37,509 bases of DNA from Lentisphaeria bacterium (GCA_017615635.1 JAFZZR010000011.1:1-37509); one strand, 5' to 3'; counted from the stretch's first letter, positions 1 to 37,509 are shown. Made by a program: numbers and translations. The notes: generated by a model from the letters alone, not told the origin.

Positions 1-106
1 ATCTCTGATAAGCTTCTCCATTTGATTTCCGAATATCAAGTTCATTTAACACATCTATCTGTCTGGTTCCTTGAAATACGAATCCTTGTGAAATTGAGTG
101 TGGCAT
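1..106 (-). CDS. N-terminal fragment of an unrecognised protein, cut by the left edge
   Basis: An ATG at 106 reading leftward is preceded by AAAGGAG seven bases upstream and opens a frame that stays open to the window edge (35 codons, beginning MPHSISQGFVFQGTRQIDVL). It lies directly behind a very good sigma-70 promoter (159-187), which supports it as a real gene. The visible residues contain no signal peptide and no motif I recognise, so no function is proposed. It is transcriptionally separate from the three-gene operon to its right, because a terminator (196-220) stands between them. Confidence 0.6.
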   Translation of the reverse strand, partial: MPHSISQGFVFQGTRQIDVLNELDIRKSNGEAYQR

Positions 107-158
107 GTTCAGACTCCTTTCGTATGTGGTTCTGTTGGATAAACACAATCTCAACCAT

Positions 159-187
159 AATATAACGCATTCTCCCCTTTTTGTCAA
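159..187 (-). promoter_or_regulatory. Sigma-70 promoter, near consensus
   Basis: Read on the minus strand there is a perfect -35 TTGACA (187-182), a 17-base spacer and a -10 TATATT (164-159). It points at the partial gene starting at 106, giving a leader of roughly 45 bases. Confidence 0.8.
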
Positions 188-195
188 CAGACGAA

Positions 196-220
196 CAAAA
201 AAATCCCGGCGGGCGGGATT
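196..220 (-). terminator. Rho-independent terminator of the leftward operon
   Basis: On the minus strand AATCCCG and CGGGATT form a 7-bp stem around a 5-base loop, followed directly by a T run. It sits 37 bases past the stop of the last small gene (258) and a few bases before the -35 of the next promoter. Confidence 0.75.
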
Positions 221-257
221 CGTCAGCCGGGATCGTCACGTCAGCGGAATTACCTTT

Positions 258-392
258 CTAAAGATCGAGGAAGCCCCGTATTGCCCGGATTCCCGCACAG
301 AAAAGTGCATAGAGGACAACGACAACGACGAAAACCGCCGCGCAGACCGCCAAAGTTCCGCCTGCAAGAATCCAACTGAAAAGACTGCTCAT
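258..392 (-). CDS. 44-residue single-span membrane protein
   Basis: ATG at 392 follows AAGGAG with a 6-base gap, and the Shine-Dalgarno overlaps the stop region of the upstream gene, 11 bases away. The product is 44 residues: a short polar N-terminus, one hydrophobic segment at about residues 7-33 rich in Val, Ala and Leu, then a basic tail with two Arg, so the C-terminus is probably cytoplasmic. It is the last gene of the operon that starts with the degenerate metallo-beta-lactamase-fold gene and is followed by a terminator. No family is recognised. Good ribosome-binding site, operon position and membrane character support it despite its size; toxin-like or complex-subunit roles are both possible. 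Confidence 0.6.
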   Translation of the reverse strand: MSSLFSWILAGGTLAVCAAVFVVVVVLYALFCAGIRAIRGFLDL

Positions 393-403
393 TTTTTACT
401 CCT

Positions 404-580
404 TTATCCGCAGATTGCACCTAAAATCAGAAGAACGACGACAATGACCGCAAGACTCCCCAGCAATGCGGGGAGGATTTTTCCCAGCACGTAAAATGTC
501 CCGATGAGGAATTTTCCTGCCAGCGAGAAAAATCCGATAGCGACAGCAATAAAGAACAATACGATGAGAGCGGCAGCCAT
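404..580 (-). CDS. 58-residue hydrophobic membrane protein
   Basis: The start is taken as ATG 580 because AAAGGAGG lies 7 bases upstream; a TTG at 586 in the same frame is too close to that site to be used. The protein is almost wholly hydrophobic, with two probable membrane segments (about residues 2-22 and 34-56) separated by a short loop with Gly, Lys and Pro. It begins two bases after the stop of the degenerate metallo-beta-lactamase-fold gene (583) and precedes the 44-residue membrane protein, so the three are very likely co-transcribed. I do not recognise a family. Confidence 0.6.
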   Translation of the reverse strand: MAAALIVLFFIAVAIGFFSLAGKFLIGTFYVLGKILPALLGSLAVIVVVLLILGAICG

Positions 581-582
581 AG

Positions 583-1200
583 TCAAGCCTCCTTTGCATC
601 AAGTTTTTTGGAAAGAGTTTCTCCCGGCGCATAAATTGCATTCCCGTGATAATTGCGGAAAAGCGAGCGCAGTTCCTGTTCGGAATTGTACACGGACTGG
701 ACTCTCCGGATCAATCGCAGCGGCATGGATTCCCGTATTGCGCAACGGTTCAGCAATACCAGATTGTCACAGTTCATCAGAGGTTCCGCGGAAGTTTCGT
801 TCAACTTTCCGTCAATGACGATCCCCGCCTTTCCGTCCGCTTCCACGATCAGATAAATCGGATCAACAGAATCGTAATGGATATGGAGCATGCGGATCTT
901 TACTCCATAGAGATTGATTTCCGCCGGGGGAAAGCAGTAGAGAACCGGAACATCATGTAACTTCATGTTGCATTGCACGATGAAACTGGACAGAACGGGG
1001 ATATGATGTTTTTTTGCAAACAGCTCCACATTCCGGGAACGATTGATGTGTTCGGAGGTTAGCACCAGTCCGATAAGCGGGATATCTTTATGAAGATATG
1101 CCTTTTCCATTTCCTCCAGAGTCCCCCCGCCGTTGACGGCGATGTTTCCACGGGGCGAGCCGATCAGAACGCCTCCGAACCGATTGACGGTCAAATTCAT
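583..1200 (-). CDS. Metallo-beta-lactamase-fold protein, YycJ/WalJ-like, with degenerate metal site
   Basis: The 205-residue frame follows the order of the YycJ/WalJ metallo-beta-lactamase family: an N-terminal GSPRGNIAVNGGG (family GSsGNa...LiDaG), LTSEHINR at about 47-54 (family iTHEHSDH), AKKHHIPV at about 62-69, YDSVDP at about 109-114 (family HDAxDP) and IVIDGKLN near 130. The HxHxDH motif keeps only its second His (H51); the others are Ser, Asn and Arg, and the upstream Asp is Asn. Asp130 is retained. A hydrolase of this site chemistry is therefore unlikely, and a binding or regulatory role is inferred. ATG 1200 is chosen because AAAGGAG lies 8 bases upstream; an in-frame ATG at 1233 lacks such a site. 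The gene leads an operon with two small membrane proteins. Confidence 0.65.
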   Translation of the reverse strand: MNLTVNRFGGVLIGSPRGNIAVNGGGTLEEMEKAYLHKDIPLIGLVLTSEHINRSRNVELFAKKHHIPVLSSFIVQCNMKLHDVPVLYCFPPAEINLYGVKIRMLHIHYDSVDPIYLIVEADGKAGIVIDGKLNETSAEPLMNCDNLVLLNRCAIRESMPLRLIRRVQSVYNSEQELRSLFRNYHGNAIYAPGETLSKKLDAKEA

Positions 1201-1563
1201 GACACACACTCCTTTCCGCTCTGCGCGGTTCATGGTTGATGAGAATATGTTTTCCTATAACTTTTCCGGCGAGGAAGTAAACTGCTCCGAGTTTTTTTTT
1301 GTTGAAATGAGGTGTTTACTTTTATTGTCTCCCGGTTACTGTAGCAAACACCGAATTCAAATATTGCCGAAGAATATATATGGACTATATGAAAACAGAA
1401 GAAGCATATCGGAGCAGATGGTGGAGCCAAAAACTTCAGGGTCTGCCTCTTGATGAAAACATTCCTTCCGGACATTGAAATTTCTCTGGCTGGAATATGG
1501 CAGTCTCGGTTTTCCGCAGGCAAAAATCATACAAACCGTAAACAAATACAGGAGGAACACGGA
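1201..1563. other. Divergent intergenic region
   Basis: This A+T-rich stretch separates the leftward operon (start 1200) from the rightward sigma-like gene (start 1564). It holds a possible leftward promoter (1254-1281) and a possible rightward one, TTGCCG at 1364-1369, 16 bases, TATATG at 1386-1391. A 29-codon frame at 1389-1478 lacks a ribosome-binding site and is not called. No RNA gene or strong inverted repeat was seen. Confidence 0.5.
1254..1281 (-). promoter_or_regulatory. Possible promoter for the leftward three-gene operon
   Basis: On the minus strand TTTACT (1281-1276), a 16-base spacer and TATAGG (1259-1254) lie about 55 bases before the start at 1200. The match is only moderate. 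Confidence 0.35.
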
Positions 1564-1935
1564 ATGTTGAACGAGGAACAGAAAAAATTGTATCGCAGCG
1601 CGGCCCATCTGCTTTCCGGAGAATATGTCCAGTATTATGTAAAGAAATATCCGAAAAGGAATGTAAGCCGTGTCGCCCACAGCGGTCTGGCGACCGCATG
1701 CAGAAAATTCGATCCTGCGAAGGGGTATTCTTTTCTCAGATACGCGGAGTTCTTTATCCATTATTATTTAAAGCGGTATGAGTTTACCGTCATTCCGCCG
1801 GAAGAGAAAGATCCGTATACGCGATTCCATCACGAACTGCTCCGCACGAGGAAACCGAAACACCCTTCGATAAGAGAACTGATTCAAAAAGCAACAGAAT
1901 CCTCCGGGGAGACGCCCGAGTCGCCGGAAAAATAA
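1564..1935 (+). CDS. Stand-alone sigma-70 region-2-like protein
   Basis: ATG 1564 follows AGGAGG by 8 bases. The 123-residue product carries at about residues 33-72 the signature of sigma-70 regions 2.2-2.3: SGLATACRKFDPAKGYSFLR followed by YAEFFIHYYLKR, matching family GLxxAvxkFDpxkGxxFxTYAxxxIxxxixR. The preceding residues are compatible with region 2.1. It is far shorter than a sigma factor: there is no region 3 or 4, and the last 50 residues are polar and low in recognisable structure. The core-binding helix could in principle still contact the RNA polymerase clamp, so an alternative, decoy or phage-type factor is possible; a decayed sigma gene is the other reading. It stands alone between the divergent region and the repeat protein. 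Confidence 0.6.
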   Translation: MLNEEQKKLYRSAAHLLSGEYVQYYVKKYPKRNVSRVAHSGLATACRKFDPAKGYSFLRYAEFFIHYYLKRYEFTVIPPEEKDPYTRFHHELLRTRKPKHPSIRELIQKATESSGETPESPEK

Positions 1936-1976
1936 TGGAACGGCAAAGCTGTTTTATATAAAAAATGGAATACGTG

Positions 1977-2004
1977 TTTACAATATTCCCGTTTCTGTTA
2001 TTGA
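1977..2004 (+). promoter_or_regulatory. Possible promoter upstream of the repeat protein
   Basis: TTTACA (1977-1982), 16 bases, TATTGA (1999-2004). It would give a leader of more than 200 bases, and an orphan AGGAGG at 2135-2140 has no start codon at a normal distance, so the assignment is weak. Confidence 0.3.
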
Positions 2005-2224
2005 AACAACATTACATCTCGGCCCCCGGACTGCATTTCCGCCCCGGAGAGTATGTGTTCTTTGAAAATTAAAGAGTTTTACAGATCATCTCACCCGTTT
2101 TGTCATTCTCACAAGATTTCAGAAAAAAACAAGCAGGAGGATATCTTATCATAAACGAATGATCTTTTTGAGTTGGCGGAGCAATACAGGAACAACAGAC
2201 TTTTACCAGGAAAGGAAAGAGAAA

Positions 2225-3625
2225 ATGGAGAAACATCCTATTTATTATTCTGAAAGCGGGAATTGGTGTGTGCTGCTGCAATTTCACCCCGAATTCGCAG
2301 ACAACTGCTACTTTCGGTTTGATGGTGACGAGTGGAGTGCGCTTCTGAGAGGCCAGCCGCAGTTCGCGGACAAGTGTGCCTGGTACAAGCTGCGCGGATA
2401 CGACTGGTCTCATCTTTTGCAGAAACAGCCTCAATTCGCAGACAAGTGTAACTGGAATACGCTGAACGGAAGCAACTGGTCGAAACTTTTACAGGAACAG
2501 CCCCAGTTCGCTGATAAGTGTGACTGGAACAAGCTGGACGGATACAACTGGTCCAACCTTTTGCAGAAGCATCCGCAGTTTGCCGACAAGTGTGAGTGGA
2601 ACAAGCTGAACGGAAGCAACTGGTCTGAACTTTTGAAGGAACAGCCTCAGTTCGCCGACAAATGCAATTGGGAAATGATCACCGAAAATGATCTTGCCAG
2701 TCTTCTGTACAAACAGCCGCAATTCGTGGACAAATGTGACTGGAATAAACTGCCCCTCTGGATCTCGGCGGAGCTTGCGGACAGGAATCCTCAATTCGCC
2801 GCCCAGTGCAATTGGGACCGTTTTGATGTCAGCAGCTGGTACTGGCTCCTGTTAAGCGACCCTCAGTTTGCCGACAAGTGCCCGTGGGAAAAGATAAGTA
2901 ATGAAATGCTCGTCTCTCTCCTGCAGGAACGGCCCCAGTTCGCCGACAAATGCGACTGGGAAAAAGTTTCGACAGACGAATGGAAGGAGCTTTTAAGGTG
3001 TCAGCCCCGGTTTGCCGATAAATGTCCGTGGGAAAAAATGAAGGACCTTGACGGCAAAGCGTGGGTAGAGCTTTTGACCAGTCAGCCGCAGTTTGCCGAC
3101 AAGTGCCCGTGGGAAAAACTGGAAGACCTTGACGGCAAAGCGTGGGTAGATTTTTTGACAAAACAGCCGCAGTTTGCCGATAAATGCCCGTGGCAAATGA
3201 TGAAGCGGCTCGGAGGCAGAACGTGGTCGGATCTTTTGTCCGTTCAACCGCAGTTCGCGGATAGATGTCCGTGGGCCAGAGTCAGGAAACTCAACGGCAG
3301 CCGGTGGGCCTGGCTTCTGGGGTGTCAGCCTCAGTTCGCCGACAAATGTCCGTGGGAGAAACTGGATGGCTGGGCATGGAGTTATCTTCTTGCAAAACAG
3401 CCCCAATTTGCCGACAGGTGTCCGTGGGAGAAACTGGAAGGCTTCTCATGGTGTCGCCTTCTGAAAAAACAGCCTCAGTTCGCCGACAAATGCCAGTGGG
3501 ATAAACTGGACGGCTGTTCCTGGGGCTGGCTTCTGAAGGCTCAGCCGCAATTCGCCGACAGATGTAACTGGCGGGAAATGAACAGCTGGTTTTGGGTAAA
3601 GTCAACCGACAACTGGTGGCAATAA
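2225..3625 (+). CDS. Tandem Cys/Trp repeat protein (18 units of about 24 residues)
   Basis: The 466-residue product is almost entirely 18 tandem units. Each runs approximately QFADKCxWxKLxGxxWxxLL followed by a short K/QxQP linker; 24 residues is usual and 27 occurs in units 11 to 14. The Cys and the first aromatic are near invariant. The pattern of two short amphipathic segments per unit suggests an alpha solenoid, hence a binding scaffold, but this is inference. There is no signal peptide or membrane segment, so it should be cytoplasmic. Start 2225 is preferred because AGGAAAGAG lies just upstream and MEKHPIYY precedes the first unit directly; an in-frame ATG at 2159 sits 18 bases from its nearest AGGAGG. 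I cannot assign a function. Confidence 0.8.
   Translation: MEKHPIYYSESGNWCVLLQFHPEFADNCYFRFDGDEWSALLRGQPQFADKCAWYKLRGYDWSHLLQKQPQFADKCNWNTLNGSNWSKLLQEQPQFADKCDWNKLDGYNWSNLLQKHPQFADKCEWNKLNGSNWSELLKEQPQFADKCNWEMITENDLASLLYKQPQFVDKCDWNKLPLWISAELADRNPQFAAQCNWDRFDVSSWYWLLLSDPQFADKCPWEKISNEMLVSLLQERPQFADKCDWEKVSTDEWKELLRCQPRFADKCPWEKMKDLDGKAWVELLTSQPQFADKCPWEKLEDLDGKAWVDFLTKQPQFADKCPWQMMKRLGGRTWSDLLSVQPQFADRCPWARVRKLNGSRWAWLLGCQPQFADKCPWEKLDGWAWSYLLAKQPQFADRCPWEKLEGFSWCRLLKKQPQFADKCQWDKLDGCSWGWLLKAQPQFADRCNWREMNSWFWVKSTDNWWQ
2291..3622 (+). repeat. In-frame tandem repeat array, 72-81 base period
   Basis: Eighteen coding repeats, period 72 bases for most and 81 bases for units 11-14. Units 11 and 12 share a 26-base identical block starting at 3044 and again at 3125, which indicates recent duplication by slippage or unequal crossing over. 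Confidence 0.85.
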
Positions 3626-3738
3626 TCATGTTCCGGACTGTCCGTCTTTGTTCTGATTCCTTATATTTTTTTTAAGCGGTCATTTATTGCAACGGAACAA
3701 GACAAATCGTCAAAGATTTTTGAAGGAGCAAGCGAAAA

Positions 3739-4335
3739 ATGCAGAAAGAACTCAAATTCACCTTATCCGGAAAGAATTTTTCCGGATCGCCCGTAAAGCT
3801 GGAACGGGAGAAGATTTACGGTCGCAGCGAAACCATCGCGACTGATCGAAACGGAAACGAATGCGTATGTGCAAGCCTTGATCCGGAAGGAACGCTGATC
3901 ATTCCGGCGGGCGCAGTGAAACCGGGATTGCTGAGCGATTCCGGAGAATGGATCGAAAAGAACACTCTCTGCGTTGTCGATGAGAACGGGCAGACCCCAC
4001 AGCGGGTCATGTCTTCGTTCGAAGGCGAAATTGCTTTGTCAGAGGTCGCAACTCTGGAGGAATTCGTCGATCATATCTGGAAAGCTGTTTATATGCTCGA
4101 CATCCCTGAACTTGCCTCACTGATCGGAGATACGATCCGCCGTTTCCCTTTCAGTTACCGCGGAGGTTTTTCGGAGGATGACGGCTTCCTGCTTGCCGCC
4201 AACGGTAAATGCTGGCTGTTCGCCGGGGAAGGCGTTGATTTCCCCTTTATCGGGATTTCCGAAGAGGGCGTTCTGGACGATCCGGAAGCGGCGGAATCCG
4301 AGGAATCCGAGGATATTGACTTTGATATGATGTAA
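3739..4335 (+). CDS. Unknown protein, first gene of the ligase-helicase cassette
   Basis: ATG 3739 follows AAGGAG by 10 bases. The 198-residue product has a probable beta-rich N-terminal half (about residues 20-90) with the segment KIYGRSETIATDRNGNEC and a Gly/Pro-rich LIIPAGAVKPG. A more helical centre follows (EEFVDHIWKAVYMLDIPELA), and the tail after about residue 175 is strongly acidic, rich in Glu, Asp and Ser. The acidic tail could mimic nucleic acid or be a flexible partner-binding arm; that is inference. No catalytic motif is visible. It lies 14 bases before the next unknown gene and shares its direction with the ligase, DUF932-like and helicase genes, so a shared function is likely. 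Confidence 0.75.
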   Translation: MQKELKFTLSGKNFSGSPVKLEREKIYGRSETIATDRNGNECVCASLDPEGTLIIPAGAVKPGLLSDSGEWIEKNTLCVVDENGQTPQRVMSSFEGEIALSEVATLEEFVDHIWKAVYMLDIPELASLIGDTIRRFPFSYRGGFSEDDGFLLAANGKCWLFAGEGVDFPFIGISEEGVLDDPEAAESEESEDIDFDMM

Positions 4336-4349
4336 CAGGAGGACTGAAA

Positions 4350-5048
4350 ATGCGTACCATCCATCTATCCAATGAAAAGAAACGCGACGCCCAGGTCGGT
4401 TTTGAACTGAACCGCAGGAAGTCGAAATTCCGCTCCGTCACTGCGGACGGAAACGTTCCGGTCAATTGCCGTATCCTGAAATCGACCCGGGCAACGGAAC
4501 CTGATGCACTGCTGAAACAGTTCGACAATCTTTCCGATGCGATCATCCAAAACGATCCGGAAATCGACATGGAACAGGTTGGCCGAAAACTGGCGGATCT
4601 GCAGAAGGTGTACCTTGACGGAGAGGGAAAACCGGCGAAATCCGTAACGCTGACAGAACATCTTTATGCTGTCGATGGGACGGAGAGAGGAAGTCGCCCG
4701 GCAACCGTCACGCAGGCGAACATCGCGGTGGAAACAGTGCCGGTCCGCTGGACAGGCAAGATATTTCCGCGGGCGCAGGCAATACGCCGATTTGTGTTCG
4801 GAAGGAGTTACCAGCTGCGCCATGTCAACGGCCTGACCTTTGATTTTCTCTACGAAATGGCGAAGAAACTTGCCGAGTCCGACTCCATGCTTCTGCTTGG
4901 AGGCGGGACAAAAGGAAACGAACCGCTGATCCTTTCCAACAACGGGACACCTTATCGCGCCTTTTTGGAAGGGCGCGTGAGGGACAATTCATATGTTTTG
5001 CTTATGCACCTCACAAATCTTGAGTTGAAGGAGATTGCTCATGAATGA
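4350..5048 (+). CDS. Unknown protein, second gene of the ligase-helicase cassette
   Basis: ATG 4350 has AGGAGG 7 bases upstream. The 232-residue protein has a basic N-terminus (NEKKRDAQVGFELNRRKSKF), a middle helical section with acidic residues (about 50-90), and a C-terminal half beginning near 125 with TGKIFPRAQAIRRFVFGRSY, then LLLGGGTKGNEPLILSNNG. I recognise no domain and no enzyme motif. Its last eight bases overlap the start of the ATP-dependent ligase gene (5041), which implies translational coupling and probably a stoichiometric relation to the ligase. A DNA-binding accessory factor would fit the basic N-terminus but is not shown by the sequence. Confidence 0.75.
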   Translation: MRTIHLSNEKKRDAQVGFELNRRKSKFRSVTADGNVPVNCRILKSTRATEPDALLKQFDNLSDAIIQNDPEIDMEQVGRKLADLQKVYLDGEGKPAKSVTLTEHLYAVDGTERGSRPATVTQANIAVETVPVRWTGKIFPRAQAIRRFVFGRSYQLRHVNGLTFDFLYEMAKKLAESDSMLLLGGGTKGNEPLILSNNGTPYRAFLEGRVRDNSYVLLMHLTNLELKEIAHE

Positions 5049-6402
5049 TTCCAAAGAGTATCAGCAGATTGCCGTGAATTACAAACGCCGGATTTCTGGC
5101 GGCTTCATGCTGGTTGAACCGGCCAGGATTCACAATCGGCTATCCGGAGAGGATTTCTGCGTCACCCGGAAAATTGACGGACTCATGCAGTGCGTATTCT
5201 GGAAGGACGGCACGGCATTCATGGTGGGAAGCGGCGGTGCAGTTATGACCGGGCTTCCATGTCTGGACGAGTTCGCGGAATGTGCGAAGAAAGCCGGGCT
5301 GGATTCCGCCGTCATCGCAGCGGAACTCTATTACCCGCTTGACGGCGGGCGTTCCCGCTGTCACGATGTCCTGCGCGTACTGCCGACAGAGGAAAAGGTG
5401 AAACTCAAGCTCGCCCCGTTCGATCTTCTGGAGCGCAACGGCGAACCATACAAGGCCGTTCATTACAAGGAAACACACAAAGAGCTGCGCCGTCTTTTCT
5501 CCGGTCAGATGATACATCCGGTAGAAATGCGTTCCGCCCGAAGCAGGGAAGAAGTGGAGGCTATCTTCGACGAATGGGTGGTCGAACAAGGCGCGGAAGG
5601 ATTGGTCGTTCACTCCGAGTCGCCGATCATCTGGAAAGTGAAACCTCGTCATACAATCGATGCGGTGGTCGTCGGCTATACGGCAACGGACCAGGGAATA
5701 CGTGATCTTCTGTTTGCCGTTCGCCGGGAAGACGGCAGATTCCAGGCATTTGCTACAGGGTCCAACGGATTGACTGCGGAACAGAGAATTCCTCTCATGG
5801 AAACATTGAAGGAGGATGCGGCAGAGTCGCAATACATCCGCACCGATTCCGAAAACAATGCGTTTCAGATGGTGTGTCCCAAGCTGGTTTTTGAAATCAG
5901 CGTCAACGAGCTCATCTCGGAAAGCAATGCCGGAAAGATCAAGCTGAATCCGCTTCTTGAATTCGATCAGGGAAAAGGATGGCTTTCCTGCGGCAGCACG
6001 CCGGGCGTTTCAGCACTGGCTCCGGCAGTCGTCCGGCTTCGCGAAGATAAAACACCGGTATATGAAGACATCCGTGTATCCCAGCTTTCGGATATCTGCC
6101 CGTTTGCCGAAAAAAAGGTAGGCGACGGTCCCCTTCCGGCAAGTACACTTCTGGACAGAAAAGTGTTCCGCAAGATTTCAGGTGAAAAAGTGATGATCCA
6201 GAAATTCCTGATCTGGAAAACCAATAAGGAGCAGAGCGGAAAATTCCCCGCGTATGTTTTCTACTATACGGATTACAGTTCCGGTCGCAAGGAATTTCTC
6301 AAACGGGATCTGCGTATTTCGGAGAGCGAGCAGCAGATCCGTACGATCATGGAAGATTTTATCAGCAGCAACATCAAGAAAGGATGGCAGGAGGCGATTT
6401 GA
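5041..6402 (+). CDS. ATP-dependent DNA ligase-like nucleotidyltransferase
   Basis: The 453-residue protein shows the covalent nucleotidyltransferase order: motif I KIDG with the AMP-accepting Lys at about 44, AELYYP as motif III/IIIa neighbourhood, FDLLE, motif IV EGLVVH at about 186-191 and motif V WKVKPRHTIDAVVVGY at about 198-213. An OB-like section follows (FATGSNGLTAEQR, then VCPKLVFEISVNEL), typical of ATP-dependent DNA ligases rather than RNA ligases. About 130 C-terminal residues beyond this are unassigned. It should seal nicked duplex DNA using ATP, in the cytoplasm, alongside the housekeeping NAD-dependent ligase not seen here. ATG 5041 is chosen because AAGGAG lies 7 bases upstream. 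It overlaps the preceding gene by 8 bases, and its TGA overlaps the next ATG. Confidence 0.8.
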   Translation: MNDSKEYQQIAVNYKRRISGGFMLVEPARIHNRLSGEDFCVTRKIDGLMQCVFWKDGTAFMVGSGGAVMTGLPCLDEFAECAKKAGLDSAVIAAELYYPLDGGRSRCHDVLRVLPTEEKVKLKLAPFDLLERNGEPYKAVHYKETHKELRRLFSGQMIHPVEMRSARSREEVEAIFDEWVVEQGAEGLVVHSESPIIWKVKPRHTIDAVVVGYTATDQGIRDLLFAVRREDGRFQAFATGSNGLTAEQRIPLMETLKEDAAESQYIRTDSENNAFQMVCPKLVFEISVNELISESNAGKIKLNPLLEFDQGKGWLSCGSTPGVSALAPAVVRLREDKTPVYEDIRVSQLSDICPFAEKKVGDGPLPASTLLDRKVFRKISGEKVMIQKFLIWKTNKEQSGKFPAYVFYYTDYSSGRKEFLKRDLRISESEQQIRTIMEDFISSNIKKGWQEAI

Positions 6403-7472
6403 TGGAAGATATCTTGAAAAACAAAAAAGAGGTGGTCGATTTTGGAAGTTTTATTCGCCGATTCGAGTTTGAAACTGTCGAACTGCGCGAAATGGAACCC
6501 ATTACTGTTGACGGAAGCATCGGCGGCGTCCGCATCGGAAATAATGCTTTTTTCGTGACAAAACGTTTCATGAAGACGATGATGTCTTTATTCGGCTTTG
6601 CCGAGTCATTATTTCAATATTTCTCGCCGGAAGAGTTGTTCAGCAGGATCATCGAACGCAAAAAAGAGACGGCTCTGCGGCTTTGCATCGACAGGAAACG
6701 GATGCAGGTCAACGGAGTGAGTGATGCCACCAACGAGATACTTCCGATGACAAATGTCTGCCGTATCGTCAGGGAAGACCCGCGGCTTACGGAGATCCGT
6801 TATGATCCGGAAACCACTCTGATGGAATCCGCACTGGAACTGGATGACGAATGGGAAATCAGCAAAGACAGCAAGTATGGAAATCTTCTCTATTTTTCAT
6901 ATCCGGTCGATCAGTGCCAGACTCCGACAATCGCACTCGGATTGATCCGCATGGTCTGCACAAACGGTTTGATCGCCCGCAAAAAGTGTTTTGAAACGGA
7001 TCTCGTGATAGAGAAAAATCATGGCCGTCATCTTCAGCAGTTGTTGAAATGTTTTAACAATCGAAATGGTTTTGACGCTCTGCGGGAACGGATGCAGATT
7101 GCTCAGAATACCAAAGCAAGCGTGAATGAATTTCTCGGAGTGGTCAATACGATGAAATCATACATCAAGAACCACGTTCCCTTTGTTGAGAGACTGCATG
7201 ACATCGCCGGACATCCGGAAAATCAGTATGGGCAGACCCGGCTGGAAAACATCCGCTCGCGGCATCGCAGTGAACTCCCGACACAGGCAAGCGTCATGGA
7301 TCTGCTCAACGTGCTGACAGAGACCGCAACTCATTTCCTGCCGGACAAACACCTTCAGATCTGTGCCTATGCAACAAATCTGCTGGCGAATGAGTTCGAT
7401 CTTGAGGAACTTGCCAAAAACAAGCGTCCCTCGCAGGACTTTTATCTGAAAGGTCTTCCTCATGGAGATTGA
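6402..7472 (+). CDS. DUF932-like (phage/plasmid-type) protein
   Basis: ATG 6402 is embedded in the ligase stop (TGATG) and has AGGAGG upstream. The 356-residue product resembles the DUF932 family of phage and plasmid proteins: a central region with ALGLIRMVCTNGLIARKK at about 170-190 matches the family's conserved 'CtNGl' segment, followed by a basic helical stretch with multiple Arg and Asn and a long helical C-terminus. DUF932 proteins are usually found on mobile elements near replication or recombination genes; their activity is not settled as far as I know. Its position between a DNA ligase and a helicase makes a DNA transaction role likely. The match is by eye and only the central segment is diagnostic. 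Confidence 0.6.
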   Translation: MEDILKNKKEVVDFGSFIRRFEFETVELREMEPITVDGSIGGVRIGNNAFFVTKRFMKTMMSLFGFAESLFQYFSPEELFSRIIERKKETALRLCIDRKRMQVNGVSDATNEILPMTNVCRIVREDPRLTEIRYDPETTLMESALELDDEWEISKDSKYGNLLYFSYPVDQCQTPTIALGLIRMVCTNGLIARKKCFETDLVIEKNHGRHLQQLLKCFNNRNGFDALRERMQIAQNTKASVNEFLGVVNTMKSYIKNHVPFVERLHDIAGHPENQYGQTRLENIRSRHRSELPTQASVMDLLNVLTETATHFLPDKHLQICAYATNLLANEFDLEELAKNKRPSQDFYLKGLPHGD

Positions 7473-8526
7473 AAATCGTCCCTATCAGCAAAAATGCATC
7501 CGGAAGTGCATGGAATATTTCCGGAATGGAATTGATTCCGTAATGCTGGAATCTCCCGTCGGCTCCGGCAAAACCATCATGGGGCTTTCCATCGTGCAGG
7601 AACTCAACACATTTCAAGGCGGCGCACTTTCCTGCGCCTGGGTCGCGCCCCGGCATACTTTGCTGGAACAGCTGGAGGAGACCCGTCAGAATTTCAATCT
7701 GGAAATCACGCCGATATCCATGTTCGCAAGAAAATCGCAACATTATGATATCGTGGTGCTCGATGAGGCGCATCATGAGGCAACTGGCAGTTTCATCCGA
7801 TTGTTTCATGAAATGTCCCCGAATTTTCTTCTGGGGCTTTCCGCCACGCCGCTTCGAACAGACCGGATGAAACTCGCCTTCAAGGAGACCGTAAACGTCT
7901 GTTCCATACGCAGCTTGATCCTGGACGGCTATCTGAGTCCGTTTCAGCTATACAACATTGAGAAAATGGATACGGACAATGCTGCGTTCCATTATTTGCG
8001 CGATCTGCAGCAATGGGGAAAAACAATTGTTTTCATGCCGACACTGAAAGAGTGTGCCGAATTCCAGAATTTGCTTCGAAAAGCCGGGATAGACTGTCCT
8101 GTCGTACAAGGTGGTCAGAACAATGACGGAATTTTAGAGGGATTCCGCAAGGATCAGTATCAGATCATCGTCAACTGTCATTTACTTACGGAAGGGTTCG
8201 ATCTTCCGGAACTGAAGACGGTTTTCCTGAAAGATGCGACCCGGCTTCCAACCATTCAGATGGCCGGACGGGTCTTGCGAAAATCTCCCCTGAAGACATT
8301 GGCAAACATTGTTCAAAGCAAGGAAAGCAAGTACCCGGTTCAGCGCATTGCCGAACCGCAGACGATCTGGCTGTGGCGCAATCAAGAGTTTCAGGCGGTC
8401 AGCGGGCGAAACGATAAAGTCATGAAGACCGTCATGCACATGCTGGAACTGCGTGACAAACGGCGAAAAATCGAACTGCCTCAATGTCTTTTCGGGTATG
8501 GCGGATCAGAACATGTTTATGCGTGA
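7462..8526 (+). CDS. Small SF2 DEAD/DEAH-type helicase
   Basis: The 354-residue protein has the ordered SF2 motifs: a Q-like RPYQQ near the start, Walker A SPVGSGKT at 31-38, DEAHH at about 101-105, SATPLRTD near 126-133, TEGFDLPE in the second RecA domain and motif VI QMAGRVLRKS at about 266. It is close to the minimal two-RecA-domain length, resembling UvsW/RecG-core or ResIII-like helicases of phages, with no nuclease or long accessory domain. It should move on or remodel nucleic acid using ATP. It starts 11 bases inside the DUF932-like gene, so the two are translationally coupled. An 87-base gap follows before the next gene, the largest gap in the cassette. Confidence 0.85.
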   Translation: MEIENRPYQQKCIRKCMEYFRNGIDSVMLESPVGSGKTIMGLSIVQELNTFQGGALSCAWVAPRHTLLEQLEETRQNFNLEITPISMFARKSQHYDIVVLDEAHHEATGSFIRLFHEMSPNFLLGLSATPLRTDRMKLAFKETVNVCSIRSLILDGYLSPFQLYNIEKMDTDNAAFHYLRDLQQWGKTIVFMPTLKECAEFQNLLRKAGIDCPVVQGGQNNDGILEGFRKDQYQIIVNCHLLTEGFDLPELKTVFLKDATRLPTIQMAGRVLRKSPLKTLANIVQSKESKYPVQRIAEPQTIWLWRNQEFQAVSGRNDKVMKTVMHMLELRDKRRKIELPQCLFGYGGSEHVYA

Positions 8527-8613
8527 ATTATCGAAAGCGAGTTTACATCGGAAAGAAATCTGTTACTTTATGCACACGCCCCCGTTGTATTTCAATTTTT
8601 GAGGAGTGATTTT

Positions 8614-9615
8614 ATGAGAAACAACAAACTCAGCCCTGCCGTCAAAAACGTCTTCCGCCGTTCGATGGAAGCGAAGAAACTTCTTTTTTTCGAAGATGGT
8701 TCCATGCCGCAGGAAGTAAGGGAACTCTGCTTCCCCGCACCTGAAATCTCCCCCGAAATCATCGATGAATGGAACCGCAGTCATACCTATGAAGATGAAC
8801 TTATTGACAAATTCGTCCTCCGCAATACCTTCACGGGCGATTTTTCAACTGCCCGGATCATTCTGCTGGACAATTGTGTCCCGAAAGAATCACCGGGAAA
8901 TTTCTCCAGGAAAAATTCTGGCGAAACATGGAGATTCTGGTTTTTTCTTGGTGAGGCGATAAAAGAAAAGTACGGGATTTTGAAGGACGTTATCTGTATT
9001 CCGTTGACCGACAAGGCTGATGATACGGTCTCGATGAAATTCAATGCTTACGGCAAAGAGTTTCATTCTTTCTCGGATTTCTGGAAGATTGAACTCCACA
9101 CGTTGCAAAACACCGGACTGCTCGACGCCTTCTATCCGGTGACACCTCCGGTTTGCCCGGCGGAAGAAAATTATAACCTCTTCAAATTTACCGGACGAAG
9201 AGGTCTCGATGAAACCAGAGCAAAGATCGCGGAATTGGAAAAATATTTCGCACAGATAGCCTGGTTCACCTTTGATCTGGAACAATTCACCACGAAGAGA
9301 CATTATTATAACTTCGGCAATGAAAACGTCTTTATCAAGACTCCGTATTATAACTATTTCAAGAACATCAAAGAGGACGTTCTGAAAAAAGTTCGCAGCG
9401 CTATGACTGAAAACAAAATTATCATCTGCCGCAATGAGCTTGCCTTGTGGAATCGGGAAATTGATTTTTCCCAATACGACAACTTTTTCTATCTTTATAA
9501 TCCGGCATGCCCCATCTGCCGCGGCAATGTTGGAAAAGGTTGTGATTTGAGCAAGAGGACTGCTGCAGATCCCTTTGACGAATTGGTAAATGCCTGTGGA
9601 ACGTTTTTGAAATGA
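8614..9615 (+). CDS. Unknown 333-residue protein with C-terminal CPxC
   Basis: ATG 8614 follows GAGGAG by 8 bases; an upstream in-frame start at 8599 lies before that site and is not used. The protein is rich in aromatic residues, with no signal peptide or membrane span. A CPICRGNVGKGC segment near residue 300-312 could bind a metal through its three Cys but lacks an obvious fourth ligand nearby. No family is recognised. It follows the helicase after 87 bases and its stop overlaps the start of the next gene (ATGA), so it may belong to the same transcript or begin a second two-gene unit. Confidence 0.7.
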   Translation: MRNNKLSPAVKNVFRRSMEAKKLLFFEDGSMPQEVRELCFPAPEISPEIIDEWNRSHTYEDELIDKFVLRNTFTGDFSTARIILLDNCVPKESPGNFSRKNSGETWRFWFFLGEAIKEKYGILKDVICIPLTDKADDTVSMKFNAYGKEFHSFSDFWKIELHTLQNTGLLDAFYPVTPPVCPAEENYNLFKFTGRRGLDETRAKIAELEKYFAQIAWFTFDLEQFTTKRHYYNFGNENVFIKTPYYNYFKNIKEDVLKKVRSAMTENKIIICRNELALWNREIDFSQYDNFFYLYNPACPICRGNVGKGCDLSKRTAADPFDELVNACGTFLK

Positions 9616-10613
9616 CAAAGAGTTTAGTGAAACCGATCATACAATATTGCCTGTTTGCTGTTTTTGCGGCGCTTCCGCTGACAACTTTTTCAGAAGAGCG
9701 GAACGCTTCGAAGAATCCGGTGGTTGACGGCTCGTTCGTCGACTATTTTTCAGCCCGGTCTTACAACTTTCAAAACATTGATGAATTCTTTCAAAAGAAA
9801 ATCAAGGAGGCGAAGAAACTTGATTTCGATCTCCATTTCAAATGGATGGAAAACCGGAAGGCGTTTGCCGAATTCCAGCTGCATTCCCTGGTATGCAGGC
9901 CATATATGGAGCCCTCCGATGCGGAAAGGCTGCGCTTGTTTCGGGAGTTTTCCGCATGGAGGAAATACTGTGAAAACGACCGCCCGGCGGATGCTCATTA
10001 TGTTGCTCGGTGGAATTCGCTGAAGGGGATGATGGTCGATACACAGCGGCTCTCTACCCGATATGAGGCTTTTTGCCTGCTGTTGGAATCGCCCGAAGAA
10101 TATAAGAATTATGCAAAGTTGGCGGACAAAGGCGAGATCAGACTGGATGGGAATCCATCACATCCGATCCGAATGCGTTATGGGGAGATCACCACGGAAG
10201 ATAAGGCTGGGAACAATGAAATCAATTATGATTTCCATGCCGAACTCATGCCGAAAACCTGTTTCAAGATCAAGAACGGCTATGTCGGCTGTCTGAGAAC
10301 ATTTGAAAGTCCGTCCCCCAGCATCATGGCACAATATTATCTGGGCGTGTGGGATGATGCGGGAAAAATCCTGGCGCTTCATCCGCTGGATATTCCTGTC
10401 GAAAAACGGAACAAACTTGCGGTGGAATCGAACATATACGGGAGTCTGATTGCCATTCATCCGGCTGACGGCGTTTACGGGGAGAAATTGCAGTTATCCA
10501 TCTCAGGCAATGATGCGGAAATCTCCCTGTTTGTCATCGGCAGTGAAAAACCGGTATGGTCCGGTAAATATCCTCTGGACTCCCGGAATCAAAACACCAT
10601 CCCGCAGAAGTGA
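9612..10613 (+). CDS. Secreted protein of unknown function
   Basis: The start overlaps the upstream stop as ATGA. The 333-residue product begins with a signal peptide: basic MTKSLVK, a hydrophobic core to about residue 24 (IIQYCLFAVFAALPLTTFS) and probable cleavage before EERN. The mature protein is mixed alpha/beta without recognisable catalytic motifs. A repeated-looking beta-rich C-terminal half (about 190-330) might be a carbohydrate-binding or lipoprotein-like fold, but that is a guess. An exported protein coupled to the cytoplasmic cassette is unexpected; it may be only positionally linked. Confidence 0.7.
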   Translation: MTKSLVKPIIQYCLFAVFAALPLTTFSEERNASKNPVVDGSFVDYFSARSYNFQNIDEFFQKKIKEAKKLDFDLHFKWMENRKAFAEFQLHSLVCRPYMEPSDAERLRLFREFSAWRKYCENDRPADAHYVARWNSLKGMMVDTQRLSTRYEAFCLLLESPEEYKNYAKLADKGEIRLDGNPSHPIRMRYGEITTEDKAGNNEINYDFHAELMPKTCFKIKNGYVGCLRTFESPSPSIMAQYYLGVWDDAGKILALHPLDIPVEKRNKLAVESNIYGSLIAIHPADGVYGEKLQLSISGNDAEISLFVIGSEKPVWSGKYPLDSRNQNTIPQK

Positions 10614-10678
10614 TTGCTGGTAGCTCAAAAAAGAGGCGACACCGAATCAACGATGCCGCCGCGATGAGGGGTAACGGA

Positions 10679-11507
10679 TCACCTCAGCAGCTCTCTCTCC
10701 TGCTTTTCCCAGACCAGAGGAAAACTGCGCCGCAGGGTCTGCATGGAGAGGTCCGCTTCGCCGAGGATGAGCTTGCGGACGATTGTCGGCGAGAGCAGCG
10801 TCAGTCTCGTCGCCTTCGCCACTACGCCGGAATCGATGCCGATGGCTTCCGCCAGTGCCTTGATGTTGGCGTAAGTCCCGTCGTCGATCAGTGACTGCCA
10901 GTGAAAACCCCTGGCAAGATTCAGCAGCAGGGGAGAATCACATCCCGGCAGATCGGTCGTTTCCTTCGCCGCGATTCGTTTCCGTCCCCCCTGCGTTTTG
11001 AACGTGACCGGAATCGTTGATGTCCAGTTCGATGTGGTCTTCAAAGAGCGTGACGCGGTCCAGGATCAGCTGGGCCAGACGGGTGAATTCGGCGGGCTTC
11101 GCTTCCTGCCAGAATCTTTCTCCGAACATTCCGGAAATCTCATCGTGGGACATTCCGGTTTTGCCGACCAGTCCCGCCAGCACATCCGGCGAATGGAACA
11201 CCTTGTCCATCTGCTCCTGTACCAGATTCTCCACCATCCCGGCCGGAACCTTTTTGACGGGGCAGTCGCTGGGGCCCACCGACTTCTCATGCTTTTCGCA
11301 GATGCAATAGTGGTAGAGGATTCCCTTCTTCTTACCGTAGGAGGGCATCATCGGACAGCCGCAGTGACCGCAGCGGATGATGCCATGGAGCGGTGGCCAC
11401 GTTTCAAAATTTTTGGTAAAATTCATACCACTGATACGGATTCTCCACGAGACCGGGATCTGGTTTTCGATCGACGGACACGAAAGGTGGCTGCGGCGCG
11501 GCAACAA
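10679..11507 (-). pseudogene. Frameshifted remnant of a large serine recombinase (C-terminal part)
   Basis: Reading leftward, about 11396 to 11020 encodes the zinc beta-ribbon region of large serine recombinases: LHGIIRCGHCGCPMMPSY, then YHYCICEKH and CPVKKVPAGMVENLV. The family's C-terminal section continues only in a different frame (about 11020 to 10679: IPVTFKTQGGRKRI, ALAEAIGIDSGVVAKATRLT, SPTIVRKLILGEADL), so a frameshift lies near 11005-11030. The catalytic N-terminal resolvase domain with its Ser is missing, since the frame upstream of 11426 no longer resembles the family. It cannot be an active recombinase. Its location at the boundary between the accessory region and the core-like genes suggests it once moved the neighbouring DNA. 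The 5' limit is uncertain. Confidence 0.8.
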
Positions 11508-11580
11508 TGCGCAGGACCGTTGGAAAAGTGAAAAAAGAAAAAAAAACGCGCGTTTTCTCTCTTTTTGATGGCAAAAAAAC

Positions 11581-11609
11581 TTGAAAAAACGGAAAAGGGA
11601 GGTTATACT
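11581..11609 (+). promoter_or_regulatory. Sigma-70 promoter of the symporter gene
   Basis: TTGAAA (11581-11586), exactly 17 bases, TATACT (11604-11609), 83 bases before the start at 11692. The preceding 60 bases are A-rich and could act as an UP-like element. Confidence 0.75.
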
Positions 11610-11691
11610 GCGGAATCGGAGTATGTATCCGGTATATCTCGGTCCCCCCGGAAATCAAATTTGCGGAAGAATCCGCAGGAGACAAAGAATT

Positions 11692-14004
11692 ATGCATTGG
11701 TATGATTGGCTGATCATCATCGTCCCGGTCCTGTTCGTTCTTTACATGGGGTTCTACACCCGGCGCTATCTGCGGGATGTGACGGCCTTTCTATCCGCCG
11801 GACGTGTATGCGGCCGTTATGTGATTTCAGTGGGGGACATTGCAGGCGCGATCTCGATCATTGGACTTCTGGCCTTTGTGGAAGTGCATTACAAGACGGG
11901 GTTTGCGCTGTCTTTCTGGAGCAAGATCACGGCGCCGCTGGGCGTTCTGCTTTCGCTGTACGGCTACTGCATGTACCGGTTCCGTGAAACGAAAGCCCAG
12001 AGTATCGGACAGTTTCTGGAGATGCGTTACAGCCGGAAATTCCGGGTATTTGCTGCGGGGCTGAGAAGTCTGGCCGAGATGCTTGCGAACATGATCATGC
12101 CGGCTCTTGCGGCGCGGTTCTTCATGTACTTTCTGGATCTGCCGAAGAAGTTTTCCGTTATCGGGCTGGAAATCAGTACCTTCAATCTTATTATGATCAT
12201 CGTGCTGGTGATTGCCATCTCCATTATCTGTATGGGCGGTTCCATGGCCATCATCGTGACGGATACGATCCAGGGCTTCATCTGCTATCCTCTGATGGTG
12301 CTCATGGTCGTGTTCATTCTCTGCAAATTCTCGTGGACCGATCAGATCATGCCGACTCTCTCGGCCCGCGTGGAAGGGGAGAACTTCCTTAATCCATACG
12401 ATATCAAGAATCTGCGTGACTTCAACTATTTCTTCCTGATCGTCAGCGTGGTGGTCATGTTCCTGCACCGTGCCAGCTGGACGGGGGCGGGCTCGACCTC
12501 CAATGCGGCCAAGACTCCGCACGAGCAGAAAATGGCATCGCTGCTGGGGATGTGGCGGAACGCGATCAACACGGTGTTCTATGTGCTGCTGGGTGTGGCG
12601 GTGCTGGTGTTTCTGAATCATGCGTCCTTCGCTCCAGAAGCGCACAAGACCCGTCAGAAACTGATCAGCCAGATCTCCGAAGATATCGTAAGTGACAGCG
12701 CGGTCCGCGCCAAGGTGCAGCAGACCATCAGCGAGATGCCGGTCCAGACGTTCCATCCGGGCGTGGATGCGCCCCAGTCCGACAAGTCCAATGTGGACAC
12801 GCGGTATCTGGACAAAGTCCATCAGGATCTGATCGAGGGAAAGAGCGAGGAAGAACAGGGGAAGGGGAATTCGCTGTTCCAGCAGTTCCGGACTCTGTAT
12901 TACCAGCAGATGCTGTCGGCGACGATCCGGAATATGCTGCCCGGCGGTATGCTGGGGCTGTTCTGTCTGCTGATGATTCTGGCCATGATCTCCACGGACG
13001 ACACACGGATCTTCAGTGCCACGATCACGATCAGTCAGGACGTGATTCTTCCGTTCATCAAGAAGCCGCTGACGCCGAGGCAGCATATGTGGATGCTGCG
13101 CTGGGTGGCCATCGGGATCGGCGTATTCTTCTATTTGGGATCCAGTTACATGGCGCAGCTGGACTACATCAATATGTATGTGACGCTGGTCTGTACCATG
13201 TGGCTGGGCGGCTGCGGACCTCTGATCGTGTTCGGTCTCTACAGCCGGTTCGGAACTACGCTGGGTGCCTGGGTCAGTCTCCTTTCCGGCGTGTTCATGT
13301 CCCTGATCGGCGCGGTGGTTCAGCGGAACTGGGCGGACTACGTTTATCCCTGGCTGGAGCGGCATGAACTGGTAAGTGCCGCGGACAAGGTCCTGAGAAC
13401 GCTTTCGGCTCCCTTCGATCCCATCGTCGTCTGGAAGATGGATGCGGTGAAATGCCCCATCAACAGTTATGAATGGTATTTCATCACCATGGTCCTCTCC
13501 CTGATCCTCTACTTCGCCTTCTCCTGGATCTCCCACGAAAAGCCGTTCAATCTGGAACGGATGCTCCACCGCGGCAAATACGCGCTGGACGGGGAACGCC
13601 AGATTTCCAGTCCGTGGAGCTGGAAGAACCTTTACAACAAGCTGATCGGCATTACGCCGGAATACACGTTCTGGGACAAAGTGATTGCCTGGAGCTACTT
13701 CGTCTACAGTATGATCTATTCGTTCCTGGGCACCTTCATTCTGGTCATCATCTGGAACGCCATCAAGCCCTGGCCCATGGAATGGTGGGGGAACTACTTC
13801 CTCGTCTGCTTCCTGATCGTTCCCTGCTGCATGGTTGCCATAACCGCCGTCTGGCTCGGCATTTGCGGCGTCATCGACCTGCGTGCCATGTTCCGTGATC
13901 TGGCCGAACGGACCATCAACGATCTGGACAACGGACAGGTGGACGGGCACGTTTCTCTGGCCGACAAGGCGCAGCTGGAAGCGATCGACGCCAAAAAGGA
14001 TTGA
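11692..14004 (+). CDS. Sodium:solute symporter family protein (SSS)
   Basis: ATG 11692 follows AGGAG by 10 bases and precedes MHWYDWLIIIVP, the first membrane segment. The 770-residue protein has about 13 membrane segments in the SSS (PutP/SGLT) arrangement, including AGRVCGRYVISVGDIAG near 32-48, FLEMRYSRKFR and a TDTIQG segment near 190. It is much longer than PutP (about 500): a hydrophilic insert of some 90 residues (about 320-410, rich in Gln, Ser and Glu) interrupts the core, and extra spans plus a charged tail follow residue 560. Substrate cannot be read; sugar, sialic acid or amino acid uptake coupled to sodium are family possibilities. It has its own promoter and a terminator-like structure downstream. 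Confidence 0.85.
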   Translation: MHWYDWLIIIVPVLFVLYMGFYTRRYLRDVTAFLSAGRVCGRYVISVGDIAGAISIIGLLAFVEVHYKTGFALSFWSKITAPLGVLLSLYGYCMYRFRETKAQSIGQFLEMRYSRKFRVFAAGLRSLAEMLANMIMPALAARFFMYFLDLPKKFSVIGLEISTFNLIMIIVLVIAISIICMGGSMAIIVTDTIQGFICYPLMVLMVVFILCKFSWTDQIMPTLSARVEGENFLNPYDIKNLRDFNYFFLIVSVVVMFLHRASWTGAGSTSNAAKTPHEQKMASLLGMWRNAINTVFYVLLGVAVLVFLNHASFAPEAHKTRQKLISQISEDIVSDSAVRAKVQQTISEMPVQTFHPGVDAPQSDKSNVDTRYLDKVHQDLIEGKSEEEQGKGNSLFQQFRTLYYQQMLSATIRNMLPGGMLGLFCLLMILAMISTDDTRIFSATITISQDVILPFIKKPLTPRQHMWMLRWVAIGIGVFFYLGSSYMAQLDYINMYVTLVCTMWLGGCGPLIVFGLYSRFGTTLGAWVSLLSGVFMSLIGAVVQRNWADYVYPWLERHELVSAADKVLRTLSAPFDPIVVWKMDAVKCPINSYEWYFITMVLSLILYFAFSWISHEKPFNLERMLHRGKYALDGERQISSPWSWKNLYNKLIGITPEYTFWDKVIAWSYFVYSMIYSFLGTFILVIIWNAIKPWPMEWWGNYFLVCFLIVPCCMVAITAVWLGICGVIDLRAMFRDLAERTINDLDNGQVDGHVSLADKAQLEAIDAKKD

Positions 14005-14015
14005 GTGCGTTTTCC

Positions 14016-14073
14016 GGTCCGGTGTCCTTTGCGAACGGGGATTGCCGGACCCCTGTATCCTGCAGGTTTTTTT
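14016..14073 (+). terminator. Terminator-like inverted repeats after the symporter
   Basis: GGTCCGG (14016-14022) pairs with CCGGACC (14045-14051), and a short CCTG/CAGG hairpin (14053-14066) precedes a run of seven T. The hairpin next to the T run is weak, so the call is tentative. Confidence 0.4.
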
Positions 14074-14137
14074 GCCGTGCGAGTTTTGGTTCATCCGATG
14101 AGCCGTGGGTGGACCGGTGAAAAAAGAGCGACAAAGT

Positions 14138-14166
14138 TTGTAAATCCGTGCGGGGGATGCTATATT
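14138..14166 (+). promoter_or_regulatory. Sigma-70 promoter of the kinase-fab operon
   Basis: TTGTAA (14138-14143), 17 bases, TATATT (14161-14166), 69 bases before the kinase start at 14235. Confidence 0.7.
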
Positions 14167-14234
14167 AAGCGGAATAAGGAGTAAAGCGGCATCCGCCGGC
14201 GCAGAAAGCGGAAGAGGAAAGGAAGCCTCGGAAA

Positions 14235-16610
14235 ATGTTTAAGTTTCGTTGTCCGAAATGCGGTCTTACGGCCGAAGGTCCGGATGATTTGACGGGCAAG
14301 CCCTGTCCCGGCTGCGGCGAGACGATCGGCGGATCTGGAGCGCAGCTGGCGCCCGGCGATAATATCGGCGGATACGAGATCATCCGTCTGCTGGGCTCGG
14401 GCGGAACGGGGAACGTGTATCTGGCGCTGCAGCTTTCCATGAACCGGCAGATCGCGGTGAAGGTTCTGTATCCGGAGCTGACGAAGGACGGGGAATCGGT
14501 CCGTCAGTTCTTCAGTGAAGTGCAGACGCTGGGAAATATTCAGCACGGCAATATCGTGTGCGCGTTCGATTCCGGCGTGGATCAGGAGCGCAAGCTATGC
14601 TATCTGGCCATGCAGTATATTCCGGGGCTGCCCCTGGAAGCGAAAGTTGCGCAGTCAGGACCGATGCCGGTCCTCAAGGCACTCCGGATCGTGGAAAGCA
14701 TTGCCGAAGCACTGAATTATGTCTGGACCAAGTATCAGCTGTGCCATCGGGACATCAAGCCCGGCAATATCATGTTGAACGAAGACGACGTTCCGATGCT
14801 TCTGGATTTCGGCGCCGTCCTGCGGGTCGGGGAAAATTCCATCAGCAACGGGCTGGTGGAGGGCTCGCCCTGTTACATGAGTCCGGAGCAGGCGCGGGGC
14901 GAAAAACTGACCTTTACCAGCGATCTCTATTCTCTGGGAGAGACTCTGTATTTCCTTGTTACGGGCGTTCCTCCGTTTGACGATCCGGATGTTCACGAGA
15001 TCCTCCGGATGCAGTGTGAAGCGCCGTTCCCGCCTCCCGCACAGAAAGTGCCGAAATGCGATGTCCCCCAGGAAGTGGTTTCCTTCCTTCGCAAGACCAT
15101 GGCGAAATCGCCGGTGGACCGGTTCGAAAGCTGGGAGGAGTTCCTTTCCGAACTGAAAAAGGTTCGGAAGGCTGTTTCCGGCAAAAGCGGTTCCCCGGCC
15201 CGGGGCGCCACGCGTTCGGCGCAGACGGTGAAAACGGCCGCGGTGAAGGCATCGGGCGCAGCGGCTTCGAAAGCCTCGCCCCTGGACAAACTGAATGCGG
15301 CGCCGGCGACCGGCAAGCAGAAGAAGAGCCGGATCTTCCTTGCCATCAATTATCTGTTGATCAGTCTTCTGACGGCAGGCGCCATTGCCTTCATGCTGTC
15401 CCGCAGCAATACGCAGTCGGCGGAGAACCGGATGATCGAGGTGCGTGCCGCCATGAAAAACGTCCGAGAAAACGACAAGGATCCGGAGGGAGCGAAGGAC
15501 AAAATACGAAGAGCAAGAGCTGAGACGAAAAAATTCGGCGTGAAGCAGGACGTTATCCAGGCGATCGAAGAGGAATGCGCGGAAGAAATGCGGTTCATCG
15601 AGATGATCGAAGCGGAAAATCTGAAGGCGGAGCGGATCCAGCTGGACGTCTCCACTCTGATGAGCGAATTCGTTGCCGCCCGCGCCGCCCTGAAACGGAA
15701 TTTCAATGAGGAAAATATCGCGGAAATGAACCGGATCCGCACCGGTTTGATGGACCAGTCGAAAAAGATACTGACTGTTTCCTTCGTGCGGCCCTCCAAC
15801 GAGGAGAAAATGCGTCAGGTCATCAGCGCCATCAATGCCCAGATCAAAGCCATCGACGACCTGGTGAAGCCGCCGGAGCTCGGAAAAGTTTCACAGACGG
15901 GCAGCGTCAAAACTACCGGCACGACGTCTTCCGCCAAGTACGGCAGCTCAGCAACGGCCGCTGCACAGAAAGCTTCCAATGCCAAAGCGGCCGCGGCGGA
16001 AGCGGAACGGAAAAAGGCCGCGGAAGAGGAGAAGGCCCGGAAGAAGAAAGAGGAGGAAGAGAAGGTCCGCCGCAAGGAACGTTACCGCAAGAAACTGGAA
16101 CAGGGAAGGGAGAAGGTGGCCCGTGAGCTTGTTCTGGAGGTACGGAAGGGCAATCTGAAGCGTGCAGAACAGCTTTTGGCTTTCTCGCAGGATATGAAAG
16201 CGCCGGATTCGGACTGCCGCGATATGGAAGAAGCCTACAGCAAGTGGCTCGGGACCATCCGGGCCGTTTTCCAGGAGGCCAGGCCGGTCCTGCGCGATAT
16301 CTCTCCCGATGAAACGAATAAGAAAGACCGGATCTATTCTCTGGCCGGAGGAAACAAGTCCCTGCTCAGCCGTTCCCTGATCCTCTGCGGCTATTTCACG
16401 GAAGCCCAGAATCTGATTCAGCCCGAGGACCGGGACGTGCTCCGGGATATTTCCGTGGCATATCTGACGCCCCGGATCAGCCGTGCAATCTCCAACGCCC
16501 GGAAAGGGAACGACGCGGAGCTGCGCGCGCTGCGGGAAGAGTATGAGAAATTCGAACCTTACACGGACTTGGAAAACACGGTCCGTGCCCGTATCACAGG
16601 AGGTAAATGA
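14235..16610 (+). CDS. Membrane Ser/Thr protein kinase with N-terminal zinc ribbon
   Basis: The 791-residue protein begins with a zinc ribbon (CPKC at 6-9, CPGC at 24-27). A Hanks-type kinase domain spans about 45-310: glycine loop GSGGTGNV (54-61), ATP Lys76, catalytic HRDIKPGN (171-178), DFG (191-193) and SPEQARG at the end of the activation segment. All catalytic residues are present, so it should be active. One membrane span lies at about 365-387 (FLAINYLLISLLTAGAIAF), followed by a helical periplasmic part with an Ala/Lys/Glu-rich coiled coil at about 580-640. Its stop overlaps the fabD start (ATGA), tying kinase synthesis to fatty acid synthesis genes; whether it phosphorylates a Fab protein or senses the envelope is inference. 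Confidence 0.9.
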   Translation: MFKFRCPKCGLTAEGPDDLTGKPCPGCGETIGGSGAQLAPGDNIGGYEIIRLLGSGGTGNVYLALQLSMNRQIAVKVLYPELTKDGESVRQFFSEVQTLGNIQHGNIVCAFDSGVDQERKLCYLAMQYIPGLPLEAKVAQSGPMPVLKALRIVESIAEALNYVWTKYQLCHRDIKPGNIMLNEDDVPMLLDFGAVLRVGENSISNGLVEGSPCYMSPEQARGEKLTFTSDLYSLGETLYFLVTGVPPFDDPDVHEILRMQCEAPFPPPAQKVPKCDVPQEVVSFLRKTMAKSPVDRFESWEEFLSELKKVRKAVSGKSGSPARGATRSAQTVKTAAVKASGAAASKASPLDKLNAAPATGKQKKSRIFLAINYLLISLLTAGAIAFMLSRSNTQSAENRMIEVRAAMKNVRENDKDPEGAKDKIRRARAETKKFGVKQDVIQAIEEECAEEMRFIEMIEAENLKAERIQLDVSTLMSEFVAARAALKRNFNEENIAEMNRIRTGLMDQSKKILTVSFVRPSNEEKMRQVISAINAQIKAIDDLVKPPELGKVSQTGSVKTTGTTSSAKYGSSATAAAQKASNAKAAAAEAERKKAAEEEKARKKKEEEEKVRRKERYRKKLEQGREKVARELVLEVRKGNLKRAEQLLAFSQDMKAPDSDCRDMEEAYSKWLGTIRAVFQEARPVLRDISPDETNKKDRIYSLAGGNKSLLSRSLILCGYFTEAQNLIQPEDRDVLRDISVAYLTPRISRAISNARKGNDAELRALREEYEKFEPYTDLENTVRARITGGK

Positions 16611-17530
16611 TCGTTATGAAAACCGCATTTGTCTTTGCCGGACAAGGCGCCCAGTCGGTGGGCATGGGAAAGGATCTGTATGACCGGTGCCCCTCGGCCA
16701 GAAAAATCTTCGATGAGGCGGATTCCGTCCTCGGCTGGTCCGTCACCGATGTCTGCTTCAACGGTCCGGCGGAGAAATTGACGGGCAGTCGCTTCTGTCA
16801 GCCGGCCATCTATACCGTGAGCATGGCCTGTCTTGCCGGATTCCTGGAGCGTTTTCCCGATTCTCTTCCCTGTGCGGCAGCCGGATTGAGTCTTGGCGAA
16901 TACTCCGCCATGGCGTGTTCTCAGGTATTTTCCTTTGCCGACGGACTTCGCCTGGTGGCAAAGCGCGGCGAACTGATGGATAAAGCCTGCCGGGAAAATG
17001 AAGGCGGCATGGCCAGCATCATCGGACTGGCGCCCGAGATCATCGCCGAAGTCTGCACCGCGCATGATATCGACGTGGCGAATTTCAACTGCCCGGGCCA
17101 GATCGTCATCAGCGGTCCCGTCGACCGTGTAACGGCGGCGGCTGCCGAGCTGAAGGAAAAAGGTGCGCGCCGGGCTGTTCCGCTCAATGTGGCGGGCGCG
17201 TTCCACAGCCGGCTGATGAAGAGTGCGGGCGATGCGCTGGGCGAGGTGCTGAAAGACGTGAATCTGGCTGCGCCCCGGATCCCTGTTGCGCAGAATTTCA
17301 CCGGAACGGTCGTATCCTCTCCGGACGAGATCCGGACCAATCTGAAGAATCAGGTGGCCGGCAGCGTCCGCTGGGATTCCTGCGTTCGTGCCATTGCGAA
17401 AACGTATGGAGCGGACACATTTATCGAATTCGGGCCGGGATCGGTCCTGAGCGGGCTGATCCGGCGGATCGATCCGGCGCTGAACGTCCGGAACATTTCC
17501 TGTATGGATGATATCGAACGATACGAATAA
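16607..17530 (+). CDS. fabD: Malonyl-CoA:ACP transacylase
   Basis: FabD moves malonyl from CoA to acyl carrier protein, supplying extender units for type II fatty acid synthesis in the cytoplasm. The 307-residue length is normal. Motifs are FVFAGQGAQ near the N-terminus, the nucleophile GLSLGEYS with Ser95, the catalytic His200 in GAFHSRLM, and the terminal FIEFGPGSVLSG. The nucleophile elbow has Leu where many FabDs have His (GHSLGE), a known variant. The start is either ATG 16607, three bases from AGGAGG and overlapping the kinase stop, or ATG 16616, twelve bases away and giving the usual MKTAFVF beginning; spacing is imperfect for both. fabG follows after 45 bases. Confidence 0.95.
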   Translation: MIVMKTAFVFAGQGAQSVGMGKDLYDRCPSARKIFDEADSVLGWSVTDVCFNGPAEKLTGSRFCQPAIYTVSMACLAGFLERFPDSLPCAAAGLSLGEYSAMACSQVFSFADGLRLVAKRGELMDKACRENEGGMASIIGLAPEIIAEVCTAHDIDVANFNCPGQIVISGPVDRVTAAAAELKEKGARRAVPLNVAGAFHSRLMKSAGDALGEVLKDVNLAAPRIPVAQNFTGTVVSSPDEIRTNLKNQVAGSVRWDSCVRAIAKTYGADTFIEFGPGSVLSGLIRRIDPALNVRNISCMDDIERYE

Positions 17531-17575
17531 ACGGAACGAGAGTTCCATCCAACGAATGAAAGGAACAAAAGAAAA

Positions 17576-18322
17576 ATGGCGAAAGCATTGGAAGGAAGAG
17601 TCGCCCTGGTAACGGGCGGTGCACGCGGAATCGGAAAGGCGGTCTGCCTGCGTCTGGCGGCGGAAGGCGCGAAAGTCGCAATGGCGGACATTCTTCCGGA
17701 AGTCGCGGAATCTTCGGCGAAGGAATTCCGGGATATGGGGTATGACGCGCTGGCCGTGACAGCCAATGTGGCGAAAGTCGAAGACGCCGACAACGCGATC
17801 AAGTCCGTCATCGACAAGTACGGCCGGATCGACATTCTGGTCAACTGCGCCGGCATCACCAAGGACAACCTGATGCTCCGTATGTCCGAGCAGGACTGGG
17901 ACGCGGTCATTGCCGTGAATCTGAAAGGCACCTACAACATGATCAAGGCGGCCAGCCGTCCCATGATGAAGGCCCGGTACGGCAAGATCGTGAACGTTTC
18001 CTCCGTGGTCGGCCGCGCGGGCAATGCGGGTCAGGTGAACTACTCCGCGTCCAAGGCGGGTGTGATCGGCGTGACGAAGTCCGTGGCCAAGGAGCTGGGC
18101 AGCCGGAATATCTATGTGAACGCGGTGGCGCCCGGATTCATCGAGACGGACATGACCAAGAATCTTCCGGAAGAGTCGAAGAAGGCGTTTGTGGACTTCA
18201 TTGCGCTGAAACGCGCCGGGAAACCGGAGGATGTGGCGAACGTGATCTACTTCCTGTGCAGTCCGGACTCGGATTATGTAACGGGTCAGGTGATCAACGT
18301 CTGCGGCGGATTTTTGATGTAA
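17576..18322 (+). CDS. fabG: 3-oxoacyl-ACP reductase
   Basis: FabG reduces 3-oxoacyl-ACP with NADPH in each round of fatty acid elongation. The 248-residue short-chain dehydrogenase has the cofactor motif TGGARGIG (13-20), NCAGITKDN around 90-98, and the catalytic Ser142/143, Tyr156 and Lys160 (YSASK). The C-terminus ending DSDYVTGQVINVCGGFLM is typical of FabG rather than other SDRs. It follows fabD in the same operon; an AAAGGAAC sequence upstream serves as the ribosome-binding site. Confidence 0.95.
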   Translation: MAKALEGRVALVTGGARGIGKAVCLRLAAEGAKVAMADILPEVAESSAKEFRDMGYDALAVTANVAKVEDADNAIKSVIDKYGRIDILVNCAGITKDNLMLRMSEQDWDAVIAVNLKGTYNMIKAASRPMMKARYGKIVNVSSVVGRAGNAGQVNYSASKAGVIGVTKSVAKELGSRNIYVNAVAPGFIETDMTKNLPEESKKAFVDFIALKRAGKPEDVANVIYFLCSPDSDYVTGQVINVCGGFLM

Positions 18323-18368
18323 TGACCGCCGATTTTGATAAAAACGCCTGTTATTTTCAAGAAACGGT

Positions 18369-18398
18369 TTGATTTTTTGAAAAACGGGTGCATATTAT
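18369..18398 (+). promoter_or_regulatory. Promoter of acpP
   Basis: TTGATT (18369-18374), 18 bases, TATTAT (18393-18398), 62 bases before the acpP start. A separate promoter fits the high demand for acyl carrier protein. Confidence 0.6.
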
Positions 18399-18459
18399 AG
18401 GGCATAGCCTTACAAAGCAGCATCTGCATCAACACTTAAATAGGAAAGGACACTAAAGA

Positions 18460-18708
18460 ATGTCTACCATCGCAGAAAAAGTCAAAGGAATCGTCGTCAA
18501 GCAGCTTGCCGTTGCGGAAGATCAGGTCACGGATGATGCCCGTTTCATTGAGGACCTGAATGCGGATTCTCTTGACCAGGTCGAACTGATCATGGCTCTC
18601 GAAGAGGAATTCAATTCCGATATTCCGGATGAGGAAGCGGAAACCCTGAAGACCGTCGGCGATGCCATCAAATACATCGAAAAGAAGCAGGGCGAAGCGG
18701 CGGAATAA
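18460..18708 (+). CDS. acpP: Acyl carrier protein
   Basis: The 82-residue acidic protein carries the growing acyl chain on a phosphopantetheine attached to Ser37 in [18 protein letters not shown], the diagnostic DSL motif. Length and the second helix with repeated Glu are typical of AcpP. It starts with AAAGGA eleven bases upstream. It has its own promoter and is closed by a strong terminator at 18723-18755, so it can be expressed apart from fabD-fabG and fabF. Confidence 0.97.
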
Positions 18709-18722
18709 CCGCTTGACTGACG

Positions 18723-18755
18723 AAACGGGTCATTCCTACCGGATGGCCCGTTTTT
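18723..18755 (+). terminator. Rho-independent terminator after acpP
   Basis: AACGGGTCA pairs with TGGCCCGTT (nine pairs, one G-T), an 11-base loop, then a T run. It lies 15 bases after the acpP stop and ends before the fabF ribosome-binding site. Confidence 0.8.
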
Positions 18756-18783
18756 GCTTTTATTCCGGACCGGAGAAAAAGAT

Positions 18784-20043
18784 ATGAGCGGCAGACGTGT
18801 CGTAATCACTGGCATGGGTGCTGTGTCCTGTGTGGGCAACAGCGTCGCGGATATGTGGGACTCTGTCGTCAACGGCCGATGCGGGATCACCCGCGTCACG
18901 CTCTTCGATCCTTCCGATCTGAAGACCCAGATCGCGGGCGAAGTACACGGCCTGAATCCCGAAAACTACTTTCCCCCCAAGGAAGTCCATCGCACGGACG
19001 ATTTCTGCGTCTATGCCATGGCGGCCTTCACGGAAGCGGCACGGGATGCCGGATTGCCGATTGATCTGCGGGAAGAAGGCAGTCCGCTCGATCCGGACCG
19101 GACCGGCGTGTGCATCGGGAGCGGCATAGGCGGCATGCGGACCATCGAATCGCAGGCCCGCGTTCTCTTCGAGAAAGGGCCGAACCGGATCTCGCCGTTC
19201 TTCATTCCCATGCTGATTTCCGACATGGCTTCGGGAATGATCTCCATTCGGAGCGGAGCACGCGGCCCCAATTTTGCCGCCGTCTCCGCCTGTTCCAGCT
19301 GCGCGCACGCCATCGGCGAATCGTTCAGCGCCATTGCGCGCGGGGATGCGGATGCCATGATCTGCGGCGGCGCCGAAGCAACGATATCGCGGCTCGGGTT
19401 CTCCGGGTTCTGCTCCATGAAGGCTATGAGCGTCCGGAACGATGATCCGCTTCATGCCAGCCGTCCTTTCGACCGCGACCGCGACGGGTTCGTCATGTCC
19501 GAGGGCGCCGGTGTTCTGATCCTCGAGGAACTGGAACACGCCAAAGCCCGCGGCGCGCATATCCACGCCGAAGTCATCGGATACGGCGCTTCCTGCGACG
19601 CGTATCACATCACCTCGCCCGCACCGGGCGGATCCGGCGGCGTTCTGGCGTTCCGGATGGCGATGAAGAATGCGGGGATCGATCCGGACGATGTGGATTA
19701 CGTGAATGCGCATGGGACCAGTACGCATCTGAACGATCTGTACGAGACTCAGGCCCTGAAAACGATTTTCGGCGATCATGTGAACAAGATGGCCATAAGC
19801 AGTACCAAAGGGACCATGGGGCACGGTCTCGGAGCCGCGGGCGGGTTCGAGACGATCATCTGTGCGAAAGTGCTCCAGACGGGGATCGTTCCCCCGACCA
19901 TCAACTATACGACGCCCGATCCGGAATGCGATCTCGATTACACGCCCAACACGGCCAGAGAATACAAGCAGATGAATATTGCGATCAATACCAATCTGGG
20001 ATTCGGCGGCCATAACGGCGTTATCGTCCTTAAAAAATTGTAA
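18784..20043 (+). CDS. fabF: 3-oxoacyl-ACP synthase II
   Basis: FabF condenses malonyl-ACP with acyl-ACP to elongate the chain. The 419-residue thiolase-fold enzyme has the nucleophile Cys170 in VSACSSCAHAIG and the two active-site His in NAHGTSTHLND and TKGTMGHGLGAAGG, with the C-terminal NTNLGFGGHNG. ATG 18784 is chosen because GGAG lies 8 bases upstream and MSGRRVVITG is the normal family start. It follows the acpP terminator closely, so read-through or a promoter within the terminator region must drive it. The next gene starts 28 bases downstream. Confidence 0.95.
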   Translation: MSGRRVVITGMGAVSCVGNSVADMWDSVVNGRCGITRVTLFDPSDLKTQIAGEVHGLNPENYFPPKEVHRTDDFCVYAMAAFTEAARDAGLPIDLREEGSPLDPDRTGVCIGSGIGGMRTIESQARVLFEKGPNRISPFFIPMLISDMASGMISIRSGARGPNFAAVSACSSCAHAIGESFSAIARGDADAMICGGAEATISRLGFSGFCSMKAMSVRNDDPLHASRPFDRDRDGFVMSEGAGVLILEELEHAKARGAHIHAEVIGYGASCDAYHITSPAPGGSGGVLAFRMAMKNAGIDPDDVDYVNAHGTSTHLNDLYETQALKTIFGDHVNKMAISSTKGTMGHGLGAAGGFETIICAKVLQTGIVPPTINYTTPDPECDLDYTPNTAREYKQMNIAINTNLGFGGHNGVIVLKKL

Positions 20044-20071
20044 TCCAACCATCCAGCCAAGGAGGTCTCCG

Positions 20072-20818
20072 ATGCTTTCCAAATTTTTCCTCTTTTCGGC
20101 TCCCGCAGCCTGTGCGGTGCTTCTGCTTTCTTCCTGCGCTTCCGATGTGCCCGTCCCCGATGATCCGGACGCCCGCACGTGGACCCCGAAGATCCAGTCC
20201 TCCTACTCCGGATGGCAGCCTCCCAAAGAAATGCCCGCGGGGAACCCGGAATACGCCGCTGCTTTCGAGAAGGCCGCCGGTCCTGCCGGTGCAGCGGAAG
20301 CCGAACCTGTGTTCGTCGATGTGGAAGTTGTGGGTGTTTCTCCCAATTCCTGCCGGATCGACGGGCAGGCGGTATCCGACCGGGAAGCTGACCGGTTCCT
20401 GCGGGATTTCGCCCGTGTCAATGCGAATCCTGTTGCCCGGATCACCTGGAAAGGCTCGAAATTCACGAAAAAAGGAACGGCGATCGGCGATTTTTGTACG
20501 AAGATCGGTTTCTGTACGGTGGAACTGAAGGAACTGGCGGAAAGCGAGCCTGAGATCCCCGCGCCCGCTTCGGAAAAGGGCAAGCCCGCCGTTTCCGGCA
20601 AATTCAAGGCGGAGATCGACCGTTCCGTGCCCGGTACGGAATACGTCGTGAAGAAGGGCGACAGTCTTTCCCTTATCGCCCGGAGACAGTATCACGACGG
20701 CAATCTCTGGTATGTCATTTACAGCGAAAACAAGTCTCTTCTGAAAAACGCCAACCGCCTTGTGCCGGGCACCAAGCTGACTCTGCCCGCACTGAAGAAA
20801 GCCTCCGGAGCAAAATAA
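20072..20818 (+). CDS. LysM-domain lipoprotein
   Basis: ATG 20072 has AAGGAGG 8 bases upstream. The 248-residue product begins with a lipoprotein signal peptide ending in the lipobox LLSSC, so Cys about 22 should be lipidated and the protein anchored in the cell envelope. A central domain (about 85-170, FVDVEVVGVSPNSCRIDG onward) resembles the small alpha/beta fold seen in ExbD-like periplasmic parts, tentatively. The C-terminal LysM domain (about 190-240, YVVKKGDSLSLIARRQYHDG) binds peptidoglycan. It heads the phoH-pgpH-ybeY operon: its stop overlaps the PhoH start as TAATG. Role in cell-wall attachment is inferred. Confidence 0.85.
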   Translation: MLSKFFLFSAPAACAVLLLSSCASDVPVPDDPDARTWTPKIQSSYSGWQPPKEMPAGNPEYAAAFEKAAGPAGAAEAEPVFVDVEVVGVSPNSCRIDGQAVSDREADRFLRDFARVNANPVARITWKGSKFTKKGTAIGDFCTKIGFCTVELKELAESEPEIPAPASEKGKPAVSGKFKAEIDRSVPGTEYVVKKGDSLSLIARRQYHDGNLWYVIYSENKSLLKNANRLVPGTKLTLPALKKASGAK

Positions 20819-21843
20819 TGGGTTCGGCCGGCGTGGATGTTTCCGCGCTGCGGGACAGCGCCGGAGAAAAACTTTTTTTCGACAGCTGGGAATCCATCGA
20901 AAACATGTTCGCCGGACGTGCGGCGTCCGGTCTGAAGGAAGCCGGCAGCCGCCTGGGCGTTCTCTTTACGGCCAGGGACACCTGGATCAAGGTTTCCGCT
21001 CCGGAAGGATCGGACCGTGACCGCGCCCTGACGTTTCTGCGAAGCCTTGCGGAGCTTCAGTCGCTCCGTGGCGGGGCACTGGACCCCGGAGATGTGGAGC
21101 AGACGCTGAAAGAGGCCGAAACCGGAAACGAATCGGCCCTGAAAGTCTTCTTTTCGGAACGGATCAATGTCAGTCCCCGGAAACGTCCGGTCGCCCCCAG
21201 AACGCGGAATCAGCTGGCGTATCTGCGTGCCATGCGGAAGCAGGATGTGGTATTCGGACTGGGCCCCGCGGGGACCGGGAAAACGTACCTTGCCGTGGCC
21301 GAGGCGGTGGAAATGCTTCTTTCCGGGAAATGCGAACGGATCGTTCTCACGCGGCCGGCAGTGGAAGCCGGAGAGAATCTGGGATTTCTGCCCGGGAAAC
21401 TGGAAGACAAGATCAATCCGTTTCTCCGCCCCCTGTTCGATGCACTGTACGATATGATGACGCCGGATGAGATCAATATGCTGACCGAAAAGGGCATTCT
21501 GGAAATCGCCCCTCTGGCCTTCATGCGCGGACGCACGCTCAATCACGCATTCATCATTCTGGACGAGGCGCAGAATACCACCGGAGAGCAGATGCTTATG
21601 TTCCTGACCCGGCTTGGCAGCGGTTCCCGATGCATTGTCTGCGGCGACCCGACTCAGGTGGATCTCGCCCGCCGGTCGGATTCGGGTCTTCTTCGCGCCG
21701 TTCAGCGGCTGAAGGGGATCGAAGGGATCGGCGTATGCCGTTTCTCCGCCGGAGACGTGGTGCGTCATCCGCTGGTGGAGAAGATCATTCACGCATACGA
21801 AGATGAAATACACGGGAATGCCGGGAAAGGAGACATCTCATGA
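20818..21843 (+). CDS. phoH: PhoH-like ATPase
   Basis: PhoH-family proteins are cytoplasmic ATPases linked to RNA metabolism; some carry RNA helicase activity. The 341-residue protein has a family N-terminal domain (about 1-115) and a P-loop domain with Walker A GPAGTGKT near 150, VEAGENLGFLPG, and Walker B ILDEAQNTTGEQM near 243, plus CGDPTQVDL. It overlaps the preceding stop (TAATG) and the next start (ATGA). The order phoH-pgpH-ybeY is conserved in many phyla, supporting a link to 16S rRNA processing. Confidence 0.92.
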   Translation: MGSAGVDVSALRDSAGEKLFFDSWESIENMFAGRAASGLKEAGSRLGVLFTARDTWIKVSAPEGSDRDRALTFLRSLAELQSLRGGALDPGDVEQTLKEAETGNESALKVFFSERINVSPRKRPVAPRTRNQLAYLRAMRKQDVVFGLGPAGTGKTYLAVAEAVEMLLSGKCERIVLTRPAVEAGENLGFLPGKLEDKINPFLRPLFDALYDMMTPDEINMLTEKGILEIAPLAFMRGRTLNHAFIILDEAQNTTGEQMLMFLTRLGSGSRCIVCGDPTQVDLARRSDSGLLRAVQRLKGIEGIGVCRFSAGDVVRHPLVEKIIHAYEDEIHGNAGKGDIS

Positions 21844-24131
21844 CGGAACCGGATAAAAGCCGGATCGGACAGCAGACTGCAAAAGTTTCGTCCGGGCTTC
21901 TCAAACTCCTGCTGGCGGTTCTGGTGTTTTCCGCAAGCGTTCTGGTCCTGACCCTTCCGGAAGACGAAAATACGGGAAGTATCAGCAATCCCGTGAAGGA
22001 TCAGATCGCCAACCAGACGATCTACTCCGAATGCGAATTTCTTACGGAAGATTTCGAGCAGACCCGGCTCGCCCGGCAGCGGGCCATGAACAGCGTGCCC
22101 CTCTACTACAAGAGGATGGATGACGCCAGCGCCCGGCTCGCCCGGCAGTTTCAGGTGTTTTTCGAGGAAATCGGCCGCCGTTCCGCCGCGGAACGGGCGA
22201 ATAAGTCCTACTCGCAGCCGGATGCTGACAAGATGGATAATGCATCGGTCTATCTGTCGGTTCAGTCTCTTTCATCGCCGGATTTTCAGTTTTTCCGCCG
22301 GATCGCCGACGATGAAACGGCAAAACAGGATTTTCTCCAGAAGGTCAGCGACCAGATCCTGAATAAAGGAGTCCTCGCCGAAAAGACCCGGGATTCCCTT
22401 CCACATGACGTCCGGATCCTTATTTTCGATGTAGTGGAAGGCAAGATCCGCGAATTCAATCCGGAACCGCTGACCCGGATCCTTTCCGAAAACATGGCGG
22501 GCGTCCGGGCCGCGGAGCTGCTGATCCCCCGCTACCGTACCCGTGACACGGATGAGCGCGAGCAGTTCAAGCATCGTGCGGCCCAGCTTTTCAGCCGGTT
22601 TCTCACCGGCGGGAATCTGATGCCGGCGGACGACAAGACGAACGCGGTCCGGGAAGAACGGAAAAATGAAGTCAAACCGCTGAAACGCAGTTTTCATATC
22701 GGCGACACGCTGATCAAAAAACAGCAGAAGCTGACCGAGGAGGATCTGACCCTTCTCAAGGACTACAAGGCGGCCAGACTGCAGCTGGCCGGTGCGAAGT
22801 CCTCCTGGGGCGGAAAGGCCGAAAAGGCCGCGCTCTGTCTGGTTTTCCTCCTCTTCGCCATTCTTTACATCGCCCGGATCCATCCGGCTCTTTTCCGGGA
22901 TGACCGGAAGATCTGGCTGCTGGGATGCATCGCCGTGGCGGCGCTTCTGGCCAACCGGATCTTTGCCGGTCTGTACCGCAGTTTACTGTGCGAACAGGGG
23001 AACTTCACGCCGCAGATGGTGTTTATGGCGCTGCCCCTGGGACTGGCTTCCGGGCTGATTTCCGTTATCTGCGGACTCCGGGCCGCCATTTGCGTAGGGC
23101 TTTTCGTTTCGGGGATCGCCTCCGTAGCGTTGAACAATTCGTTTCCTGTGGTCGTGACGGGCCTGCTCGTCAGCGGGCTGGCTTCCGTAGCGGGCCGGAA
23201 TGTCTCCGACTACAAAAAGTATTTCACGGCGCTTTTCCTCGCCTGTACGTTCTCCACGCTCTTCACCGGCGGGATCTTCCTGATGGACGAGATCGCCGCC
23301 GGCGAATTGGATGTCTTGCGGGATGCGTGCGTGCTGTCGGCCGCCACCGGCGTGATCACGGCCACTCTGGCACTGGTTTTTCTGTTTGTTCTGGAAACGA
23401 TTTTCGATGTCTCCACCAACATGACCTATCTGGCCTTCACGGACAGAAATCATCCGCTTCTGAAGAGGCTGCAGCTGGAAGCGCCCGGGACATATCATCA
23501 CAGCGAGCGTGTGGCGTCCATCGGGGAAAAGGCGGCCGGCCTCATCGGAGCCAATCCGCTTCAGGTGCAGGCGTGCGCCCTGTTCCATGATATCGGAAAA
23601 CTTGCGGCGCCCGGGATGTTTACGGAAAACACAGGCGGCGGCAATCCGCATCAGGGACTGACGCCCCGGGAAAGCGCGGAGATCATCCGGCGGCACGTGT
23701 CCTTCGGCCTGGAGCTGGCCCGGAAGAACAAGCTGAAAAAGGCGATCCGGCTCGCCATCGCGCAGCATCATGGAACGGATTTCATCTCCTTCTTTTACGA
23801 TCTCGCCAGGAAGAATGCGTCGGGCGAGCCGCCGGACGAACGGGATTTCCGGTATCCGGGACCGCTCCCGGATTCCAAGGAGACGGTGGTGCTCTCCATC
23901 GCCGACTTTGCCGAGGCGGTATCCCGTAGCACGCCCGGCCTCACCGAAGAGGAACTGCGTGCGAAGCTGTTTTCGATTCTGCGGACCCGGGCGGAAAACG
24001 GCCAGCTGGATCATGCCCCCGTGACCATGGCGGAGATCCGGATCGTGATCGATTCCCTGGTCTCTTCCCTGACGGCTATGAACCATGTCCGGATCGCGTA
24101 TCCCTCGTTCAGCCGGGATGAACGGAAATGA
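21840..24131 (+). CDS. pgpH: 7TM-HD family c-di-AMP phosphodiesterase (PgpH type)
   Basis: The 763-residue protein has the PgpH/YqfF layout: one N-terminal span (about 20-40), an extracytoplasmic 7TMR-HDED domain (about 55-310), seven membrane spans (about 325-530) and a cytoplasmic HD domain. The HD site is intact: YHHSERVA near 553, HDIGK near 584 and a later QHHGTDF. Known PgpH proteins hydrolyse c-di-AMP to pApA, so the organism probably uses c-di-AMP, although no synthase is in the window. It overlaps phoH and ybeY by four bases each (ATGA), so all three are translationally coupled. Confidence 0.9.
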   Translation: MTEPDKSRIGQQTAKVSSGLLKLLLAVLVFSASVLVLTLPEDENTGSISNPVKDQIANQTIYSECEFLTEDFEQTRLARQRAMNSVPLYYKRMDDASARLARQFQVFFEEIGRRSAAERANKSYSQPDADKMDNASVYLSVQSLSSPDFQFFRRIADDETAKQDFLQKVSDQILNKGVLAEKTRDSLPHDVRILIFDVVEGKIREFNPEPLTRILSENMAGVRAAELLIPRYRTRDTDEREQFKHRAAQLFSRFLTGGNLMPADDKTNAVREERKNEVKPLKRSFHIGDTLIKKQQKLTEEDLTLLKDYKAARLQLAGAKSSWGGKAEKAALCLVFLLFAILYIARIHPALFRDDRKIWLLGCIAVAALLANRIFAGLYRSLLCEQGNFTPQMVFMALPLGLASGLISVICGLRAAICVGLFVSGIASVALNNSFPVVVTGLLVSGLASVAGRNVSDYKKYFTALFLACTFSTLFTGGIFLMDEIAAGELDVLRDACVLSAATGVITATLALVFLFVLETIFDVSTNMTYLAFTDRNHPLLKRLQLEAPGTYHHSERVASIGEKAAGLIGANPLQVQACALFHDIGKLAAPGMFTENTGGGNPHQGLTPRESAEIIRRHVSFGLELARKNKLKKAIRLAIAQHHGTDFISFFYDLARKNASGEPPDERDFRYPGPLPDSKETVVLSIADFAEAVSRSTPGLTEEELRAKLFSILRTRAENGQLDHAPVTMAEIRIVIDSLVSSLTAMNHVRIAYPSFSRDERK

Positions 24132-24616
24132 GGCAAGGCATGGATATCCAGATCTCCTGGCGCGCCGGAAAGGAATTCCCCGCACCGTCCCGCCCGAAGC
24201 TTCGCGCACTTATCACCGCCGTCGTCCGCGCCGCGTGTCCGGAGCTTCAGCGGGTTGCCGTTTCCTTTCTGGATCCGGAGAACATGGCGGAGATCAACGA
24301 ACGGCATCTGAACCATCACGGACCCACCGACGTGATCTGTTTCGACTATCGCGCCGCCGCCATGCCGGACGATGACGACACTCCCCAGACGGAATTGTTT
24401 CTCTGTCCTTTCGTGGCCGCCCGTGAGGCTGCCAGACGGAGCCTTCCCTATTCCCGCGAACTGACACTGTATCTCGTACACGGATTTCTCCATGCGGGCG
24501 GTTTCGACGATCTGAAGCCGGAGCTGAAAAGGAAGATGCGTGCGGCGGAACGCAGAGTCTGCGGGACGCTGCCCGAAGGACTTTCCGATATTTTCCTTCA
24601 CCTGAACAAACAGTAA
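24128..24616 (+). CDS. ybeY: Endoribonuclease YbeY with a variant zinc site
   Basis: YbeY is a zinc-dependent factor needed for 16S rRNA 3' maturation and ribosome quality control. The 162-residue frame has the family core HLNHHGPTDVICFDY (60-74) and the zinc motif HGFLHAGGFDD (118-128). The usual motif is HGxLHLxGYDH, so the third zinc His is Asp128 here. Asp can bind zinc, and the rest of the site is kept, so activity is plausible. Start could be ATG 24128, overlapping the pgpH stop, or ATG 24140 with GAGG six bases upstream; the latter gives MDIQISW, closer to family length. Confidence 0.88.
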   Translation: MRQGMDIQISWRAGKEFPAPSRPKLRALITAVVRAACPELQRVAVSFLDPENMAEINERHLNHHGPTDVICFDYRAAAMPDDDDTPQTELFLCPFVAAREAARRSLPYSRELTLYLVHGFLHAGGFDDLKPELKRKMRAAERRVCGTLPEGLSDIFLHLNKQ

Positions 24617-24630
24617 GAGGCTGCTGCACG

Positions 24631-25401
24631 ATGCAGAAAAAAAACAAATCCGCAAAGATCATTCCGGAGAGGGATCCGGCGATCGTGAAGATCGAGGCCT
24701 TCCTGAACCGGGATATGAAATCCTTCCTCCCCATGATCCGCTCCTGCGTTCTCGCGGGTATCTTCGTGGTCATTCCCATCTTCCTTTCCGTCTGGATCGC
24801 GCTCACGCTCTTTACACGGCTGACGGACTGGGCCGTCGCCTACGTTCAGGCGGCGCCTTTCTCCGGGACGCTTTCCCCTTTCTGGACGGATATCCTGGTC
24901 CGCATCTTTTCTCTGCTCTGTCTGTTCGGCGCTCTGTTTCTCATCGGCCTTCTCGCCCGGGTGACTCTCGGACGAAAGCTCATCATGCTGATGGAGAAGC
25001 TGCTGCTCAAGCTGCCTATTATCCGGTTCATTTATTCCACCTGCAAACAGATCGGCGACGCCCTCTGGTCCTCCAAGGGCGGGAACATGTTTCATCAGGT
25101 GGTCCTCTTCGAATATCCCCGGAAAGGCTGTTATGCGATCGGCTTCCTCACCAATGAGAACAACGATGATTTCGAGGTCACGCGCCGTCTCGGAAAGCCC
25201 ATGATCAGCATTTTCATGCCCACAACGCCGAACCCGACCAGCGGATTTCTCATTCTCATGCCGCGGGAGGAGTGCGTGTTTCTTGATATGAGCGTGGCCG
25301 AGGCCATGCGCCTGATCGTGAGCTGCGGAGCCGTTTTGCCCGAAACGGAAAAGAACGGCGTCCCGGCGGAAGAGAACGCGGGAGCAGCGGAGGAGTCATG
25401 A
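24631..25401 (+). CDS. DUF502 family membrane protein
   Basis: The 256-residue protein matches DUF502: an N-terminal span at about 32-60 (CVLAGIFVVIPIFLSVWIA), a second span near 88-112 (ILVRIFSLLCLFGALFLIG), then the conserved YSTCKQIGDAL, VVLFEYPRKG and FMPTTPNPTSGFLILMPRE. In plants a DUF502 protein (COV) affects vascular development; the bacterial role is not known to me. The 50-residue tail is low complexity (Glu, Ala). It begins 15 bases after ybeY and its stop overlaps the xseA start. Confidence 0.9.
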   Translation: MQKKNKSAKIIPERDPAIVKIEAFLNRDMKSFLPMIRSCVLAGIFVVIPIFLSVWIALTLFTRLTDWAVAYVQAAPFSGTLSPFWTDILVRIFSLLCLFGALFLIGLLARVTLGRKLIMLMEKLLLKLPIIRFIYSTCKQIGDALWSSKGGNMFHQVVLFEYPRKGCYAIGFLTNENNDDFEVTRRLGKPMISIFMPTTPNPTSGFLILMPREECVFLDMSVAEAMRLIVSCGAVLPETEKNGVPAEENAGAAEES

Positions 25402-26609
25402 ACGGGGAACATTCCGCCGTTTTCACGGTAAGCGACGTCAATTCCCTGATCCGCGACCTTTTTGACGGGGCGTTTCAGCCTCTGTGGGTCACAGGAGAAG
25501 TGGGGAATCTGACGATCCACCGTTCCGGTCATGTGTATATGACCCTGAAGGACGCTTCCTCGCAGCTGCGCGCGGTATATTTCGGCGGTGCGGCCGTTTG
25601 CTCGGCCATGAAGCTGCGCGAAGGCATGAAGGTGGAGGCGTTCGGAAAACTCTCCGTGTATTCGCCCCGGGGCGAATACCAGCTGGTGGTGCGGACCATT
25701 CGTCCCTTCGGGCTCGGCGATCTTCAGCTGAAGTTCGAAGAACTGAAAAAACGTCTGTCGGAGGAAGGTCTGTTCGATGAGGCAAGAAAAAAGCCCGTCC
25801 CCTTCCTGCCGCGCCGGATCGCCGTGGTCACGTCCACCGAGGGTGCTGCGCTTCATGATTTCCTGCGCATCTCCCTGGCCCGGTTTCCCGGCCTTCATAT
25901 CCGGATCGTGCCTGCGCCCGTTCAGGGGAAAGCAGCTGCGCCGAAACTGGCGGAAGCTCTTCGGATCATCAATCGGGAATGCGCGGCGGATGTGATCGTT
26001 CTGACCCGCGGGGGCGGTTCTCTGGAAGATCTTTGGCCGTTCAACGAGGAAGTGCTGGCCCGTGCCATTGCGGAAAGCGTCATCCCGGTGGTCAGCGCCG
26101 TGGGACACGAGATCGACTTCACGATTTCGGATTTTGTTGCCGATCTGCGGGCGCCCACACCTTCCGGCGCCGCGGAAATGATCGTTCCCGAATTCGAGGC
26201 CCTGAAAGAAAGCGTGGATTCTTTTTCCTCGCGTCTCCGCACGACCGCTCTGCTTCAGTGGGAACAGGCACGCACAAGGGTGGAAAACGCCTGCCGGAGC
26301 CGGGCCTTCCTCGATCTCTCCTATCAGCTGGACGAACTGACCCAGAGGCTCGACCGGGATCTCACCGATGCGGAAGATGCTCTGGAACGCTCCGTGGAAC
26401 GGGCGGAACGGAGTCTGGACCGGACTCTGGCCGAACTGGAAGCATACAGTCCGTTCGGCGTTCTCAAACGGGGATACGCCGTGGTCACCGGCTCCGGAGG
26501 ACACGTCGTCTCCTCGCTGCGTGATGCGGTTCCCGGGCAGGAGGTCTCTGTCCGGATATCGGACGGCTCCTTTACGGCGAGGGTGGAGAGTACGGGCGCG
26601 CCGGAATAG
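25398..26609 (+). CDS. xseA: Exodeoxyribonuclease VII large subunit
   Basis: XseA with XseB degrades single-stranded DNA to short oligonucleotides in repair. The 403-residue protein has the N-terminal OB domain (about 5-100, GEVGNLTIHRSGHVYMTLKD), the catalytic section with VVTSTEGAALHDF, TRGGGSLEDLWPFNEE near 205-220, and AVGHEIDFTISDFVADLRAPTP given in two parts around 234-255, then a coiled-coil region and FGVLKRGYAVV at the end. It is slightly short against E. coli (456) mainly in the coiled coil. Start ATG overlaps the DUF502 stop. No xseB is adjacent: the next gene points the other way. Confidence 0.93.
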   Translation: MNGEHSAVFTVSDVNSLIRDLFDGAFQPLWVTGEVGNLTIHRSGHVYMTLKDASSQLRAVYFGGAAVCSAMKLREGMKVEAFGKLSVYSPRGEYQLVVRTIRPFGLGDLQLKFEELKKRLSEEGLFDEARKKPVPFLPRRIAVVTSTEGAALHDFLRISLARFPGLHIRIVPAPVQGKAAAPKLAEALRIINRECAADVIVLTRGGGSLEDLWPFNEEVLARAIAESVIPVVSAVGHEIDFTISDFVADLRAPTPSGAAEMIVPEFEALKESVDSFSSRLRTTALLQWEQARTRVENACRSRAFLDLSYQLDELTQRLDRDLTDAEDALERSVERAERSLDRTLAELEAYSPFGVLKRGYAVVTGSGGHVVSSLRDAVPGQEVSVRISDGSFTARVESTGAPE

Positions 26610-26628
26610 GATTCCGCGCTCCGTTTTT
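26595..26628 (+). terminator. Terminator of the lysM-phoH-xseA operon
   Basis: CGGAAT-AGG-ATTCCG, extended by GCG/CGC across a one-base bulge, followed shortly by TTTTT. It overlaps the xseA stop codon. Confidence 0.6.
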
Positions 26629-26656
26629 CAGGGAAGGAGGGGCGAAAGACGGATGA

Positions 26657-27373
26657 TCACTCCGCTTTCTTTTCTTCCTTTTTCTCTTCGTCCGCTTTCT
26701 TCTCTTCCGGCTCCGACGAATCGTCATCCAGGGAAGGCTGTGCTTCCGGATGCATTTCCAGCCAGGTGAGACCGCAGTTTCCGTCTTCGCCGAGAGTCTG
26801 CGGATCGTCATTCAGCGCCTGCCCGTCCGGAAGGATCCGGAAGGGGATCGCCGGCGGCTGGCAGATGGAATCCCGCATTTTGAACACGAGCTGCAGAGGC
26901 TGCATGGATGCGCCTTCCACCAGATCGGCGGAGGGAACGGCGAACAGCATGCGGACGAATTTTCCTTCCAGCTCTTTTTTCGATTCGATCGTCCAGCGGT
27001 CGCGCTTCTGGGAATAGGGTTCGGCTCCCAGAGCCACGGCAAGGCACGGATAACTTCCGGAATCCGTTTTCAGCTCGTAATCAAAGCGGCTTACTCCGCG
27101 GTTCTTAGGCAGCTTGAGCATAACGGCGGCCCAGGCCGGCTTCGCAAACGGGGGCTGATCGCCCTTGACTTCCAGCTGAAACTCGGGCTTCTCCTTCGAG
27201 ATCTCCGCGGAATAGATGAATCCGTGACGGATCAGGATCGGCTTCACTTTTTTCACCGCGGGCTGGTCCGCTTTTTCAGCAGACTCGGCCGGTTCAGTCG
27301 CTTTCTTTTCGGCGGCAGACAGTCCGGAAACCAGAATGAAGGCGGCCGCAGCATACAGACAGATCTTTTTCAT
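26657..27373 (-). CDS. Secreted protein with acidic/Lys tail, unknown function
   Basis: ATG 27373 follows GGAAAGAGAG and starts MKKICLYAAAAFILVSGLSA, a clear signal peptide with cleavage after AxA-like SA at about 20; an in-frame ATG 42 bases upstream would bury it. The 238-residue product has an Ala/Glu/Lys/Pro linker (about 20-45), a compact beta-rich domain (about 50-205) with a few aromatic strands, and a terminal low-complexity tail of Glu and Lys after residue 220. No family is recognised. It converges with xseA and has its own promoter, so it is a single-gene unit. Confidence 0.75.
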   Translation of the reverse strand: MKKICLYAAAAFILVSGLSAAEKKATEPAESAEKADQPAVKKVKPILIRHGFIYSAEISKEKPEFQLEVKGDQPPFAKPAWAAVMLKLPKNRGVSRFDYELKTDSGSYPCLAVALGAEPYSQKRDRWTIESKKELEGKFVRMLFAVPSADLVEGASMQPLQLVFKMRDSICQPPAIPFRILPDGQALNDDPQTLGEDGNCGLTWLEMHPEAQPSLDDDSSEPEEKKADEEKKEEKKAE

Positions 27374-27520
27374 GTTGTCTCTCTTTCCGATGCCGCGTTC
27401 GAAAGTCCGCCGCATCTTTCTCTCTTTGCTGTGCGTCCTTCCGGCGGAGTCCGCTTTGCCTGATCCATCCGGCCGAAACCGTCAACGGACTGCCCTGCAC
27501 ACCGGGGACGAAACTCCTTT

Positions 27521-27548
27521 ACTGTAGCATGGATCGGACGCATTTCAA
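27521..27548 (-). promoter_or_regulatory. Possible promoter of the secreted protein gene
   Basis: On the minus strand TTGAAA (27548-27543), 16 bases, TACAGT (27526-27521). It implies a leader of about 140 bases. Confidence 0.4.
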
Positions 27549-27622
27549 CCGGAAATCGGGAAATCTTTCCGGGAAAAACGAAGAATCGGGGAAAAAGTTT
27601 ATGCGGGAAGCCGTGCGATTTG

Positions 27623-27650
27623 TTGCAATGAGCGGAAGATGGAGTATATT
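27623..27650 (+). promoter_or_regulatory. Promoter of the acyltransferase gene
   Basis: TTGCAA (27623-27628), 16 bases, TATATT (27645-27650), 37 bases before the start at 27687. Confidence 0.6.
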
Positions 27651-27686
27651 ACAAAGTTCCGTCTGAAGATTATTTCGGAGTATGGC

Positions 27687-28664
27687 ATGAGCAAGAAAAA
27701 GAGTCCGGCCTTCATCCTTTACATTCAGTACCTGTTTTTCCTGCTCGGAGTCGGTATTTTCCGTGTCCTGCCCCTTCATGCCGCCTGGGTGCTGGGGCGC
27801 TTTTCCGCCTGGTGCATCGTCGTTTTCAGCCGGAGACTGTACAAAAGGGCCGTGCAGCACGTGATTCACAGCGGGATCCGGAAGGACCGGATCGAGGCGG
27901 AGAAGCTGGCCCGGGCTTCCGTGCTGCACATGGTCAAGGTCTTCATCGAGGTGGTCAAATTCGACCAGATCATAAACGGGAAGAACTTCTCCGAATTCAT
28001 CACCGTGACGGACGATCCCGTATCCCGTGAAATGCTGAATCCGGAAACCGCACGCCAGATCATTCTGGCCACCGGGCATATCGGGAACTGGGAGCTGGCG
28101 GGCGGCTGTATCTCGCATGTTACGGGGATACCCATGACATCCATCGGGCGCCGTCTTCAGAATCCGTGGATCAGCGATTACTTTTTCCGGAAGCGGTGTT
28201 CCTTCGAGCACGAGTCGTTTCCCAAGGAAAAGGGGCTCCGTCCGCTTCTGGAGGCCTGGAAGACGGGGCGGGATCTGACCATTGTCGCCGACCAGCACTG
28301 CGTTCGTTCCGAAGGGGTGGAAGTGACGTTTTTCGGACATCCGGCGAGGGCCCACTCCACGCCCGCGCTGCTTCAGCTGAAAACCGGACTGCCCATCGGC
28401 CTTCCGTATCTGGTGCGCAAGGACGACGATTTTCACTTCGAGCTTCGTTCCATCGGTTCGTTCACGTACAAACCAACCGGGAACAAGGAAGCGGACATCA
28501 AAGCCATCGTTCAGAAGTATACGGATCAGATCGAGCAGGTGGTCCGTCTGTATCCCGAACAGTGGCTCTGGGCGCACCGCCGTTGGCTGGATTGCGGCCG
28601 GCGCGAAAGTGCGCAGTATCTGGCGAAACAAAACAGCGGAACAGTTCAATCACAGCAAGAATAA
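27687..28664 (+). CDS. Lipid A biosynthesis-type acyltransferase (LpxL/HtrB family)
   Basis: Members add a secondary acyl chain to lipid A (or a related lipid) at the inner membrane. The 325-residue protein has an N-terminal hydrophobic anchor (about 9-48), the catalytic HX4E motif as HIGNWE (131-136), SIGRRLQNPW, VADQH near 200, and the C-terminal QWLWAHRRW that is characteristic of the family. The presence of this enzyme argues for an LPS-bearing outer membrane. Start 27687 has GGAG six bases upstream. rpe follows after 76 bases in the same direction. Which acyl position or donor is used cannot be read. Confidence 0.9.
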   Translation: MSKKKSPAFILYIQYLFFLLGVGIFRVLPLHAAWVLGRFSAWCIVVFSRRLYKRAVQHVIHSGIRKDRIEAEKLARASVLHMVKVFIEVVKFDQIINGKNFSEFITVTDDPVSREMLNPETARQIILATGHIGNWELAGGCISHVTGIPMTSIGRRLQNPWISDYFFRKRCSFEHESFPKEKGLRPLLEAWKTGRDLTIVADQHCVRSEGVEVTFFGHPARAHSTPALLQLKTGLPIGLPYLVRKDDDFHFELRSIGSFTYKPTGNKEADIKAIVQKYTDQIEQVVRLYPEQWLWAHRRWLDCGRRESAQYLAKQNSGTVQSQQE

Positions 28665-28740
28665 CATAAAACAAACCAAGACAGGAGGCGCCGCCCCGTT
28701 CCCCGGAACGAGAACGGAAGAACGCCCCGGGAGACGATCC

Positions 28741-29448
28741 ATGCAGCACGACATCCGCAATTTTTCCAAAGAAAAGATCCTTGTATCCCCCTCTCTTCTG
28801 GCTGCCGACTTCTCCAGCCTGGCCGCCGAGGTGCGCCGGGTGGAAGAGGCAGGCTGCGAACTGCTTCATCTGGACATTATGGACGGACACTTTGTGCCCA
28901 ATCTGACCATGGGGCCCGCGCTGATCGGCGCTCTCCGGAAGCACTCGAATCTTCTTTTCGACGTCCACTTCATGATCACCGATCCCATGCGCTACATCGA
29001 ACCGTTCGTCAAGGCCGGCGCGGACCACATCACCTTCCACATCGAGGCGGACGGCGATCCGGTGAAAACCATCGAGGCCATTCATGCGGCCGGCTGCACG
29101 GCGGGTATTACGCTGAAGCCCGGCACTCCGGCCGCCGCTCTGGAAAAAGTCCTGCCTCTGGTGGAAATGGTGCTTGTGATGACCGTGGAGCCCGGCTTCG
29201 GCGGTCAGTCCTTCCGGGCCGATCAGCTGCCCAAGGCAAAAGAAATTTATGAAATGCTCCGGAAAATCGGCTCCCCGGCGCTCATCGAGGCCGATGGTGG
29301 CGTAGCCGAGGCCACCGCGCCCGGTCTGGCCGAGGCCGGCGTCAGCGTGCTGGTCGCCGGAACATCCGTATTCCGTCATCCTGCGGGCGCCCCGGCCGCC
29401 ATTGCCGAACTTCGCAAGGCCGAACGGTTCCTCCCGGGCCATGCGTGA
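28741..29448 (+). CDS. rpe: Ribulose-phosphate 3-epimerase
   Basis: Rpe interconverts ribulose 5-phosphate and xylulose 5-phosphate in the pentose phosphate pathway. The 235-residue TIM barrel has VSPSLLAADF, HLDIMDGHFVPNLTMGP, VHFMI, MTVEPGFGGQSF and EADGGV, covering the metal-binding His/Asp residues and the phosphate site. ATG 28741 is chosen over in-frame upstream starts because GGGAG lies 8 bases upstream and the family alignment begins near ILVSPSLL. The last eight bases overlap the radical SAM fusion gene, so the two are coupled. Confidence 0.95.
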   Translation: MQHDIRNFSKEKILVSPSLLAADFSSLAAEVRRVEEAGCELLHLDIMDGHFVPNLTMGPALIGALRKHSNLLFDVHFMITDPMRYIEPFVKAGADHITFHIEADGDPVKTIEAIHAAGCTAGITLKPGTPAAALEKVLPLVEMVLVMTVEPGFGGQSFRADQLPKAKEIYEMLRKIGSPALIEADGGVAEATAPGLAEAGVSVLVAGTSVFRHPAGAPAAIAELRKAERFLPGHA

Positions 29449-31162
29449 GCTCCGGTTTTTCGCCGACGAGATCGCAAAACGTTTCGGGCATCCTCTCCGC
29501 AGGATCCCTCTTTCCGCCGGATTTTCCTGCCCGAACCGGGACAGCCGGGGGAAGGGCGGCTGTCTTTTCTGTGCTGAAAACGGGAGCCGTGCCGGCCACC
29601 TGCGGGAAGGAATGAGTCTGGCGGAGCAGGTTCGGAGCGGCATCGCGCTGGCGGAACGCCTGTACGAGGCGAAACCGCCGTGGATCGCCTATTTTCAGGC
29701 GTTCACCGCCACCAATGCACCGGCGGAAAAGATCCGCGCCCTGCTGGAAGAAACAAGCCGTCTTGCCGAGTTTCCCGTCGTCGTGCTGGCCACGCGCCCG
29801 GACTGCCTGCCCGATCCCGTTCTGGATCTCCTCGAAGAATGGAACCGGAAAGTCGAACTCTGGGTGGAGCTCGGCGTCCAGACGGCTCAGGACCGGACTT
29901 TGCGTCTGATCCGCCGGGGGCATGACTTCGCCTGTGCGGCGGATGCCGTAAAGCGGCTTCACGAACGGGGCATCCGGACCGCAGCTCATCTGATTCTGGG
30001 ACTTCCCGGCGAAACGAGGGAGGACATGATGGATACGGCGGACAAGATCGCGGCGCTGCCCTTTTCCGCCGTGAAAATGCACCATCTTCTGGTCCTGAAG
30101 GGAACGGAGCTGGCAAAGATGAACTGTCCCGGACTCAACGAATACGAGTATGCTCTTCTGCTGCGGGATTTCCTGCAGCGTCTGCCCGAGGGCACTCTCC
30201 TCATGCGCCTGTCCTCCGACGCCCCGGAAAGTACGATCCTCGCCCCGAAATGGTGGATGAACAAGAGTCAGTTTCTGGAACTTTTCCGGTCTCTCTGGGC
30301 CGCCTCCGGCACGGAAAACGGTGCAAAGTATCTTCCCTTCCGTACGGGCGACGGCTCCTACACGCTGTATCATCCGGCATACCGTCAGTATTTCCATTCG
30401 GTTTCCGGCGCAAAAACGGAGTCGGAGAAAAAATATCTGGAGCCGCTGAAGATCCGCGAGCAGTTCCGGGCGGGCAAAAATCTTCGGATCCTGGAAATCG
30501 GGTTCGGCCTGGGATTCAATGCGGGCGAGATCTGCCGGGCTGCGGAAGAAGAGGCCGGAGGTCAGGTTGTCGTCACTTCGCTGGAAAGCGATCCGAACGT
30601 CCTGCAGGCAGCCCGGACTCTGCCGGACCATCATGCGCCGGAGATGATCCGCGATCTGGCGGAAAAAGGCGTTTTCGCCGCCCCGTTCGCCCGCGTTTCG
30701 GTCATCACCGGCGATGCCAGAAAGACGCTGCCCGGCCTTTCCGACGTCTTCGATTTCATTTTTCTGGACGGCTTTTCCCCCGATTCGAATCCGGAATTGT
30801 GGACGCTTGACCTCATCCTCCGCATGAAGGAAAAACTCCGTCCCGGCGGCGCCGTGGTCTGTTACTCCTCCGCCTATCCCGTGGCCGGCGCCTTTCTTCG
30901 CGCCGGATTCGACCTGCGGATCACGGAGCCCTTCGGCCGGAAACGGTTCGGCCTTGCCGCCTTTCTGCCTCCGGCGGACACTGTGCTGGCCCCGTTTCCG
31001 GAAAAAGAGCGGGCCATCACGCTGCGCTCCACGGCGGGGACGCCCTACCGGGATCCGGAGCTGAACGCATCCCGCGCGGAAATAAGGAGAATGCGGGAAG
31101 AGGAAGTGCGCAGACTCCGGGCGTCCGGCGTGCCGAAATGGTTCCGGTCCGCGGGAACGTGA
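29441..31162 (+). CDS. Fusion: YtqA-type radical SAM enzyme with MnmD-type tRNA methyltransferase
   Basis: The 573-residue protein joins two domains. Residues about 1-290 are a TIGR01212/YtqA radical SAM enzyme: CPNRDSRGKGGCLFC supplies Cys30, Cys41 and Cys44 (CX10CX2C) for the 4Fe-4S cluster, with AYFQAFTATNAP, LATRPDCLPD, ELGVQTAQD, RRGHDF and LGLPGETREDM. Residues about 300-510 are an MnmD (MnmC methyltransferase, DUF752) domain: YFHSVSGAKTES, the SAM loop LEIGFGLGFNAGE near 349 and FLDGFSPDSNPELW, where family members place the catalytic Asp. MnmD makes mnm5U from nm5U at tRNA position 34. YtqA homologues have, to my recollection, been assigned to the cmnm5U-to-nm5U step in Gram-positives, so one protein may do both steps; this is inference. 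Confidence 0.88.
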   Translation: MRELRFFADEIAKRFGHPLRRIPLSAGFSCPNRDSRGKGGCLFCAENGSRAGHLREGMSLAEQVRSGIALAERLYEAKPPWIAYFQAFTATNAPAEKIRALLEETSRLAEFPVVVLATRPDCLPDPVLDLLEEWNRKVELWVELGVQTAQDRTLRLIRRGHDFACAADAVKRLHERGIRTAAHLILGLPGETREDMMDTADKIAALPFSAVKMHHLLVLKGTELAKMNCPGLNEYEYALLLRDFLQRLPEGTLLMRLSSDAPESTILAPKWWMNKSQFLELFRSLWAASGTENGAKYLPFRTGDGSYTLYHPAYRQYFHSVSGAKTESEKKYLEPLKIREQFRAGKNLRILEIGFGLGFNAGEICRAAEEEAGGQVVVTSLESDPNVLQAARTLPDHHAPEMIRDLAEKGVFAAPFARVSVITGDARKTLPGLSDVFDFIFLDGFSPDSNPELWTLDLILRMKEKLRPGGAVVCYSSAYPVAGAFLRAGFDLRITEPFGRKRFGLAAFLPPADTVLAPFPEKERAITLRSTAGTPYRDPELNASRAEIRRMREEEVRRLRASGVPKWFRSAGT

Positions 31163-31189
31163 TCCGCGCGATATGCCCGTGTTTTTTGA

Positions 31190-33373
31190 TCAGAACGCGG
31201 CGATCTGTTTGCAGTCGACCTTGAAGCGCTTGATTTCATCCAGGGTGATAAGGCCCTGATCGTAGAGCCGTTCCAGCGCCTTTTCCAGCGTGATCATGCC
31301 GTCTTTTCCGCCGGTTTCTATGACCGACTGAAGCTGATGGGTTTTCCCTTCACGGATATTCGCCTGAACGGGCGGTGTGCCGATCATGACTTCGAATGCG
31401 GCGGCGCGGCCTCCGTTTTTCGCGGGCAGGAGCCGCTGCGAGACGACGCCCAGCAGCACGCTGGCGAGCTGGAGCCGGATCTGATTCTGATGGGCCACGG
31501 GGAAGGAGTCCACGATCCGGTCCACGGTCTGCGGGGCGCTGTTCGTATGGATCGTAGCCAGCACGAGGTGGCCTGTCTCGGCGGCGGTCAGCGCGGCGGC
31601 CATGGTTTCCACATCGCGCATTTCGCCCACCATGATGACGTCCGGGTTCTGCCGGAGCGCATATTTGAGCGCGGTGGAAAAGCTCATGGTGTCCGCATGG
31701 AGTTCCCGCTGTTCCACGATGGAACGGATGTTCCCGTGCACGTACTCGATGGGGTCTTCGATGGTGATGATGTGGGCGGGCCGGGTCCGGTTGATCCGGT
31801 CGATGAGGCTGGCCAGGGTCGTGGATTTTCCGCTGCCCGTAGGACCTGTGACCATGATGAGTCCCTGCCGCTTCTCGATGAGTCCCAGGACGGCGGGCGG
31901 AATGGTGAGCTCTTCCGGAGAGGGTATGATAAGATTCACGACGCGGGCCACGGCGCCCACGGTACCCCGCTGATAGAATCCGTTGAGGCGGAATCGGCAT
32001 TGCTTTTCGGTGCCGTCGTTCTGCCGGAGATTCACGGCCAATGCAAAATCCAGTTCCTTCTTCTCTTCGAATTCGATCCTCTGACGCTGCGTGATGACGC
32101 TGTTGAGCAGACGCCGGATGTCTCGCTCGGTCATGGGCGGAAGATCCAGCGAACGGAGCGTTCCGTTGATCCGGAGTGTGGGGGAGGTGCCCGCGCTGAG
32201 GATCAGATCGCTGGCTCCGTTTCGAAGCGCGGAGCGGAGAAGCGTGCGCATGTCCACGCATTCGCCTTCGTCGGAGTCGCCGCCGTAGTGACTGCGGAAG
32301 GAGTCCACGCCGCTTTCCATGCCGCGCACCAGAAGTTCGAATTCGTCCCGGGAGGTTACGGCCTCCCGTGCGTCTTCCAGCGTGATCTGTCCGGCTTTGC
32401 ACAGCCGGAAGATAGCCCGGTCGAAGGGGATCATGTCCACGGAGGAGCCCCGCCGGACGGCGTCGTCCAGTCCGCCGTAATCGCGTTCGGCGATGAGCTT
32501 GCGGACCGAAGGAGTTCCGGTCATGATCTCGAAGGCGGGGATCATGCCCGCACCGTCGGCGCGGGGGATGAGCCGCTGCGCCAGAACGGCGTTCAGGGCG
32601 AGTCCCAGGTCGGCGGCCGAGCGTTCTCTCTGCTCGCCGGGGAACATGTTGATGACCCGTTCCACGGTCTGGACCGTATCCGCCGTATGGATGGTGCTGA
32701 GGACCAGATGTCCCGTCAGCGCGGCTCCCATGGCGGCCCGGACCGTTTCCGCGTCCCGGATCTCGCCGATGACGATGACGTCGGGATTTTCCCGCAGGGC
32801 GGCCCGGATCGCATCGGAGCAGCTTCGGGTGTCGGACTGGATCTCCCGCTGCGAAACGAGGGAGCGGATGTCGTCGTGGAGAAACTCCACGGGATCTTCC
32901 AGCGTCAGAATGTGCTTCGAAAAATTGCGGTTCAGATAATTCACCATGGCCGCCAGCGTGGTGGATTTCCCGCTGCCCGTGGAGCCGGCGATCAGAACCA
33001 GTCCCCGGGGCAGACAGCAAAGCTTTTCCACCGTCTCCGGCAGATTCAGTTCCGCGGCAAAGGCCTCGCCTCCCCGTTTCAGCGGACGGACCGCCAGCGC
33101 CGGACCTTCCACCGTATTGAAAAAGTTGAAGCGGAACCGCATCGCGCCGAAGGAGGCGGCCGCATCGCGGGCGCCGGAAAGACGGTACTCCGATTCCCCG
33201 GCCTGTCCCAGGATCCGGAGGCGGAAGTCGTCGAGAACGCTTCCCGGAATGGCCGCGCCGCCGGCGGAGACGAGAACTCCGTTCTTTCGCAGGGAGGGAA
33301 CTTTACCGGCCGAAAGAAAAATGTCCGAGGCGGATTTCGCGGAGGAGAGAAGGATTTGTTTGATAGGGTCCAT
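31190..33373 (-). CDS. Tandem double PilT-type ATPase
   Basis: The 727-residue protein contains two complete PilT-like retraction ATPases in one chain. Copy 1 (about 1-345) has Walker A GSTGSGKS (130-137), LTLEDPVEFLH, the Walker B/Asp box DVIVIGEIRD and STIHTADTVQTVERV. Copy 2 (about 370-727) has GPTGSGKS near 509-516, ITIEDPIEYVH, DVIMVGEMRD and ATIHTNSAPQTVDRI. Both keep catalytic residues, so neither looks dead. PilT ATPases are cytoplasmic hexamers that power type IV pilus retraction; PilT and PilU are usually separate genes. A covalent pair may replace them. The start follows GGGAGC at a long spacing, with the upstream small membrane gene only 10 bases away in the same operon. Confidence 0.92.
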   Translation of the reverse strand: MDPIKQILLSSAKSASDIFLSAGKVPSLRKNGVLVSAGGAAIPGSVLDDFRLRILGQAGESEYRLSGARDAAASFGAMRFRFNFFNTVEGPALAVRPLKRGGEAFAAELNLPETVEKLCCLPRGLVLIAGSTGSGKSTTLAAMVNYLNRNFSKHILTLEDPVEFLHDDIRSLVSQREIQSDTRSCSDAIRAALRENPDVIVIGEIRDAETVRAAMGAALTGHLVLSTIHTADTVQTVERVINMFPGEQRERSAADLGLALNAVLAQRLIPRADGAGMIPAFEIMTGTPSVRKLIAERDYGGLDDAVRRGSSVDMIPFDRAIFRLCKAGQITLEDAREAVTSRDEFELLVRGMESGVDSFRSHYGGDSDEGECVDMRTLLRSALRNGASDLILSAGTSPTLRINGTLRSLDLPPMTERDIRRLLNSVITQRQRIEFEEKKELDFALAVNLRQNDGTEKQCRFRLNGFYQRGTVGAVARVVNLIIPSPEELTIPPAVLGLIEKRQGLIMVTGPTGSGKSTTLASLIDRINRTRPAHIITIEDPIEYVHGNIRSIVEQRELHADTMSFSTALKYALRQNPDVIMVGEMRDVETMAAALTAAETGHLVLATIHTNSAPQTVDRIVDSFPVAHQNQIRLQLASVLLGVVSQRLLPAKNGGRAAAFEVMIGTPPVQANIREGKTHQLQSVIETGGKDGMITLEKALERLYDQGLITLDEIKRFKVDCKQIAAF

Positions 33374-33383
33374 GGTGATTCGA

Positions 33384-34010
33384 TCAGCTCCCGATTTGTT
33401 CTGTCATGAAGTCGAGGCGAAGACGGATCTCGCTTTTTTCCGTGTCCGTATAGAAAGGACGCCGAAGCTCCCGCTTCAGCATTTCACATGCCCTGTGCGG
33501 TTCTCCCAGGTCCGTCGCAAGATCCGCAAAGGCCAGAAGGATGGCCTTCCCGCAGGGATTTTTCCTCCGTCCGGAAAGGGCCAGATATTCTTCCGCAGCC
33601 GTCAGCGCGGCCTCCGGACGGCCCAGATGATCACGGTAGAGTTCGATCCGGGCGAGCGCCGCCTCCGGACGGCGTTTCTGCTCCGGCGGCAGGGCATTCA
33701 GAAAGTCCTCGGCTTTTGCCGGATCGGGTCCCCGCATGAGGGCGTAGACGGCTCCCGTCTCGAAAGGCGTCTCTTTCAGAAACCGGCGGGGAAAGAGCAG
33801 AAAGCCGGTAAAGGCTTCGCTGATGTCGTAGAGGTAGAACCTCACGAAAAGGATTCCCGCCAGCACGCCGAAGAACGCGGCCAGTCCGACACAGATGATG
33901 GCCGACTCCGCCCCAAAGACCCGGGCGCTGAGGATCATGAGCAATCCGGCGGCGAGGCACACGAGGATCAGGATGGCTCCAAGGATTTTTCGTATTTTTG
34001 TCCAGAACAT
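33384..34010 (-). CDS. Small membrane protein with TPR-like helices, co-transcribed with the PilT fusion
   Basis: ATG 34010 has GGAGAG 9 bases upstream; an in-frame ATG 147 bases further upstream lies beyond the promoter -10 and is rejected. The 208-residue protein has two membrane segments (about 10-30 and 36-58), then a cytoplasmic helical part (about 85-205) with Ala-rich pairs of helices such as RPEAALARIELYRDHLG and RPEAALTAAEEYLALSG, which resemble TPR-type units. It ends 10 bases before the PilT fusion start, so the two are an operon. A pilus-linked scaffold is possible but unproven. Confidence 0.7.
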   Translation of the reverse strand: MFWTKIRKILGAILILVCLAAGLLMILSARVFGAESAIICVGLAAFFGVLAGILFVRFYLYDISEAFTGFLLFPRRFLKETPFETGAVYALMRGPDPAKAEDFLNALPPEQKRRPEAALARIELYRDHLGRPEAALTAAEEYLALSGRRKNPCGKAILLAFADLATDLGEPHRACEMLKRELRRPFYTDTEKSEIRLRLDFMTEQIGS

Positions 34011-34040
34011 GATGATCCGCTCTCCGGGGTTCGATCCGTT

Positions 34041-34069
34041 ACAATAACGGCGGATCGCACGAAAATCAA
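34041..34069 (-). promoter_or_regulatory. Sigma-70 promoter of the PilT operon
   Basis: On the minus strand TTGATT (34069-34064), 17 bases, TATTGT (34046-34041), 31 bases before the start at 34010. Its position excludes the longer upstream start. Confidence 0.65.
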
Positions 34070-34243
34070 GAGCGTGTTCAAAAAAAATCACCTCGGCCTC
34101 CCCGTTCCTGCAGACTGGGAAACGGATGTGAACGGATTTTTTCGGAGGGAGCCTCACTCCGCCCTGAAGACCTCCAGGCTCCGTTCTTATCCGTTCCTAT
34201 CCGCTTCTTTCCCCCTCTCATTTTTTGGACTTGAACCTGAAAA

Positions 34244-37200
34244 TCATTGGTGCCGTTTTTCCACGGATTCAAGCACAATTTCCGCCTTCGTCCCCGCCTT
34301 TGCCGTGACTCGTACATACAGGCGGCGCAGACTGCTGAATTGTCCGCATGAATTTTCCACCACGGCTTTTTTTCCGTCGGTCCACAATTTTTCCCTCGGG
34401 AAAAAGAGATAGGCGCTTTTGCCGTCTTTCTTCCCGCTGAACGTGAATATATCCCGGACGGGATCAACGGTATTCTGATAGCGGTAGTGAATGACGATAC
34501 TGTCGTTCTGCGTGACCTTGAACGCCGGATAGTCCGTGGTCCAGATCATCGCTGCCGCCGTGTCTCCCTCCGTGTTGTCGACGGTGAAAATCCAATTTTT
34601 CGACGAATCGTCTTTCACCACCTGATACTTTTTTGCGACCAGGGATTTTTCCACAAAGGAGGGGTTGGCCTGCCAGTTTTCCGGGAACGGCAGTTTTGCA
34701 AGTTCCTGCGGCAGAGGCGACGCTTTCAGACGGAGAGCGGAGGACTCCTCAGGAGTCAAAATGCTTTTTCCCTCATCTTCGGTTCCTGCAAACAGGATTG
34801 TGAACAGATTCCGGGGAATATCCAGCACAGCCGTATTTCCGGTGGAGAACTCGCGACGAGCCAGATCGTAAATCCCGCTTCCGGGCGGGATCCCGAGTTT
34901 TTCGAAGTCAAGTCTGATCTCTCCCTTTTCGGAGGAATTGTAACTGGAAACGATGATCAGCGCCTTTTTCTCCCCCATATAAGCGCATGCCTTGAACCCG
35001 GGCGTGGTGACGATCCGGCTGTCCTTTGCCCAGTAGGGGATAAACTTGTACTGAGGGTTGTCCGCTCTGAAGTTGCAGACAGCCTTATCCGCGGCGGAGG
35101 CCGAATCCTGATCGATATCCCAGCGTCCGTACGTTTTCATCTGGTGCTGGAGCGTTACGGCCAGCAGAGAGAGCGTTTTCTGTCTTAACTCGGAAGCCCA
35201 GAGGGAAAAGTTTTTGCGGACAGAAGGCCAATGCCTGATACCGGAGATGACAAAACTGGTCAACCCCGCATGTTTTCCATTTGATTCCGCAAAAATGTAA
35301 TCTTCGCTGAAGCGTTCCTGCGTATCTTTCTGGAGGAATGTCATCTCCCAGGTGAGGCCCAGATTGGCAAAGGAGAAACAGGGAATCACCATGGCATCGG
35401 TGTGATGGACCATCAGAAAAGGTTCCTTCTTCAATTCATAACTCATCAACGCCGTGCGTTTGACCAGTTCCCGCATTGCCAGTATGCCGGTGCGGACGAC
35501 GGCGGGACCTTCGACATTGCCCTCCGGATCTGTTTCCCGGTTGGCGGTCGGAAGGATAAACGTATCATCATAATAGATTCCGTCCGCGCCATGCTGCAGG
35601 CGCTGATACCCAGTGTAAAGCATTCTGTCTATCAGACTCTTTTCCAGAAAAACACGCACGGCACGGACATATCCGACCTGCTGCGGCCCCAGCCACTCGG
35701 AGCGGAAAAACGGGTATTCCTCGGAATCGACATAAGCCAGTCTGGGATCGGAATACACGATGAAATGATCGGTATTTGGCGCGAATTTCGTGATATCATC
35801 AAACTCCGCCCGCATGAGATCGATCTGATTGTGAACATATTTGCTGGATGCGCGGATCTGTTCGGTGTGTTCGGAATACACTTTCTGAAAGTGTTCGTCC
35901 AGTTTCCGCCGCCATTCTTTCCTCTGTTCGGGATCGATTTTCCCGCTGCCGATCACGGAGGAAAACCAGTCGAACAGAGCCCATTTCTCTTTGATTCCGG
36001 GATCGAAGGCCCACCAGGAATTATAACCAAGGCCGGGCGCGGTGCCCCACATGAGCAGCATATTGGCTCCGCGGATCCGTTTCTTGTTCTGGCCGGATAC
36101 ATTCAGGGTGAAGGGGAGCCGCGGTTTTACCGGTGTCCCCTGCAGACCGAACGAAAGGACTCGCTTATTCGGGCCGATTTCGACCTTTTTTCCGATCAGG
36201 GAAATCTCCGCCGTGACCGTTTTATTGTTTCGTACCAGTTTTATCATGGGCTTTGCCCCGTCGAGGGCATATCCCCGGTTGCTGTCGGCAAAAAAGCAGA
36301 TGCCCCGGTCGATCCCTCCCAGCCAGATGTAGGGCGTGAAGCCATCCGGCAGCAGAGGTTTCCCGTCGATCATCCGGCAGGGAACGCTCCGCGAATCCCA
36401 GACGACGCCCTCTCCGGAGGGGATCCTTCCGGTCGGATTTCCGCGGATCAGATCGCCCACGGCATGCATCAGAAATACTTCATCTTCCTTCAGAGGCAGG
36501 GAAAGAGTGAGCTGGTCCAGCGTGGCAGGTTTTTCCGCGGAAAGTTCCAGCGTCATGTACATCATGCCGTCGCATTCGTATTTCGCGGTGGTTTTCAACT
36601 GGATCCCGCCGGCCTCGGCCTGCGCACTCGCAACTTTATCCACGTTCCCGGCCGGCTGGTATCCTGTGATATCGCCGCGGAAAGCAAGTTCATTTCCGTC
36701 CTGAACCGCGGTTATGGCGATGGGCGCGGCCAGCAGCTCCCCGCCATCCACAAGAAGCGAACTCCACAATCCCAGATTGCCGCTGGTGTAACATTGCGTG
36801 AGGGCGGAAATCTTTTCCCCCTCCGTTTTCAGAAACCCGAATGGAGGAACCGGACGGTCGGCAAGTCCCAGTTTCCGGTTTTCCCATTCCCAGGCACGGC
36901 GTTCCCACGGGACATCCGACGAGGAAAGGATATTTTTATCCTTGTCTTCGAGCTGAAGACGGATCGAGTATTTTCCCGGCTGGTCCGGCAGCGGGAAGAT
37001 GGCCCGTACGGAATTGCCGCGCACGGGGAAGCGTTTCACAGTGTCCTGACAGGAAACCGCAAGAGTGTATCCCTCCGCCTCATTGAAAAACGCATTGATG
37101 CCCATTCGTTTCAAACCAGGATAAAAGCGCAGCTGCGCCTGCCCGAAGGAATCGAAGGAGACCGTCTGATCCGCAGGCGGAAGCAGATCCATGACGGAGG

Positions 37201-37509
37201 GACGGATCCGGAACGACCTGTCGAAAAGGACTTTCCCTCCCGTCGTCGTAATCCTGCTGTTCAGCATTCCGCCTTTACTCACATTCAGCGAGAACCGGAC
37301 ACCCTGCGCGGCATTCAGTTTTTTCTCCTCTTTTTTTCCGGTCGGAGATATCAGTTCCACCTCCCAGGTACCGTCGGCTTTTGCCTCCAGGATCATCTCC
37401 TCATTCTGCAGTTTCGGGGGGGACATTCTGACAGGCGGCGCATTTTCAGCCAGCTCCAGCCTGAACATGGTGTCCCTGTCAAAATAATTCCCTCCGTTCA
37501 ATGTGGAAT
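34244..37509 (-). CDS. Large glycoside-hydrolase-like protein, 5' end beyond the window
   Basis: The frame is open across the right edge and encodes at least 1087 residues, ending at a TGA at 34244. A first part (about 1-300) is beta-rich, like the sandwich domains that precede catalytic barrels. The central part (about 380-830) contains GADGIYYDDTF near 650, a barrel-type acidic pair in an otherwise hydrophobic strand, preceded by DHFIVYSDPRLAYVDSEE. The C-terminal part is again beta-rich. The composition resembles DUF6067/GH123-like proteins of Lentisphaerae and Planctomycetes, and a hydrolase on complex glycans is the best guess. An export signal, if any, lies beyond the edge. The 233 bases to the next gene hold only its promoter. 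Confidence 0.65.
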   Translation of the reverse strand, partial: STLNGGNYFDRDTMFRLELAENAPPVRMSPPKLQNEEMILEAKADGTWEVELISPTGKKEEKKLNAAQGVRFSLNVSKGGMLNSRITTTGGKVLFDRSFRIRPSVMDLLPPADQTVSFDSFGQAQLRFYPGLKRMGINAFFNEAEGYTLAVSCQDTVKRFPVRGNSVRAIFPLPDQPGKYSIRLQLEDKDKNILSSSDVPWERRAWEWENRKLGLADRPVPPFGFLKTEGEKISALTQCYTSGNLGLWSSLLVDGGELLAAPIAITAVQDGNELAFRGDITGYQPAGNVDKVASAQAEAGGIQLKTTAKYECDGMMYMTLELSAEKPATLDQLTLSLPLKEDEVFLMHAVGDLIRGNPTGRIPSGEGVVWDSRSVPCRMIDGKPLLPDGFTPYIWLGGIDRGICFFADSNRGYALDGAKPMIKLVRNNKTVTAEISLIGKKVEIGPNKRVLSFGLQGTPVKPRLPFTLNVSGQNKKRIRGANMLLMWGTAPGLGYNSWWAFDPGIKEKWALFDWFSSVIGSGKIDPEQRKEWRRKLDEHFQKVYSEHTEQIRASSKYVHNQIDLMRAEFDDITKFAPNTDHFIVYSDPRLAYVDSEEYPFFRSEWLGPQQVGYVRAVRVFLEKSLIDRMLYTGYQRLQHGADGIYYDDTFILPTANRETDPEGNVEGPAVVRTGILAMRELVKRTALMSYELKKEPFLMVHHTDAMVIPCFSFANLGLTWEMTFLQKDTQERFSEDYIFAESNGKHAGLTSFVISGIRHWPSVRKNFSLWASELRQKTLSLLAVTLQHQMKTYGRWDIDQDSASAADKAVCNFRADNPQYKFIPYWAKDSRIVTTPGFKACAYMGEKKALIIVSSYNSSEKGEIRLDFEKLGIPPGSGIYDLARREFSTGNTAVLDIPRNLFTILFAGTEDEGKSILTPEESSALRLKASPLPQELAKLPFPENWQANPSFVEKSLVAKKYQVVKDDSSKNWIFTVDNTEGDTAAAMIWTTDYPAFKVTQNDSIVIHYRYQNTVDPVRDIFTFSGKKDGKSAYLFFPREKLWTDGKKAVVENSCGQFSSLRRLYVRVTAKAGTKAEIVLESVEKRHQ

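Follow-up and report, generated by a model that had tools for sequence, protein, structure and literature searches.

A predicted Ku-fold protein pair encoded with an ATP-dependent DNA ligase: a candidate bacterial end-joining module at a Lentisphaerota locus

Five tightly packed genes in a Lentisphaerota genome encode two proteins of no recognised family, an ATP-dependent DNA ligase, a DUF932-like protein and a minimal SF2 helicase, and raise the question of whether they form one system and what that system might do. The genes lie in the window, i.e., the whole stretch of 37,509 nucleotides that was analysed, which makes up an entire contig of a metagenome-assembled genome of 3.7 Mb. All five rightward open reading frames are present between positions 3739 and 8526, and the coordinates and junctions of the original prediction hold: a 14-base gap is followed by overlaps of 8, 1 and 11 bases, given ligase start ATG 5041 and DUF932-like start ATG 6402. 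A Shine-Dalgarno-like stretch (GAAGGAG, GGCAGGAGG) is found at both of these starts, and a relative of the DUF932-like protein from another locus (L012) begins at the position matching ATG 6402. The products are designated P1 to P5 in gene order (Table 1). The ligase and helicase score above the Pfam cut-offs; the DUF932 match lies below its cut-off (E 0.034, 14.3 bits vs 23).

Table 1. Features of the five-gene locus, with positions counted from the first letter of the window
Feature	Position	Strand	Remarks
P1, predicted Ku-fold subunit A	3739..4335	+	198 aa; AlphaFold/Foldseek; in 75/81 analysed loci
P1 acidic C-terminal tail, end DIDFDMM	4258..4332	+	short conserved motif DF(S/G/D/A)M
P2, predicted Ku-fold subunit B	4350..5048	+	232 aa; AlphaFold/Foldseek
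P3, ATP-dependent DNA ligase	5041..6402	+	453 aa; alternative start TTG 5035 gives 455 aa
Ligase C-terminal extension, ~110 aa	6070..6402	+	conserved in 49-member alignment
P4, DUF932-like protein	6402..7472	+	356 aa; alternative start ATG 6384 gives 362 aa
P5, minimal SF2 helicase	7462..8526	+	354 aa; ResIII, Helicase_C, phrog_16 matches

Two further Lentisphaerota genomes, one from a different genus of the same family as the window (L014) and one from a different family of the same order (L018), carry all five genes in this order, so the set stands above chance. The relatives in these genomes share 47–54% identity with the genes of the window, and about 33% for the DUF932-like gene. The grouping of all five genes into one system was nevertheless not borne out, since genes 1–3 and genes 4–5 each recur without the other. 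The set is composed of a conserved triad (P1, P2 and the ligase) and a conserved pair (the DUF932-like protein and the SF2 helicase), which were found joined in only three genomes. The great majority of triad loci lack P4–P5, and P4–P5 occur without P1–P3 in L012, L013, L015, L016 and L017. Of these, L015 belongs to the same genome as the window and lies on contig C106. For the triad, the reading that we favour, with a probability of roughly 0.7, is a divergent bacterial NHEJ module made of a predicted Ku-fold pair and a stand-alone ligase.

The distribution of the triad was studied by scanning about 85,000 species genomes with the P2 alignment, which gave 287 pattern matches and at least 205 confirmed relatives, of which 80 were kept. 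P1 and the ligase lie beside P2 in about 90% of the kept loci (80 of the at least 205 relatives); of the 81 loci analysed, 75 contain P1 and 73 the ligase. Several cases of a missing P1 or ligase fall at contig ends. The common gene order is P1-P2-ligase, and the order ligase-P1-P2 is found in Flavobacteriales-type loci (L076, L088, L090, L091, L094) and in L036. Going by the titles of their records, the carriers belong to at least ten phyla (Bacteroidota, Bacillota, Actinomycetota, Spirochaetota, Pseudomonadota, Thermodesulfobacteriota, Myxococcota, Chloroflexota, Acidobacteriota, Planctomycetota, Verrucomicrobiota, Campylobacterota and Lentisphaerota), and the module is rare where measured: P2 occurs in 3 of the 295 Bacteroidales and in 4 of the 198 genomes from the window's class. 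Over 65 loci, the pairwise distances of the three triad proteins correlate with r of 0.89–0.92, against a permutation maximum of 0.20, which indicates that P1, P2 and the ligase travel as a unit. In the joined-protein tree, the Lentisphaerota group (support 93) is placed beside 14 Bacteroidota in a joint clade with a support of 100. Several phyla are interleaved in this tree, which fits lateral transfer and also calls for caution over metagenome bins. Of 50 triad genomes, 49 lack canonical Ku (PF02735), which has no match anywhere in the window's genome; this absence is only mildly informative, since canonical Ku occurs in just 18 of the 195 genomes of the phylum sample.

The patchy, horizontally spread distribution would also suit an anti-phage defence operon, with P1 and P2 as the would-be sensors of foreign DNA ends, and with invader or host DNA being processed or sealed by the helicase and ligase. 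Some of the neighbours point the same way: a MoxR-like ATPase with a DUF2201 vWA protein is encoded near L014, L024, L030, L036, L062, L074 and L091, and a vWA/kinase/PP2C set with a strawberry-notch helicase near L051, L073 and L081. Couples of MoxR and vWA proteins have a central place in predicted conflict systems (PMC7159879). However, most triads have no conflict-like neighbours, the core contains no nuclease or killing enzyme, and end joining repairs DNA and does not restrict it. PADLOC gave no matches for P1–P4 and generic helicase-domain matches only for P5, and its matches among the triad neighbours came only via generic AAA+, kinase or helicase similarity. The uncharacterised defence operon entertained in the original prediction is unproven on these data, and we regard it as unlikely. 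A double-AAA ATPase is carried by some of the triad loci.

The best NCBIfam match of the triad ligase is TIGR02779 (NHEJ_ligase_lig, E 4e-20), scoring 72 bits against a curated cut-off of 228, and the Pfam match to DNA_ligase_A_M has an E-value of 2e-8. Residues K46 (the lysine of the KxDG motif), D48, G49, E188, G189, K201 and K203 are invariant in all 49 aligned members. A LigD-like ligase, the family that gene 3 matches best, has its natural partner in Ku, a ring gripping broken DNA ends, which supports the end-joining reading. The protein comprises only the ligase and OB domains and a C-terminal extension; the polymerase and phosphoesterase domains of LigD are absent from it, as they are from LigC-type stand-alone ligases. 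The lack of any polymerase or nuclease domain beside the ligase speaks against the end-joining reading. The extension, with the conserved pattern QKFLIW...YTDYSS.RKE...KKGW, had no Pfam match in the four members searched; it is the candidate part for docking to Ku. A WGR domain was suspected in this region from the KKGW stretch; Pfam showed no match, and the WGR loci found were too few for a profile. An NAD-dependent housekeeping ligase is located elsewhere in the window's genome, so the triad ligase is an accessory one. The apparent second ligase in L051, L073 and L081 proved to be a clustering artefact, the L073 protein being a vWA domain.

P1 is very acidic (pI 4.2) and P2 is basic (pI 9.3). 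Neither has a PDB chain detectable by sequence, and no convincing Pfam family match was found among 52 P1 and 59 P2 members. The strongly acidic tail of P1, noticed previously, is real: it spans 25 residues with a net charge of −12 and is disordered in the AlphaFold model. A terminus of the DF-x-M/L/F type ends 52 of 52 aligned P1 proteins (P1 C-termini are listed for 65 loci). The AlphaFold models are monomers calculated from a 52-sequence alignment for P1 (mean pLDDT 80.5, pTM 0.64) and a 59-sequence alignment for P2 (mean pLDDT 90.7, pTM 0.70). Modelled alone, both proteins, which the original prediction had left as unknown, match Ku. The Foldseek search of the PDB with P2 gave 50 matches at E ≤ 0.001, all 50 to Ku (human, M. 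tuberculosis and others), with M. tuberculosis Ku-DNA (9i91, E 4.5e-6, probability 1.00) as the best. With P1, 50 of 50 among the matches listed are Ku, seven of which pass E 0.001, and the best is B. subtilis Ku-DNA (9vnq, E 1.1e-4, probability 1.00). The Ku reading is supported by the fact that the two proteins were modelled separately, from different alignments, and both match only Ku among the 50 listed for each.

The search of a viral structure library with P2 served as a control. Ku of mycobacteriophage Dylan came first (E 1.5e-3, probability 1.00, 11% identity) and the second match had a probability of only 0.11, a gap which argues against a mere generic barrel similarity behind the matches to Ku. 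Judged by eye, the strand-helix-three-strand order that ends the P1 and P2 models seems to mirror canonical Ku (PYYLEP, helix, three strands), and the terminal LLMHLTNLELK of P2 seems to resemble the last of these canonical strands. The P1 model is of low confidence at residues 41–60; this was counted for the Ku reading, since the region belongs to the bridge of M. tuberculosis Ku, which forms the dimer and comprises residues 23–91 (PMC12784962). The idea of P1 as an SSB-like protein, which came from its acidic tail, was given up once the fold matched Ku.

The sequence tests of Ku family membership failed where the fold test succeeded. PF02735 finds no match at E ≤ 0.1 among the aligned P1 or P2 proteins, hhalign to canonical Ku gives a probability below 1% for both proteins, and the profile comparison of P1 with P2 reveals no sequence-level link between them. 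With shuffled decoys, hhalign of P1 and P2 to Ku is at chance level in all but one of four settings, the exception being a meaningless 11-column match. The Ku assignment of P1 and P2 is a purely fold-based prediction. The TM-scores of P1 and P2 to Ku are only about 0.4, with an rmsd of 7–13 Å, and these low values may come from bridge arms that are ordered only in the dimer. The acidity of P1, even without the tail (residues 1–173, net charge still −11), is odd for a DNA-gripping protein and counts against the Ku reading; with such a core, P1 is disfavoured as the subunit making most DNA contacts.

The lack of a sequence-profile signal and the low TM-scores are what would be expected if P1 and P2 were unrelated, non-Ku nucleic-acid-binding barrels, with which the ligase would seal nicks or repair RNA. 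The Pfam family RNA_ligase is indeed touched by 9 of 49 ligases (best E 2.9e-6), but DNA_ligase_A_C, the OB domain of DNA ligases, is matched by all 49. Together with the exclusively Ku matches among those listed for two separate models and the clean gap in the viral library, this makes the non-Ku alternative improbable. A phage-derived replication and repair module is scarcely credible: the ligase matches phrog_114 (3.3e-16), the helicase matches phrog_16 (1.8e-44) and DUF932-like proteins are known from phages, but viral-contig scans with P1–P4 and tblastn of P2 against phage and plasmid records found zero relatives, and the loci lie on long chromosomal contigs amid ordinary genes. Of the mobile, phage-derived end-processing module suggested originally, the horizontal spread and the end-processing content, as a predicted Ku with a ligase, are supported, and the phage origin is not.

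Under the end-joining reading, P1 and P2 would be two different Ku-fold subunits which, most likely, come together as a single heterodimeric ring around the end of a double-strand DNA break. This ring would recruit the ligase, a LigD/LigC-like stand-alone domain with its own extension, and the aligned ends would then be sealed through the lysine-AMP chemistry common to such enzymes. For the acidic, DFSM-type P1 tail, the probable role is that of a peptide on which the ligase or another partner docks, or else of a gate of the DNA channel. P4–P5, joined to the triad in this Lentisphaerota genome, may remodel or clear the ends.

Bacterial NHEJ in recent structural papers consists of a Ku homodimer and LigD (PMC12784962, PMC12784961, PMC13201618). 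The triad resembles the Ku and LigD systems of Mycobacterium and Bacillus subtilis in that a predicted Ku-fold protein is encoded with an ATP-dependent ligase whose nearest family, at a score below the cut-off, is the LigD ligase domain, and in its sporadic, horizontally spread distribution. It differs in having two different Ku-fold genes in place of one, both missed by PF02735, and in a ligase without the additional LigD domains and with a C-terminal extension of its own. The C-terminal sling and the basic, lysine-rich tail of bacterial Ku would not fit into either P1 or P2, which counts against the Ku assignment; P1 ends in the acidic DFSM-type tail instead. Two distinct (predicted) Ku subunits and a separate ligase are shared with eukaryotic Ku70/Ku80 and DNA ligase IV; however, P1 and P2 lack the vWA, SAP and Ku80 C-terminal domains, are unrelated to Ku70/Ku80 at the sequence-profile level and are encoded in a bacterial operon. 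The multiple-Ku NHEJ of Streptomyces ambofaciens (PMC5124664) likewise combines several Ku genes with additional ATP-dependent ligases in one bacterium, whereas its Ku proteins are recognised ones, and a fixed P1-P2-ligase operon or cryptic sequences are not known from it. The mycobacteriophage Ku of Dylan, the best viral fold match of P2, is a single gene.

No description of a two-gene cryptic Ku or of this three-gene system was found in the open-access literature searched. A 2025 survey of Ku evolution used BLASTP with M. tuberculosis Ku and trimming to PF02735 (PMC11936186), and P1 and P2 would escape surveys with such methods. The triad thus has the look of a form of bacterial end joining with two Ku-like subunits that has been overlooked and is unseen by current annotation. 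The chances are somewhat better than even that it represents a second, sequence-cryptic lineage of bacterial Ku, obligately heterodimeric, provided with its own ligase and horizontally spread over at least ten phyla. If this is true, "Ku-negative" gut, termite and sediment bacteria may join ends after all, the cryptic lineage would stand in for canonical Ku where the latter is absent, and two-subunit Ku would exist outside eukaryotes. A bacterial two-gene Ku would bear on the possible origin of Ku70/80. The triad would also be a compact three-protein end-joining kit and a candidate for genome engineering in Bacteroidota, whose putative interaction elements are the P1 tail of the DFSM type and the extension of the ligase.

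P4 and P5 are adjacent in all eight Lentisphaerota loci, the window included. P5 matches the Pfam families ResIII (3.3e-19) and Helicase_C (5.8e-11), and on inspection its helicase motifs are intact (GSGKT, DEAH, SATP and QMAGRVLR); for P4, no PDB chain was found by sequence. A SprT-like metallopeptidase is encoded directly upstream of P4–P5 in four of the five triad-free loci, assigned by a Pfam match in L013 (8.5e-11) and by sequence motif in L015, L016 and L017, so that SprT and the triad look like alternative partners of P4–P5. This swap suggests that the pair provides a shared service, such as the clearing or remodelling of blocked DNA ends. A further meeting of the triad with a DUF932-like gene was found in Bacteroidota (L020 and L021), where it follows a RadB/KaiC-like ATPase.

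The cassette of five genes is preceded immediately by a protein with many 'QPQFADKCDW' repeats, for which a Pfam search returned no family; its relatives lie close to P4-P5 (DUF932-like protein and helicase) or triad (Ku-fold subunits P1 and P2, both predicted, and ligase P3) loci in three further Lentisphaerota genomes. Also 5' of the cassette is a protein, one stretch of which weakly resembles sigma-70 region 2. The serine recombinase fragment to the right is apparently a degenerate remnant, which hints at mobility in the past. The uncharacterised protein at 9612-10613 has a weak relative, likewise 3' of a P4-P5 pair.

Coordinates of features in the window and at related loci (L)
Feature	Location	Strand	Remarks
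Sigma-70 region-2-like protein	window 1450-1935	+	phrog_351 2.3e-4; TIGR02980 3.6e-4
Repeat protein	window 2159-3625	+	
Its relatives	L012 6306-7433; L014 2620-3768; L018 2589-3971	-; -; +	
Ligase C-terminal extension	window 6070-6402	+	ligase residues 346-455
Uncharacterised protein	window 9612-10613	+	
Its relative	L013 6425-7279	-	27% identity
Serine recombinase fragment	window 10938-11507	-	Zn_ribbon_recom, E 7.3e-11
SprT-like metallopeptidase	L013 10497-11159; L015 7924-8700; L016 4623-5123; L017 5118-5543	-; +; -; -	
P2 of genome G009	L014 7448-8134	+	in-frame TAG near codon 211
Short divergent Ku	L117 (G039:C341) 1144-1851	-	236 aa; PF02735 2.7e-10
Triad with the genes 3' of it	L073 12078-18610	+	

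The ligase extension ends in KKGW and by eye resembles a WGR domain, for which Pfam gave no confirmation. The ligase position is occupied by the SprT-like metallopeptidase, immediately 5' of the DUF932-like/helicase pair, at L013, L015 (another contig of the window's own genome), L016 and L017. Given the TAG, P2 of G009 may have lost its final strands, or the gene may be decaying in that assembly.

A divergent yet recognisable Ku, adjoining metallophosphatase-like and vWA-like proteins, is encoded in a genome of the window's order (L117). At Bacteroidota locus L073, and likewise at L051 and L081, the triad is followed by genes for a helicase of the strawberry-notch type, one kinase-like and one vWA protein, and a PP2C phosphatase.
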